Positions 1 through 64,000 of a stretch of 64,000 bases of DNA are shown here, piece after piece; the first letter of the stretch is position 1, and the number at the start of each line of letters is the position of its first letter. The translations under genes and the position numbers were made by a program. The notes under the pieces are model-generated. The model was not told the DNA's origin. It did not search any database and worked only from the letters and a program-made list of their open reading frames with translations. The stretch is from Cornus controversa. Taxonomy: Eukaryota > Streptophyta > Magnoliopsida > Cornales > Cornaceae. The DNA lies in the NCBI GenBank assembly GCA_026545225.1, contig CM048845.1:77337033-77401032 (forward strand), given 5' to 3'.

Positions 1-144
1 AGTCCTTGGCTGGGTACGATTTTTTATTATTAGCTTATTTATAATTATTAAGACTTATTACTTTCCTCATTCTAATCAAAGTAAAATAAAAATAAAGTTT
101 TGATCCATAATTAAGTAATTAATGTGAAAATCTTGGTTGTGTAG

Positions 145-1214
145 GGTGACCAGGCCTCAATAGTTGGTGGTGCCATAGAATATGTGAAGGAGCTTGAGCA
201 CCTCCAACAGACACTTGAAGCTCAAAAACTTATACTACTACAAGGAGAAAAGGCCTCCATTACTACCACCACTGAGTTCGTACCACCCTCTTTTGCACAA
301 TTTTTTGCACACCCTCAGTATACTTGGTCTCAGAATCCTAACAAGTACACATCAAAGTCTAATGCGGCAGTGGCAAACATTGAGGTCACTCTGATTGAAA
401 CCCATGCAAATCTTCGAATTCTCTCTAGAAGAAGCCCTAGACAGCTCTCAAAGATGGTTGTTGGTTTTCAGACATTTCACCTCACCATACTTCACCTCAA
501 TGTCACCACTTTGGACCCATTAGTCCTCTACTCAATCAGTGCCAAGGTATGTAACTATGCAGTACTTATTTATTAATTGGCTTCATATATATATATATAT
601 ATATATATATAGGCAATTCATTCAAAATTTACACAGATGATTTCATAATGCAACAACCTAATAAGATTTATGGTCATCCCAAAGGGGCAGAATCGTCGGT
701 CAAGGACCAAGCCTGAGAAAATGAAGTCTTGGCTTCGATTCTCCCCCTCAACACCAGACTCATGAGTTTTTAATTTCTTGAATTAAAATATAATTAGCGC
801 ATGTCAATGCGATGTCACTGTGTGTATACGAAGGAGATTAGTCTCATCCGAAGGTTAAAAAAACCTATCTAGTCAACAAAAAATAATATTTATCATGAAT
901 GAAAGAAAATCATGGTGGGGGTGTTTTGGACATACTGTATTAGGTATGGTCTTCGATCAATTATTATCACTACTACTAGGGAATGATGAGAAGAAATGGG
1001 GGTGTTTGTTTCCAATATTTGTGTTGTTTCTAAGTTTAGTACTTAAAACTGTGACTTCACTTGTAATTTTTGGAAATATTCTGAATTTTGGGCTAATATT
1101 TGAAAGTTCTTGTTTTAGGTCGAAGAAGGATGCCAACTCACTTCTGCAGATGACATTGCAGGTGCTGTTCACCAAATGCTTAGAATAATTGAGGAGGAAG
1201 CTACATTATGTTGA
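145..1214 (+). CDS. bHLH transcription factor, subgroup Ia (bHLH94/96-like), 3' exons
   Basis: Two exons are visible, 145-546 and 1119-1214, joined in phase 0 by GTATGT at 547 and TTTTAG at 1113-1118; stop TGA at 1212-1214. The first starts after a TAG acceptor with GDQASIVGGAIEYVKELEHL, the loop and second helix of subgroup Ia bHLH proteins (FAMA/MUTE/SPCH relatives). It continues with an FFAHPQYTW stretch and a C-terminal ACT-like region (ANIEVTLIETHANLRILS, LTILHLNVTTLDPLVLYSIS), then VEEGCQLTSADDIAGAVHQM in the last exon. This layout matches bHLH94/96/99 rather than MUTE or FAMA. Known family role: nuclear DNA-binding dimeric transcription factors. The basic region and first helix lie upstream of the window, so the gene is partial only because of the window edge. 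No frameshift or stop is seen in the exons; 165 residues are present here. Confidence 0.9.
585..611. repeat. (AT)n microsatellite in bHLH intron
   Basis: Uninterrupted AT dinucleotide tract in the last intron of the bHLH gene. A shorter AT/CATA tract lies just after the stop codon at 1230-1262. Confidence 0.95.
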
Positions 1215-1615
1215 TGATCAATTCTAGCTATATATATATATATATACACATATATATATATAGCTAGCTAGCTGCATGCCCTAGATACCCTTGGATTGGA
1301 GTTGCAGCAAAGAATCACCAAAATTCAACCCTCTCTCCTCTTTTCTTGTTTTATGTGCAAGAGTTTCTCTTGTTCTTGTATGTATTAGTTTCTCTTTTAA
1401 CAGTTTTAGAGTCCGTGGCTTTCTTTGGTACAATCAATTAGGGTTTTCAGCTAGTGAACTAGGATTCCATATGCATGTAGTACATGAGCCTTTGGGGGCT
1501 GTTTGGTAGAGTTGAGTAGAGAGGTCTTTGTGAACTTCTGTGAATAATTGTTGCAGCCATGCTATAAATTGTTTAATAAATGTGCAAGTTGTGCAACCAA
1601 TCATCAACAAAGATT

Positions 1616-1618
<3 letters not shown>

Positions 1619-1646
<28 letters not shown>
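1619..1646. repeat. (AT)n microsatellite
   Basis: Perfect AT tract about 400 bases past the bHLH stop codon. The surrounding 1215-3530 stretch has no credible coding region; short open frames here lack homology or splice structure. It holds other simple tracts, (TA)n at 2884-2905 and (GA)n at 3178-3202. Confidence 0.95.
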
Positions 1647-1650
<4 letters not shown>

Positions 1651-1859
1651 CAAGGATGTAACATTTCAAAGCTTGCCCATCCGATTATAGTATCTAAATT
1701 AAGAATAAACTTTTCACCAAATATTGTAGTCTGCAATGTAGAATAGCTAGGTGCGCGCACTAAGAGCTTAGTAGCATTCTGATAATGTGAGAGACGATTG
1801 TTATATTATTAGTCTCCTAACTCTAAGTGGAGTACTAAAAAAGGCATAATAATCTTCAT

Positions 1860-3530
1860 TAATCACTGTTTTGTGGACTTCATTAACATGTAGAGTCCGA
1901 ATCCTCTCTTGTAACGATCTGTTTTAGGCTTTTAGCGGTGCTGTAATTTGTCAACACATCAATTATGTTTTCCAACACATTTAATTCTATTTTTCAATAA
2001 ATTTTATCTGACATGTAATGCAACCAACATGCGCTTATAAGCTGTAACGACCTCAAAATCAGGTCACAAGACAAGACATGAGTCAGATGACACACCCCAT
2101 CTAACCCATCTAATATAATCCTACAATTTTTAAAAATAATATATATATAGGAAATGGAGTGCTATGATGAAGTGCACTTTATTGTAACTACTATGAACTC
2201 TATTTTGATCATCTACAAATATTGTTACGAGACATGTATTAACTGTTTGAAAGAGTATAAAGTTAAAATTTCATATGAAAATTCATTTATAGAACTTTTA
2301 AAATGAGACCATTTTAGTATAAATAATTAATGTGACCACTAAACTTATGTACTACTTTTTCCTGTTTAAAAAGTGTTGATTTAAAAAAGAGCTCATAATG
2401 ATGAGGGCTTTACTCAAAATAATATTTTTGCTCTTATTTCATGATTATTGATTAGGAGTACGTACTCCTATATATTATTGGGCTTATACATTATGTTACC
2501 AAGATACATCTACCTTATCCACAGTCCAGAACTTGAGGACTTCACTCATTTTATCTCATCTCTTAAATAAGTGTAGCCATTTGTTACTAAAGCAACAAAC
2601 AAAAATTAGTGAATTAGTGAGAACTCCTAAGTAATGGCCTGGTTATGGAATAGTATGGAGCCTTCTATTTCCTCCAATGTTCTATTGATGGATACTGCAA
2701 AATAAATCTGGTTGGCTGTTGAGGAGATGTACTCTCAAGACTTTTTTCTTTCCCGTGTGTATGATCTCTTTGAGTCCTTGTTTTGTATTAGTGTATTTTA
2801 GTATTAATTAAATAAACAAGGAGATAAGTCGTTGAGTCTAAGCATCTCTCTGTATATGTGTGTACATACTTTTGTTAAAATATTATATATATATATATAT
2901 ATATAATGGAGGAGGGTAAGGTTGTGATATACATGAATTCGCCGACAGAGTAGTGCCGTGGGTTTAAGGGAAGGCTACATGGAATTTTGGTAGTATTTAG
3001 AGAAAAGCTGCGAAGTATTTTGTGGAATCGATGCATTTTCCATTTGCGTTGATTCCCAGCCTCCATTTTTGTTTCTTTGTGTGGGATTAATCTGTACCCT
3101 CATTAAGGTTTATGTCATTTTGTGGAACCAGACTGAGACGTTGGAGGACCCCTAGATAGAGAAAGAGAGAGAGTGTGCGTGAGAGAGAGAGAGAGAGAGA
3201 GATGTGATGTGTTGCCAAGCTCAACTCTCAAAAACTAGCAAAAAAACATGCATTCTCATGAGACATCCCAGTTTCTCAGTTAGGATTATTAGCCCTGACA
3301 TGTGGCTACACATTCATGCATGACCAATTTTATTATATATATATAGATATATATATACCTTTCCAAAAAAATTATGATATTTTTGTAATCTAACACTTAA
3401 AAAGAAGGAGCTCTTGGATCTCTAGTGAAAACAAAGTGAGTCATTGTTTCCACACAGTTCAAAAAAATGGGTAATCATGCTTGTTTTGGTTGCATTCCAA
3501 TGACTTCTCTCCACTTCTCAAGAAAATTTG
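1860..3530. other. Intergenic AT-rich DNA, no gene seen
   Basis: No coding exon, RNA gene or complete transposon is recognisable. A short palindromic motif at 2044-2063 (TGTAACGACCTCAAAATCAG) resembles the ends of common plant repeats that start TGTAACGACC, but no partner end was found. Confidence 0.6.
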
Positions 3531-3537
3531 ATTAGTT

Positions 3538-3650
3538 TGAATGTCACTATTATCAACTTACTTGCATGTGTGTTAGTCTGTTGAATAGTTATTTTGATGG
3601 AAAATATACTTGTCTTTCTCCAATCTCATATTTACTGCCATTCCACCAAA
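3538..3650. repeat. Dispersed direct repeat, copy 1 (partner at 7788-7880)
   Basis: A stretch of about 110 bases beginning GAATGTCACTATTATCAACT and containing ACTTACTTGCATGTGTGTTA, then a CTTTCTCCAAT run and GCCATTCC, recurs with substitutions and small indels at 7788-7880 in the same orientation. It has no coding signal. The two copies flank the hAT-like element at 6065-6678, so they may mark an old local duplication or two remnants of one repeat family. Confidence 0.65.
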
Positions 3651-3837
3651 CAAATTAATATATACATATATACAAGAAAAAATACAAAGGCATCATATCT
3701 ACAAATATTATGAGGAAATGGAAGTTATGAAAGTTTAAGAAGTCCCACTAAAAAACTTTGAATCCACAAAGTATAAGAAAAGATAACTCTAAAATATTGT
3801 GTTTTTTAGAGTATATGTATTTATAATAAAGACATTA

Positions 3838-4192
3838 ATAAAGTGCAAAAAACACTCCGCTATACACAAAATGTGCAAAAAACACTCTTCTAATATATAC
3901 GTGCATATAACTCCCCTATAATTTGGAAATTATGTACAATTAGCCTCTTTACTTAGGTTACGGTTTAAAATTAATCGCTAGAGCTTTAAAACTTTTCTGA
4001 AAACTTGAAACTATCATTTACTTTTATTTTTTATTATCCTATAAAGGCATTTTAATCATTTACTAATTATGGTTCCAAAAAATTGTCAATTTTTTCTTAT
4101 TTGAACAATTCTGAAAATGCAGGATTGTCAATTGAACACCATGGGGTATTTTTACATTATGTATATAGTGGGGGTGTTTTTTTGCACTTTAT
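3838..4192. mobile_element. MITE with inverted terminal repeats
   Basis: The left end ATAAAGTGCAAAAAACACTC is mirrored at the right end (GTGTTTTTTTGCACTTTAT, ending 4192). The inner arm (TATACACAAAATGTGC) is also partly mirrored. The body is non-coding. No convincing target-site duplication was found, so the superfamily is unknown; similar 'few-bases-plus-GCAAAA' ends occur in long-TIR plant MITEs. Confidence 0.65.
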
Positions 4193-4867
4193 CCTAAAAA
4201 AAACAATGAAACGTAATCACTAAAAACTACTTAAATATAAAAAATAAGAAGAATTTGAATCCGCTTAGACCTTTAACAAAAAGTCCAAAATATAAATAGT
4301 GTTCCTGAAAAATAGCATGTCACCGGTAAATATTGATTGTTGGCCCTTTTTCAATCAAGAGTGAATCTTTTCAGGTCAAAGTGGACTTGTCAAAATTGCG
4401 TCAAGAAATGTGTCAGTATCCATAATATTTGGACTTTTGGTTGTTCAAAGAGGTTATATGACTTTAAAGTACAAATATTAATTAATTTCTAGATTCAAAG
4501 GATACAAGTAGCTTAGTTTGAAATTCCTAACTATTAGTACGTTAGTTTTAGATTCTACTACTAGTTTCAATTCAAACATGTAGGGTTTTAGCATTTTTAG
4601 GTTTGAACTCTCAACTTCCCTTCTAAGAAGGAGAGAGATCATACCAATCAAGTTAGTGATTCAGTCGAATTCTAGTCTCAATGCGTGTACAAAAAAGAGA
4701 AAGAAAAAAGGTGAACTTACAAAAATGTCCAACACAAGTTATGTGCATAACATATATAGTTGTTGACTGTTTGAATTGGAATTTCTGGTGGTAACCTTTG
4801 GACAAACTGATTTTATTTTTTACCCAAGAAAAAGAGAAGTCAAATTCTCCAAAAGCTCACCTGTACA

Positions 4868-5216
4868 ATATTAGTATGGTTGCTTTCTTGTGTTGGCAGA
4901 TTTGGAAAGCCAGAAATGCCTGACTTTTTAAAATAAAAGGTGGTATGTTGTTGAAATAGTAAGAATTAATTCATGCATAATCTCAATGTTTGAAATATTT
5001 AGCTATTGCTTATAAGCCTCTTAATTACATCCAAAGATTTAACTGGTTGAAATGTTGAATTGTAGGTGTGCATACGCCTACTGCTAGACTGTGCCTCCAG
5101 TTGGAGTGTTCAAGGTTAACACTGATGCATTCTTTTCTAAAGATTCATTGGAAGCTGGTGAACCAGTAGTTTTGCGAGACCCTTCTGATAAGGTAGTGTG
5201 GACGGAGCTTCCATGA
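4868..5216 (+). pseudogene. Relic of LINE-type RNase H-like C-terminal region
   Basis: Two short conserved blocks survive. At 4870-4933 the reading frame gives CWQIWKARNA, a stop, then LFK, the block that precedes the RNase H domain in plant non-LTR retrotransposons and RVT_3 proteins. At 5094-5216 it gives PPVGVFKVNTDAFFSKDS, AGEPVVLRD and a stop, which is the beta-1 strand with the first catalytic Asp (NTDAF). About 150 bases between the blocks are non-coding, and the rest of the domain is missing. A dead fragment, not a gene. Confidence 0.75.
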
Positions 5217-5219
5217 GTC

Positions 5220-5954
5220 TAGGACGCAGCTGCCTTAGTACACCTTTAAATCCTTTTTAATTAGTCTGTGATTTGATACAAGAAACCAAAATATATAGTT
5301 ATATGTTTATCAACTTCTAAATTAAGATTATATGTAATATTTTACTCGTATTTAACATGAAATGGAACTTTTGGAATTGTTAAATGGGTTTTAATCTAAG
5401 TTACACAATTTTTTTAGAGAGTTGTCGCTCTCAAGCTAAGCGTTTGAATTGGTGCTACGGGAGTAATTCATTTTTCAATTTGTGAATTTAATTTTGTCAA
5501 CCAACTCAATTTGCGAGTTATCCTCGTTTCAAGTAAATCATTTTTTGTTTATGCTATTTACTTAATAAATGTTATAGTTATAAGAGATATTCAAATCAAT
5601 GCTTAAATTAATGAACACAATAGTTTGAAAGTATTAAGTGTGTATAAATATGTATACATATATATTTGTAAACACAGTGTGTGTATATACACACTAGCGT
5701 ATTGTGTGTGCCTACGACACTATAAAAAAAATTGTTAAACTGAATCATTTTTGGGGTGTGAGGGTAGGTGGATATGTATTTGAATTTGGTTATGAATGCA
5801 GTGAGTGAATTCTGACCTTTAGATTGACGATAGGGAGTTATTTTAGATCGTAGATAGGCATAGATATTTTGAACAGTAAAATTAATTTTTTAAGCATTTT
5901 TGACCGTTAAATTATGATTTTTTTAGATGAAGATTCAAACACAATGTTTAAATG

Positions 5955-5995
<41 letters not shown>

Positions 5996-6056
5996 CTTGC
6001 TAGCTTTATTTTATTTCGATAAGATGCTTACAAATTTAGAATTTATTAAAGTAACT
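5220..6056. other. Intergenic AT-rich DNA with (AT)n tract
   Basis: No coding signal. Contains TGTGTGTATATAC-type simple sequence near 5640-5700 and an uninterrupted (AT)n tract at 5957-5992. Confidence 0.7.
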
Positions 6057-6064
6057 CCTTCATG

Positions 6065-6678
6065 TAGGGGTGACCACGGATCAGATCAAATCAGATTAAG
6101 ATTAATCCTAATCTGATCCGTGATTTACGAATTAGTGAATATGCAATCTGATTCGATTCGTGAGAAATATTCAATCCAATCTAATTCGATCTGTGAAATA
6201 ACAGATTGAATCGGATCAGATTGATAGATTGAACTTAATTTAAATAACTCAATATAATTATTTTTTAACTAGGGCCTAATAACAAATTTTTAGCCTAAAA
6301 AATATAAGATATTATAATATAATTACTAAAAGTTATAAGATATTATTATATATATATTATAAATATTATAAATTCTAATGGATTGTTACCGATCGGATTT
6401 ACGGATTGGGTCGGATTTCTAACCCCCCAATCCGTAATCCAATTTGTGGCTTACAGATTCTTATTTTCTAAATCCGCAACCGATAGATATTGGGTGAGCC
6501 GGGTATACCATGTCATTTGTATACCAAGCCAATTAAAATGTATCATTCAAGTTGGTTGAGAGTAGTTGTTATATGTAAGTGGGACCCATTCATTGAACAT
6601 TTCATTGAATAATACATTTTAATTGGCTTGGTATACAAATGACATGGTATACCCGGCTCACCCAATATCTACTCCCTA
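6065..6678. mobile_element. Non-autonomous hAT-like element, interrupted by a nested MITE
   Basis: The left end TAGGGGTGACCACGGATCAG and right end (inverted, TAGGGAGTATCGG..GCGGAT) fit the TAGGG-type termini of plant hAT elements. The interior is rich in repeated GATCGGATT/AATCCGATC motifs typical of such elements and encodes nothing. Eight-base flanks CCTTCATG (6057-6064) and CTCTCATG (6679-6686) match at 6 of 8 positions, as expected of an old 8-bp duplication. The right end becomes apparent only when the nested MITE at 6486-6669 is removed. Confidence 0.65.
6486..6669. mobile_element. Young MITE with ~65-bp inverted repeats and TA target site
   Basis: Arms starting GATATTGGGTGAGCCGGGTA (left) and ending with its reverse complement (right) pair over about 65 bases with one mismatch. 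Flanking TA dinucleotides at 6484-6485 and 6670-6671 are consistent with a TA duplication (Tc1/mariner or PIF-type insertion). A central spacer of about 50 bases is non-coding. Inserted inside the older hAT-like element. Confidence 0.85.
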
Positions 6679-6689
6679 CTCTCATGTAT

Positions 6690-7650
6690 AAAAATTTAAA
6701 TAACACTATCTTTTTAAGAATTTAAAAATAAAAAATATATAAATTTTTGTTTTTAACTTTATTAACATTATGTATCTTCTAATGTTAAAAGAAATAATGA
6801 TTACTCACAACTTAAATACATTAATTCCCTCATGCTTATGAGATTAAAATTTTATTATTTGGTCAAGTAATTGCCTTTAACATATGTACAAATATTGGAA
6901 GTGTTTTATGCACGCACATGTTATATCAATCTATATATATATAGTATACAAGTGTGGAAGCGCTCCCTCTGTGATCAAATTAATTGCATTTTGTCAAATT
7001 TTTTCTGCGTCCTGTCTTGCGCTTGCTTCGTTCGGTGACTTAGGTTTTTAAGAACTCATTTTTGAAATTTTTTTCTTTCTTTGAAAAAAGAAACAAGAAG
7101 AGAAAACTTATGGAATTATGTAAAAATATATTCCAAATTTTGCGTCAAATTTTTAGCTAAAATAATTCAAAGCTACTGAAAATATTTTCTTAAATATGGA
7201 ATCTCCTCAAAAAATATAGTGGGGACAACAATAAAAATAATAAATAAATAATCCTTATTGGGCTGAACTGGTTACTTGAAATACAACATGGGCCACACAA
7301 AGTGGTACAAAAATCAAAAAGTGGGTGTGTCTGAACCAGGTTATCCAGCAGGCGCTCTGGGTAGGGGCCCATTTATCTATAATAACCAATTGGCTGTGGG
7401 CCCTTCCGTTTAACCCCAAATCTCCAATTTTTTGAGTTATATTAGGCTACGCAGCCCATGGTGGGCTGGTTTTAAGCGCACCAACATTGTCTTCACGGAA
7501 GTGAGAGATAGGCCACCACTCCCATGCAGGGGCCAGTCACAACACAACCAAACCACCTTAATGCCCCGCTCGGTCATAAGCCCACCCTACTGGACTCGAT
7601 AATCATGAATATCTGTGTAATCTATTATTATCATTATTATAATAATATTT
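6690..7650. other. Intergenic, with GC-richer patch at 7260-7600
   Basis: Nothing coding is recognised. The patch holds several GGGCCCA/AGCCCA motifs (for example near 7365, 7396, 7456), similar to TCP/site II motifs in plant housekeeping promoters, but no gene follows on either strand, so a regulatory role is unsupported. Confidence 0.5.
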
Positions 7651-7652
7651 TG

Positions 7653-7790
7653 GATAAATTACACTCACGTCTCTTGCAAATAAGTTAAATAACAGAGACT
7701 TTATCTGTATTTTAAAAAATAGCACTAATCTTTCTTGTCTGCATATTTTTGTAACACATACCTCTCTTATCAGCTTTTGAATGTTAGTAT
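7653..7790. repeat. Single end of a long-TIR MITE family
   Basis: GGATAAATTACACTCACGTC followed by further AT-rich sequence resembles the terminal motif (TAAATTACACTNACCTC) seen at 23239, 44555 and elsewhere in this window. The opposite end was not found, so this is probably a truncated copy. Confidence 0.4.
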
Positions 7791-8094
7791 TATGAACTTA
7801 CTTGCATGTGTTTTAGTCCATTAATAAATATCCGATGAAAATGTTGGAAAATCACTTTGTCTCTCTCCAATGTCATGTTTCTTGCCATTCCCTAGATATA
7901 TTAGTAGGTTAATTTTAGATTGAGAAAAGCTATAATGAGTTTCAACTCATTATAGCACTCACGAGTACTTTTTTTTTTTTAGGGTTAATTGTGTATAGCT
8001 TGTGAGAGAAAAACTCGTAGACACCACATTTGTCTTCTCCCTATTATGATTTTTTTTTTGCCATCGGAATTTCATAAAGTCCATCAATAGGTAC

Positions 8095-8510
8095 AATCAA
8101 AGAGTTTCAAAGACTTCTCATCCACCCTAAAGGTGAAATTTTATCATTACAATTCATCCCAAATCGATTCAACCATTTGATTGTAGAATCAATCCAAATT
8201 GGGGCTTGATTAGGGTTTTCAATCTTCTAATTTCAATTTCATTGACATTAAAAAGTTTCAAATACTTCAAACCCACCCCAAAGTTGGAGGTGCATCACTT
8301 CCTAACATTTCAAATTGTTCCCACCGTTGTTCGTGGAACTGATTTTGAATCGAATCTAAATTAGGATTTTCGATGCCCTAATTTTTGTTACGACTAATAT
8401 TGGAGGTTCAAAATCCCTTATCAAGCCAATCAAGTGCTTCAAAATATCATTTTGGATTATAATCCATCCAATTTCGTCATTCAATTTCCAATCGACCCAC
8501 TTAATTGAGC
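8095..8510. repeat. Degenerate ~150-bp tandem repeat
   Basis: AGTTTCAAAGACTTCTCATC.. at about 8100, AAGTTTCAAATACTTCAAAC.. at about 8250 and a weaker copy from about 8400 share the order TTTCAAA, CCACCC, AATC, TTAGG(G)TTTTC. Two to three diverged units, no coding capacity. Confidence 0.4.
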
Positions 8511-9227
8511 TAATTATGAGAAATTGTGAAATTAGTGTTCTCGGGTGTACACTGCCTATTCCCGAATTCTCGAATCCCTTATTCCCATTTATGGTGAAAT
8601 TTAGTTTATTTTATCTAGAAACTCTCAAATGCCCTTTTTGATAAGACTACTTTCACCATTGGATCGCATAGATTCCAAAAGAAGGGTGAAAGAACCACTT
8701 GTCAATTACTTAGTAACCATTTCCTCTTTGAAAAATGGAAAACCCACTTGTGTAGTCATTTCTCACCACCTGAGCATGGATTCATAATGACTTAGTTGGT
8801 CTCATAGAAGATTTTATGAGAGTGAAACGCTTAGGAGTAGTAAGTAGGGGTGTAACTTGGGCGAGCCAACCCGAACCCAACTCAAGCCCAGGATTGATTT
8901 TTCACGGGCTTGAGTAATCATTTTTTACAATTAGGATTAGGCCTCGGTTGAAAAGTCTCAAATATAACTTAATTAGAGTTGTGCTTGATTTGAGGTGCCA
9001 GCAATTTAAGTCCAACCTAAATCCGAATTCTAATTTTATTTTAAAATATTATATATATATTTCAAATTATGGTTGGGTTGGTCTGGTCAGTGGTCTATTT
9101 ATTATGTCATAGAAAATACTGACCAATATCTTCAACTATTTTAGTTGTGAAAAAGTTATTAATATTTATAATAATTATGCCTAGTGTTAGATTTTGTACA
9201 TTCCAAACATATAAAAAAAATAAAAGG

Positions 9228-9420
9228 GTAAATATCATTGACACCCCCTGAGGTTTGGACTTATGACACACAGAAACATAGTTTTCTTACAATTATCATA
9301 CACACCTCGAGTGAAATTTTTGTCGAGTGAAATTTTTGTCCCTAACATCGTTAATTTAAATGTGAAATGTCTAATATACCCTTTATTTTTTAACAAGTGC
9401 TATCAGTTTCTCTTTCCTCT
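9228..9420. repeat. Unpaired TIR-like segment
   Basis: GGGTAAATATCATTGACACC then CCCTGAGGTTTGG is a classic end of long-TIR (Mutator-like) plant MITEs. It contains a 16-base direct duplication (GAGTGAAATTTTTGTC at 9310-9341). No matching inverted end was found downstream. Confidence 0.45.
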
Positions 9421-9565
9421 CTCTTGAATTTCTCTCGGAGCCCTCTCTCCCCTTTCTCTCTCCTCTTGTTTTCTCTCTCTTTAGGGATTAGAGCCCAAAC
9501 GCACGCGCACACGCACACACACACAAATATATAGTTTTAATTAATGTAACTAACTAATTAAAACA

Positions 9566-9592
9566 ATATATATATATATATATATATATATG
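9566..9592. repeat. (AT)n microsatellite
   Basis: Uninterrupted AT dinucleotide tract, 30 bases after an (AC)n-like stretch at 9505-9526. Confidence 0.9.
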
Positions 9593-10427
9593 ATTTTAAA
9601 GAGCATTGAATTGAATACATAAACTAACATTAAGAATCCATGTGATAACATCTAAGCGATCACATTTAATCCGGTTACGAATCATGTAGTCTTGTAAAGA
9701 GTGAATGTGGCTTTTGAATCTGCAACTGATCTATCTCTGGAACAACATTTGTAGATATTCATTATCATCATCATACATATTTAAGTTGATGGAAATGTCT
9801 TCATCACCAAAGTAAGTTCTAGTTTCTTGATAGAGAAGGCTATAGAGAGAAAGGGTAGAGTGAGAAGAGTCATCCATTGGGTTATGTTTTGTCTCTCCCT
9901 CTCTTTATCTTTCTCTCTCTCTAAATCTAAACATAACATGTAGGATGTATATCAACTGTTAAAACGCCATGCTTTAGATATAAAGAATAATGCCGCGTGT
10001 CATGACTTAAATTGGGTGCTTTAATGGTGGAGAGATGTTGGTGGTGTTTGGTGGTTCAGCAGTGGTCGTGCGTGACTTGGGTTGTTGAAGATAGGTCAAC
10101 GCTGGTGACGGTGGTAGCCATGGATGGTTGTTTTGAGCTTCTGCAGAGAAGACCCAAATGGTGGTGTTTCGGGAAGTTGGTGGAATGTTATGTTATGGTG
10201 GTTGAAGATGGAGACTCAGCTAGACGGTGAAGATGATGGTAATGGGTAGTTTGGATGCTTAATTGTCAAGCTTTGGCTATGCAGTTTAAAGGCCAACCGG
10301 CAATGGCCTTGGTCGATGGTGTATGCTGTCAAAGTTTCTATGGTGGGGCTTTCGATAGAAATGGGTCTCTCTTTTCATTATTTTTGTTGAAAATTATTCT
10401 TTTATGCTCTCACCCGACAACTTCTTA

Positions 10428-12795
10428 TGTCACGCCCCGATTTTCGAGTCCCAAAAACGAGGGTGATTAAAGTCAAACACCCACAACTCTCATATACAAT
10501 TCTGCTTTGATACCAAGCTATCATACCCCATTTTTCGAGTCCCAAAAATGAGGGTGATTAAAGTTAAACACTCAAAACTCTCATATACAATCCCACTTTG
10601 ATACTAAGCTATCGCGCCCTATTTTTCGTTCGTGAGTCCGTCCATTAAGTCCTAATGAACGACCTTAACCCTTGAATTAAATGTTTAAATCAATGCGGAA
10701 GCTTAAACCCACACTTGTAGATGAATACGTACAATCTAACCTCAACTAAGCTTAATGGCCCCACACATAGTCACCCATGCATGTCCAATATAGCTTTGGA
10801 CTACAAGGTTTCGATCGTGTGAAATCTACTATTCACACAATCAAAATCTTGATTATGCGAAATCTGTGTTTCACACAATCGAAGTGCTTCGATTATTTGA
10901 AGTACATGCAAAGTTCTTGCGAGATCGTGCTGGAATTTGAGGTCTTATATTATCAAAAATTTTGATGAAAGCTCGCACAATCGATGGATTTCAATTGTGC
11001 GAAAAAGGTCATTTCACACAATGGAAATGCCTTTAATAGATTTTCTGTAATTCTACAGAAAGGCAATTTTTATGCCAAAACTCCATTAATCAATACACGT
11101 ACATTCTCTATGAGATGTTAAACATCCTAAATGTTCCAAACATGTCTCGCAAGGTCCAAACACATAAATTGAATTTTCGATTAATCATATCCATAAAACA
11201 TAGACATTAAGGTTCAAACTAAACATCATATACATTCATTCCTCAAAAGTTATATACATGTCACATATAGGGATTACATTTGAAGTCAATAACATAAAAC
11301 TTGTCCAAATGTAAAACAACATTTCTAAGGAAGGCTAGTCCACATGCCACAAGTCGGCATGGACATCTATATACATGTGTTCAAAAGAAACTCTAAAAAT
11401 CCACTCAAACACTCTCAGCCTGATCCTCTACCGGTGTTTTATCTAAAAAAGAGTTTGGAGAAAGGGGTGAGCATATAACTATGCACAGTAGGAATGATCC
11501 ACCCGATTTAACCTTAACTCAGGCAGTCATGCATGAATGTAAAATAGAATCTCTATACGAACATGGCATGCTTCAATGTTTTTTATGCACAAAACAAAAT
11601 CATTTTTGAAATCTTGAATGAGTTTGCTCACTTCCAACACAAATAAGCAATTTATATGGAATCACGAATCACAAATAACTTAATGTCACGTATACTCTAA
11701 AATTAATTCAACTGAGGACTTCTGCTTGTCACAATCCATAATAAGGGTCTTTTCAAGACTACACACTCTGTTTAAGCTTTACGAGTTCCTAACCCGATGG
11801 AAGCAACATCTGCTTGGCCAAGTTTTGAGTCTTGCACCCTAGTGTTCAGGGCCCTTATTAATTTTCACACATGCCCCAAAAATAACAAATTATCACAAAT
11901 GTGCACATTACCACGCATATGCACAAAACCATAATTGTCACCAATTTCATCCAATGTAAAACATTTATTAAATGAATGAATTTCAATTTCAACTCACGCA
12001 TTTTCCGATGCAAATTCACTCATCTCATGGAAATCAACAACCATGCATTTTACAGAAAATCTTCCCTTATGCATGTCTTCTCACGTAAGGGCAAATTTCA
12101 CAATCTTCCACCAAATGAACACAACGTCACATATTGCATTCATAAACATCAACAATACCCACACAATATATAAATCCTATCTAGACCATGCTAGACAATT
12201 TATATATACAAGAAATATCACATTTCACATAAAATTTCAAAAGAAAGTTTCATGTCATAAGTATGCGACCTATATAATCAAAATAAAGAGAGGATTCACA
12301 CCCCTACCTCAAATCTCAAGCCTTGAAGTTAATGTTCCAAAATCTCAGCTTTTCTATCATTGCCAAAATTGAACTTTGATATGTTCAATGCGTAACCCTT
12401 GCCAAGTAGAGCAATCCCCTTGCCTTCGGCGTTCGCCAAATCCTAACCCAAAATTTTTGAAATGAAGAGAGAAGGGAGAGAGGTGAAGTGGAAGGGTGAG
12501 AGATATATCTTAGATGTGTATCTAATGGCTGAATCCTAGCTCCTAGATATTTATAATATCTTGGGGCACGAAATGACCAAAACACCCCATGTCACTTAAC
12601 GTACGCTCCCGACCTCTGTTTTTGATTTTGAAAGCGGTTATGACTCCAAAATCGCTTTCTTAACTCATTTAACATTTTGTTTGGTCCAAAACCAAAAATA
12701 ATCACATTTAAAACATGCTAACTATCATTTAAAATATAATTAAAAAAAATGATGATTAAAATAGAAACTGGTCAAAATTGGTCCAGGTCTCTACA
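10428..12795 (-). mobile_element. Solo-LTR-like insertion (minus orientation)
   Basis: The plus strand runs TGTCACGCCCC...GGTCTCTACA, so it starts TG and ends CA. Flanking pentamers TCTTA (10423-10427) and TCTTG (12796-12800) match 4 of 5. On the minus strand it begins TGTAGAGACC and ends GGGGCGTGACA, a form common among plant LTRs. A TATA-like TATTATAAATATC near 12545-12558 on that strand is followed by a leader-like CT-rich stretch. No internal domain, primer-binding site or second LTR is present, consistent with a solo LTR. It lies inside the hAT-like element. Family not identified. Confidence 0.55.
10434..10640. repeat. Tandem duplication of ~100 bp at LTR end
   Basis: Two units share CCCAAAAACGAGGGTGATTA, then AACAC, ACTCTCATATACAAT and CTTTGATAC.AAGCTATC; unit 1 is about 10434-10530, unit 2 about 10531-10625. 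The duplication lies at the 3' end of the minus-oriented solo LTR. Confidence 0.85.
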
Positions 12796-13331
12796 TCTTG
12801 TCACCCATATCATATTACATAATGGGTCTTATTGGGTGTGCTGTTATGCATATAGTAAAATTTGTCTTTGAAGTTAGAGAATATATTGGAGACGGTGGTT
12901 TGTGCATGCATGACCATAGTGGTGGTGCTTGGCATTGGATGATGGTTGTTAGTCTCATAGCGAGCTGAGATGGGTCTTCCACAGTGGAGTAGAGCTTCGT
13001 ATGGTGGCCATGCATGGTGTTCGACTTAGGCAGTGGCGTTGACGAGACTTCATGGTGAAGGTGGTCTTTGAGCTCAGAATAGGTGAAAAAGATGGTGATT
13101 GTTGAGGCTCGGCTGGGTCTTCGGCATCAGAGTTTTGCAGAGGTGGAGTTGGGTCTATTCGGTAGTTGTCTTCTATAGAAGGTGCATGGAACTTCGGCTG
13201 GCAATGCCGAAAGAAAACACAAACAAAAAAATGATACCAACAGCCTAAAAGAAAACACAAATCATACCAATAGCCTAAAAAAACACAAAGAAAAAAAACA
13301 CACACAAAATAATTATATATAATATATAAGC

Positions 13332-14103
13332 CAAAGTGCAATAAAACCCCCCGTGCTTTCAAAGAGGTGCAAAATATCCCCTGTGCTACTTTTGGGTGAA
13401 AATAACCTCCCTTAGCTTTTAAATAGTTGCAAAATACCCCCATTTGGACAAAATATAATTTTTTATGACTATTTTACCCTTTATATGTTTATAAAAATAA
13501 AAAATAGAAAAGAGGAGCTTTTTCGGAAAAAAAATTTCGGAAAAAAAATTTAAAATAAAAAATAAGGAGAGGGAATTGTTTCCAAAAACTTTTTTTTTTT
13601 CAAAAATTATTTAGTTTTCGTAAACAATTCCCTCTCTTTATTTTTAGTTATTTTTCCCGAAAACTTATTGTTTCCTTTTTTTTTTTTGTTTTTTGAAATT
13701 GTTTTCGGAAATTTTTTCCATTAGAAAGAAAGGGAATTTCTAAAAACAAAAAAAACAATTGAAAATAATTTTTGAAAAAAAAAATAGTTTTCGGAAACAA
13801 TTCCCTCTCTTTATTTTTAATTTTTTTTTTTGCCGAAAATTATTTCCAAAATTCTTTTCCGGAAAAAACTCCTCTTTTTTTATTAAGGTAAAAAAAAATT
13901 AATATAAAAAAACCCTATTTTCTCTATTTTTATTTTATTTTTATAGACATATAAAGGGTAAAATGATCATAGAAAAATATATTTTGTTCAAAGGAATGTA
14001 TTTTGGAACTATTTGAAAGCTAAAAGGGGTTATTTGGACTCAAAAATAATAGAATGAGGTATTTTTCATCTCTTTGAAAATATAGGGAGGTTATTGCACT
14101 TTG
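13332..14103. mobile_element. Long-TIR MITE (Mutator-like style)
   Basis: CAAAGTGCAATAAAACCCCC on the left pairs with GGGAGGTTATTGCACTTTG on the right. Inner blocks (GGTGCAAAATA / TATTTTTCATCTC; AAAATACCCCC / GTATTTTGG; TTTTACCCTTTATATG / CATATAAAGGGTAAAA; GGAGAGGGAATTGTTTCC / ACAATTCCCTCTCTTT) pair in mirrored order, so arms extend for about 300 bases each. It encodes nothing. Target duplication is not assignable because both flanks are TA-rich. Confidence 0.75.
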
Positions 14104-14402
14104 ACTTAATATATATAAAGAATATATAAAAATATATAGACAGAATATATATATATATATACACACACACACAATATATATAACTGGCCGTGACTTGATG
14201 AGAGAGAAGAAGAAAGAAGAGAGAGAGAGGGGAGAGAGAAAATAAAATAAGAGTCAGGATATTTTGGTTCTTTTATGTAATTTTAAAGATTAAATAACTC
14301 ATAAAGTTTCATAAAGTTAGTAAAATAAAATAAAATTAAAGATTAGGTAAAAGCTCAAGTCGGGTTTAGCCCGAGTTGCACCTGGAACACCCTAGCAGGA
14401 AG

Positions 14403-16988
14403 GTCGTTCCATGTTTTTGATTTGCACACCAGAGTAAGCGGTTAATGAGAGGCTTCACTGGAAAAAAAAACATTAGCCACCATCGTTCATTGCGCATTGC
14501 GTCGTCGAATTCTTCCGCCCTCGAAACGGTATTATTTCCTCTCTCTCTCCTTCGATTTGATGAATCTTCCTTTAATGGAACTTTTTCTATCATTTTAGCT
14601 TTTTGTGTTTATTATTGTAGCAATAACATTTCTGTAGGGTTTAAGGAAATGGAACTTAAGAATTTAATCTCTTAAGAATTAGGAACTTGCTGTGAGTGAG
14701 TTTAAGAATTTATATCAATTGTTCAATTTAATGGCTATCTGAGTTTTTTTCTTTTTTCTTTTTCCAGTTAGAGTGAATATTTGATGTCGATTATGAGTTT
14801 ATGACATTAAAGTCCTTTATTATTTTGACAGACTAGGTTTGAATGGCATTTCTTATTGTACAATTGCTTTTTTATATTCAAATAATTTTATTACATTATC
14901 TATGAACACTTTTTATGCCTTTAGATAATTTATTCCATGATTATGAGGGTATAGCTGAAAATGGAATAGTTTTCGGTCTTCAGTATTTTGTATTATCAAT
15001 CATTTTTAATAAATTCAGTACTCAATTCTGACAGGACTATTGTGTTTTTAGTTTATAATACAGCACTTGATTTTTAGCTTTATCAAATAGCTTCTCGCGC
15101 TAATTTTACAGTCAATGAGTATTGGAATTAAAAATGAAACCAACTTTTATTGTAAAGACTTATCACTTAAAGCAGCAATAGAAAATAATTGTTTATGGAC
15201 AATTGATATGCATGAAGGCAACTGTGCATTGCTTGATGATTTTATTTACTCTCTTGACTAGAAGAGTTGATAATAAATAATCCTCCTATCGTTGTGATCT
15301 ATCATTTATGTGTGAAAGGCTAAACTCCCTGCAATGGATTGATTTCTAAACTTTGTATTGAGATTGATGAGTCTTTGAGTTAAGAGATGGTTCTGTTTAT
15401 AAAATGCAGACCTAAAAGTAATTTGTAGTAATGCATTTATTGTGGAGGGTATAAATACCACCACATAACAATAGTTTCCCACTTTCCCTTGTATATTAAG
15501 TATTTGTTACCAATTTAAAAGCAAAACATTTAGTGTTTTTATTTCTTTTATTTTGCATTCCATGTAAAATCAAAGAAAGAAAAAACAATATATATATATA
15601 TATATATATCAATCTTAAGACTTTTAACTTAGTGAAACTCTATTCAAGCGTCTAGGAGGGTAAATGCGATAGATTTTGAAGCATTACACATAATCTTGCT
15701 TTCTTTTCATTATGATTTGATCCTTTGATTTTTTTTCTTTTACAATTAAAATCACACAAAAAAAAAAGTCTCTTACTCTTGAGAACATCAAGGAAAAGAA
15801 CGTTTTGTGGTTCTCTTTTCATCGTCGTTTTTCCTTTTCCTTAAAACATAAAAAGAGAAACACCCCTTACTTCTTAAAACCATGAGAATTGAGAAGCTCA
15901 TTGGAGCATCAAGGAAGATAAAGGTGAATGGCATAGATCTCAAGTTACTATTTGGAGTCATATTATTTTTTTTTTTCTGATTTATGTCAATGATTTTTCT
16001 TTCTCTGTGCAATCACCAATTAACTCCTTTTTTACATATTAGAACCTTGAACAGTAAATGCATTCACAAGAATAAGGCAAGGATGATGATGGATTAGTGA
16101 AACCTATTTGAGAATCGAGGAAGAGAAAAGGTGATAGATTTCAAAGGATGCTGATTTTATTTTGTTTCCATGTATAATCACCAAAAACACTATTTTTACT
16201 CTTAAAACATCAAACTCAGAGGAATCCAATTTGAACACATAAATGTGACAGATCTAGAAGTCTTTATTAAGACTCCCATAATTTGTTGTATTTTTTTTAT
16301 TGAATATATATATATATTCAATAAGATATCATAGAAAAGCACCCAAACCAACTTTTTCAGTCTTAAAACCTGGAAGCTTATAAAAGCTCCATTCCAGTAT
16401 TGAGAAATAAAAAATTGAAAATAAAGGATATTGAAGCCATACTGTGTTGTGAGACTCAATGTAAAAAGACCCTTTTCCTCTTAAAATATTAACATAGGGA
16501 AAAACAAAATACTCCTAGATTAGCATTAAGCAGAGTCTTGCTCTGCCTGGTATGTGCATGTCTCTCCTAAGTTCTGTTTTCCATTTGCCATTTGTGCAAT
16601 TTAGGTCTCTGTCCCTGTCCCACCCCAACCCTTCCCCACCCAAAAAAAAAAAAAGAAAGAAAGGAAAAGGATTTTTCTGATTCCCCCAATCTTAGGGATT
16701 GTTCGCTGAGGGGAAACAAATTTTTTTCATTGAAACACCCAAAAAATATGGCTTCTTTTAGGCCAAATTGAGTAGCAAGGACGAATTCGAATAGTCTGCC
16801 TCTTTATATGTTCTTTCTGTGTTCTCTCCACTGTGATATAATCATATAAATTTTGAGCTTTTACTCTATTAAGGGAGATGTTTTCTTTCTGTAGGGGCTT
16901 CAGTGTTTTGGGAGTTTTTGTTTATATTGAAGTAGAGATGGGTGAGGTTTGTATAAAAACATGAATTTTATTTACATCGCTTAACAAG
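14403..16988 (+). other. Region upstream of ankyrin-type gene; possible 5' exon unresolved
   Basis: The first 160 bases (14400-14560) look like a plant 5' leader: CT-rich with TCTCTCTCTCC. An ATG at 14445 opens a frame MRGFTGKKNIS..SSALET up to a possible donor GTATTA at 14533. This could be exon 1 of the gene whose downstream exons begin at 16989, but no alignment supports it. The rest is AT-rich intron-like DNA with an (AT)n tract at 15591-15609 and no confident exon. Confidence 0.35.
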
Positions 16989-19900
16989 GAACATTCCCAC
17001 TGCATGAAGCAGCATTTTGTTTGTCTGCTCACTTAATTGAGTTATTCCTTCAGCATGGAGCTCAGGCTGATGCAAGATGCAGTGCTGCTTACTCAGAGCA
17101 CAATGGGCTGCTTCCTCTCCAAAAAGCACTTCAAAAAATAAGGTAAAGCTTATGTATCATGCTACATGTTGTGCTTTCTTGGTCCTTTTTGCAGAGTTTT
17201 AATGAAAATTCACTTGTCATTATATACATATACTATTTATTAGTTTTTTATTATTTACTTTCCAATTTTTTGCTTTTCATTCTTGGTTTAGATCTCACAA
17301 AAATCTCATCCAGTGGAGTTGTGGAGATTCCATCTTCAAGTTGATCACGATACTTTGCCTGCCCATAATGGTTTGTTTTTCATTCAAAATTAGTTGTGAA
17401 TTGCATACTATGCCTTTTTTTATAAAAGGCAAATTTCAAAAACCTATTCAGGAAAAAAATGCAAAAATCTCCCTGAACTATCAATTTTTTTGCACATAAC
17501 CCATTTAATTATTTGTGGCAAATAACCCCGTGAAGTTAGTCAAAGTTTTGCAAGTAGCTGCATGCTGACACTAAAAAACAAACTTAGAGATTGCGAAGCA
17601 CATGACTGACTTTTATAGTGCTATTATTACCCTTTGGACTTGACCTATATACTCTTGACCGTTGTAATGATTTAAGATTATAGAACCAGATCTAGACCCA
17701 TCTCTGATCAGAAGTAAAAATCCAAGTTTGCTCTTTTTTAATGAACTTAAATAGTCTGTTAAACCCATTTATTCTTAGTCATTCTTTATTCTTCTTGAAA
17801 ATTTAAATTTTTTTTCACCTGTCATCTTTTACTGAGAAAATATCCTAATATTTTCCATTTTTTTGAAGTTCGAATCTGATTAATTTTTGGATTTAATTCT
17901 ACAACCAACAATGCTAAAGGCTTCTAGTACCAGCCAGCCTCTCTGCTGCCATAAGTCCGGCATTGCATAATTATTAGCAAAATGCCCCACCATAATATTG
18001 AATCTCACATCGCTCCAAAACTGAAACTAATTCATAAGACCCAAATGTGTAAGAATTCCCGAGGGGAGTACAAGAATTCCAGAGGTTTATTCTGTATACA
18101 ATTCCCAATAATATATATATATATAGGTACATGTGTACAGAAAAGCAATAGAAGAGCCCGATCCACTTGGATAGAAAGATTTAGAAATATGACATTTTAG
18201 TTATTCTAGGACACTTGTGGGGGAAACAAATTCAGAAGGGACGAGTATTGTTGTGGGATCTTGACAATCTATGATACAAACTGTGATTATGAGGATGATG
18301 GGGGTGGATCTCTTCATCTTCCATGCCATCCGAAGACAATATATATGCATGCACTCAAAAGAAGAGGCCCATATAAACAATAGATATAGAAACATACTTA
18401 ACATTTTAGCTATTCATGATGGACACTTGTGGGGGGAAGCAATTCCAGAATACAAAAGAGATCAAGGAGTCAACCTGCCATTTTAGCTAATCTGCAAAAA
18501 GATGATAGTTCAGTACAATGTAAATCTGTAAGCTGAAGAGCAGTACAATATTCGAAGATGCTTATGCTCGTATCGGTTCACTTGCTCATTTGGCAGAAAG
18601 AAGCATTGGAGTCAACCAGGTCAGTTGCACGAAATACAGAAGAGATAAAAAATGTAATTCGCCTGCATGCCAAAGATGGCAAACTCATTGAGCTGGCTGT
18701 TCTACTAATGGTAGCTCGGGAAAAGGCTATGGAACCAATCACCTTTGAGGGCATTGAATGTTTTAATTCAGATGGATGCATGACACTTCGTGAATGTGTT
18801 ATCATTGAACTTGCGGCTCAAATTCATTACGAGTATAAATTTATGGGTAAAAGTGAAGAGAGGAAGTTGGCTCAAAATCATAAGGAGTTGAAGGAGGCGA
18901 TGGTGTCTACACTACAGTTACTTGAAATTTTTGAGAGGGCTGGTGATGCTATTGAGGCATATCTTCAGTTAGAGCGAACTAATGTAAGTTGGAATTATAT
19001 TAATTTCTTGTGCTTAGTGCTTCCCCAATTCACGAGAAGGGAAGGAGATACAATATATTTGGTTACAGATTATAAGTCGCTAAGTTGGTCAGGTTCCTTG
19101 GGGATTTATGAGTAGATTGGAACATGTTGTTGCCTTTTTGGCCCTTCTGTTTTAATTGTACGTACATTAGGTTGTAGTCTTTTCTGTGCATTCTGTTATC
19201 TCTCCTCTTTTTATTATTTTATGTATTCATTTCTAGTAAATTTGATGTTTCTTACAGGCATCAAAGGAACAGGTGCCCAGGAAGTTACTGGGATTCTTGG
19301 TGACGCAGGCTTCACTTTGAATTCCAAAGACACTGATTTATGCGACATAGTGGACTGGTTCTCCTATTTTCGATTCTATTTTGTTTTTTGTTTCCTCTTC
19401 CCATCTTACATCCTTTACTTGGTTTCCGAATAAAATTAACTTTCCTTACTCAGAAAAAACAATGAAAGACAAACCTTCAAACCCTCGATAATGACTAATG
19501 ATTTTTGCTTCGTCTTGGCATGTACTTCCTATGTGATTGCAAATTTTACCCAACCATGCTGGTCTTTCAACACTCCAGTGATCCTGTCCAAGATGAGAAG
19601 GGAAAATCAGGTCAATTGTTGATTTCTTCTTGTTTGGACACTTGATTTTCCTATACATGTTTATACATATATTTTGCAGAAAGAAAATAAAAAACTGAAA
19701 TTTTCTTTTCAAGAATGGAGAATTGCTGAAAGAGAATACAACTGTAATTTTGTGTTTATTCTTTTTTGGTGTAGAGGAGCCTACAAAATGTGGATCCGAA
19801 TGTCAGGATGTAGGTGTGCCATATTCGCAACAAGAAGATTCTTTCAACAAAAATGTAAGAAATTATATAAATTCTCTTTGTTGCCATTTATTCTTCGTCT

Positions 19901-20611
19901 CTTTCACCTTGTTTTTTTACTTCCTTCTCTTGATTTACACTTTTCAAGTGGTGGTAGAATCATTTCCTTGAGCTGTTTTCCATGTGCCTTACTAAAAGAT
20001 TTGTTTATATACATTAACCACTATACATTGTTTATTTTTTTGAAAAAATGTTTGTTTTCAGTAACCACCTTAAATTGTTCCTTTTTTTTTTGTAAAAAAT
20101 ATTAAAAAAATTTGAAAATGGTATTTGTTGGTGAAATATTTCTTTATCTTTTTGTTCGTGTGCTATTTTAGTAATTTTTACTTCTCTGAGTTGGGGGTCA
20201 CCTTACTGTATGAAATTTGAATCTGGCATCTTGTATATCTTGAATAACAAATAGGTATATAGAAATATATATATTTTGGGACTACTTAGCATTTAGTTTG
20301 TGTACTCTTCCTTTTTTTAATTTTGGATTTCAACCCAATTGACATAATATACCTTCCCTTCTTTGCAGCAAAAGCCGATAAATCATTTTCCAGACAAGTT
20401 GAGCTTTCCAGGTGCGCGAAACTATGGGACCTTTGGAGGTCAGTCTGCAGTTTCGACTTCTGGTTTTCAGCCACTAAATGCACGTTTTCACTCAGAAGCC
20501 AGATTATGTTCAAGAGCTCCTGGAAAAGGACATCATGTTGGAAGTCTTCCTTCAACCAAGCGATTGGCTAACTGCATGTCATTGGTAAAGAGAGGTTTAA
20601 AATGGTTGTAG
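16989..20611 (+). CDS. Ankyrin-repeat-type protein gene, 3' exons
   Basis: Supported exons: 16989-17142, 17292-17370, 18597-18983, 19281 onward (3' end unresolved), 19777-19854 and 20369-20611 (stop TAG 20609-20611). The first four junctions keep frame with AG and GT borders. Exon 1 reads GTFPLHEAAFCLSAHLIELF then LQHGAQADARC, an ankyrin repeat. The next exons give WSCGDSIFKLITILCLPIM and KEALESTRSVARNTEEI, then a helical region rich in EELA and ending GDAIEAYLQLERTN, then EVTGILGDAGFTLNSKDTDL. The last exon encodes QKPINHFPDKL..LVKRGLKWL. Small exons between 19560 and 19760 (ILSKMRRENQ, NGELLKENTT) are plausible. The architecture is like plant ankyrin-repeat proteins with a long helical extension; function unknown. 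An upstream stop in exon 1's frame fits an intron. Whether the whole gene is intact cannot be decided without the 5' exons. Confidence 0.6.
17420..17660. repeat. Possible MITE remnant in ankyrin-gene intron upstream part
   Basis: GGCAAATTTCAAAAACCTAT then TGCAAAAATCTCCCTGAACT and TGGCAAATAACCCCGTGAAG resemble one arm of the long-TIR MITE families elsewhere in this window (13332, 62925). The mirrored arm is not evident. Confidence 0.4.
18189..18455. repeat. Direct repeat of ~55 bp within intron
   Basis: ACATTTTAGTTATTCTAGG..ACACTTGTGGGGG..CAAATTCAGAA at 18190-18235 recurs as ACATTTTAGCTATTCATG..ACACTTGTGGGGGG..CAATTCCAGAA at 18401-18452. A third partial unit (CCATTTTAGCTAATC) lies at 18478. 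All sit in the intron before the exon at 18597. Confidence 0.7.
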
Positions 20612-23038
20612 GTTTGCTGTCACGGCACTGGATTACTTTAGGAGTGAAATTCTAATCTTTCTACTTATTATAATATTATGGATTTCTTATCTTCAAGTTT
20701 TCTTTGCTATTTTATTTTTTTCTTTGTATTTTGGGGCTTCAATTACTTAGAATTTGAGTTTGATTTGCTTGTGAGCAAAAAAAAATGTTTTTATTCTCTG
20801 CAAGAGTTCTTAGATATCTAATTGACAGTTGTTTGAACCATATTTATGTATTAACGATGATAGTGTGGTAGATGGTGGATGATGAGTAGGAGTAATAGTA
20901 GCAATTTTAGTCCCACACGTTTTTTAGTGGTGTGTTTGTATTTGTGAGTAATAGTAGCAATTTTAGTCCCACACTTTTATTTTTTATGAGTGAAAACAAA
21001 ATTTAAAAATAACGTCCATTAAATTTGTTGTTTCATATTTTTGAGAACAAAAAGTAAAAAATAGTGTTGAGTAACACATTTGTTACACATTTTTTTTTTA
21101 TATTTGAATCTGTAACTATTAGACAATACAAAAGAATTTTTTTGCATAATTAGTCTTCCATAGGTGTGATATCATATATATATATATATATGAAAATTAA
21201 ATTAAATTAAAATTGATACCATATATATGAAAAAATTAAGTTAAAAAAATGATACAAGTTAAAAGATAATAATATAAATAACATATATCATAAAGAGTTA
21301 TTATTTATAAGTGAATTTTTTATTTTAAAAGAAGATGAAAGTAAGAGCATTTTCAAAGTGTTTTTTATTTTAATATAGATAATTTATGCACATTATAGTT
21401 TATTATATTAATTTATTATATATTATTTAACTTAGTAGACAAGAAAAATATTATAATATGTAAATAAGAAAATAATTGTGCAAAAAATAATGGATAGTGA
21501 AAGTTATGTTTAATATTATATATTATTTAATTAAACGGGTCCCGCTACAGTTTAGAGAATATTTCCTTACTATAGTAAAGAAATAGAAAAAACATGTTTT
21601 TTTTTTCTTTCTTTCACAAAAATGAGAAATATTTTTCATTACAGAGAATAGAAACATTTTACTAAATATATTTTTTGTTTTCATTTTTACTTTTTTAGGA
21701 GATAAAAATATATAAAAAAAAAATATTTTCGTCAGTGAACAAGTACTAAAGTTTACGTTGTTTCTTAAAAGTCAAAGAAATAGCCTATTTCTTTTCATCC
21801 AAAAGAGGGTAGTAGAGGATATATTGGTAAAATAATAACAGAAAAAATATGACTTACTTTTTTTTTTGGGTAACGTGTGAAAATGTTGATGTTAGTCCAA
21901 AAATAATTTAAAAAAATTAATTCTAATTTTACACTTCAAATGTGTAGAAAGACTATAATAGCCTCCAACATTTTCCTTGAAATCATCATATTCAAAGATT
22001 AATAAAAAGACAATATTGGCCTTGGTTGACAATTACCCCAATGGACACACGTGCTCTGATTTTTTCAAATAATGATGACTTTACGTCGACGAAGACCCGA
22101 GTCCGTGCAAGTTACATGGCATTCACAAACCATGGCATGGCAGCAACTGATAAAAGTAAAATTCACAAGAGCATTCTTCAGTCAAGGCAGCAAAAGTGAT
22201 AAATGTATTATAATTCACAATATCATTCTTAAGTCTTCCAAAAAGGAGACCAAACAGTATTACAGTACAAGACCTTCAGAGTAGTCCATTGAGATATAAA
22301 TTTTGTTGGTTATCTATGTTCAAGGTGCCTTCGTATATAACCGTCTAGTGGCTAAGCAGGCAGGCGTATCTCATCTCTTGAGGACATTTATAATACATCC
22401 ACTTTAAATAAATCAAGTAAATCTTAATTGTGTGTGTACATCATGCGCGATAAATTTTATTGTGCCACGCATTATCAGATTTATCGAATGTATTTATACT
22501 GGATGTATTGTAAATCTTCTACTATCTCTTGTGATAACTAAATAAAAAGGTGACAGTGGAGCAAGGATCAAGAAGGGCGAAGCCCTTTAACCCCGGTAAT
22601 TTAAGGGCATAACGAAATTTCAAACAAAGAGTGTGTCGAAATTGACCTACAGCCCTGCTTTGGCGACATTCTAGTCATTGGCATCTGCAAAACATGAAAC
22701 GTAAACAGTTGTCGAATCAATTAATTTTTATGAAAGTAAGGCGACTACAGAGAAAATATGCATTACAGACCCTTTTAGGTAATTTCATTCCCCAAATAGT
22801 TTACAACAAGGTTAAACAGAATTCAACTACCCAAGCATGGTGACTTAACTTTGCAATAAGATGTAAAAGGTAACAAAGAATGGAAAAGCTTACACCACAG
22901 CCTCCAGCAAGTACCTTCCAAATTCATTATATTTCTAGAGAAATTGGTCTTTGTGTGACTTCAATCCTTTCATACGTTTTACAGTGCAAGCTTGCAGGCC
23001 GGATCACAGTGCATGATAGATGAGATAAGTAATCATAT
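20612..23038. other. Intergenic AT-rich DNA, no gene seen
   Basis: Contains a 29-base direct duplication (GAGTAATAGTAGCAATTTTA.. at 20888 and 20946), an (AT)n tract at 21176-21191 and AT-rich filler. At 22385-22516 ATTTATAATACATCCA and TGGATGTATTGTAAAT face each other about 130 bases apart, possibly a degraded MITE. On the minus strand near 22553-22700 a TTTTGCAG followed by ATGCCAATGACTAG looks splice-like but opens only an 18-residue frame. Confidence 0.55.
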
Positions 23039-23066
23039 TAGGCTACTCGAAACAAAAGTTGCAATT

Positions 23067-23174
23067 TTTTTTTTTTTTTTTTATCATGGCAGGCTCCACA
23101 TAGGGAGAGTCGAACCTCGACCTTTCCTGTGAAAAGGTCTGGAGGTACCACTCGTCCACAGAGGGCAGTGGTAA
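23067..23174 (-). mobile_element. tRNA-derived SINE with 13-bp target duplication
   Basis: Read on the minus strand, the unit starts CCACTGCCCTCTGTGGACGA with an A-box-like GTGGACGAGTGG, has a B-box GGTTCGACTCT about 45 bases on, and ends GGAGCCTGCCATGAT followed by an A-run of about 20. The whole is flanked by a perfect 13-base direct repeat AAAAGTTGCAATT (23054-23066 and 23175-23187). This is the full signature of a tRNA-derived SINE copied by LINE machinery. The perfect duplication suggests recent insertion. Confidence 0.9.
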
Positions 23175-23238
23175 AAAAGTTGCAATTGACTTTGGTACAA
23201 ATGACCATAAAAATAATGTGATCCTTAATTAACAACCT

Positions 23239-23690
23239 GGTAAATTACACTTTGTCCCTCCTAACTAATTATATTCGTCTCCTATGTATTTTGGCATATT
23301 ATAATTACTCTCCACTAGTTTGTACATTTGTAACAAATACATTCCTGCCGTCGGTTGAGTGTTAACGGTCAACCATGGTCAATGTTGATGTGACCAATAT
23401 TCAAGCATTATATGACGAATATATCTTTCAAATCTTTGTTAAGACATTTTTTGTCAGATACATCATGTGTCAAAATACAATTATACCCCTAACTGAAGTA
23501 AATCAAAGCGAAAGTATAAAATAATTGCAAATTTTAGATCTTTTTTAGTCAAAGTTATTTACATAATAATAAAGGCATAACAGTAATTTCATGTGCTCCA
23601 TTAACGCCCATCATTTAAAAGGGAATAATTGTAATATGCCAAAACACATGATCATGTAAGATTATATTCAAAGCGAAGTGGGGATATTAA
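23239..23690. mobile_element. Long-TIR MITE (Mutator-like style)
   Basis: Left arm GGTAAATTACACTTTGTCCC with inner TTTTGGCATATTATAATTAC at 23289-23308 is mirrored by GTAATATGCCAAAACACATG at 23632-23651, then AATATA..CAAAG. Conserved interior GGTTGAGTGTTAACGGTCAA resembles that of the larger element starting at 53066. The exact right end is uncertain. No coding sequence. Confidence 0.6.
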
Positions 23691-24252
23691 TGACTATTTT
23701 TCATTTAAACTTTGCTTAGGTGAGTTTGTTTATTTCATGTAAGGTTGTATAATGTAATAGTTCAAAATATGCACCTTCTTACCCTCTAAAACAAGTTTTT
23801 ATTTGATAAAAATCATGCACTTTGCCATACCAAACATTTAAACTCAATTTTCACTGTTCCAAATTAAAAACAATCATAATCGAGAATTATACAAAATAGT
23901 AAAAAATTGCAACATATTCGGAAGAGCTATACAAGGTTAAAAGGATTGCTTTGGTATAGTTCGAAACAAACCACACCACATCACACAAGGGGACTCTGTT
24001 TTTACATCATGTTAGTACTACACAGATCTAAAGTTAAACAATCGCTCAATTTTTGAAGAGTCGTTGCTGAAATGGACAATTCACCTGGGATAATGGCATA
24101 TGAGACACTAGCATCGCAGTATTCTTCTTGACGTTAAGATCAAGTGTCTTTTATTACAAACATAGGAAAAACAATATTTTGTTAGATAATACGATATTTA
24201 ACACTAAAAATAGTCAAAATTTTAATAGATTATGATGAAAATAAAATGTAAA

Positions 24253-24745
24253 TTATTCACTTGCCAAATTAGCCACGCATGAACCTTCATAGGAAGAAAA
24301 AGTATTAAAGAGTCTGTGCAAAAGCATGCTTGATTCGCCAATATTAGAATGCAATTGATCAAAGTGTTCATTATACCCTAATGTAGTATAGGCATAATAA
24401 TTATTCCATGAAGCAAATGCAATGGAATAATGGGTTTACCAAATAAGGGGTTGCACGGTGAATCCCAACCTGGATTTACAAAAGTGGGGGTGCCACATAA
24501 TGCTCGCCGTCAATCCACGGAGAAGGAGAATCAGACGAAATTTCACCTTCCTACAACATCAAGTAATCATTAAGTTAGATCTAAATTCTAAAGACATAAA
24601 GTTAATGAATTACACATAGGTCATCCAAATAATATGGTGGATTTTATAGAGTTGTCACAAAACTTACATTGCTTAATATATAAGATGGGGTTACTTTGCT
24701 ACCACTGTCACCTGCCAATTCGAATGGCCAGAGTCTGTTGGATTT
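24253..24745 (-). pseudogene. Unrecognised gene, 3' exons, one-base frameshift
   Basis: Three minus-strand exons are suggested by splice borders. 24745-24668 gives KSNRLWPFELAGDSGSK..SYILSN between TTTTTAG and GTAAGTT. 24550-24440 opens EGEISSDSPSPWIDGEHYVA in the same phase, then hits TAA at 24478-24476. 24377-24253 gives YNEHFDQLHSNIGESSMLL..ANLASE and stop TAA. In the middle exon, a second frame (FVNPGWDSPCNPLFG) takes over right after a run of five C, and that frame runs into the donor GTAAAC in the phase the last exon needs. A single missing base in the C-run therefore explains the break. I do not recognise the protein. It could be a true pseudogene or an assembly error. Confidence 0.5.
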
Positions 24746-25022
24746 CTAAAAACAACAACAAATACATTACACTTGTAATATAATGATTGTAATGATAACA
24801 TAACATTAGAGAAAAATACCCGGCGTTGTCATTTTGCAGTATTTGTCTTATTTTCAACAATATATTTTATCCTACGAAAGAGACATTTTTTTAGTCTTCA
24901 TGCCCCTCGCATTTACTCCAATGCTGTTTTGTATATCGTCTCCCAGTTGTTGAGTTTTGCAGACATTTACAATAGGAACTAGCTAGTGGATTGGTTGTTG
25001 CTTTATTGATGAAACTTCGACT

Positions 25023-25253
25023 TTAACTTTCTTGTGCATTTTTTTTCCACATCATCACATTTAGTAATAAGTCATTAAAAGCTACATCGTTCTCCAATGC
25101 AATGGAAGATATTTCGGTTAGAAGTCTACAAAGGATTTTGTGCCATCGACTTATTTCAAGTTTGGAATCTATTATAACTTCACTGGCAATAATTTGGTCA
25201 TTAATAAGAGAATAAAATATGCAAATTAAGAGGTTAGAATGCGTAACATTCAA
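25023..25253 (-). pseudogene. Possible upstream exon of the unrecognised minus-strand gene
   Basis: A 76-codon open frame contains ICIFYSLINDQIIASEVIID and SKLEISRWHKILCRLLTEIS, a helical, amphipathic-looking stretch unlike random AT-rich translation. Toward its end another frame reads KCDDVEKKCTRKLKSKFHQ, so a frameshift or a splice donor may lie near 25075. It could belong with the exons at 24253-24745 but the join is not resolved. Its 5' 50 bases overlap the LTR-end-like segment at 25205-25262. No family recognised. Confidence 0.3.
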
Positions 25254-25262
25254 CGCCGATCA
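25205..25262. repeat. Copy of the 3' end of the solo LTR at 32368-33839
   Basis: AAGAGAATAAAATATGCAAA and the following bases to CGCCGATCA match 33782-33839 at about nine positions in ten over 57 bases. In the second copy this is exactly the CA-terminal end of a solo LTR. Sequence to the left of each copy is unrelated, so this is a truncated or recombined LTR end. Confidence 0.75.
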
Positions 25263-27617
25263 AGTGTCAATTACTAAGTAAATAATACAAGAATACGAGT
25301 AATATTTATACAATACGAAGTTTCAAATATGAACGCATTTGTACTGTCAGTCAACAATACAAATAAAAGGAACATTGGTCTGATTTATTCACAAACAAAT
25401 TTAACAAAATGACCCTGTCAAATATATTCAACAGTACACCATAAAAGAAACAAACCAAATAAATGCATATTCATAAATGAAAATCCATAAATGCATTGAT
25501 AGAGAGAGAAAATAAACTAACTAACCAAATTGCAGACAATATTTTGTAATCAATTGTTGAAAATTTGCATAATGGACGATACTCTTTCAATCAAGTGTTT
25601 AGGGTTTTGTACAATTAATTTCACGTTCAAGCTTGGAATGAAAATCTTTAGAGCTTGTAATGAAAGCTTGTAATGGAAATTTTTAAGGCTTGTAATGGAA
25701 ACCTTTAACTTTTAGGTTTGGATATTTGGTTGTTCAGATTTAGCACTTTTGCAAATGAAGTTAAAAATTTGAGAGAGATTTTGAACCGGTCAATTCATGT
25801 GTCACGTTATGTTAGGTGACCACATTTAATATTTGGAATTATTTTTAGGTATTTGCTTTATATTCTGAAAATATTTAATGCTTGAAAATATTTTCGGTAA
25901 TTGATTTGAAGGTTAGAGAGTATAAATATTTAAATACATACATACGCAATTTCTGTACTTCCCAGCAACAAATTATAAACTTATTTTACCATCAGTATCA
26001 TTTTGGATTAAATGGAGGAGAAATTAGCGTTGCAAAAATGAAGAAGATTTATGTTCCGAAGAATGTGCTCTTAAGTCTTACCTCTCACTAGAAAGGATGG
26101 TCAAAAGAAAGGACAAATGTATGCGCAATAGAACAGAGCAGAAGTGTTACAGACTTACAGGAGACAAATCTGATAATATGATATCCCCTGCAAAAGCTCA
26201 AAGTATATCTGCTTGATTTCGATCCTCTGTGCACATGTCTACTAACTATATATATGGAAGACAATTTTGATCCGATAAAAGACACGGGTCTTTTGGAAAC
26301 AAAATAGGCCCACTCGGTTTTAAACTCTTTTCTATTCATTCGACCCAAATTCTAGTCCAATATTAGGCTATTTGTGCTGGAGACTGGGTTTGGTATTTTA
26401 ACATTCTAAACCAAAAATTTTAATGCCTGGTTGTCGATTAAATTAAAATAAATATTGTTAAACTCGTATTATTATTCGAAAATTCAAGTGCTGCACTTCT
26501 TAATTAATTTATCTTTTATTGCTTTTAAATTGTCAATTTTGCCAAGCCAAAAGGCAGAAAGGAAAAAAAAAAAAAAAAGGACTACTCAATTTCAAACTAC
26601 TCGTAAATAAATAAATTGAGCTAAATCAAACTCGAGACGATTTTAAATCTCCTTGGGATAATTAAAAAACTAAGCTTGAGCTTGCTTGTCTGCGTTTGTT
26701 GGTAAGCTATGAACTAATGAAATATATATTGTTTTCACTTTTTTTATTCTATTCTTATTATATTTTATTCTTTTTTAACAAATAAATGTTTTTTTTTATA
26801 AAATTAACAAAATCCATTAGAAAGTGTATTTGTGAGCCGACTGGTCTACCATCACTCAAACTTGGGTTATTTAATAATGTGAGAGATTGATAAATAATAA
26901 TAATAATAATAATGTGAGAGAGGTAAATTTGAATTATTCATGAGTGGCTCAGTTATTTTGTAATCCTAAATTTTTGAATAATTTGACCAACATCCAACTG
27001 AATAACAACCGTCCAACAATCTAGTTTATGAACTTAACTATTTAAAATAAATTGAAAAGGTACGGTAAATAGGTGATTTCTGTAGGAGTCATCACAACTC
27101 AAAACCACTTGCGGATAAATTTGTAATTAAAAGATAAGAAAAATATACAGTGAAAATATTACGACCCCTTTCGATAAAAGAAAAAAGAAAAAATTGGTCT
27201 TGCAATTAGTTAAAACTGGGTAATAGCTTTTTCTTTTATTTTTTCAAGGAAAAAAAAAACCAACCAAATAAATGTATTTGGTTCAAGGAATTTGAGGTCA
27301 GCCTAATTTGAATACCAAGAGTAACTTGGAATATTCCAACTGGTTCAGCTTCTTTTTGAATATCAAGAGTAAAGTTATCAAGAGGTTTGTCAAGACTGAG
27401 GTCTCCTAATTAATTTCATGATTAATAGACACTATAAATAATTTTAAAATTTTTTCTTGATAGAGTATTTGACTCCAACCGTGACATGTATGACGTGAAG
27501 GTTTCTAATAGGGTGACGTGGACAAGAGATATTCTTTGACCATAACTTCTCTATGTCAGGATAAGTCTGGAGAAATGAAGTGACAGTCTTCTATTAGGAC
27601 ACGTTCACATTTGACTA
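25263..27617. other. Intergenic AT-rich DNA, no gene seen
   Basis: Holds a short degenerate tandem array (GCTTGTAATGAAA-type units at 25650-25705) and a (TAA)n tract at 26893-26913. Open frames here are short, with no recognisable domain or splice context. Confidence 0.6.
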
Positions 27618-27639
27618 CTATAAATATGGAGACGGTTCA

Positions 27640-28165
27640 TATACCAAGGTTCGAATGCTTGCTTGATTTCGAGGTCTTACTAGAGCATTGTAAGCTCGAG
27701 CCACCCTAACTTGATGTGCCTTCACGTGCTCACTAGCTCGCTCTCTGCGCTCGTCCAACATTTCGAGCTCTGCTTCACACTCCAGCTGAATTCGCTCAGC
27801 CAAGCTCACCGAAGGGACAACAAGCTCAATTGGTAACACAGCCTTGGTCCCATATACAAGCGAGAACGGTGAAGCGAGAGTAGATCGTTTGGACGAACTT
27901 CGATAGGCCCATAAGGCAAGAATGAGGTGGTCGACCCACTTGTGCTGGAAATTCTCCAAAGTTTGGCTAAGGATTCGAAGTAGAATCTTGTTGGTAGCCT
28001 CAACCTGCCCATTTTCTTGGGGATAGTACGGGGTAGATCTATGATGAAGGATGTCGTATTGGTCCATCAAATGCCTAACTTGACTATTGACGAAAGACGT
28101 CCTATTGTAGCTCAAAATCACCCTTGGGATGCCAAAGCGGCAAATAATGTTGATGTGGCTAAACT
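27640..28165 (-). pseudogene. Ty3/gypsy integrase fragment, catalytic residue lost
   Basis: The minus-strand frame reads NIICRFGIPRVILSYNRTSF, STPYYPQENGQVEATNKIL, LALWAYRSSSKRSTLASPFS and VYGTKAVLPIELV. These are conserved blocks of a plant Ty3/gypsy integrase core, where the second catalytic Asp normally sits in an SDNGT-like motif; here it is SYNRT, so Asp is Tyr. The catalytic Glu in QENGQVEATNK is kept. The frame stays open into the C-terminal part (ERRERASEHVKAHQVRVARA) and stops near 27640. Upstream, the frame breaks at about 28150 where unrelated sequence begins. A dead partial copy. Confidence 0.85.
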
Positions 28166-29560
28166 TGATTGTAATTATAAGCTTATTTTTGCCCCTTTTC
28201 AAAATATAATTTAACCACTCGCAAGAGCACGAATCTTTGTAGATACGGTTCTATATAGAGGGTATCGATCTCACGAGAACTAGTTGTTAATTGTCTTGAA
28301 GAGAGATTAATTCCACTTTAATTCTAAAAACAAGGTTTTGATTTTTGTTTTAAAACTATTGCATGAAAGGTAAAAACACTAAATTTAAAGAGTTGTAAGT
28401 TGGGAGAGAGAACTAGGGGTGGTTTCCACCACTAGCCATTCATATGTCCATAAATGTAGCAAGCTTGAGATTTATAAAATGAAATGCCTAACAATGTCAT
28501 TAGGCTTGTGACCTCAATAACATATCAAAAGATCAATGTGTTTTCCAACCTATCATAACCCATCTTCAACAAGCATAGTTCTTCAACCTAACTAATTACC
28601 CTACTCTCTAAGTGAACCTAAATGCATCCAAATTACCTCATCTTGGCATGGTTTATACAAGCAAGAATAACACATTCCATTTAAACACCATCGCTTAGCC
28701 ATCACTTACACTTTTTGTAGAAGATGCAAGTGTTGTACATTCATAAGATGGATTCTACTCTAAGACAAGAATAAAAATAACATCATATGAATATATATAA
28801 GAAATATATAAGTGTACATCATCACTAGACTAAGTAATCAACATTTAAATACAAATCTCAAATAATGCTACAAAAATGAACAAGTTTACATGGCTAGGGG
28901 TTTCACCCACACCCTAGTAGAGAAGTTAGTTGATCATGGCAGTCTTGCACCCTTCCATTGATGGAGAAAATGAAGCTTCAAGGTCTGGTTCAGCTTCTCC
29001 TTCTCCTCTCCCGAAAGTCTCTAATGTATGGTATGTGATATATGAGAGAAATGGCTCATTTTGTGCATATTTGGCTACTTTCCATCCTTGGGACCCACCA
29101 TGTATATATATAGCAATATATATACCAACTAAATCAATAATATCTCCATGTGTCTTCTTCAAGTCAGAAAATCCATCCAAGTCGTGCGAAAAGGTGGATT
29201 TTGTTGCAAGTGGGAGAGCAGGTGAGCAAGTGGGCAAGTGAGTCTGCAGAATCTCAATTGATCGAGATTGGAATCTCGATTGATCGAGATTTCGATTAAT
29301 CGAAATGCATGTCTCGATCAATCGAGATCTCGATTGATCGAGATCAACATCTCGATTGATCGAGATGCCTTAGCTTCATTTCTGAATTCTGCTCTTCAAC
29401 TGCAAATGGCCTCAAACATTGCTCCTTTTGGTACAAAACCTGCAATACATCAAAAACACAAAAATACCGTAAACGTACCTCGGTAAACGTAATAACGGGA
29501 CTAACATATGCAATAAAGAGGGTTCAAATGCATAGTATTGAACACTTATCACACTCCCAA
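28166..29560. mobile_element. LTR-like or non-autonomous retroelement segment
   Basis: CCACTCGCAAGAGCACGAAT, then GGGTATCGATCTCACGAGAA, and the right-hand GAACACTTATCACACTCCCA with ACATTGCTAGTCCC are motifs I associate with widely dispersed non-autonomous plant LTR elements. It interrupts the gypsy integrase frame at about 28150. No clear terminal TG/CA pair or target duplication was identified, so boundaries are approximate. It contains the palindromic array at 29250-29368. Confidence 0.4.
29250..29368. repeat. Tandem self-complementary TCTCGATTGATCGAGAT array
   Basis: About six variants of a 17-base palindromic unit (ATCTCGATTGATCGAGAT) in 119 bases, with differences such as TTTCGATTAATCGAAAT and TCTCGATCAATCGAGAT. 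Each unit is its own near reverse complement. No coding role. Confidence 0.9.
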
Positions 29561-29879
29561 ACTTACACATTGCTAGTCCCTTAGAAATGCAATGTTACAA
29601 AAATAAAATGAACTATCTTACACAAAAATTGAATCATGCTCAGTCATCAACTAGATAAAGGATGATTATCCGTTCATTTCACACCTGACAAATGTAACAA
29701 GTATTACAGAACTATGCGGTCATTAGCAAAAATGGACCTTCACAAATTACAAATAGACGACAGTCCCCACATAATGGCCAGTCCAAACAAAAATACCGAT
29801 TCCAACCCCAAAATCCTCTTTGAAAAGTGAACATACATTCTAACGTCATCTCCAATTTCTTTTTCAGGCTTAGCAAATT

Positions 29880-30190
29880 TCCTCCTATGCTAAATTCTTG
29901 AAGGACTTGTGCACTCAAAAGCGCAAATCTAGGAATAATGTTCCTAAGAAAGTCCTCCTAACTAAGCAAGTAAGCTCCATTTTCCAACACCAAGCCCCTC
30001 CTAAATTCAAAGATCCGGGTGCTCCAACCATTTCATGCACCATCGGAAATCAAGCTTTTGAAAAGGCACTTCTTGATTTAGGGGCTAGTGTCAATTTGCT
30101 TCCATTCTCAGTTTACCAACAATTAGGTTTGGGGGAACTTAAGCCCACCACAGTTGTGTTGCAACTTGCCGACCGCTCGGTGAAGCAAAA
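29880..30190 (+). pseudogene. Athila-like Ty3/gypsy gag-protease fragment
   Basis: The frame reads KFLKDLCTQKRKS, PPKFKDPGAPTISCTIGNQ, then ALLDLGASVNLLPFSVYQQL, GELKPTTVVLQLADRSVK. The DLGASVNLLP motif is the aspartic protease active-site region of Athila-type elements (Asp retained). The frame breaks at about 30187 where Cassandra-derived sequence in opposite orientation begins. No reverse transcriptase follows. A fragment, opposite in orientation to the integrase fragment at 27640, so from a different copy. Confidence 0.85.
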
Positions 30191-30609
30191 ATGTTTAGGG
30201 CTCGGGTCCAGCTCTAATACCATTTGTAATGTCCCACCCTATCCGACACAATATCGGCTGCTTTCCATTTGTAATGCCCCACCCTATCTCCGACTGGGTC
30301 CAACTCTAATACCATTTGTAACGCCCCTCCCTATATAACACAATATTGGTTGCTTTTAACTACCTCAAACTAGAGACTTCTCAGGGGGTCACCCATACCC
30401 GACACAATATTGTCTGCTTTTGGCTCTCCTAAACTAGATATTTTCAAGGGAGTCACCCATACTATGACTACTCTCGCATAAGAACGTTTAACTATGAAAT
30501 TCTGATGAGTTCACGACCATCACGACTTTAAAATGTATTGTGTCATAGAAATGTGCTAACATACATATAAGCACTTCTTCTTTCCATACACAGGCGATGT
30601 GGGATGCCA
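30190..30609 (-). mobile_element. Rearranged Cassandra-type TRIM with 5S rRNA-like LTR
   Basis: On the minus strand, an LTR runs from 30609 (TGGCATCCCACATCGCC) to 30317 (GGGGCGTTACA). Within it, at about 30525-30445, CATCAGAATTTCATAGTTAA, then GCGAGAGTAGTCATAGTATG and GGTGACTCCC match plant 5S rRNA internal-promoter regions (known in Cassandra: CATCAGAACTCC, GTTAAGCGTGCTTGGGCGAG, GGATGGGTGACC). Downstream lie two initiator-Met-type primer-binding sites (TGGTATTAGAGTTGG at 30314-30300, TGGTATTAGAGCTGG at 30222-30208) and two extra LTR ends (TTACA at 30270 and 30225). The last 60 bases of the LTR are also duplicated in place (30341-30397, 30398-30461). It interrupts the protease frame. Confidence 0.85.
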
Positions 30610-30876
30610 CAATAAACTAAGTACATCATAAGAATTATATATTAAAAGCCTATTAGAAATAATCATGGTAATTAATTGATTTAAAAATTGACTAAAAATT
30701 ATGAAGGAGTTATGTTATTACAGATTTCTAACTTAAATAATTGGGTCCATATATAAGTGTATAACATGACTCTAGTTTGTAATAACTATCTATTAGCATA
30801 GAAGAAAGGTGGTTGTGTGGGTACTTTATGTTTTTTTTTTACAAATTTCGTGAACCGAAGTAAGATTAGAAGATAG

Positions 30877-30910
<34 letters not shown>

Positions 30911-31685
30911 CTGTGTGTGTGTGTGTATATAAGTAAGAATTAACAATTAAAGATTTGGAACTAAATAAGAAATGTTTAAAGATATAGAACTAAATTAAAT
31001 AAATATAAACTGTTCATATTAAGGAAGGGGTTACACACATTGTACCGGATGTGTTGCATATTGAATAAATGAATTTGTTCTGTTACACAATTAATTGAGA
31101 TTAATCATAATGGATGTGTTCCCTCCTTTAAGTAATGGAATGATTAATAAAGCATGTGTTCCCTCTATTAAGTAATAGAAATTAATCATTTTGGATGTGT
31201 TCCTTAGACATAAAATCTTTGACAAATTAAAAGTGTTAATCAAGAAGATTAACATGATTTTAAGTTCTCAAACATTTAAGTAATTCAATATAGTTGCAAA
31301 ATTAGCATTGAGAATTTTTTTTTTATTACAATTTATTTACAAATGCACTACTACTAAGGTGAAAGTATGAATTTACTTGTTGAGTGATAAACTTGTTGAG
31401 CTGTTAGCTCACTCTTTAAATATCATTTCAGGTTTAGGATGAGCTAATGAATGATGGTTGATCTTTCATTTAGTGGTATTACTTTTCCTCTATATTATTT
31501 ATCTTTGATTATGTTTTTGAGAGACCTTGTAGTGAGGCCAGAATGTAAATATGGTATTAGAATTCATATTTTGCTTTTATATGTTAAAGACAAGTTGTTC
31601 TTGATATTGGAAATTTGGGACGCGACACTAGCTTTGTCTAAGGCCATGGCCTCAGTCAAACCACGTGTTATCATTTAATTCTTTG
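30610..31685. other. Intergenic AT-rich DNA with (GT)n-(AT)n tract
   Basis: A compound microsatellite (GT)n(AT)n(GT)n lies at 30877-30926. The 75-codon frame at 31451-31678 has no recognisable motif. Nothing else is supported. Confidence 0.6.
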
Positions 31686-31689
31686 CTAA

Positions 31690-34640
31690 CTCTACTCACA
31701 TTAACTTTAGTTTTCCTCTTCTCCTAACACTATCCTAAATATGGACTATGTCACTCTTCCACTATTGTATTTAAAGGTGTTCTTTGCATATGTTCAAATT
31801 ATCTTAACCGTTTTTCTCTCATTTTATCTCTAATTTGTGCTACTTCAACCATCTCCTGAATGTGGTCATTTCTATTTCTATCATTTCTAGTCTTACCGCA
31901 TATCCATCTCAACATTCGCATTTTTACCACTCATTTTATGCATATGTTGTTTTCTAGTTGCCCAACATTCTATGCTATAAAGTATGGTGGGTCCAATATA
32001 GCTTTTCTTTTAATCGTAAGGGATACGTCTATCACATAATATACTAGATGCACTCCTCTATTTAACCCATCATTCCTTGATTTTATTATTAACGTCATCT
32101 CCAATTTCTTTTTCATTATAAATAATTGAATCTAAATAACAAAAATGTTTATTTTTTTGTACCTGTTGATTTTTATTCGTTATTGCATCTTCATTTGTAT
32201 TTCTAGATTTTCTAAAGTTACACTCCATATGTTCAGTTTTATTTCTACTTATCTTAAACCCTTTTAATTCTAAAGCTTTTCTCTAAGCCTCTAATTTGGC
32301 AATAACTCCTTCTCTACTCTCATTGACTAAAACAAAATCATTGGCAAATAGAATACACTATGGAATCTGATGCGTATGTTATGAGTGTATCAATTAAATT
32401 ACCACACTTCGCAATATAACGAATTCCTTGTAGAATAGGGCTATCGAAAGGGGTGTCGAACCTCAGGGACTATGGTCTGACTGAGTTGGATATACGGAAT
32501 TAATTCTAATTAAATTTAAGAGAAAAGAATTCTGATTTTTATAACTAAATTAACTAATGAAGAAATTGAACAAAAGCAAGAGAAACTAAGGAGTGTAGAG
32601 AATATAAGATAAATCTAGGGTTATTGATTTTACCACTAACTTCACAATCAATGGCCAATTGAACTAACTATGGGGAATCATATCATGCATAAGTGGTGTC
32701 GGTGGCTACAAGCTCACCTTCATCCGTTAAAAAGATAACATATGATTAAGGCTAAGTCATGGACTATCTTCGATTGGCATGGGCGATCTGCCTAACTACT
32801 CTACTCTAGGGTGTAGTATGGTTCTTCACTAGGCATAATCCATCAAAGCCTTTAATGATATATTCAATGAAAATCATTGTGTAATAATCACTCTCATAAT
32901 CACAGAAAATAAGAGAGATTGAGTTCAATAACAACAACTAAATATCTAAGATAAGATAAGAAATCATTGAAACTGAATTTATAAGACTTTTATAGCTCAA
33001 TTCTACAATAAAAATCCTCTAAATTACACAATCTATGAATGAATACAAAAATTCACAATAATTAGAACAATCAAACCAGTGATGTTTAGTTAGGGCTACA
33101 TAAAAACCCTGGTGGCTGAACTAACCGCTCATGGTAGAAGAAGAAACTTCAACGGTTGAGGAAGAAGACATCATCTCCATAGAAGTATTGTTACGCCTTG
33201 TTCTCCAATGATTCTCCATTCCAAAAGCTCTTCAAAGCTGCTGCCAAGCCCCCTTAATACAGCCCTAACTCATCACTTTTAATAGCCAAGAGAATATGAA
33301 GAGTACCCACCTAATTAGGAGACAATTAGGGTTTCCCACAGCCCCTAATCAGGTGGAATTTTCTACTGACTTTCGTCCCAGAGTTTGACCTAGTAGAAGT
33401 CTGATTCACGAAATTTACGTGAAATACAAAAGTGTCCAGAATTGAATTTCGTTCAACTCTTCTTAGAATTTAGTCGATTTGACGCTCGAAAATAAGAGTT
33501 ACAGGCCGTTTTCTAAAATGGAATTAAAAATGTATTAAGCGCAGAATTGGGCTTTAGGCCCGTAATCTCCTAAAGCAGTTATAATTCTCTTGAACCTCTT
33601 CCTTGAGCTGTTTTAAGTTAAAATATGGAGTTGAATTGATCCACTTGATGTAAGCTTCATCTAACCCTCTTGCATGTCATCTTTAAAAGCCCAAAATCAT
33701 GGTTATAATTGAAATAATCATTAAGGCCCTGAAAATACAGAAAACACTAAAACGAAGTAAAATCATAAAATAATCTATCACTAAGAGAATAAAATATGCA
33801 AATTAAGAGGCTATAATGCACAACATTCGATGCCGATCAGAATCTTATCTTGGATGTGTATAACCAAGGTAAAAAGGTATGGGCTTAATGCCAACCTCTG
33901 ATGTAAACCAGGGATTGGGAATTCACTTGTTACCCCTACAGGCATTCTAACTATAGTCACAAAACCATCATACATGTCCTTTATTGTCTCAATGTATCCC
34001 TTTGTGACTCATTTCTTTTCTAAACCCTCCATATTAGATCTCTAAGTACCATATCATAAACTTTCTCCTAATTAATTAAAATTATATAGAGATCTCTCTT
34101 CTTCTCTCTTTATCTTTCCATGAGTCTCCTCAATAAGTAAATCGCCTCCTCCATCTTTGACCTTCCCAACATGAATCCAAATTAAGTTTTTGACACTTTA
34201 GTCTCTCGTCTTGGGTGTTGTTCCATCACTCTCTTCTAAAGTTTCATAATGTGACTCATTAATTTAATACTGTGATAATTATTACAACTTTGTATGTCCC
34301 CTTTATTTTTATATGTAGGCATTAATTAGGATACTGTTGTGCCATTCATCGGGCATCCTCTCAGTTGTGATTATCTTATTAAACAATTTTGTTAACCAAG
34401 ACAAGATAACTTCTCCAAGACATTTCTAACCTCAATAGAAACGTCATCGAGTCTAAAACCTTTCCTGATTTTATCTTCTTTAAGATATTTCTAACCTCCC
34501 ACTCTCTGACCTAATGAAAAAATATGTTATATTTAAGGTCACTTTATTCATTTAAGCCTAAACTTCTTATATGGGTTTCATTTAACAATTTCTCAAAATA
34601 ATTTTTCGTATTTCAAAATAGAAAGTCGAGGGTTTAAGTT
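31690..34640 (-). pseudogene. Plant LINE reverse transcriptase relic, split by a solo LTR
   Basis: Read on the minus strand, blocks at 34080-33845 (EKVYDMVLRDLIWRV, then LECL, GLHQRLALSPYLFTL, DK) and at 32362-31690 (CILFANDFVLVNESREGVIA, KALELKGFKISRNKTEHMEC, RSASSILCDRRIPLRLKEK) match the conserved order of plant LINE reverse transcriptase: YD..PR, LHQGSALSP, LFADDIVL, GFRISRTKTE, SGVLCDRR. The active-site pair is changed from ADD to AND. Many stops and frameshifts. The two parts are continuous in the ancestral gene; the insertion 32368-33839 separates them. Confidence 0.85.
32368..33839. mobile_element. Solo LTR with perfect 5-bp target duplication
   Basis: Begins TGATGCGTATGTTATGAGTG and ends TTCGATGCCGATCA (TG...CA). 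Flanked by identical GAATC pentamers at 32363-32367 and 33840-33844. It splits a LINE reverse transcriptase frame that resumes on the other side, which confirms an insertion. The length of 1472 bases has no coding capacity. The text GGTGTCGAACCTCAGGGACT near its start is a motif I associate with LTR-type plant repeats. The solo state implies LTR-LTR recombination or a non-autonomous element. Confidence 0.85.
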
Positions 34641-34976
34641 CTCATAGGAGCAAGTGAATGCCTGTGTTATTTGCTAGATTTTTTTTATTTATAAAAATGA
34701 ATAATATATATCTCAATGGATAATTAGAAGAATAAATAAGAAATGTTATTTTCTATTTTTTTTATCCTAACAAAAGGCGAACTATGTCATGTGTACTCCA
34801 TGACACTACTCTCATGACTAAAACAAATTGCGTTGAATCGGGTGATCAAGTCACCTCATTTTAAAATTTTGAGGAAATACATATTTAGAAGCATGTAGGT
34901 AGGGTTCTTCCAAACACAATAAACTAGGAAATAATAATGGATAGTATCACAATACAATATGAAGGACCCAAAGAAA

Positions 34977-36716
34977 TGTTGGGATTGTATGCCCTTTATA
35001 GTACCAATTGGGATGTAATGACATTGGCTTATTAATAAGAATCTGTTGTTTATATATAAAAAAAAATATTATTTATATATTATGAATGCTATGTATTGAT
35101 TCGATTCAAGACCCGAATCGTAGTGCCCATTAATTACGAAATGACTTGGTGCATGCATGGTATGGTTATCAAAATCGGGAGCACAAATCAGTTATATTAT
35201 ATTGTCATAAAGTGTTTCGTTCGTTCAGCAATAGTGAGTGGACTCCCTATTGATAAAGAATAGAACAGGATCGTCGACAAGTCATTATCAAAGTAATTGT
35301 GAGGCCGACATTGCAATTACTACTTGTCAGTGTTATGACGAATGTTATCCTCAAGTATGAGGGAGTAATGAACCTTAGGTATGGTTGGTTAGCATTTTGA
35401 TATATGCAGTTGGGCTCAGGGTCTAAAATTCAAATATGTTGGGTGTTGATTGATCATGTGTTTTGGAACATGCTCCCAAGATTTATATCTATGTTAGCTA
35501 ATTTATTATGGCTTGATTAGTTTAATCAATGACAAATTCAAACGTTTGGTTCAACTTTAATAAAATGGGTTTGGTTCAACTTTAATAAAATGGGTATGCA
35601 CTTTGGCAAAGTGCAAAATTTTTATTAAAGAATTTTTGATTAAACGGAAAATAATCAAGTGATTTAATAAATATTCAACTGTTGATTTGGATTGATTGAC
35701 ATTTATACGTCCATATCTAATTGTTCGTAAAGTGACAATTTCGTATAATTAACACGAGTGTTGTGTGTTGAGGAACAGAAGGTTTAAAGACAACACATGA
35801 TTTAACCATTCTCGAGTTGGAGTGCAACAACACTTATATAGAAGAATTAAGTTGTAGTTAATGGATTATTGAAATTTAAGGTCATGGGATGACCGAGCCA
35901 ATTTATAATTCATTGGAGCCAGTAAGAGTTTGGGCCTTAAAATAAAATACTTACTTCTAGCCCACTGGGTTGATTTAAAACCAACTGGGTTGTCAAATGT
36001 AAATTGATTTAATGTGCTAGAGATATTTGTAATTTAATTACATGCTAATGACATGAGTGAAATTATATATAAATATATATTGGATATTTTAATATATATA
36101 ATTTAAATATATACATAATATCTTATTTTTCGTAAGGAGAATATAAGATATGGAATGTGTGTATATTTTCTTTTATATTTATATGAAGATATGGTTTATC
36201 ATATCTTACATATATGGAAAGGAAAATTTGACTTAGGAGAGACTTTCCTATAAATATGTCATATTCTCTCTCATATCAAAGTGTAAAAAATAGTCGTAAG
36301 ACTAGGGTTTTGTAATTATAACAAGAGTGGTTGTAGGAAATTGCAAAGAGATAAATCATCAATTAGTTTTCCCACTAGGTTTTTAGAGGTGAGAATCAAC
36401 CTCAAGTGTCATAGCGGTGATTCTTACAGGTAGTACTTAGGAAATCGGTTACTTCACCAATTGTTGAAGACTAGAGAGGTGGAAAATTATTCCCATAAAA
36501 GTACACTATCTCTAAATCCCATATTCTCCATACAATCATATTTGTTAAATAAATTTTTTTTTGTTATTTACATAATCTTTAATAGATTAGGGCTTCGACC
36601 AAATTTGTTGATTCATCTCGACATGCTTTTGCAATTTATGAATAAAATTCCCCTTTTCCATCGAGAAAGATCTAGTTTGAAATGCAATTTATGAATAAAA
36701 TTCCACTTTTCCATCA
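34977..36716 (+). mobile_element. Solo LTR candidate (TGTTGGGATTG type)
   Basis: Starts TGTTGGGATTGTATGCCC, ends CTTTTCCATCA, with identical AGAAA pentamers at 34972-34976 and 36717-36721. A TATA-like CCTATAAATATG at about 36248-36259 sits where a plus-oriented LTR promoter would be. The right end is inside a tandem duplication (36632-36683 and 36684-36736), so the AGAAA match there could be coincidental. No internal domain or primer-binding site follows. Confidence 0.55.
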
Positions 36717-36736
36717 AGAAAGATCTAGTTTGAAGG
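36632..36736. repeat. Two-copy 52-bp tandem repeat
   Basis: GCAATTTATGAATAAAATTC then C/A CTTTTCCATC, AAGATCTAGTTTGAA, appears twice head to tail with two substitutions. Confidence 0.9.
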
Positions 36737-37008
36737 AGGAGAATTTACGGTGAAGGTATGAATCTTCTTGTCTGAAAGACAGTGAATGCTCTGGTTCTTG
36801 AATACTTTGAGTTTTGCCCCCTTTAATGCTCAATGGGCCTCCTTGTTTATATTGTTCAGTTGACTGGATAATGTACAAACTACAAATATCTAAAGTTTGG
36901 TTTGTCATTCCCCAATATCTAGATTATAGACTTATAATCAACACTGTAGTGACCCAGAGGGGTCAAGGTGGGTGAGAATTTAAAGCCCTCGCAGAAGGAA
37001 AGCACATG

Positions 37009-37907
37009 GGATGGCATGGCTGAAACGCAATTGATAAACACATGCATGCTGCACAAACTATCAATTCTATATCCAAGCAATCAATTATCAAAATCTAAAA
37101 TTGATAAATGAATGAAATAAAGCAGATTAAAATTAGTAGGATCTAATCGGTTTTCACATATCAATCCTGAACCTAAAAGAAATATAGAAAATTCTATATC
37201 CAAGCAATCAATTATCAAAATCTAAAATTGATAAATGAAATAAAGCAGATTAAAATTAGTAGGATCTAATCGGTTCTCAGATATCAATCCTGAACCTAAA
37301 AAATATATACTTTTATGAATTGAAGAATCCAGGAGGAAGAGAATGAGCAGAGGAGAGGAACAGATGTCTGGTAGCGGAGCATGAGTAGGAAATCGGTCAA
37401 ATGAAACAGATAGGGAACGGGGAGGGCGAAGACAACATGAGTAGGGGTTTTTTTGGAAATTGAGCATGCTAGGGTTTCTGACAGTCATTTACCACTTTAC
37501 GTATGCAAACACGTGAAGGTTGTTAGATTTTTATGAGGTACATACTTATGAAAAGGAGAGTACTTGGTACTACCTAACTAAGTGACGTGTCTCAATTGAA
37601 CATTGACAAATGTCCTAAGAAAATTAAAAATAAATTAAACTTATTCTTTAATAATTAACCGGACATGTGAAAACCGAATTGCGCTGTAGCACCCCACCCC
37701 ACCCCACGGTTGCAAATGTTTGATTATCTATCTTTGTTTCGGACAATACATACCCTCACTAGAACATGACACGTCATAAAAAAACTTGGGCATTACTGTA
37801 GTTTTATTAAAAAAATCAAAACTCCGAACTTTACTCTCTCGAACTCCCATCCCTCCCTCCACGTTCTCTCCCAAACTTAGACGCCGGGAACAATCTCGCC
37901 GCGGCCT
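37009..37907. repeat. Duplicated promoter-like segment, copy 1 (partner 60831-62033)
   Basis: From GGGATGGCATGGCTGAAACG to CTCGCCGCGGCCTGT, this segment matches 60831-62033 in the same orientation with small indels. It lies directly upstream of the decayed acidic-protein gene. It includes two ~130-bp units (ATTCTATATCCAAGCAATCA.. at 37064 and 37191), a CCCCACCCCACGG patch and a leader-like CCTCCACGTTCTCTC stretch. On the minus strand both copies encode the same start, MTVRNPSMLNFQKNPYSCC, so an unrecognised divergent transcript may have started here; the frames differ after about 23 residues. Confidence 0.85.
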
Positions 37908-38976
37908 GTCGCCAAAAGGCCCAAAACCCAATCCTTCAACCTCACCGTCGCAAATCCCCGCCACATTAGCTACCGCAGTCGAGTCGTTCCTCTACAAACA
38001 CACCGCATATCACTGCCAGAATCGATAGACACCATGATCACCGAAATTCATCTGTGTAATGTAATTTTGCTGAACCACCGGTTGCCCTTGGCCAAGTTGG
38101 TATGATTTCCACCTCCCATCCCCTTGACGGTTAAAGTCCCAGGGGGCAAAAATGGCTGTGTGTTGCTGCTTGCTTTCAAAAAAGAAGAAGTTGAAACGAC
38201 CTAGGTTTGGAGGATGTGGGGTTGTTCTCTTTTTTGGCACCTCGAAATTTTAACACTCGCATATTCTACCTTCTAACCTTACTATTTATAATTTATTTTT
38301 GCATTTTAGTCTGTCTCTGTTAAACTTTCAATTTATCTTGTTCCATTTGCTAGAATAATGTCTTGGGTTGTTGCTACAGCAAGGCCAGTCATTATTGGTG
38401 TTATTGAATTGGCAGGTTGCAGTATACCATCTAAGTGGATGATTTATGCACCATAGTTGAATCAAATTTATCATGCATATTTACCTTCCATTTTCATATG
38501 GCAGATCTATACATGTGAGCCTTTTCTTTTATGGGAACATATGGAATTTGTGATTAGCAAATGTGTATTAACTAATTAAGAAATTATTGCACATGTTATA
38601 GGACCATCCTTATTAGAGTATTATTATTATTATTGTCTATTTTATTTGTTTCCCTTATTTTTGTTGACTTTTTATCTCTGCTTTACAAATTTAATATTCT
38701 GACAATAATGTACTAAGGAGCATCTCTTTTTCTTAATTGGATAGATAAGCACATCCATATTAATTGAATATCCCCTCTTTATTTTGCTTGCTTGCTTGAC
38801 TGACTGGCATTGGGTCATTGTGTCCTCAAAATGGAGCTGCTTATCATGATGGATCCACGTTCACAATGAGCTTAATGATTGGCCACTGGTCTAGATTAAT
38901 CACGTCGTAGCTTGAAGTTGGTTACCATTCTTTTTCTTTTTAATTTCCTTTCCCTACCAACTTTTTATCCTTTTAG

Positions 38977-41900
38977 GATACACCTATGGATTACGAGGAC
39001 AGTGATGTTCAAGGCCATAATCTTCACTTAGATGGTGAAGGGAGCTCCAAATTCTCTCCTGTTTTGCGTCCATATGCTCTTCCCATGTTTGGTTTTGATG
39101 ACCGACTCCAAGGCATCTAACGTTTGAGAGTTTGTTAGAAAACGAGGTTTTTCTTGGCATCCCCAGTCAAGAAGGCGACGATCAGTGGATTGAAGAATAG
39201 AGTTTAGTTCAAGTGCGGCAGAATCTTGCTCAACAATGTTTGGTCTGAGGCAACATCCTCAAAATCTGTTGAAATGTTATTAAAATTCGTGCGGCGCAAA
39301 GAGATGGTCCCAGGAGAAAGTGAGAAACTATAATTGAAGAATCTCATGCTTGTGATGAATTAGGTAGCTTAACCAATAAAATGGAGCCTAATCCGAAGCA
39401 AGGCGATGGAATAAAGGATGTTGATTCACACCCTGTATTACTACCGGATGAGTCTCTGGAATACTTTTCTGAGTTGAATAAGCATGCTGGAGGATAGCGG
39501 CCTCATGTTGATTGTTGAAGGTACTTCAAAAACTCAAGAGGCTGAACCATCTGCTTCTGGAAGTTGGAGTGAGTTGGATCGAAATGCTGCTGAGAAAAAC
39601 TGTGGTGTATTTTTTACTGAGAGCGATGTGTCAGTTGATGGAAAATGCAGCAATGATGTAAATAAAACTGAAGTCAGTACTTCAGTAAATGAATCTGTTG
39701 ATGATAAGATGCAACAAGATGCCTCTGCTTCAGGGATGCAAATAAATAATATGGACTCCTCTTCACAGGATATTATTGCAAGTGTTGTGGATTTGAACAA
39801 TCTAGAAATCCAGCATCATGTAAGTGATATTAGTTTCAGGAATGCTAATGGTTTATCAGAAGACATTGGTAAGAGTGTGGAAAAGGATGCCAACAAAGAG
39901 ATGGACGATCCAATTTTGAAGGGGGATGCAGTTGAAACCGGTACATATAATGTGGAGAGTCCACTCTGTTTTGCTTCAAAGGTGGAATCTACAAAACATG
40001 CAGTTGAAACTAGAATTAATAAATTTGAGGAACCGTCCAGTTTGCCACTGAAGGGGGAAAGTGACTTGCGGATATTATGCTCTGGGTTGAAACATATTGT
40101 GCTCTGGGTGGTGCTGTGCTTTTGTCCAAAAGCATAGAGATTAGATTAATCAGCGGTTTAAAGGAGATATGGGTGAGGAAGCACCTTTAGTTTGATGTGA
40201 TTTTGAATGGGCATGCCATTGAGGTCTGCAACAATAAGGCAGGAATTTGTGCCAGTTCAGATATTATGCAGATAATACATAGGCAGAGCAGTTCATCTGA
40301 GAAAAAGGAGAATTCTCTGGGAAGTGATTTCCAATTGGCTTGTGACAGACACTTCAGTCAATTCTGAGGCATCTTTGTCCTCTGGAGTACACAATCAGCT
40401 TTCTAGTGTTCAGGGTGATGGAAGCATCAATGATCATGTTGGGGATCATTCTAATTTGAATGTAGTTTGCTCTTCAACTGAATTGCTTATCGAAAAATGT
40501 GCAATTGAAAATTTGGAAGTTGTTAATGATGCTTCTGGAATTCAAAAAGAGGAGTCAAATAACGAAATTCATGTCTCACATCCCATGCACAGATCTCATT
40601 TCCCAACAGGGTGATGTCAGCCTTAACCAAGAAGTTTCTTTCAATAAAGGGAATCTGGAGTTGCCTACTGGGACTAGTAATAAGGACTGTGAGACTGTTG
40701 GATCTCTTTGCACAGGTGAGAGGGTTAAATCCTTGTCTTTAGGTGAAGGTACGAAAGAAAATGACATGTTAGTTGATGGATCTGATTGTGATACTACAGC
40801 CGGGAATGAGCCAGCCAGGTATATCATGAAATTGTCAATTTTGGATATATAATCTACATAGTAAACTAATCTTTTTGTGTATTTCCTTTCATTTTCTTTT
40901 GCAGCATTGGGTGTTGCTTTGGAAAAGACGAATTTAGTATCGCATAACACATTTGACGGTGTTTCCTTGGTTTTTGAGAGTGGTGGTACCGTACATGAAG
41001 TTACCGATCAGAGTGAGGAGAAGTCATCTTCACTTGTTGTGGGGTTTATGCAGTTGGATAAAAAGCAAGAAACTAAGGTTGAAGTTTTAACAGAAACAAG
41101 TTTATCGACCCTAAAGGGGTTACGGGGCAAGTCTTTCTGGAGTTGAAAAAATTGCATCTTGTCATTCTGCTGGCCAGTTGCTACAGGAGACACTTGATCA
41201 GTCATTGCCAATGCTGGAAATGTGTAATACAGCAAACCAGAGAGGCCAAGCAGTGGTTGCTAATGAAGTTAGTCAAGAGGGCTCTAACAAGTTGGTTGCC
41301 AAATGCATGGTGAAAGAGGGTGATGATGCTGAAGCTGTAGTTGCTCTTGAGAACCGTGAAGAAGCTTTGAGAGAAGAAAATCATGAAGTGATACCCTCAA
41401 GAGTTGCAGGTGATATATTCTGTCATTCATATTCCTTCCCCTCCTCTTTCCCCCCCACCCACCCAAAAATTAAAAGGAACAGGAAAAGAAAAAAAAAAAA
41501 AAAAACCCACCCAACTCTTGCAATCATTTGAAATTAAGGTTATCTTGTGGGTATTTAGTGAACTTTATACCATATAGGGGGGTTTGTAGCACATATATTT
41601 TCTCACCATCTAACCCTCCCTAGACCTTGCAGAGCCTCGTGCACTGGGCTAAAAGGATGATGCAGTCATTGATCAATGTTACACATGCCCAAGCTGTCTC
41701 TGACCTTATCGCCAATTGGTTTTGCAGATAATGCATGGTTTTACTACCGTCGATCTTTATTAAAGCATTACATTGCATCTCTTAAATTGCCTTATAATAT
41801 TTGTTGTTTGAATCTTTTTAGCAGTTGAAGCACACTGCAAATCCAAATGGAATTACTTCTAGAATATAATTGTTCATGTCGTTCTGATATTGGGACTCCA

Positions 41901-42106
41901 TATGATTGATGCTGTGATATATTTTGTCTTCAGATGCAGTGCTACTTCCTAACAAAGGCGAGAAGCTAAGAGAACCTCTACCTGTATCATTGGTGGAATC
42001 TTGCAGTGATGTGGGCCAAAAGGATGATAAAGGTAATGGTGCTACTGTGGTATCTAGAATCAGTGGTCAGATTTTATCCAATATTGTGGATGTTACATTT
42101 TCTTGA
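38977..42106 (+). pseudogene. Decayed acidic protein gene, dentin sialophosphoprotein-related type
   Basis: After TTTTAG at 38971-38976, an ATG at 38986 starts MDYEDSDVQGHNLHLDGEGS, then SSKFSPVLRPYALPMFGFDD. I recall this N-terminus as a plant family annotated dentin sialophosphoprotein-related (AT5G07980-like); function not firmly known. The frame breaks at 39118 (TAA after a one-base loss); the next frame continues FESLLENEVFLGIPSQEGDD, then a stop, then SSSAAESCSTMFGLRQ, then IIEESHACDELGSLTNKMEP and a stop at 39495. The long frame 39484-40137 is an acidic Ser-rich stretch. Later exons (40324-40830, 40905-41145, 41178-41410, 41935-42104) keep the style; GTATAT at 40819 and TTTTGCAG at 40897-40904 are true splice borders. 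At least three frameshifts or stops in the first exon make this a pseudogene. Confidence 0.75.
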
Positions 42107-42743
42107 TCCTTGAATTGGCAATTTATGTGTTTTAGCCTGTGATATTTTTTGTTTAAAACTTTGGGTGGACCTTTATTCCCTTGCTTCACTATGCCATGCA
42201 ATGGTATAAAGGAGGATATGATGGATTGCACTGAAATACATTCTTAATCTAAAAACAAACTGGAGATAGAAAATTAGTTGAGTTTTTTCTCTGTTCATTA
42301 ACATCAAAGCATGAAACCGGATTTGGGATTGAGAGTTTCACCTTAAAAATCAAATTGTTAGTTTCACCTTATTCAATGCTGTATATTTTTGGATAATGTA
42401 TCTCTTCTAGTCTGCAGAAAAGCATGCTTATATGTAACATTTAGATATCAACTTTGAAATTAGGTCATGCTATTGTTGTCCCTAGAAGGCTGCCACCAAT
42501 ATTCATATACTGAGACCACACTACACACAATCCAATTCATCTAACTAATATGCAGAATAGTCCTAACATTCTATTCCCTCAATGAATCAATGGACCATAT
42601 CATTATAATATACACCATATTTAAATCAATTTCTTCAAAAACTACTAATTTCATTTTAAACATCAGTCAGAAAATACTATACTCATAAGAGGAGTTCATT
42701 GATTCAAACTTTCATCAAACAAAGTAAACTAAAAGAACCCTAA
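42107..42743. other. Intergenic, between convergent genes
   Basis: AT-rich DNA with no coding signal, between the decayed plus-strand gene and the end of the minus-strand RNase H-like gene. It presumably holds the 3' untranslated part of the latter. Confidence 0.6.
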
Positions 42744-43945
42744 TTAAACTTGAGACCCTCCCTCTTCTATCTTCTTATCTGTCTTGAGCACAAAGATGCA
42801 CTCTCGTTTGGAATCCATTGTCACTAAAATCATTGCATCTCGCTCACATTGTCTTGCAGCTTTGGCGAACAACTGGACTTTTTTCTTAGCTGCTTTGACT
42901 TTTTCCTCAAGTTCTTTTATTTTGCTCTCATCACTTTTTACATATTTCTTGGCGGCAGTTGAATGCACCTTCTTCAAATCAAGGTTTGTGAGTTCAAGGT
43001 CATCTACTGCCAAAGAATGCAAAATGAACTTCAAACCAAGGCTGGCTAGCATGTCTGCTGCCAAATTTCCTTCCCTAGGGACAAATTCTGCTTCGAAATA
43101 AGGCAGCGTTCGTAGGATGAGAAATACTTCGCTGCAAAAATAGAAAAGAACATTAATATTTTTATAATAAAAAAGTTAAATTAATTTGAAATAAATAAAC
43201 CAGTACAATTTGCATACCAGTACAAATTGTAATGGGTAACAGGTATCGGTCTTTTCTTCTGGAAGACATCGACTGCATTTTTGCAGTCCAGTAGCATCTT
43301 TAATCCTATTCCAGGTTTTACTACCACTGATTTAAGCCCTTCATATACAGATGCAACCTCCGCTCCCTCTGAGTCAAAAGCCAGCAAGGTTGCATCATCC
43401 TCTAGTTTCAATAGTGAAGTAATTCCCCTATCAATAGTCTTCAAATTTTTTGTTCCCTCACTCAGAATTCTAAAAAATGCTTTCTTATGCAGCTGTCCAT
43501 TGGCTCCAAAGAGTAAAAATGAGCCGGCCCCCACCTCCAGGTCATGTTTAAATCCTGCATTTGACCTAAGTATTTCCATGACGGAAGTTGGCCGTTTGAA
43601 AGATTCCAACTGCCACAGCAAATTCCCGTCCTTTAACTTATGATGCTCATATTCCGTTAACTCATCAATAACCTCAACTTGTAGGAAATGAAAATAAGAA
43701 AATAAATTCTTGAGGTCATCCCTTGATGCAGCCTTCAAGATGTTGTCCATAACATCTTTCGGGGTTATAGGCTTCCTTGGTATCTTTGGGTTGTAATTTG
43801 GATATAAATATTGCTCAAAAAAACTCTTGTAGTGTTTTTCAAAAAACAAACATACGTCCTCAAAACACTTGGGAGGCATATCTGGAATGGGACCGTGTAA
43901 ACGGGCGAATGATGCTGCAAATTTTTTATAAAATTCAGATGACAT
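42744..43945 (-). CDS. RNase H-like domain protein with novel N-terminus and coiled-coil tail
   Basis: Two exons, 43945-43218 and 43131-42744, joined across an 86-base intron (GTATGC donor at 43217, TTTTTGCAG acceptor) in phase 2; 371 residues. Residues 1-130 (MSSEFYKKF...) match nothing I know and are helical, with two Pro-rich joints (PDMPPK, PKIPRKPITPKD). Residues 135-273 follow the plant RNase H-like (RVT_3) pattern: GAGSFLLFGANGQLHKKAF, then GAEVASVYEGLKSVVV (Glu196), LLDCKNAVDVF (Asp220), then across the intron FEAEFVPREGNLAADMLAS (Asp269). The first catalytic Asp of the DGA motif is not evident. Residues 300-345 are a basic coiled coil (KIKELEEKVKAAKKKVQLF). The frame is open across both exons. 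An in-frame ATG at 43969 would add MRLISIII; I prefer the inner start. Cleavage activity is doubtful. Confidence 0.8.
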
Positions 43946-43989
43946 GATTATAATAGAAATTAGTCTCAATTTTAATAAGAAAAACTAAT

Positions 43990-44550
43990 GGAACTCAAAC
44001 CAATCATTTACTGTACTTTTGGCTTCCATGTGCGGCATTTTTACCCAAAAATGATTTTGTTTGATAAGAATTTGAAAACCATGATTTAGCTAATAAGTTA
44101 TCCATAATAAAAAGGCCCAACACTAAATACTTTTAACTAATTTATGCAAAATAGTAATAATGATTTACGTGGAAAACAATGGTCAGATGCCACTTGAGAT
44201 GATCACAATGGACTACATATATACACTTTTCGACAGCAAAATAATCACAAACACAGAGAGTGCATAAAAGATGAACAGATAGCAAAATAATAAAGGGAAA
44301 ATTTCTTCAGTGCCCTAATTTTTTGTCAATCTTTGACTTTTGAAATTTTTTATTATACTATAGCCCATAAGAAATAAATATGGATAAGTCCACACTTCGG
44401 CCCCCCAGGTAAAAATTTTCATTGGGCCTTTGGTAACTTTAAACCCAATATAAATAAAATTTTAAAGCCAAATCTCAATACCAATGTAATAAAAGCCCAA
44501 TAGTACAATTAGTGATATAATATTTCATATATATACATAATACATATATA
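43990..44550. other. Upstream region of the RNase H-like gene
   Basis: AT-rich, no exon. Contains AGCAAAATAATCACAAACACA (44236), a motif repeated many times at 45757-46140. Confidence 0.5.
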
Positions 44551-44554
44551 TAAA

Positions 44555-44896
44555 GATAAATTACACTGACCTTCTCTGAAATTTGGCCTAATTACATCCG
44601 ATATCAAACAAATAGATTTTATTACAATGATCTCCCTTGAGGTTTCCTCCGTTACGGCAAAGATACTCTTTGTCCAAAATTTCGTTAGTTTTGTCAAAAC
44701 ATTTAGTGCAAATTATAGTCAGGGTAGGTTAGTGTAATTTACCCTAAATGTTTTGACAAAACTAATGAAATTTTGGACGAAAGACGTCTTTGTCGTAATA
44801 GAGCATGCCTCAGAGGAGGTCATTGTAATAAAATCCATTAGTTTAATGCCGGATGTTATTAGGCCAAACCTTAGAAGATGTCAGTATAATTTACTC
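44555..44896. mobile_element. Long-TIR MITE hairpin
   Basis: GATAAATTACACTGACCTTC on the left is mirrored by ATGTCAGTATAATTTACTC on the right. Inner blocks pair throughout: GGCCTAATTACATC / TGTTATTAGGCC; AATAGATTTTATTACAATGA / TCATTGTAATAAAATCCATT; CCAAAATTTCGTTAGTTTTG / CAAAACTAATGAAATTTTGG. Arms are about 155 bases around a short centre that itself contains GTGTAATTTACCC. Non-coding. Confidence 0.85.
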
Positions 44897-44929
44897 TAAT
44901 ATTTAAGATATAATAGATATTTTACTCAA

Positions 44930-45100
44930 AAGTTAACATCGGTTAATTGTTACAAATGAGGTCATTGTAACAAAATTAATTAGTTTGACGTCGAGTATAA
45001 TTAGGTCAAACCTCAAGGGAGATCATTATAATAAAATCTATTAGTTTGATGTCGAATATAATTAGATCAAATCTTAAAGGAGGTCCGTGTAATTTACCCT
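44930..45100. repeat. Extra half-copies of the adjacent MITE
   Basis: GAGGTCATTGTAACAAAATT, then GGTCAAACCTCAAGGGAGAT, CATTATAATAAAATCTATTA and a final GTGTAATTTACCC repeat the right-arm sequence twice more, head to tail. Flanks of the whole 44555-45099 unit (ATATATAAA and ATATATAAT) match 8 of 9, but both are TA-rich. Confidence 0.7.
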
Positions 45101-45754
45101 ATATATAATTATAAAATTGTATCAATTCTACAGTATGCTTTTGAATGCATTGTGCAGTCTGTGCCCACCTTACCCAGTGTCTCACACTTACCATGCTACC
45201 CAACCCACGCCCCTTCTATCACTAACATTAACGAAGCTAAGGACCAACGTGAAGCAAAAACAAGGACAATACTAACCAAGCTTCATCTAAACTTGTTCAT
45301 GGTGGGCTGGTCCTCTTGAACTCCTGGTGGAAAGTTTAAAAAGAGATTGAACATGCAAGTCTCTCTCTTCCATTAAAAGCACTAATATTTTTTTGTCATT
45401 CTTTGGTGCCCTAATTTTTTTGTCAATCTTCAAAGCACTATTTATAAAATACGTGTTTGTTATATTCATATATGTAAATATAAATTAATATTAAATTTAT
45501 GTAATTTTTTTTTTCCAATGTTTCAAATACTAGCGTCATTCAGATTTTCAGTTGCAAAATTTCAAAATCTTTTACTAATAAGATCACAAATGAGTATTGA
45601 CTAGGTATAGTGATACATGATTGTCAAGCCACATAAATATGTAGTATGATAAAATTGTTAATAATTCAGCCCCACTCATAGAATTCTGACTCTGCCCTGT
45701 ATACCTTACTAGTTTCTACATATACACATAGAACGCGCGTGCCCACACATATAC

Positions 45755-45992
45755 ACACAAGTAAACAGCAAAATAATCACAGACACACACAGACGTAGAC
45801 AGCAAATAATCACAAAACACATGATATAATCATAATGAAGTACACACACGCGCGTAGACAGCAAAATAATCACAAACACATAAGATGATCATGGAGTACA
45901 TATATACACACACAAGTAGAGAGCAAAATAATCACAAACACGCAGAGTGCATAAAAGATGAACATAGTATTCTTAAATGAGAGAAATGTGTG

Positions 45993-46051
<59 letters not shown>

Positions 46052-46180
46052 ATATATATATATATATATAATCACAAACACATAAGATGATCATGGAGTA
46101 CATATATACACACACAAGTAGAGAGCAAAATAATCACAAACACACAGTGCATAAAAGATGAACATAGTATTCTTAAAACA
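45755..46180. repeat. Array of AGCAAAATAATCACAAACACA units with a long (TA)n
   Basis: The motif recurs at 45766, 45800, 45860, 45918 and 46126. A larger unit of about 110 bases (ACATAAGATGATCATGGAGT..to GAACATAGTATTCTTAAA) is duplicated at 45878-45976 and 46079-46177. Between them lie (GT)n at 45988-45998 and (TA)n at 46001-46070 with one C at 46050. The array abuts the large palindrome. Confidence 0.85.
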
Positions 46181-46199
46181 GAGAAATGTGTGTGTGCGC

Positions 46200-48608
46200 G
46201 GTTGGTATATCACGACTCGGATTAGTCGGGTTGGTATATCACGACTCTTCTGTGTGTATTTTATATTGTTGTTTTTTTGAAATATGTTTAACAATTGAAT
46301 TTATACATGGGCCTTTACATATTTTATGTATGGAACATTCTGAGTTTGATTGCAGGAGTAGTTAAAAATATTATCTTTCTCGTGGTCCGGTACTAATTTA
46401 TTTTATCATGATATGTGATTTAATTATGAGATATAAATAATTATTTTTTGAAATAGAGGCGATTTTGTAAAGGGCTGACCCAATAAGGGTTGGTTTGTAT
46501 TTTTTTTTATCTTGTCTAATATTTAGAATATTTGTTAAGTCCTAATATGGGCATAGGACAACCTTGTACTATATTTTTTACATTTAGTGTAGAAGTTCTT
46601 GAAGAGTTTAAGAAAAGATTCTGAAGATGAGAGTCAAGATTTTGAAGCACAGAAAAATCATGACATGATTTCTAACAGGCCATGAGGGGGATTTGCACCA
46701 TTTTTTATGTACAATGTTTTTATTTTTATTTTTTGTGCTTATATTCATGTGATGGTTATGTGCTTGAATGACAATTAATCCATGAATAGCTCTTGTTTGT
46801 TTGTTAATTTTAAACCAAATAAAGTTCGATTTGGTAAAATTAGCACATTCTAAATTATTTTCAAACATCTGATTTTTGAAAATTAAAAATCATCAATTAA
46901 ATTTTTTGGAAAGTGTAAGCACAATATTATTTGAATTAAAATGAATTTGTCTAATTGGATCTAATTATAATTGGGCTAAGTTGACCCAAATGTATTTCTC
47001 ATTGGGCTTTTTTTTGGCCCGATTTGATTTAATTAGTGTAGGCCCGTTTCACTCCATATAAAATTGATGTTTCACTTTAATCTAGGTCAAAAATCCCTTT
47101 TGTCTCAAGTCTTATATCTTACACTCGGAGCCGTAGAGAGAGAGAGAGGCCAAGTATACAAAGATTGTTTAGAGGCTCATATATGGCAAACGTCGGATTC
47201 GTGTAGTTTTCTGGTTTGAGTGTTTAATAAAGGAAGGGAAGGCAACTCAACTGTGAATTTAAAACCGTCAATTGCGTTAAGGCTTAGGTGGTGTTTTCGA
47301 TGAAGATTTGGGAGCGCTTATGTATATTCTTTTTCCCCTCTTTCCATTTATGTATGTTTATTTATACATAAATGTATATATATATACATTTATGTAAATA
47401 AACATAAATGTGTATATATATACATTTATGTATGTTTATTTATACATAAATGGAAAGAGGGGAAAAAGAATATACACAAGCGCTCCCAAATCTTCATCGA
47501 AAACACCACCTATGGAAATGGAATCAAGCCTTGACGCAATTGACGGTTTTAAATTCACAGTTGAGTTGCCTTCCCTTCCTTTAAACACTCAAACCAGAAA
47601 ACTACACGAATCCGACGTTTGCCATATATGAGCCTCTAAACAATCTTTGTATACTTGGCCTCTCTCTCTCTCTACGGCTCCGAGTGTAAGATATAAGACT
47701 TGAGACAAAAGGGATTTTTGACCTAGATTAAAGTGAAACATCAATTTTATATGGAGTGAAACGGGCCTACACTAATTAAATCAAATCGGGCCAAAAAAAA
47801 GCCCAATGAGAAATACATTTGGGTCAACTTAGCCCAATTATAATTAGATCCAATTAGACAAATTCATTTTAATTCAAATAATATTGTGCTTACACTTTCC
47901 AAAAAATTTAATTGATGATTTTTAATTTTCAAAAATCAGATGTTTGAAAATAATTTAGAATGTGCTAATTTTACCAAATCGAACTTTATTTGGTTTAAAA
48001 TTAACAAACAAACAAGAGCTATTCATGGATTAATTGTCATTCAAGCACATAACCATCACATGAATATAAGCACAAAAAATAAAAATAAAAACATTGTACA
48101 TAAAAAATGGTGCAAATCCCCCTCATGGCCTGTTAGAAATCATGTCATGATTTTTCTGTGCTTCAAAATCTTGACTCTCATCTTCAGAATCTTTTCTTAA
48201 ACTCTTCAAGAACTTCTACACTAAATGTAAAAAATATAGTACAAGGTTGTCCTATGCCCATATTAGGACTTAACAAATATTCTAAATATTAGACAAGATA
48301 AAAAAAAATACAAACCAACCCTTATTGGGCCAGCCCTTTACAAAATCGCCTCTATTTCAAAAAATAATTATTTATATCTCATAATTAAATCACATATCAT
48401 GATAAAATAAATTAGTACCGGACCACGAGAAAGATAATATTTTTAACTACTCCTGCAATCAAACTCAGAATGTTCCATACATAAAATATGTAAAGGCCCA
48501 TGTATAAATTCAATTGTTAAACATATTTCAAAAAAACAACAATATAAAATACACACAGAAGAGTCGTGATATACCAACCCGACTAATCCGAGTCGTGATA
48601 TACCAACC
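46200..48608. repeat. 2.4-kb near-perfect palindrome
   Basis: GGTTGGTATATCACGACTCG at 46200 is the exact reverse complement of the sequence ending at 48608, and mirrored positions keep a constant sum (94808) through the outer arm. The 261-base segment 46608-46868 (minus) and 47940-48200 (plus) encodes the same 86 residues. Seen differences are a 15-base block (GATTCCATTTCCATA) present only in the right arm near 47515 and single substitutions. The centre (about 47398) is TATACATTTATG-rich with almost no spacer. Each arm contains TATAAAATTGATG-like and (AG)n leader-like sequence, so arms may be LTR-derived. No protein is supported. Confidence 0.95.
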
Positions 48609-48751
48609 TGACTAGCCTGACTCAATTTATGCATATGTAAATTTATTTATGATATCATCATATTGAGTGATGTCACGAGGACATCCCCACTCACAATCGA
48701 CTCTAAGACTACCATTTTCCCACACAAAATTCTACTTTTCTATATAACATC

Positions 48752-49008
48752 ACATTCCCAACACTGAACTAATTGACTAATCAAAAGGTTATAGTTACTG
48801 GGGTTGAAATTTAATTTGTTAGATTCACTCCAACTCTCAAAGTAATCAAAAGGTTAAGCTCCATGTTGGCGAGATGTAATGGGCCACTGCCATAGTGGCG
48901 GAGCCCTTGATTCTTTATATATATATATATATATAAAGAAATTAAATTAAATCCCAACCCCAGTAACTATAACCTTTGATTACTCAATTAGTTCAGTGTT
49001 GGGAGTGT
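48752..49008. mobile_element. MITE-like inverted repeat
   Basis: ACATTCCCAACACTGAACTA on the left is mirrored by TAGTTCAGTGTTGGGAGTGT on the right; the arms continue through AGGTTATAGTTACTGGGGTT / AACCCCAGTAACTATAACCT. The centre includes a second, direct partial copy (AGTAATCAAAAGGTTA at 48840) and a (TA)n tract at 48918-48937. Confidence 0.85.
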
Positions 49009-49181
49009 GCTGTTTGATATATATATATATATATATATATATTGGCTTGAAAACCAAATTAAAGGAAGAAGAAAAGTCATTTGGCCGTTTTCCATGACGT
49101 TACCAGCTCAACAATCATTCAATTATTATTTTTTTCTTCTAATTCAAAGATGATAAAAATATTACCTTTTTTTCCGGATAA

Positions 49182-49949
49182 CAGGGATGTTCATTTGATT
49201 CGTCAATCTATAAATTCAATCTAATACATGCAGATCGGATCCGATTTCCAGTCCAATAAATCAATAGCGGATTCATAAATTAGGAATCTGTAAAGGATTT
49301 GAATTTCAAAAAACCGATCCGTTAGCAAATAAAGTCACAATTATATTACCTCCTCATATTGCTGCACCTTGCTATCTTTTATCCCATGCAATAGTCTGGA
49401 AACCAACCAAAGTACGATGTCAATATTTTGATTGAACAAAGAAAATCATAATGGCATACAAGCAAAAACAGTTGAAGAAGTGGTCCACCTGAGTATGCCT
49501 CATCTTTGAATATCGGTAAACTCCTAGGCATCAATAGGAGAGAGAGAGAGAGGGTGGTCATTATTAGAAGCTCCATCTGAAATTTTTTCTTCATAGAACA
49601 TATATTACTGAATTCATTTGCCATCATTTTTTAATATTATTTGGTTTCAGAATTCATTTGGAACAGCTATCATTTGATTATATTCAGGAACTGTTTTGAC
49701 TAATCATTCGATTCTGGATTCTCTCTCATTATTACTTTTAAATATATGAACTAATGTTCATAAATTGATAATTCTTCAAACCATAGTTAAAAAAATAAAT
49801 TGTTTAGAAAAGTCCAATTCGTAAAACTAATCCGATTCAATTCAATATTTTACGAATAGGATCGGATTGAGCTTTCTCACGAATCGAACTGAATTCAATT
49901 TTTACCAATCCGACCCGACAGATTGGATTAGATTTGATGTGTACCCCTA
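49182..49949. mobile_element. hAT-like non-autonomous element, probable
   Basis: CAGGGATGTTCATTTGATTC at the left and, inverted, TAGGGGTACACATCAAATCT at the right share AGGG termini and the CGGATCCGATT/AATCCGAC-rich subterminal style of other hAT-like elements here. A middle stretch (49320-49740) looks unrelated and may be another insertion. The 8-base flanks (CCGGATAA, CCAACCAT) do not match, so the boundaries or superfamily are uncertain. Confidence 0.45.
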
Positions 49950-51625
49950 CCAACCATCCATCACCTCGGCATTTACTCGTTGCCAAATGTTCCCTTCTCT
50001 CTTCTTTTCTTTTCTTCTCTAATCATACAATCTAATTGTTCAATTTACAGTCATGTATAAGACGAAACTCAGACAGTGATTTTTCTATTCAGTCTCAAAT
50101 ATATCATTATTGATGACGTGTAACCACTGGGCACGTCCCCAACATTATCACCACTTCATAAATCAATTTGGAAAACGACACGCCCTTTTATTAAAGGCCC
50201 ATCACCATCACATGGTTGTGTTCGACATTGAACAATTGTCTATGCAATGTCCGGATCGGTCAACAGACTAAATTATAACAATTCATGAATAACATTCACA
50301 ATGCATACACAATCATCTAAAACTCAATTTTTCAACGTGATTTAATAAAAAGCTAAAAAACACTTGGACAGTTCTAATACCAATTTGAAAGAAAAAACGA
50401 AAGCGATTTTAAAAAAAAATTAAATCAATTTTTTATGAAATCAAAAAATATTCAAAAGAATTTGGTACATTTGAACAATTTTCTAACTGTGTATATGTGA
50501 GAACGTTTTTTCTTTGACCTTAAATACTAGTAAAACTTCACATCTATGACTCCATAAGAGAGGTATGTGGAACCCCCTCTTTCTCATTCTAACTATTTTT
50601 TTATTCTATATTTTACGTCAATAGTTAACTGTTTTATATTTTTACGTCAATTACATATAAACCCCTCCACCACCAAATATCCACAAGTAGCTCAAGAAAA
50701 GGAAAAATAAATAATCTCTCACCTAAGACTAACTTATATCTTATATTCCTTGGAAAAATCAATTAAACTTTATGGTCACTGAATCAAACTCTTTTATAAA
50801 AGCATTTTTAAAAATAATATTTTTTTAACTAAATAATAGAAAATATAATTTAGTACCATTTTATTAAAATGCCCTGGCCAGATTCCAGTAATCAAACTAA
50901 TTAAATTGCATAAAGGGAATATTCTTACTCTTACTAAAATTATGGACTCCGTGTTCAACGTTTGTATTCTCACAACTCCAACATTAGTCACCCAAAATAC
51001 CGAGGTATTGACCTTAAATTATCTCACACATTGGTAAATCAAAGTGAGAAACTTGAGTCCACTAAACCTCTTAGAATTCAGAGCTTAATGCATTTCGTAG
51101 ATAAGAACTAATTTATATGGTGTTATCTTAGTAATCTAGTTCAGTGCACCGCAAGTACACTAAGTTAGAGTCAACTCTCCAATGGTTGAGACAAACCATC
51201 CTATCTCATAGTGTGTTACAGAAAACAGTGTCCAACTGAAGGCGCCTATATTGCAACTTGAAGACTATGATGAATCTAATGCAAACATGTGAAAACTTCA
51301 ATGCATGAATATTTAATTCAATAATAAATCACATTTATTAATAAAATGTTGAATATATAAGATAAATAATTAGCTTTTAGGCATAAAATCCAAGCATATA
51401 TATATGTTTGTATCGATACACGTGTATTATGTGTTATCTGTTAATGGATTATGTGTTTTAAAGTTCTTTCGAAACACACCATGATTAGGCAAACATGTCC
51501 CTTAGAAGTTAAGGGTCCAAGACCAGCACCTAATTAGGCATACGTCCAAGCCACATAAAGGATTTCTTACCTGCAAGTAGCTACTTAGTTGAGTACAGAA
51601 AAACATATACGGAGTATAAAGTCGA
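49950..51625. other. Intergenic AT-rich DNA, no gene seen
   Basis: No domain-bearing frame, splice structure or complete repeat was recognised. Confidence 0.6.
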
Positions 51626-51631
51626 ACCAAA

Positions 51632-51895
51632 CTGAAGCTAGCAAAATATGAAAGAAATGTAACAGATACTACCTAAAGGCTAAAACTACTTGCTATATAT
51701 ATATATATAAACCATACTGAAGCTAGCAAAATATGAAAGAAATGTAACAGATACTACCTAAAGGCTAAAACTACTTGCTATATATATATATATAAACCAT
51801 ACTGAAGCTAGCAAAATATGAAAGAAATGTAACAGATACTAGCTAAAGGCTAAAACTACTTGCTATATGTATATAGGACTGAAGCTAGGATTTTT
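51632..51895. repeat. Three-copy 86-bp tandem repeat
   Basis: Units beginning CTGAAGCTAGCAAAATATGA start at 51632, 51717 and 51802, each ending in TTGCTATATATATA; a broken fourth start (CTGAAGCTAGGA) follows at 51888. Copies differ at very few positions (for example TACTACC versus TACTAGC), so expansion is recent. Confidence 0.95.
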
Positions 51896-52317
51896 GTAGT
51901 TTATAATGGTTTTATAAGTTTGAAATTGTGAAAGGGGTGTAAATTGTTGCAAATTTTAAGTATGTTCATCATGATTGAGAGAGAGAACACCTAGAAAACA
52001 AGAGATGTGCGACTGAATTAGAGTACTAATTTTTTTATTTTTTTGCTTTTATAGATAGTTTTGAATGATGGTAATTGCATGAAATAATTTTTGGGGTGGA
52101 TTGATGACGGTTAGTGCCTGGTAGTGACGGAGCCAAAAAAAAATTTGAGAGTGGGCGCTATTGAGTCATAATAAATTTAAAAAACAAATTGAAGATAATT
52201 TTTTAAAACAAAATAATAAATATAAGAATTTAATTTTAATTGATAATATTTACATTTATTACATTTGGGAAAAGAGAGAAAGAGGGAGACAGGAGATGGA
52301 TGGGGGCAGCTGCTAGG

Positions 52318-52368
<51 letters not shown>
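52318..52368. repeat. (GA)n microsatellite
   Basis: About 50 bases of nearly perfect GA dinucleotides. Further AG-rich patches occur to 52570. Confidence 0.95.
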
Positions 52369-52369
<1 letters not shown>

Positions 52370-52715
52370 TCAATTACCATGGATGTGAGATGGTAGAGTT
52401 ATAAACGAGAGAGAGACGGTTAATTTACTTTCTTTTGTACCTAAAAATATCAGTGGAGGCAAAAATATATAGTGGAGCGTTTTAAAAATTGAGTGGAAAA
52501 ATGAAAGTAAGTCGATTACATTGATGTGGGCAGTAGTGAGTGAAAAAAAAAGAAGAGAGAGAGAGAAAGAAACGATTTATTTTACTTTCTTTTGGACTCA
52601 AAAACTCAGTGGGGAAAGAATATATAGTGGAGTATTTTCAAAAAATGAGTGGAGATAATTTTAAGATTTCAACAAAAAACATAGATAGCGATGTTAAAAA
52701 AAAATCCAGTGGGGG

Positions 52716-52966
52716 CGGCCCTTGGTAGCTCAGTGGCTAGTGGTCCGGATAGGTGGCTAAAAACCGGCAGAACTGTAGGTCGACGAACAGGGCTTCCCGG
52801 GTGCATGGAAAACAAAGGAAGAAGGAAGTTCTCCAGGCCAACGCAACGCCCACGTGTCCCAGTGGCACGTGCAGTGGCCTGGAGTGGTGGTTTAGGTTGT
52901 GAATTGAGTCCAGTGGACCCCAATTGCCGAGCCCAACTAGTGGGTGCATGGTCGGGCCCATCTAAA
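52716..52966 (+). mobile_element. Probable tRNA-derived SINE
   Basis: GGTAGCTCAGTGGCTAGTGG resembles a tRNA 5' half with A box TAGCTCAGTGG (52726-52736), and AGGTCGACGAAC at 52777-52788 resembles a B box at suitable spacing. The GC-rich body (GGCTTCCCGGGTGCATGG, CCACGTGTCCCAGTGG) stands out from AT-rich surroundings and ends before an AT-rich tail. No clear target duplication or poly(A), so a SINE is likely but not proven. Confidence 0.55.
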
Positions 52967-53065
52967 ATAATTAAAATTTTATTATGCATTTTTAATTAAT
53001 AAAAATTGATAAAAAATAAGAATGAAATAGTTAAAATTTTTATAAAAAATTGAAAAATTATATTT

Positions 53066-55236
53066 AAATTATAAGGGTTAGCTCCCTTTTTAGTTAAGGA
53101 TTATTACGCTTACCTCCCTTGGATTTTGAATTATTACACTTACCACCCTTTTAGTTACATGTGTAACAAAATCACATTTGCCGTCAGTTTCACTAAAAGT
53201 CAAAGATGGTCAATGTTGTTGCAAGTTTTTTAGTTTCACATGACAAATATCCTTCAAATTGCTCTGAAGACACTTTTGTCCAATGCTTGTTGTGCAAAAA
53301 CATAATTGTAACCAACACACTCTCTTTCTCATCTCCCTCGTGCACATTATATGTGTCTCTCTCTTTACAATGGTGATTTGCAATCAATTTTAATCAAAAT
53401 AAAATTAGATTAAGCTTAGGTCAAGCATATTAAAATTTCAACTTATCTAAATATGTCTAATCAATGTCATTTTCAACCCTTAATTGAATAACCATTAAAA
53501 TATTTATATGATAGATTAGGTCTGTCAACAGATCGGATTGACTATAATCCATATCCAGTCTGTTAAGCTAACAGATTATCAGATTCGGATCACTAACAAG
53601 TTATTAGATTAAATGTTCCAATCCATATCCTAATTACTCAGATTCGGATTGGAATAGGATCATATAAAATAGATAATATATTTGTAGTATATTATATATT
53701 ATATTATATCTAACTAACCTTCATAGTGGAGGGTATGTATTTGACTTTTCATTTATTAAAAAAACAATAAAGAGAGATAAAATAGATAGAGGGAAGAAGA
53801 AGAAAATAATGATAAAAATATTTTAGAAACATATAAATATTATATATTATTGTATTAGATAATATATTTGTAGTATATTATATATTATATTATATCGGAT
53901 CGAATTATTATCGAACCATATCGACTATAATCTATATCCGGTTTGTTTAGTTAACAGATTATCGAGTACAGATCGTTAACGGATTATCGGATTGAATGTT
54001 TCAATCCATATCCTATTTATTGGCTCGAATTCGGATCAAATTTCGATCCATTGACAGGTCTATGATAAATCATTGGAACTTCATCAAACTTTGTTGATCT
54101 TCTATTAATACATCCCTTTAATCATCTCCACATTTCCTTCAACGCATCTCTACAAATCCAACGTTCCTTTCTCTACAACCTTCAAATGCAACCTCTTTGT
54201 CCCCTCTCCTAAAACCCTAATTGCCAAGCTAGACCAGTTTCACTTTCTTCAAGTCCTTCGCACCAGCAACGATTGCTAACCTCGGCCCTGGGTTCGATTT
54301 TCTCAGTTGTGACGTCGACGCCGTCGACAACTTCGTCTCTTTGTGAGTTGGTGCCCATGTCCATCCTAGAGAAATCTTCATCATCATCCTTGCCTTTATC
54401 CCATATAAATAGAGTCGGCCACATGAATTCTCTCTCTCCAATCCTTCCTATTGCATGTCATTTCACTTACTATATTTAACTTTTTAAAATCATTTTTAAC
54501 CATTTCTTGTCTTTTATAACAACTTGTCTTCCTTGTTTGACTGACACATCTTATCTTAGAAAATTCCACATCTTCGACATTAACAGTGTCGACAACATTT
54601 CCTATCAATTGGTGGGACACGGCAACACCGAGCATTGGAACAATTTTTAAAAAAAAATTGAGTCTGCAATAATGTCCCTAATATACCATGTTTTTTAACC
54701 TGAACCCACTTCACAAATTGAGGGTATGAAAACTGCAAGCTTTCTAGTCTCCTCATTAAATTTGTGGCAGGTGGCATCACGAGGGAAGAAACATGTTGCC
54801 ATGTTGTACTCCTTTAACGACTCTAACAGTGCCTTCTGGTGCCTTCTGCATTTTTTCTTTAATTTTCCAACCACTTCGTTCCTCCTTCAATACTATTTGA
54901 CTAGGAATTGATACCTTTGTCGTCGAAATTGAGCTCCTTGTTGGCTTTGTTAACCAACTACTTGGTTCCTCCTTCTATACGTCTCTCTCTCTCTCTTTGT
55001 ATATATCTGTGAATCAAACAGAGAATTGTTCTAATCTTCTCTCTAATGTAAAGGGTTTTAGAATAGGGTTTTCAGTTAAAAATCATTTCAAATAATAAGG
55101 GTTAAAAGTAATTTCAAATGCTCCATTTACACACACTGAAGCCCGTCATTTCGAAGTGAGATAAGTGTAATAATTCAAAATACAAGGGAGGTAAGTGTAG
55201 TAAGTCCTAACTAAAGGTGAGGTAAGTATAATTTAT
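53066..55236. mobile_element. Long-TIR element with non-TE cargo (Mutator-like style)
   Basis: The left arm (AAATTATA..TAGTTAAGGATTATTACG, CTTACCTCCCTTG, ATTTTGAATTATTACACTTA) is mirrored at 55140-55236 (TAAGTGTAATAATTCAAAAT, ACAAGGGAGGTAAGTGTAGT, AAGTCCTAACTAAA..TATAATTT) over about 80 bases. The interior contains the PLUS-strand stretch 54190-54440, relatively GC-rich with GACGTCGACGCCGTCGACAA, unlike the rest and gene-like, yet without an intact long frame. A hAT-like element (53517-54062) is nested inside. Cargo of unknown origin makes this Pack-MULE-like, but gene capture is an inference. Confidence 0.6.
53517..54062. mobile_element. Non-autonomous hAT-like element, 8-bp target duplication
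   Basis: Ends TAGGTCTGTCAACAGATCGG and, inverted, TAGACCTGTCAATGGATCG agree over the first 17 bases with four differences. Flanks TGATAGAT (53509-53516) and TGATAAAT (54063-54070) match 7 of 8. The interior is repeated ATCGGATT/AATCCATATCC text with a duplicated AGATAATATATTTGTAGTAT segment (53670 and 53858). No transposase. Nested in the larger element 53066-55236. Confidence 0.8.
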
Positions 55237-55582
55237 CAAAATTATATTAAATTATTTAGGTAGAATACACTTGAGAAACTTGATAAAAAGTAACACTTTT
55301 AGGCGTTTAAATCGAGAGTATGAATTACTGTTAACTAGTTAGGTCTAGATGGACTTTTCATTTTCTTCCATTTACATCTACTTTTCAACACATTTACATA
55401 TGCACTTATTTAGGGAGGATTAATTGTAGTGAGATATTTTATTATTAGATTTTGCTTAGTTCTGAATATCAATTGGTTTAATTTATGTTGACATAAAATT
55501 ATGATTGTTATTATTTATGGTCATGTATGAGAAATTTTTGAGACAGATTGTAGACACTACTAATTGTTTAAATTATTTTTTG

Positions 55583-56021
55583 AGTAAATTACTCTAACCT
55601 TCCCCAAGGTTTTGCCTAATTACTCTAAAATTAAAGTTTGTAAAAAAAGGTGGTCAATCTCTCCTAAGGTTTAGTTGACTTACGGTACCCCTACTGTTAA
55701 TTGACAGTCGGATCTGTTAAAGTCAATTAACATAAAAAATAAAATGCCTAAACGACCCTCGGTGGCAGTAGTGCTGATGTAACATTGACGGAGAAAATGT
55801 ATATATAAAACATGGTAATCACAATCAAAAGATTAGAAAATTGAAATTATTTTTGTACAAAAGAATTATAATTTGAGAGTATTTTTGTAATTATATATTA
55901 GATGTGATTTTGTTTAATGAATCGTTAGTTTGACATGACATGAGTGTCAGAGTAGTTTTGCAAAAAACTTAAATTTGAGAGTAATTAGGTCAAACCTCAT
56001 GGGAGGTTAGAGTAATTTACT
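55583..56021. mobile_element. Long-TIR MITE, same family as 62124-62536
   Basis: AGTAAATTACTCTAACCTTC is mirrored by GGGAGGTTAGAGTAATTTACT. Interior landmarks GTTGACTTACGG, GTTAATTGACAGTCGGATCT and GTTTAATGAATCGTTAGT recur in the copy at 62124-62536. No clear target duplication; a 7-of-9 match (GTTTAAATT / GGTTAAATG) lies just outside. Confidence 0.8.
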
Positions 56022-57063
56022 TGGTTAAATGTTAGGATGTTAGTCACGCATTTATCTCAACTTGACAATAGAATTTTAAATAATTTATAATTTCTATAAT
56101 AAAGTTACATAAGTTAGAAGATGAAGGTATTAGAATATAAATATATATATATATATAATATAATATTACTCTCTTATCTTGCCTTTGTAGTTACGTTTTT
56201 GTTTATTACATACTATGACATGTGCTTAATGTCAAAAAAAATTATATAAAAAAAAGGTTTAACACTTTGATGGTAGTCTAAAATGTTATCTCTAGGACTG
56301 TCATGTGTTTTATGCATAATTAGTAAAATACGGTACTGGAAAAAGATGAATTGAGGGATGTACGAGTATAATTCGATTTTAAAAAAATACATATGTTAAA
56401 AAAAATCGAACATAAAAAACGGACACGTAAAAATACAAATACGTATGTGTGTAAAACGTTGTATGGGTTAAAAATTCAAAAACAAAAAAATTCAGCTATA
56501 AACAAGTTATTTATTTTCTTATATGTCATATCTTCGTAAAGAGTAAACACAATAAAAGAAAATGTAACAAATAATAAAATAAATTTTCATTTCATGCAAA
56601 TTGACATTGTCACAATAATCATAAAATCTATAAACTTCCAAAAAAAAAAAAAACTATAAGAATCTATTGTCATTCTCCAATGTTCCAAACAATCTAAAAC
56701 CACAAAGTCTATATATATTTAAAACATCATAACAATCTAATGTCATTCTCCAAAGTTCCAAATAACCCATAATTACAAAGTTTGTGTATATATACATTGC
56801 TATACAGTTGTATGACATTAAAACATAAAATTTCATCACTTGATCAATCACTATTGATCCTCACGACTGGCTTAGAAATTAGGATTGTAAAGAAAAAGGG
56901 AAAAAGATTGACATATAAAGCTTAGTAATTATGATTGGAGAGGAAAATGAAAGGGAATTGGAATATAAAGGCAATTAAACGGTCACATCTTCTACAGTAG
57001 AAGAATCAAAAGACGATTTCAACTGGGATATAGTTGGGTGTTTTATACAGTTTCAACTTCGAT
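56022..57063. other. Intergenic AT-rich DNA, no gene seen
   Basis: A ~70-base direct repeat (ATGTCATTCTCCAA.GTTCCAAA at 56662-56690 and 56738-56763) is the only structure recognised. Confidence 0.55.
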
Positions 57064-57601
57064 TGTAACGACCCAATCCACCACATGGTATGATATTATC
57101 CGCTTTAGATCAAGCCCACACGATTTTTCTCTTGTGTTTTACCACAACTCGCTTGGACCCATGGGGCTGATGCTCTACTCGAATAGGCTCCACATAAGTC
57201 CGCTTTAGATCAAGCCCACATGATTTTTCTCTTGTGTTTTACTGCAATTCGCTCGGACCCATGGGGCTGACGCTCTACTCAAATAGGCTCCATAGAGTGC
57301 TTCCAACCGGCTCAACGCATAGGTCGGGGTAGGTAGGGGTCAGTAAAATGCAAACACATCATACTCGGGAAATATCCACAGGGTATAAGTCCGATGAGCA
57401 TTGTGCATGGTTTTGTAAGGAAGGCTACACGCTTCCCACAAGCTGGAAAGGAAAGAAAGGAGCGGTTGGGTGGGCGGCATGATGATGAAGCGTTGGTTGA
57501 TAAGTAGTTGGGCAAGCTAAGGTGCCTCATACCAATTGGAGATGGAACTACACACATATAGCGCATCCTCTTTTCACACCCAGGCAATGTGGGATGCAAC
57601 A
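57064..57601 (-). mobile_element. TRIM-like solo LTR (minus orientation)
   Basis: On the minus strand it starts TGTTGCATCCCACATTGCCT and ends GGATTGGGTCGTTACA, very like Cassandra/TRIM LTR ends, but without 5S sequence. Flanks TCGAT (57059-57063) and TCGGT (57602-57606) match 4 of 5. No primer-binding site follows, so it is a solo LTR. Inside, a block of about 95 bases (TCCGCTTTAGATCAAGCCCA..to AATAGGCTCCA) is tandemly duplicated at 57100-57191 and 57199-57291. Confidence 0.7.
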
Positions 57602-57639
57602 TCGGTAATTGAGATATGAGGCAAATTAAATGATCACTT

Positions 57640-57915
57640 ATTGTATGCCTTATAAAACTGACCCGCTACCCGAGGTTCTAGCCTACTAATCGATAGGTAG
57701 GCAAGAAAGATCGTCTTTCTTGTTACTTCCATTTCTTTCTCAATCTGATTTCATCTTGTCTGTCCGGCCCGGTGTACCTACTAGAGGTATTCAATACCCT
57801 AACTAAATGTTTAGGTTGAAATCAAGGGAATGATGGATCCCAGCTACCTCGCTCCCTCTCCCTAGGAGGTGAGATTGAGTACCATAGCTAATAGAGCGGC
57901 TACAGCCAGGATCAT
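57640..57915. other. GC-richer segment of unknown origin, perhaps organellar
   Basis: Text such as GAGGTTCTAGCCTACTAATC, GAAAGATCGTCTTTCTTGTT and GAGCGGCTACAGCC differs in composition from the AT-rich surroundings and reminds me of plant mitochondrial non-coding DNA. I cannot align it, and no frame is convincing. Confidence 0.25.
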
Positions 57916-58487
57916 CTAATTTAAACGTTCACTTCTTGTACGCCAGACGAATTAAAGAGTTCTATACGGTTTGAACTTACGCATATAATTCACGAATTTG
58001 CTAATAGAAATCCTTTTCAAACTATGGACTTGGCCATAAAGTGAAGGACACATATTTAGAGGTGAAGGACACATATTTAGAGATGTCGGACATTCGTAGA
58101 AGTGTTCGTACTTCTTAAATAGAAAGTCTAGTTGATTGGTAATGCAATGGCTACTGCATAAAAACACAAGTGATGTAATAGCTCACCAACTGATGTCTAT
58201 TTAACAATGAGTTGAGCTATGATGGCCCAAAAGTGCAGAAAAACGAAAATAGTATTAAAGCTCAGGATTGGAGAATTTCATAGGACCCTCAATTCATTGC
58301 TCTGCCTTGCTGTTTGAACGAAATTGACACTACAACAGTTAATTTTCAAGTATATGACGGGTTTAACTCGGCTCTAGGCTCTTGTTTTTGTGGCCATTGT
58401 TAGTGGCTTTGGGCTATATCTTGCTATTATCTGTTCGGCCTGTGTTGGGACTTGTGTAATCTTTTTCCCAAATTGAGCTCTCAGGGC

Positions 58488-60228
58488 TAAGGATTTGTCC
58501 TGCCCCGGCGGGGACCCGCCTCACCCCGACCCGTATAAATCAGTTTTAAGGAATTCTAAATGGTTTTGGAACGGTTATTGGATGAAAGGAAAAAAAAACA
58601 CATGGTTGCGGGGTGGGAATGGGGATAGGCACCCCCGCCCCACTTAAACCAATTTTAAAGGACTCTAAATGGTTTTTGAACAATTTTGGGGTGAGAGGAA
58701 AAAAACTGCATGGTTGCGGGGTGGGAATGGGGATAGGTATCCAGCGCCGTTTATATTTTATATTAACCATTATACCCTTATATATATTATATACATAAAA
58801 AATTAACTTTATATAATTATATATACAACCTTACTTGTTCAAATCTTATTGGTGATGCACATGTAAATTTCCAAAGACCTTATCACATAAGAGTGTAAAG
58901 ACTAAAAAAGAGTACAAGTGTAAGAAAATACTATAAGAGCAACGACACTGCATCATGGACATAGATTGGGATGTTAAAAAAACTCTAGAAGGCCATCCTA
59001 GATTTCACATTGAGATAAAATCTTATGATAGCAAATATCAATTCTAAATAAAGATGAGTATTTAAAACCTTTACAAATAAATTAAATAAGAATTAGATTG
59101 AATAACATGCAAAGATTATAAGGTTATCTCAAAGAGAATTTAACATTGCAAAATAGTAAACGGATTTAATTATATATCTTGAAGGAAGTCAAGAAAAATA
59201 AGAGATTAAAAAGCCAAAAATCAGGTAGTTAAATTTAAAGAGGGCGAAACTAGAATTATGTAAGAATAAGATGCTAAAAATAAGCAACATGAAATTTAAA
59301 GAGTACATTACCCTGACCTCCCAAAGGTTGGCTTTTGCACCCAAAGATTAAACTTTGGCCAAAATTGTAGTGAACCTTCATTGAGGTTTAGCCAAAAAAA
59401 CAGTTAACCCCCTTATCGTTATATGCCCCATTAGTGCCATCACAAATTTTTACGTTAAATGCCAAAATTGTATCAGAATGCCTCTCTCTCCACTCTCTCC
59501 TCTCTTCCCTCCACCACTGCCTCTCTCTCTCAATGCTGCCATCCACTATTTCTCTTAGAAATAGTGCAAACCAACTGAGATTCATCCACCTATATGCCAC
59601 TGCCACACCTCCATCCCACCCATAGCCTTAACCATCACCACCACCAAACCCTTTGAATCTACCATTCAGGCCCACAATTTCTCATCTTCATCCTCAAATT
59701 CATCCTCCATCACCTTCCTCTTTTTCAGAATTCTCTTAGATTTAATCTTTATATGTTTTCTCTCTAGTTTATCTAGTGTAAATGGGTCTTCTGTAAACGG
59801 GATTTCGTCCTAACAAACTCAAATTTGATTATAAACAGAAAAGAGAATAAAAAATTAGTTAAAAACAAAGCTAGACAACATAATCCGACCCACTAAGAGA
59901 GAAATTTTCATGGGAGACAGGACCCAAAACACTAATGCACTCTACAGATTATTAAAGGAGAATGATGGTGATACGTGGGTTTTATTAATCTTAAATGATT
60001 TGAGAGACTAAAAAACAAATACCCAAGACCGATCGGGGTGCAATTCATATAGGAGAATGCTAGATAGATATTAAAATCAAAGACCCAAGAAATAGGATAG
60101 AAAAAAAGGTTTAAAAAAAAAATGCCCCCGCCCGTCCCACCCCCATTTAATAAACTGTTTAGGGCGGGGAGGGGAGCTTTGCTAAACAGGAATGGGATTG
60201 GAGTCCCCCACTCCTGTTGCCATCCCTA
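58488..60228. mobile_element. hAT-like element with GC-rich subterminal repeats
   Basis: The left end TAAGGATTTGTCCTGCCCCG and right end (inverted TAGGGATGGCAACAGGAGTG) fit the TA(G)GGAT(G)G form of plant hAT elements whose subterminal parts are GGGGCGGG-rich. Flanks CTCAGGGC (58480-58487) and GTCAGAGC (60229-60236) match 6 of 8. The interior contains a two-unit tandem repeat (58530-58741), AT-rich DNA and a single TIR-like segment near 59305 (CCTGACCTCCCAAAGGTTGG). No transposase. Confidence 0.55.
58530..58741. repeat. Two-copy ~107-bp tandem repeat
   Basis: Both units share TCTAAATGGTTTT, GAGAGGAAAAAAA-type runs and CATGGTTGCGGGGTGGGAAT, then GGGGATAGG; units are about 58530-58632 and 58635-58741. 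Located just inside the left end of the hAT-like element. Confidence 0.9.
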
Positions 60229-60239
60229 GTCAGAGCCAT

Positions 60240-60830
60240 TTCTGCACTTATTTATATGTTTTCCTTACCATCTAAAGAAATATTTGCTTATACTTTGGAT
60301 TCACAATATTTTCTTCATATAACAACATTCTGTCACGAAGACAATAGAAAAGATATGCTAGGCAGTGAAATATACAATGGTAAAAGAAGATAAGACTCCA
60401 TGGAAAAATTAGAAGAGAATATTGAAGAGAGAAACTTATCTCGCGGAGGCATTCAACTTCAGCAAGTGTACTTGATCTCGCCCCCACTAGCAATGTCATC
60501 TCAATCTGATACTCCTTATGGTGGGCCTTAGTAATGTTGTTGAACGCAATAGCCATCGAAAGCAGGAATGATTTAGTTACGCTCCGTGGGCTTCCCGTGA
60601 TTAGGAACAATCAGAACAGCCTCACCTGCCCTGGAAAGCAGATCTGCTGATGGCCTTCAAAGCGATAGAATATGGAGAAAGAACTTGACAAGAAGGAAAG
60701 CATATGTCAATCTGACGGATCGAGAGGAAGGCGGAGGAAAAAAGCCGAGAGATGACAGGGAGGGGAAACAGAGGAATTGTAACCTTCTTTCTTTACCGTG
60801 GTAGAGGTTGATCCACAGAAACAATAGAGT
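60240..60830 (-). other. Exon-like minus-strand segment, unassigned
   Basis: On the minus strand an ATG at about 60700 opens MLSFLSSSFSIFYRFEGHQQ, then a donor-like CAG|GTGAGG at about 60628. Below it a frame reads GSPRSVTKSFLLSMAIAFNN and TLLVGARSSTLAEVECLREI. This is better balanced than random AT-rich translation and sits next to the duplicated promoter-like segment, so it could be a fragment of the divergent gene. No family recognised. Confidence 0.25.
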
Positions 60831-62033
60831 TGGGATGGCATGGCTGAAACGCAATTGATAAACACATGCACAGACTATCAATTCTATATCCAAGCAATCA
60901 ATTATCAAAATCTAAAATTGATAAATGAAATAAAGCAGATTAAAATTGGTAGGATCTAATCGGTTTTCACATATCAATCCTGAACCTAAAAAAAATATAC
61001 TTTTATGAATTGAAGAAAATTCTATATCCAAGCAAATCAATTATCAAAATCTAATATTGATAAATGAAATAAAGCAGATTAAAATTAGTAGGATCTAATC
61101 GGTTTTCACATATCAATCCTGAACCTAAAAAAATATACCTTTATGAATTGAAGAAAATTCTATATCCAAGCAATCAATTATCAAAATCTAAAATTGATAA
61201 ATGAATGAAATAAAGCAGATTAAAATTAGTAGGATCTAATCGGTTTTCACATATCAATCCTGAACCTCAAAAAATATACCTTTATGAATTGAAGAAAATT
61301 CTATATACAAGCAATCAATTATCAAAATCTCAAAATTGATAAATGAAATAAAGCAAATTAAAATTAGTAGGATCTAATCGGTTCTCACATATCAATCCTG
61401 AACCTAAAAAATATATACTTTTATGAATTGAATAATTTTTTTTTACCATGAATTGAAGAATCCAGGAGGAAGAGAATGAGCAGAGGAGGAACAGATGTCG
61501 GGGTACCCTGGTAGCGGAGGAAATCGGTCAAATGAAACAGATAGGGAACGGGAGGGCGAAGGCAACATGAGTAGGGGTTTTTTTGGAAATTGAGCATGCT
61601 AGGGTTTCTGACAGTCATTTACTACTGTACGTATTCAAACACGTGAAGGTTGTTAGATTTTTATGAGGTACATACTTATGATAAGGAGAGTACTTGTTAC
61701 TGCAAAACTGAGTGACGTGTCTCAATTGAAAATTGACAAATGTCCTTAAAAATTAAAAATTAAAAATTAAATTAAACTTATTTTTTAATAATTAAACGGA
61801 CAGACCCAATCAAGCAAAACCTAATTGCGCTGTAGCACCCCACCCACGCTTGCAAATCTTTGATTATATATCTTTGATTCGGACAATAAATACCCTCACT
61901 AGAACATGCCACGTCATAAAAATCTTGGGCATTACTGTAATTTTATTAAAAAGATAAAAACTCCGAGGAACTCCCATCCCTCCACGTTCTCTCCCAAACT
62001 TTAGAACGCCGGGAACAATCTCGCCGCGGCCTG
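60831..62033. repeat. Duplicated promoter-like segment, copy 2, with expanded tandem units
   Basis: Matches 37009-37907 in order and orientation: GGGATGGCATGGCTGAAACG, the tandem units, the MTVRNPSML minus-strand frame, the CACCCC patch, and CTCGCCGCGGCCTGT at the right edge, after which similarity stops. The ATTCTATATCCAAGCAATCA unit occurs four times here (60882, 61019, 61157, 61298; period 137-141) against two in copy 1. No downstream gene accompanies this copy. Confidence 0.85.
60882..61437. repeat. Four-copy ~138-bp minisatellite
   Basis: Each unit carries TTCTATATCCAAGCAATCAA, AAATAAAGCAGATTAAAATT, GTAGGATCTAATCGG and CACATATCAATCCTGAACCT, with only small differences such as AATATTG for AAATTG. 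Low divergence between units indicates recent expansion. Confidence 0.95.
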
Positions 62034-62123
62034 TTTTAGTTTTTATTTTTTATTTTTTATTTTTTTACATCTAATGCAATTTTAGATGACTAAATCAGTT
62101 TTATTTTGAAATAATTAAAAGTA

Positions 62124-62536
62124 GGTAAATTACTCTGACCTCCTTTGAAATTTTTTTAATTACTCTCGGATTAAAGTTTTTAAAATATGATGGTCAAACT
62201 TTTCTGATATTTGATTGACTTAAATGCTCTTACCGTTAATTGATAGCCAATTCCGTTTAGTCAATTATAATAAAAAATAAAAATGTTAAAACTATCTCCC
62301 ATAACAGTAGTTCTTGTATGCCATTGATATATAATCTCAATCAAATGATTAGAATTTGAGGGTATTTTTATACAAAAACATTATAACTTGAATATACTTT
62401 TATAATTGTATATTAGATGTGATTTTGTTTAATGAATCGTTAGTATGACGAGTCAGAGTAATTTTACAAAAATTTTAATTTAAAAATAATTAAGTCAAAC
62501 TTCATATAAGGTCAAAATAATTTCAAAGTAATTTAC
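62124..62536. mobile_element. Long-TIR MITE, older copy of the 55583 family
   Basis: GGTAAATTACTCTGACCTCC on the left and AGTAATTTACT on the right, with interior TTGACTTAAATGC, CGTTAATTGATAGCC, GATGTGATTTTGTTTAATGA and GAATCGTTAGTATGACG matching 55583-56021. More diverged in its arms (GGTCAAAATAATTTCAAAG). Confidence 0.7.
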
Positions 62537-62761
62537 TCTTAAAAAGTATAGAAGAACATTACTATCCAAATCAGAAGTTAAACAAGGAATTAAAAATTTG
62601 TGAATTCAAACTAATTAATAGCTAATAGGTATCTTTGTTATTTATTTACCATCCACAAAACAAAAAACAAAAAAACAAAATCAATAAAAAATTTAGTATT
62701 ACAATCTATTGGGTTATTATATATTTGTGCACATAGGAGCTGAGAAAGCAATGCTTTTGGC

Positions 62762-62905
62762 TAGAGGTGCACAAAATATCGAATCGAACCAACGGTTCGG
62801 TTTTGATTCCACAATTATAAAATTGTTAGTTTACGGACTGTTAGTTTACGGTTTGATTCTGGTTTAAGGTTCTTTGGAACCGAACCATTTACGATATATA
62901 TATAC
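62762..62905. repeat. Truncated hAT-like element end
   Basis: TAGAGGTGCACAAAATATCG then AATCGAACCAACGGTTCGG is the typical start of plant hAT-like MITEs of the TAG(A/G)GGTG type. The other end was not found. A second, long-TIR-like segment (CAAATTGCACTAAACTCCAC, CAAAATACCCCCC) follows at 62925-63040. Confidence 0.5.
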
Positions 62906-63059
62906 ATACATTATATATTTGGTCAAATTGCACTAAACTCCACTATAATTTTAAAATATTGCAAAATACCCCCCTACTTTCTTTCTTTTTTTGGCAAGAA
63001 ACTCCTTAATTTACAAAATGTTGCAAATTACCCTTTTAGTTGACTGAGAAAGTAATTAG

Positions 63060-64000
63060 AATTAATGGATGGTGTAAATTTACATGAATACCCATAGATA
63101 ATTAAGGAAATAGAAAGGAAAAAAAAAAAAGAAGTAAATTTGGTGAAGAAGAGGGATGGAGAGAGGAAGAGGGTGACCGCAACTGACCTGAGAATTCTGG
63201 CAATGGCAACAAGTGGGCTGATTAAGTCCATCACTGTCATATATAAATGATTCATATGAAGGAGGGGCTACTCTATCTGTATATATATCTGTTACTATTA
63301 TTTAATAAAAATTGTTTATTTATTATTATTTTTATAATATTGATGATACAGAAACGTTACATAATGTAAGTCTATAAAAGAAGGACTTGAGACGAGTCTT
63401 CCTACGAAACCTATGATACTATCTTTAAGTCTTTATTATCTCTTTTTCTTTTAACACTGTAGGAAAATTTAGTTTTTTCAGATGTATTGGTTAGCATAAA
63501 TTTTTTTTAGAAAAATCTTATTTTGTTAATTTGGATAGTAAAAAAATGAAAAGAAAATGATTTTACTTATCAAAATTATCCTTGTAATTTCAAATATTAG
63601 AAAAATAAAGAAATTTGTGTTTGATTAATCCTCTCCATACCCCATTATTTATATTCATTTTTAAATAATTTATATATATATATAGTAGTGATCTCTTGCA
63701 CACCGGTGAACAAGAGATTTTATCCACAACTTTTATGGTAGCCGTCAAATTAAATCTAACGGTCACGTTCGAAACTTACCTTTCTCTTTTCAAAAATCAC
63801 AAAACCATTCTCTTTAATTTAATTTTTCAAAATTAATCCTTACATTGTTAATGAAAGGTAATTATCAAAAAAGTATTCAAAATGTATTTAAAATATTCTA
63901 AACTATTTTTAAAACACTAAGGAACTAGAATCATCAAACAAATATATTTAAAATATATAAATGGTTCATTAGAAAACTATTAAAAGTTTTTCTTTTCTCC
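63060..64000. other. Intergenic AT-rich DNA to window end, no gene seen
   Basis: Poly-A-rich and (TA)n sequence with no coding frame or paired repeat recognised. Confidence 0.55.

Follow-up and report, generated by a model that had tools for sequence, protein, structure and literature searches.

Structure of the palindrome

The window analysed here, a stretch of 64 kb, has a GC content of 26-40% per 2 kb and contains many microsatellites, together with integrase and retroviral-type protease matches that are weak and lie below the Pfam cut-offs. An Rfam scan of the window gave 0 matches at the gathering score. At positions 46200 to 48608, two long arms in inverted orientation meet almost without a spacer, and the following features were delimited in and around them:

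46068..46199, plus strand: satellite-like copy A', abutting the left arm; a sister copy, A (45866-45996), is 96% identical and precedes an AT array (46000-46070)
46200..47395, plus strand: left arm, read as the probable inverted copy; aligned with the right arm with 10 mismatches in 1193 columns, stopping abruptly at a TG/AT microsatellite
46200..46247, plus strand: two identical 19-bp units whose starts lie 29 bp apart, at the left arm's outer end; mirror copies on the minus strand start at 48608 and 48579
46965..47064, plus strand: promoter-like block containing a TATAAA (47057) and four TGGGCY/GGCCC-type motifs, facing the centre, with a mirrored counterpart in the right arm
47225..47227, no strand: block of 3 nt confined to the left arm (alignment gap)
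47345..47452, no strand: three short AT-rich palindromes in a cluster, namely U1 (47345-47374), M (47387-47410) and U2 (47423-47452), from alignment, DNA folding and repeat analysis
47396..47401, no strand: centre of 6 nt between the arms, from repeat search and local alignment
47402..48608, minus strand: right arm, delimited by the alignment and read as the probable original
47513..47526, no strand: block of 14 nt confined to the right arm (alignment gap)
48609..48624, minus strand: right flank, which appears to extend the 29-bp terminal unit of the arm past the palindrome (10 of 16 positions matching in fixed register)

Local alignment of the two halves paired 46200-47224 with 47584-48608 (1025 columns, 1 mismatch), 47228-47284 with 47527-47583 (57 columns, 1 mismatch) and, innermost, 47285-47395 with 47402-47512 (111 columns, 8 mismatches, six of which fall at 47356-47363). 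A separate repeat search of the sequence returned the same arm limits. Exact inverted words reached 749 nt, against a maximum of 20 in 200 dinucleotide shuffles of 46100-48700, and four pairs of inverted repeats of at least 90 nt were found in the whole window with an exact seed of 12, two of them being parts of the palindrome. The 2.4-kb near-spacerless palindrome with near-identical arms of about 1.2 kb described in an earlier note on this DNA is thus confirmed in the given sequence. A BLAST search of 46050-48750 against the window detected no second copy of the arm; the remaining matches correspond to the AT-rich centre and to the flanking satellite-like repeats.

Other repeats and reading frames were observed elsewhere in the window. 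An older palindrome at 44513-44928, possibly a MITE, has arms of about 200 nt that are 79% complementary over an ungapped 171 nt and lie 19 nt apart, and parts of it recur in direct orientation at 44941-45101. An inverted repeat at 13387-14048 has 116-nt arms, 84% complementary and 430 nt apart. Two tandem arrays about 24 kb apart (37063-37309 and 60880-61432) share a common repeat-unit start, AATTCTATATCCAAGC. Minus-strand reading frames at 42744-43969 may belong to a FRIGIDA-like plant gene, and no Pfam match at cut-off was found for their 43181-43969 part.

Centre and differences between the arms

Folded as single-stranded DNA, the centre reaches -50.6 kcal/mol (z -15.5). The three AT palindromes found there are short inverted repeats of the kind expected at the centre of an inverted duplication formed at such repeats. 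U1 and U2 share one sequence in direct orientation and not as inverted copies, which would explain the cluster of mismatches at the centre, 6 of the 10 between the arms. The direct identity suggests either a pre-existing array or a later flip of a hairpin loop.

Differences between the arms are unevenly distributed, with 1 mismatch in the outer 1025 columns versus 9 in the inner 168, and both indels lie in the inner part, the 3-nt one at its border. Depending on how the central cluster is counted, the inner part holds 5, 6, 7 or 11 events, of which 5 and 6 were used. Counting the cluster of six mismatches once, 6 inner versus 1 outer events represent an excess of changes near the centre (binomial p 0.00005), and 5 inner events remain when the border indel is left out (p 0.0003); these p values are descriptive, because the border between inner and outer parts was chosen after the alignment had been seen. 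The pattern fits erosion of the centre, or gene conversion that holds the outer arms alike.

The one-arm block of the earlier note does occur in one arm only, namely the right, although its size is 14 nt instead of 15, and it is accompanied by a second indel of 3 nt in the left arm. Its proposed use as a marker of arm origin was judged sound. As no flanking duplication is seen by eye, loss from the left arm would be the simpler reading of this block.

The substitution rate of plants is about 7e-9 per site and year. Taking between 1 substitution in 1025 columns and 4 in 1193, this rate would very roughly date the palindrome to 0.07 to 0.24 million years, if no gene conversion has taken place; conversion between the arms could give an old palindrome a young look.

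Content of the arms

The 46100-48700 region contains 72 stop-to-stop frames of at least 25 aa. Ten reading frames of the window, six of them taken from these 72 as palindrome frames, were without a Pfam match at the curated cut-off. Two of these six showed matches below it, to DUF5888 (E 0.021), CC_CEP152-bind (0.078) and DUF7486 (0.21), and the one palindrome frame compared with solved structures gave 0 matches.

TGGGCY motifs are plant promoter elements. When 100-bp stretches were taken every 10 bp across the window, a density of four TGGGCY/GGCCC-type motifs per 100 bp was reached only within the two arms, the motif set having been picked after the sequence was seen and the second arm not being an independent case. 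The TATAWA pattern occurs at three further places in the arm besides 47057.

Exact arm patterns gave 0 and 0 matches in viral_contigs. In genome_contigs, an 18-base arm pattern matched a bacterial contig of 66% GC, which otherwise gave only 14-base matches (E 5.1) and was dismissed as chance; a distant search of plasmids returned two records, with 47 AT-rich bases at 83%, likewise taken as chance. These three collections are not meant to hold plant genomes, and their blanks are uninformative on plant copies.

Outer junctions and origin of the palindrome

The two outer junctions are asymmetric: the left arm stops abruptly at the TG/AT microsatellite, whereas the right flank apparently continues the terminal unit. 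On the left, the sister satellite copy passes into its AT array within about 2 nt of the position corresponding to the junction. On the right, the match at 10 of 16 positions is reached by 0.07% of the 16-mers of the window, this being the best of five lengths tried, with fractions from 0.015 to 0.0007; over the full 29-bp unit, the right flank matches at 15 of 29 positions versus 8 of 29 for the left. These figures point weakly to a continuation of the unit into the right flank. Comparison of exact words of 5-14 nt common to 46160-46220 and 48588-48660 revealed no exact target-site duplication of at least 5 nt at the palindrome ends; the longest word common to both regions has 6 nt, at positions that do not match, and shorter or imperfect duplications fall outside this comparison. 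Beyond the arms, an ungapped inverted comparison of the flanks gave 65 matches in 199 positions.

The surroundings of the palindrome contain further repeats. Satellite-like units, diverged and containing words such as CAAAATAATCACAAACAC, occupy 44199-44312 and 45711-46199, the second stretch ending exactly at the palindrome, and 132 bp to the right of the palindrome lies an element resembling a MITE (48741-49021), whose terminal inverted repeats measure about 77 nt.

The reading that we favour, with a probability of roughly 0.55, is that the palindrome is a recent inverted duplication in probable plant nuclear DNA, the right arm being the original and the left arm a copy of it, generated when the central hairpins prompted fold-back or a switch of template. 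What the sequence shows directly is the two arms, their asymmetric outer junctions, the centre with its hairpins and the concentration of differences around it; the order of events and the mechanism are inferred. The AT-rich hairpins now located at 47345-47452 would have let a replication fork or a resected break fold back, after which DNA synthesis would have retraced about 1.2 kb of the sequence, generating the left arm. Copying may have ended by a join to the TG/AT microsatellite at 46199, without visible microhomology, and small deletions and substitutions could later have made the centre more asymmetric. The proposed mechanism has precedents in the available text of two sources: template switching at short inverted repeats has been described (PMC10766186), and in yeast deficient in Mre11 or Sae2, inverted repeats of 5-9 bp with spacers of 3-12 bp are reported to drive the formation of large palindromic duplications (PMC7999016).

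The earlier note had left the choice between a recent inverted duplication and a foldback insertion. The first gains support from the very low divergence, with few outer versus many inner differences, the palindromic, hairpin-rich centre, the lack of matched words at the ends and the asymmetric flanks. Against a simple inverted duplication stand the weak continuation into the right flank and, above all, the direct identity of U1 and U2, which would not be expected from a simple inverted copy. The second alternative, an insertion, fares worse, with no exact target-site duplication of at least 5 nt and a right flank that seems to extend the terminal unit.

The insertion would be a foldback-type (Mutator/foldback-like) transposon consisting almost entirely of long terminal inverted repeats, a group to which FARE, SoFT and Tnr8 belong. 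This origin is unlikely, yet it has the most in its favour among the alternatives. Long inverted repeats with tandem subrepeats, a feature of such transposons, are present here in the form of 1.2-kb arms, each with a tandem pair of 19-bp units at its outer end, and the target-site duplication might have been lost or the left end truncated. Indeed, the accessible part of PMC3169594 describes foldback-like elements with composite terminal repeats containing tandem units, one copy of which lacks a target-site duplication and has an apparently truncated 5' repeat. The foldback transposon Tm1 of the same source resembles the palindrome in that most of its length is inverted repeat with tandem units at the ends, but 45 of 53 complete Tm1 elements carry a target-site duplication of 8-10 bp (PMC3169594), whereas the palindrome shows no exact one of at least 5 nt, has asymmetric ends and has no second copy of its arm in the 64 kb. 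Its six reading frames without a Pfam match at cut-off also speak against a transposon, although a non-autonomous element need not encode anything. A MITE was rejected, the palindrome being too long for the size range of such elements and lacking an exact target-site duplication of at least 5 nt.

Somewhat less probable is a sequencing or assembly artefact, in which, for example, the contig incorporated a foldback read. Arms this alike, separated by almost no spacer, do resemble foldback reads, and a hairpin-prone site such as this one may favour them. According to the available portion of PMC12870357, foldback reads make up about 0.55-0.6% of the reads in Nanopore genomic DNA and are practically absent from the PacBio HiFi data studied there. 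Nevertheless, the flanks differ beyond the arms, and an artefact therefore needs a second, unrelated join. The differences between the arms, moreover, consist of transitions, the central cluster and the 3- and 14-nt blocks, with no homopolymer slips. Both the transposon and the artefact are weaker explanations than inverted duplication.

Potential for hairpin RNA

The inner 628 nt (47085-47712) fold as RNA to -515 kcal/mol, compared with a mean of -136 in 20 shuffles, and the idea that a spanning transcript would form a long double-stranded RNA is structurally sound. Transcription across the centre would in every case yield a hairpin RNA, and from the sequence such a transcript is plausible, because the promoter-like block in the arm faces the centre.

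To go further and regard the palindrome as an active natural hairpin-RNA locus, which would make 21-24-nt small RNAs and silence a homologous gene or promoter elsewhere, is improbable on the present sequence. The near-perfect stem and the direction of the promoter-like block would suit such a locus, and precedents exist in VIM4-VIM2 (PMC13213937) and soybean CHS (PMC3534067). According to the available parts of these sources, plant inverted-repeat silencing loci, namely VIM4-VIM2 and PAI4-PAI1 of Arabidopsis Cvi (PMC13213937) and the soybean CHS I locus (PMC3534067), are likewise made of inverted arms that would give hairpin RNA; they are, however, inverted genes with demonstrated small RNAs, whereas no gene was identified in the arms of the palindrome. 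At each of the four substitutions outside the central cluster, A/T in the left arm stands opposite G/C in the right, the C being in CHH context, and all of them read C-to-T on the left arm; such a set could reflect methylation damage, as RNA-directed methylation could give, but the probability that all four point the same way by chance is 0.125, which is not significant. On the other hand, the arm has a CpG ratio of 0.72, higher than in 81% of 210 window stretches, and long-term methylation is therefore not indicated.

Promoter-hairpin transgenes are used in the laboratory, and a natural version of them, caught at birth, would be at hand if the arms were a freshly captured plant-gene promoter and leader placed head to head, with the locus driving its own promoter hairpin RNA and silencing the donor gene in trans via promoter methylation, a reading that we consider very improbable.

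Relation to known palindromes and significance

According to the available text of PMC10766186, long near-spacerless palindromes seldom occur in natural genomes and are unstable in every organism tested. The palindromes attributed there and in PMC7999016 to fold-back or template switching (ODIRA, snap-back synthesis) are like the present one in that the arms meet at short inverted repeats, with near-zero spacer and low divergence. As far as the available text of these sources goes, they come from yeast, mammalian cells and human disease and are often amplified, whereas a single 1.2-kb inverted copy was found here, in probable plant DNA. The palindrome is an unusually clean case of a known kind.

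If the palindrome is confirmed by long reads, the locus would preserve the likely start site of the event, the AT hairpin cluster, and its probable end point, the microsatellite, in arms young enough for changes to be counted. The palindrome could reveal the course by which duplications of this type arise and decay in plants, and whether small RNAs are produced as soon as a new inverted repeat exists.
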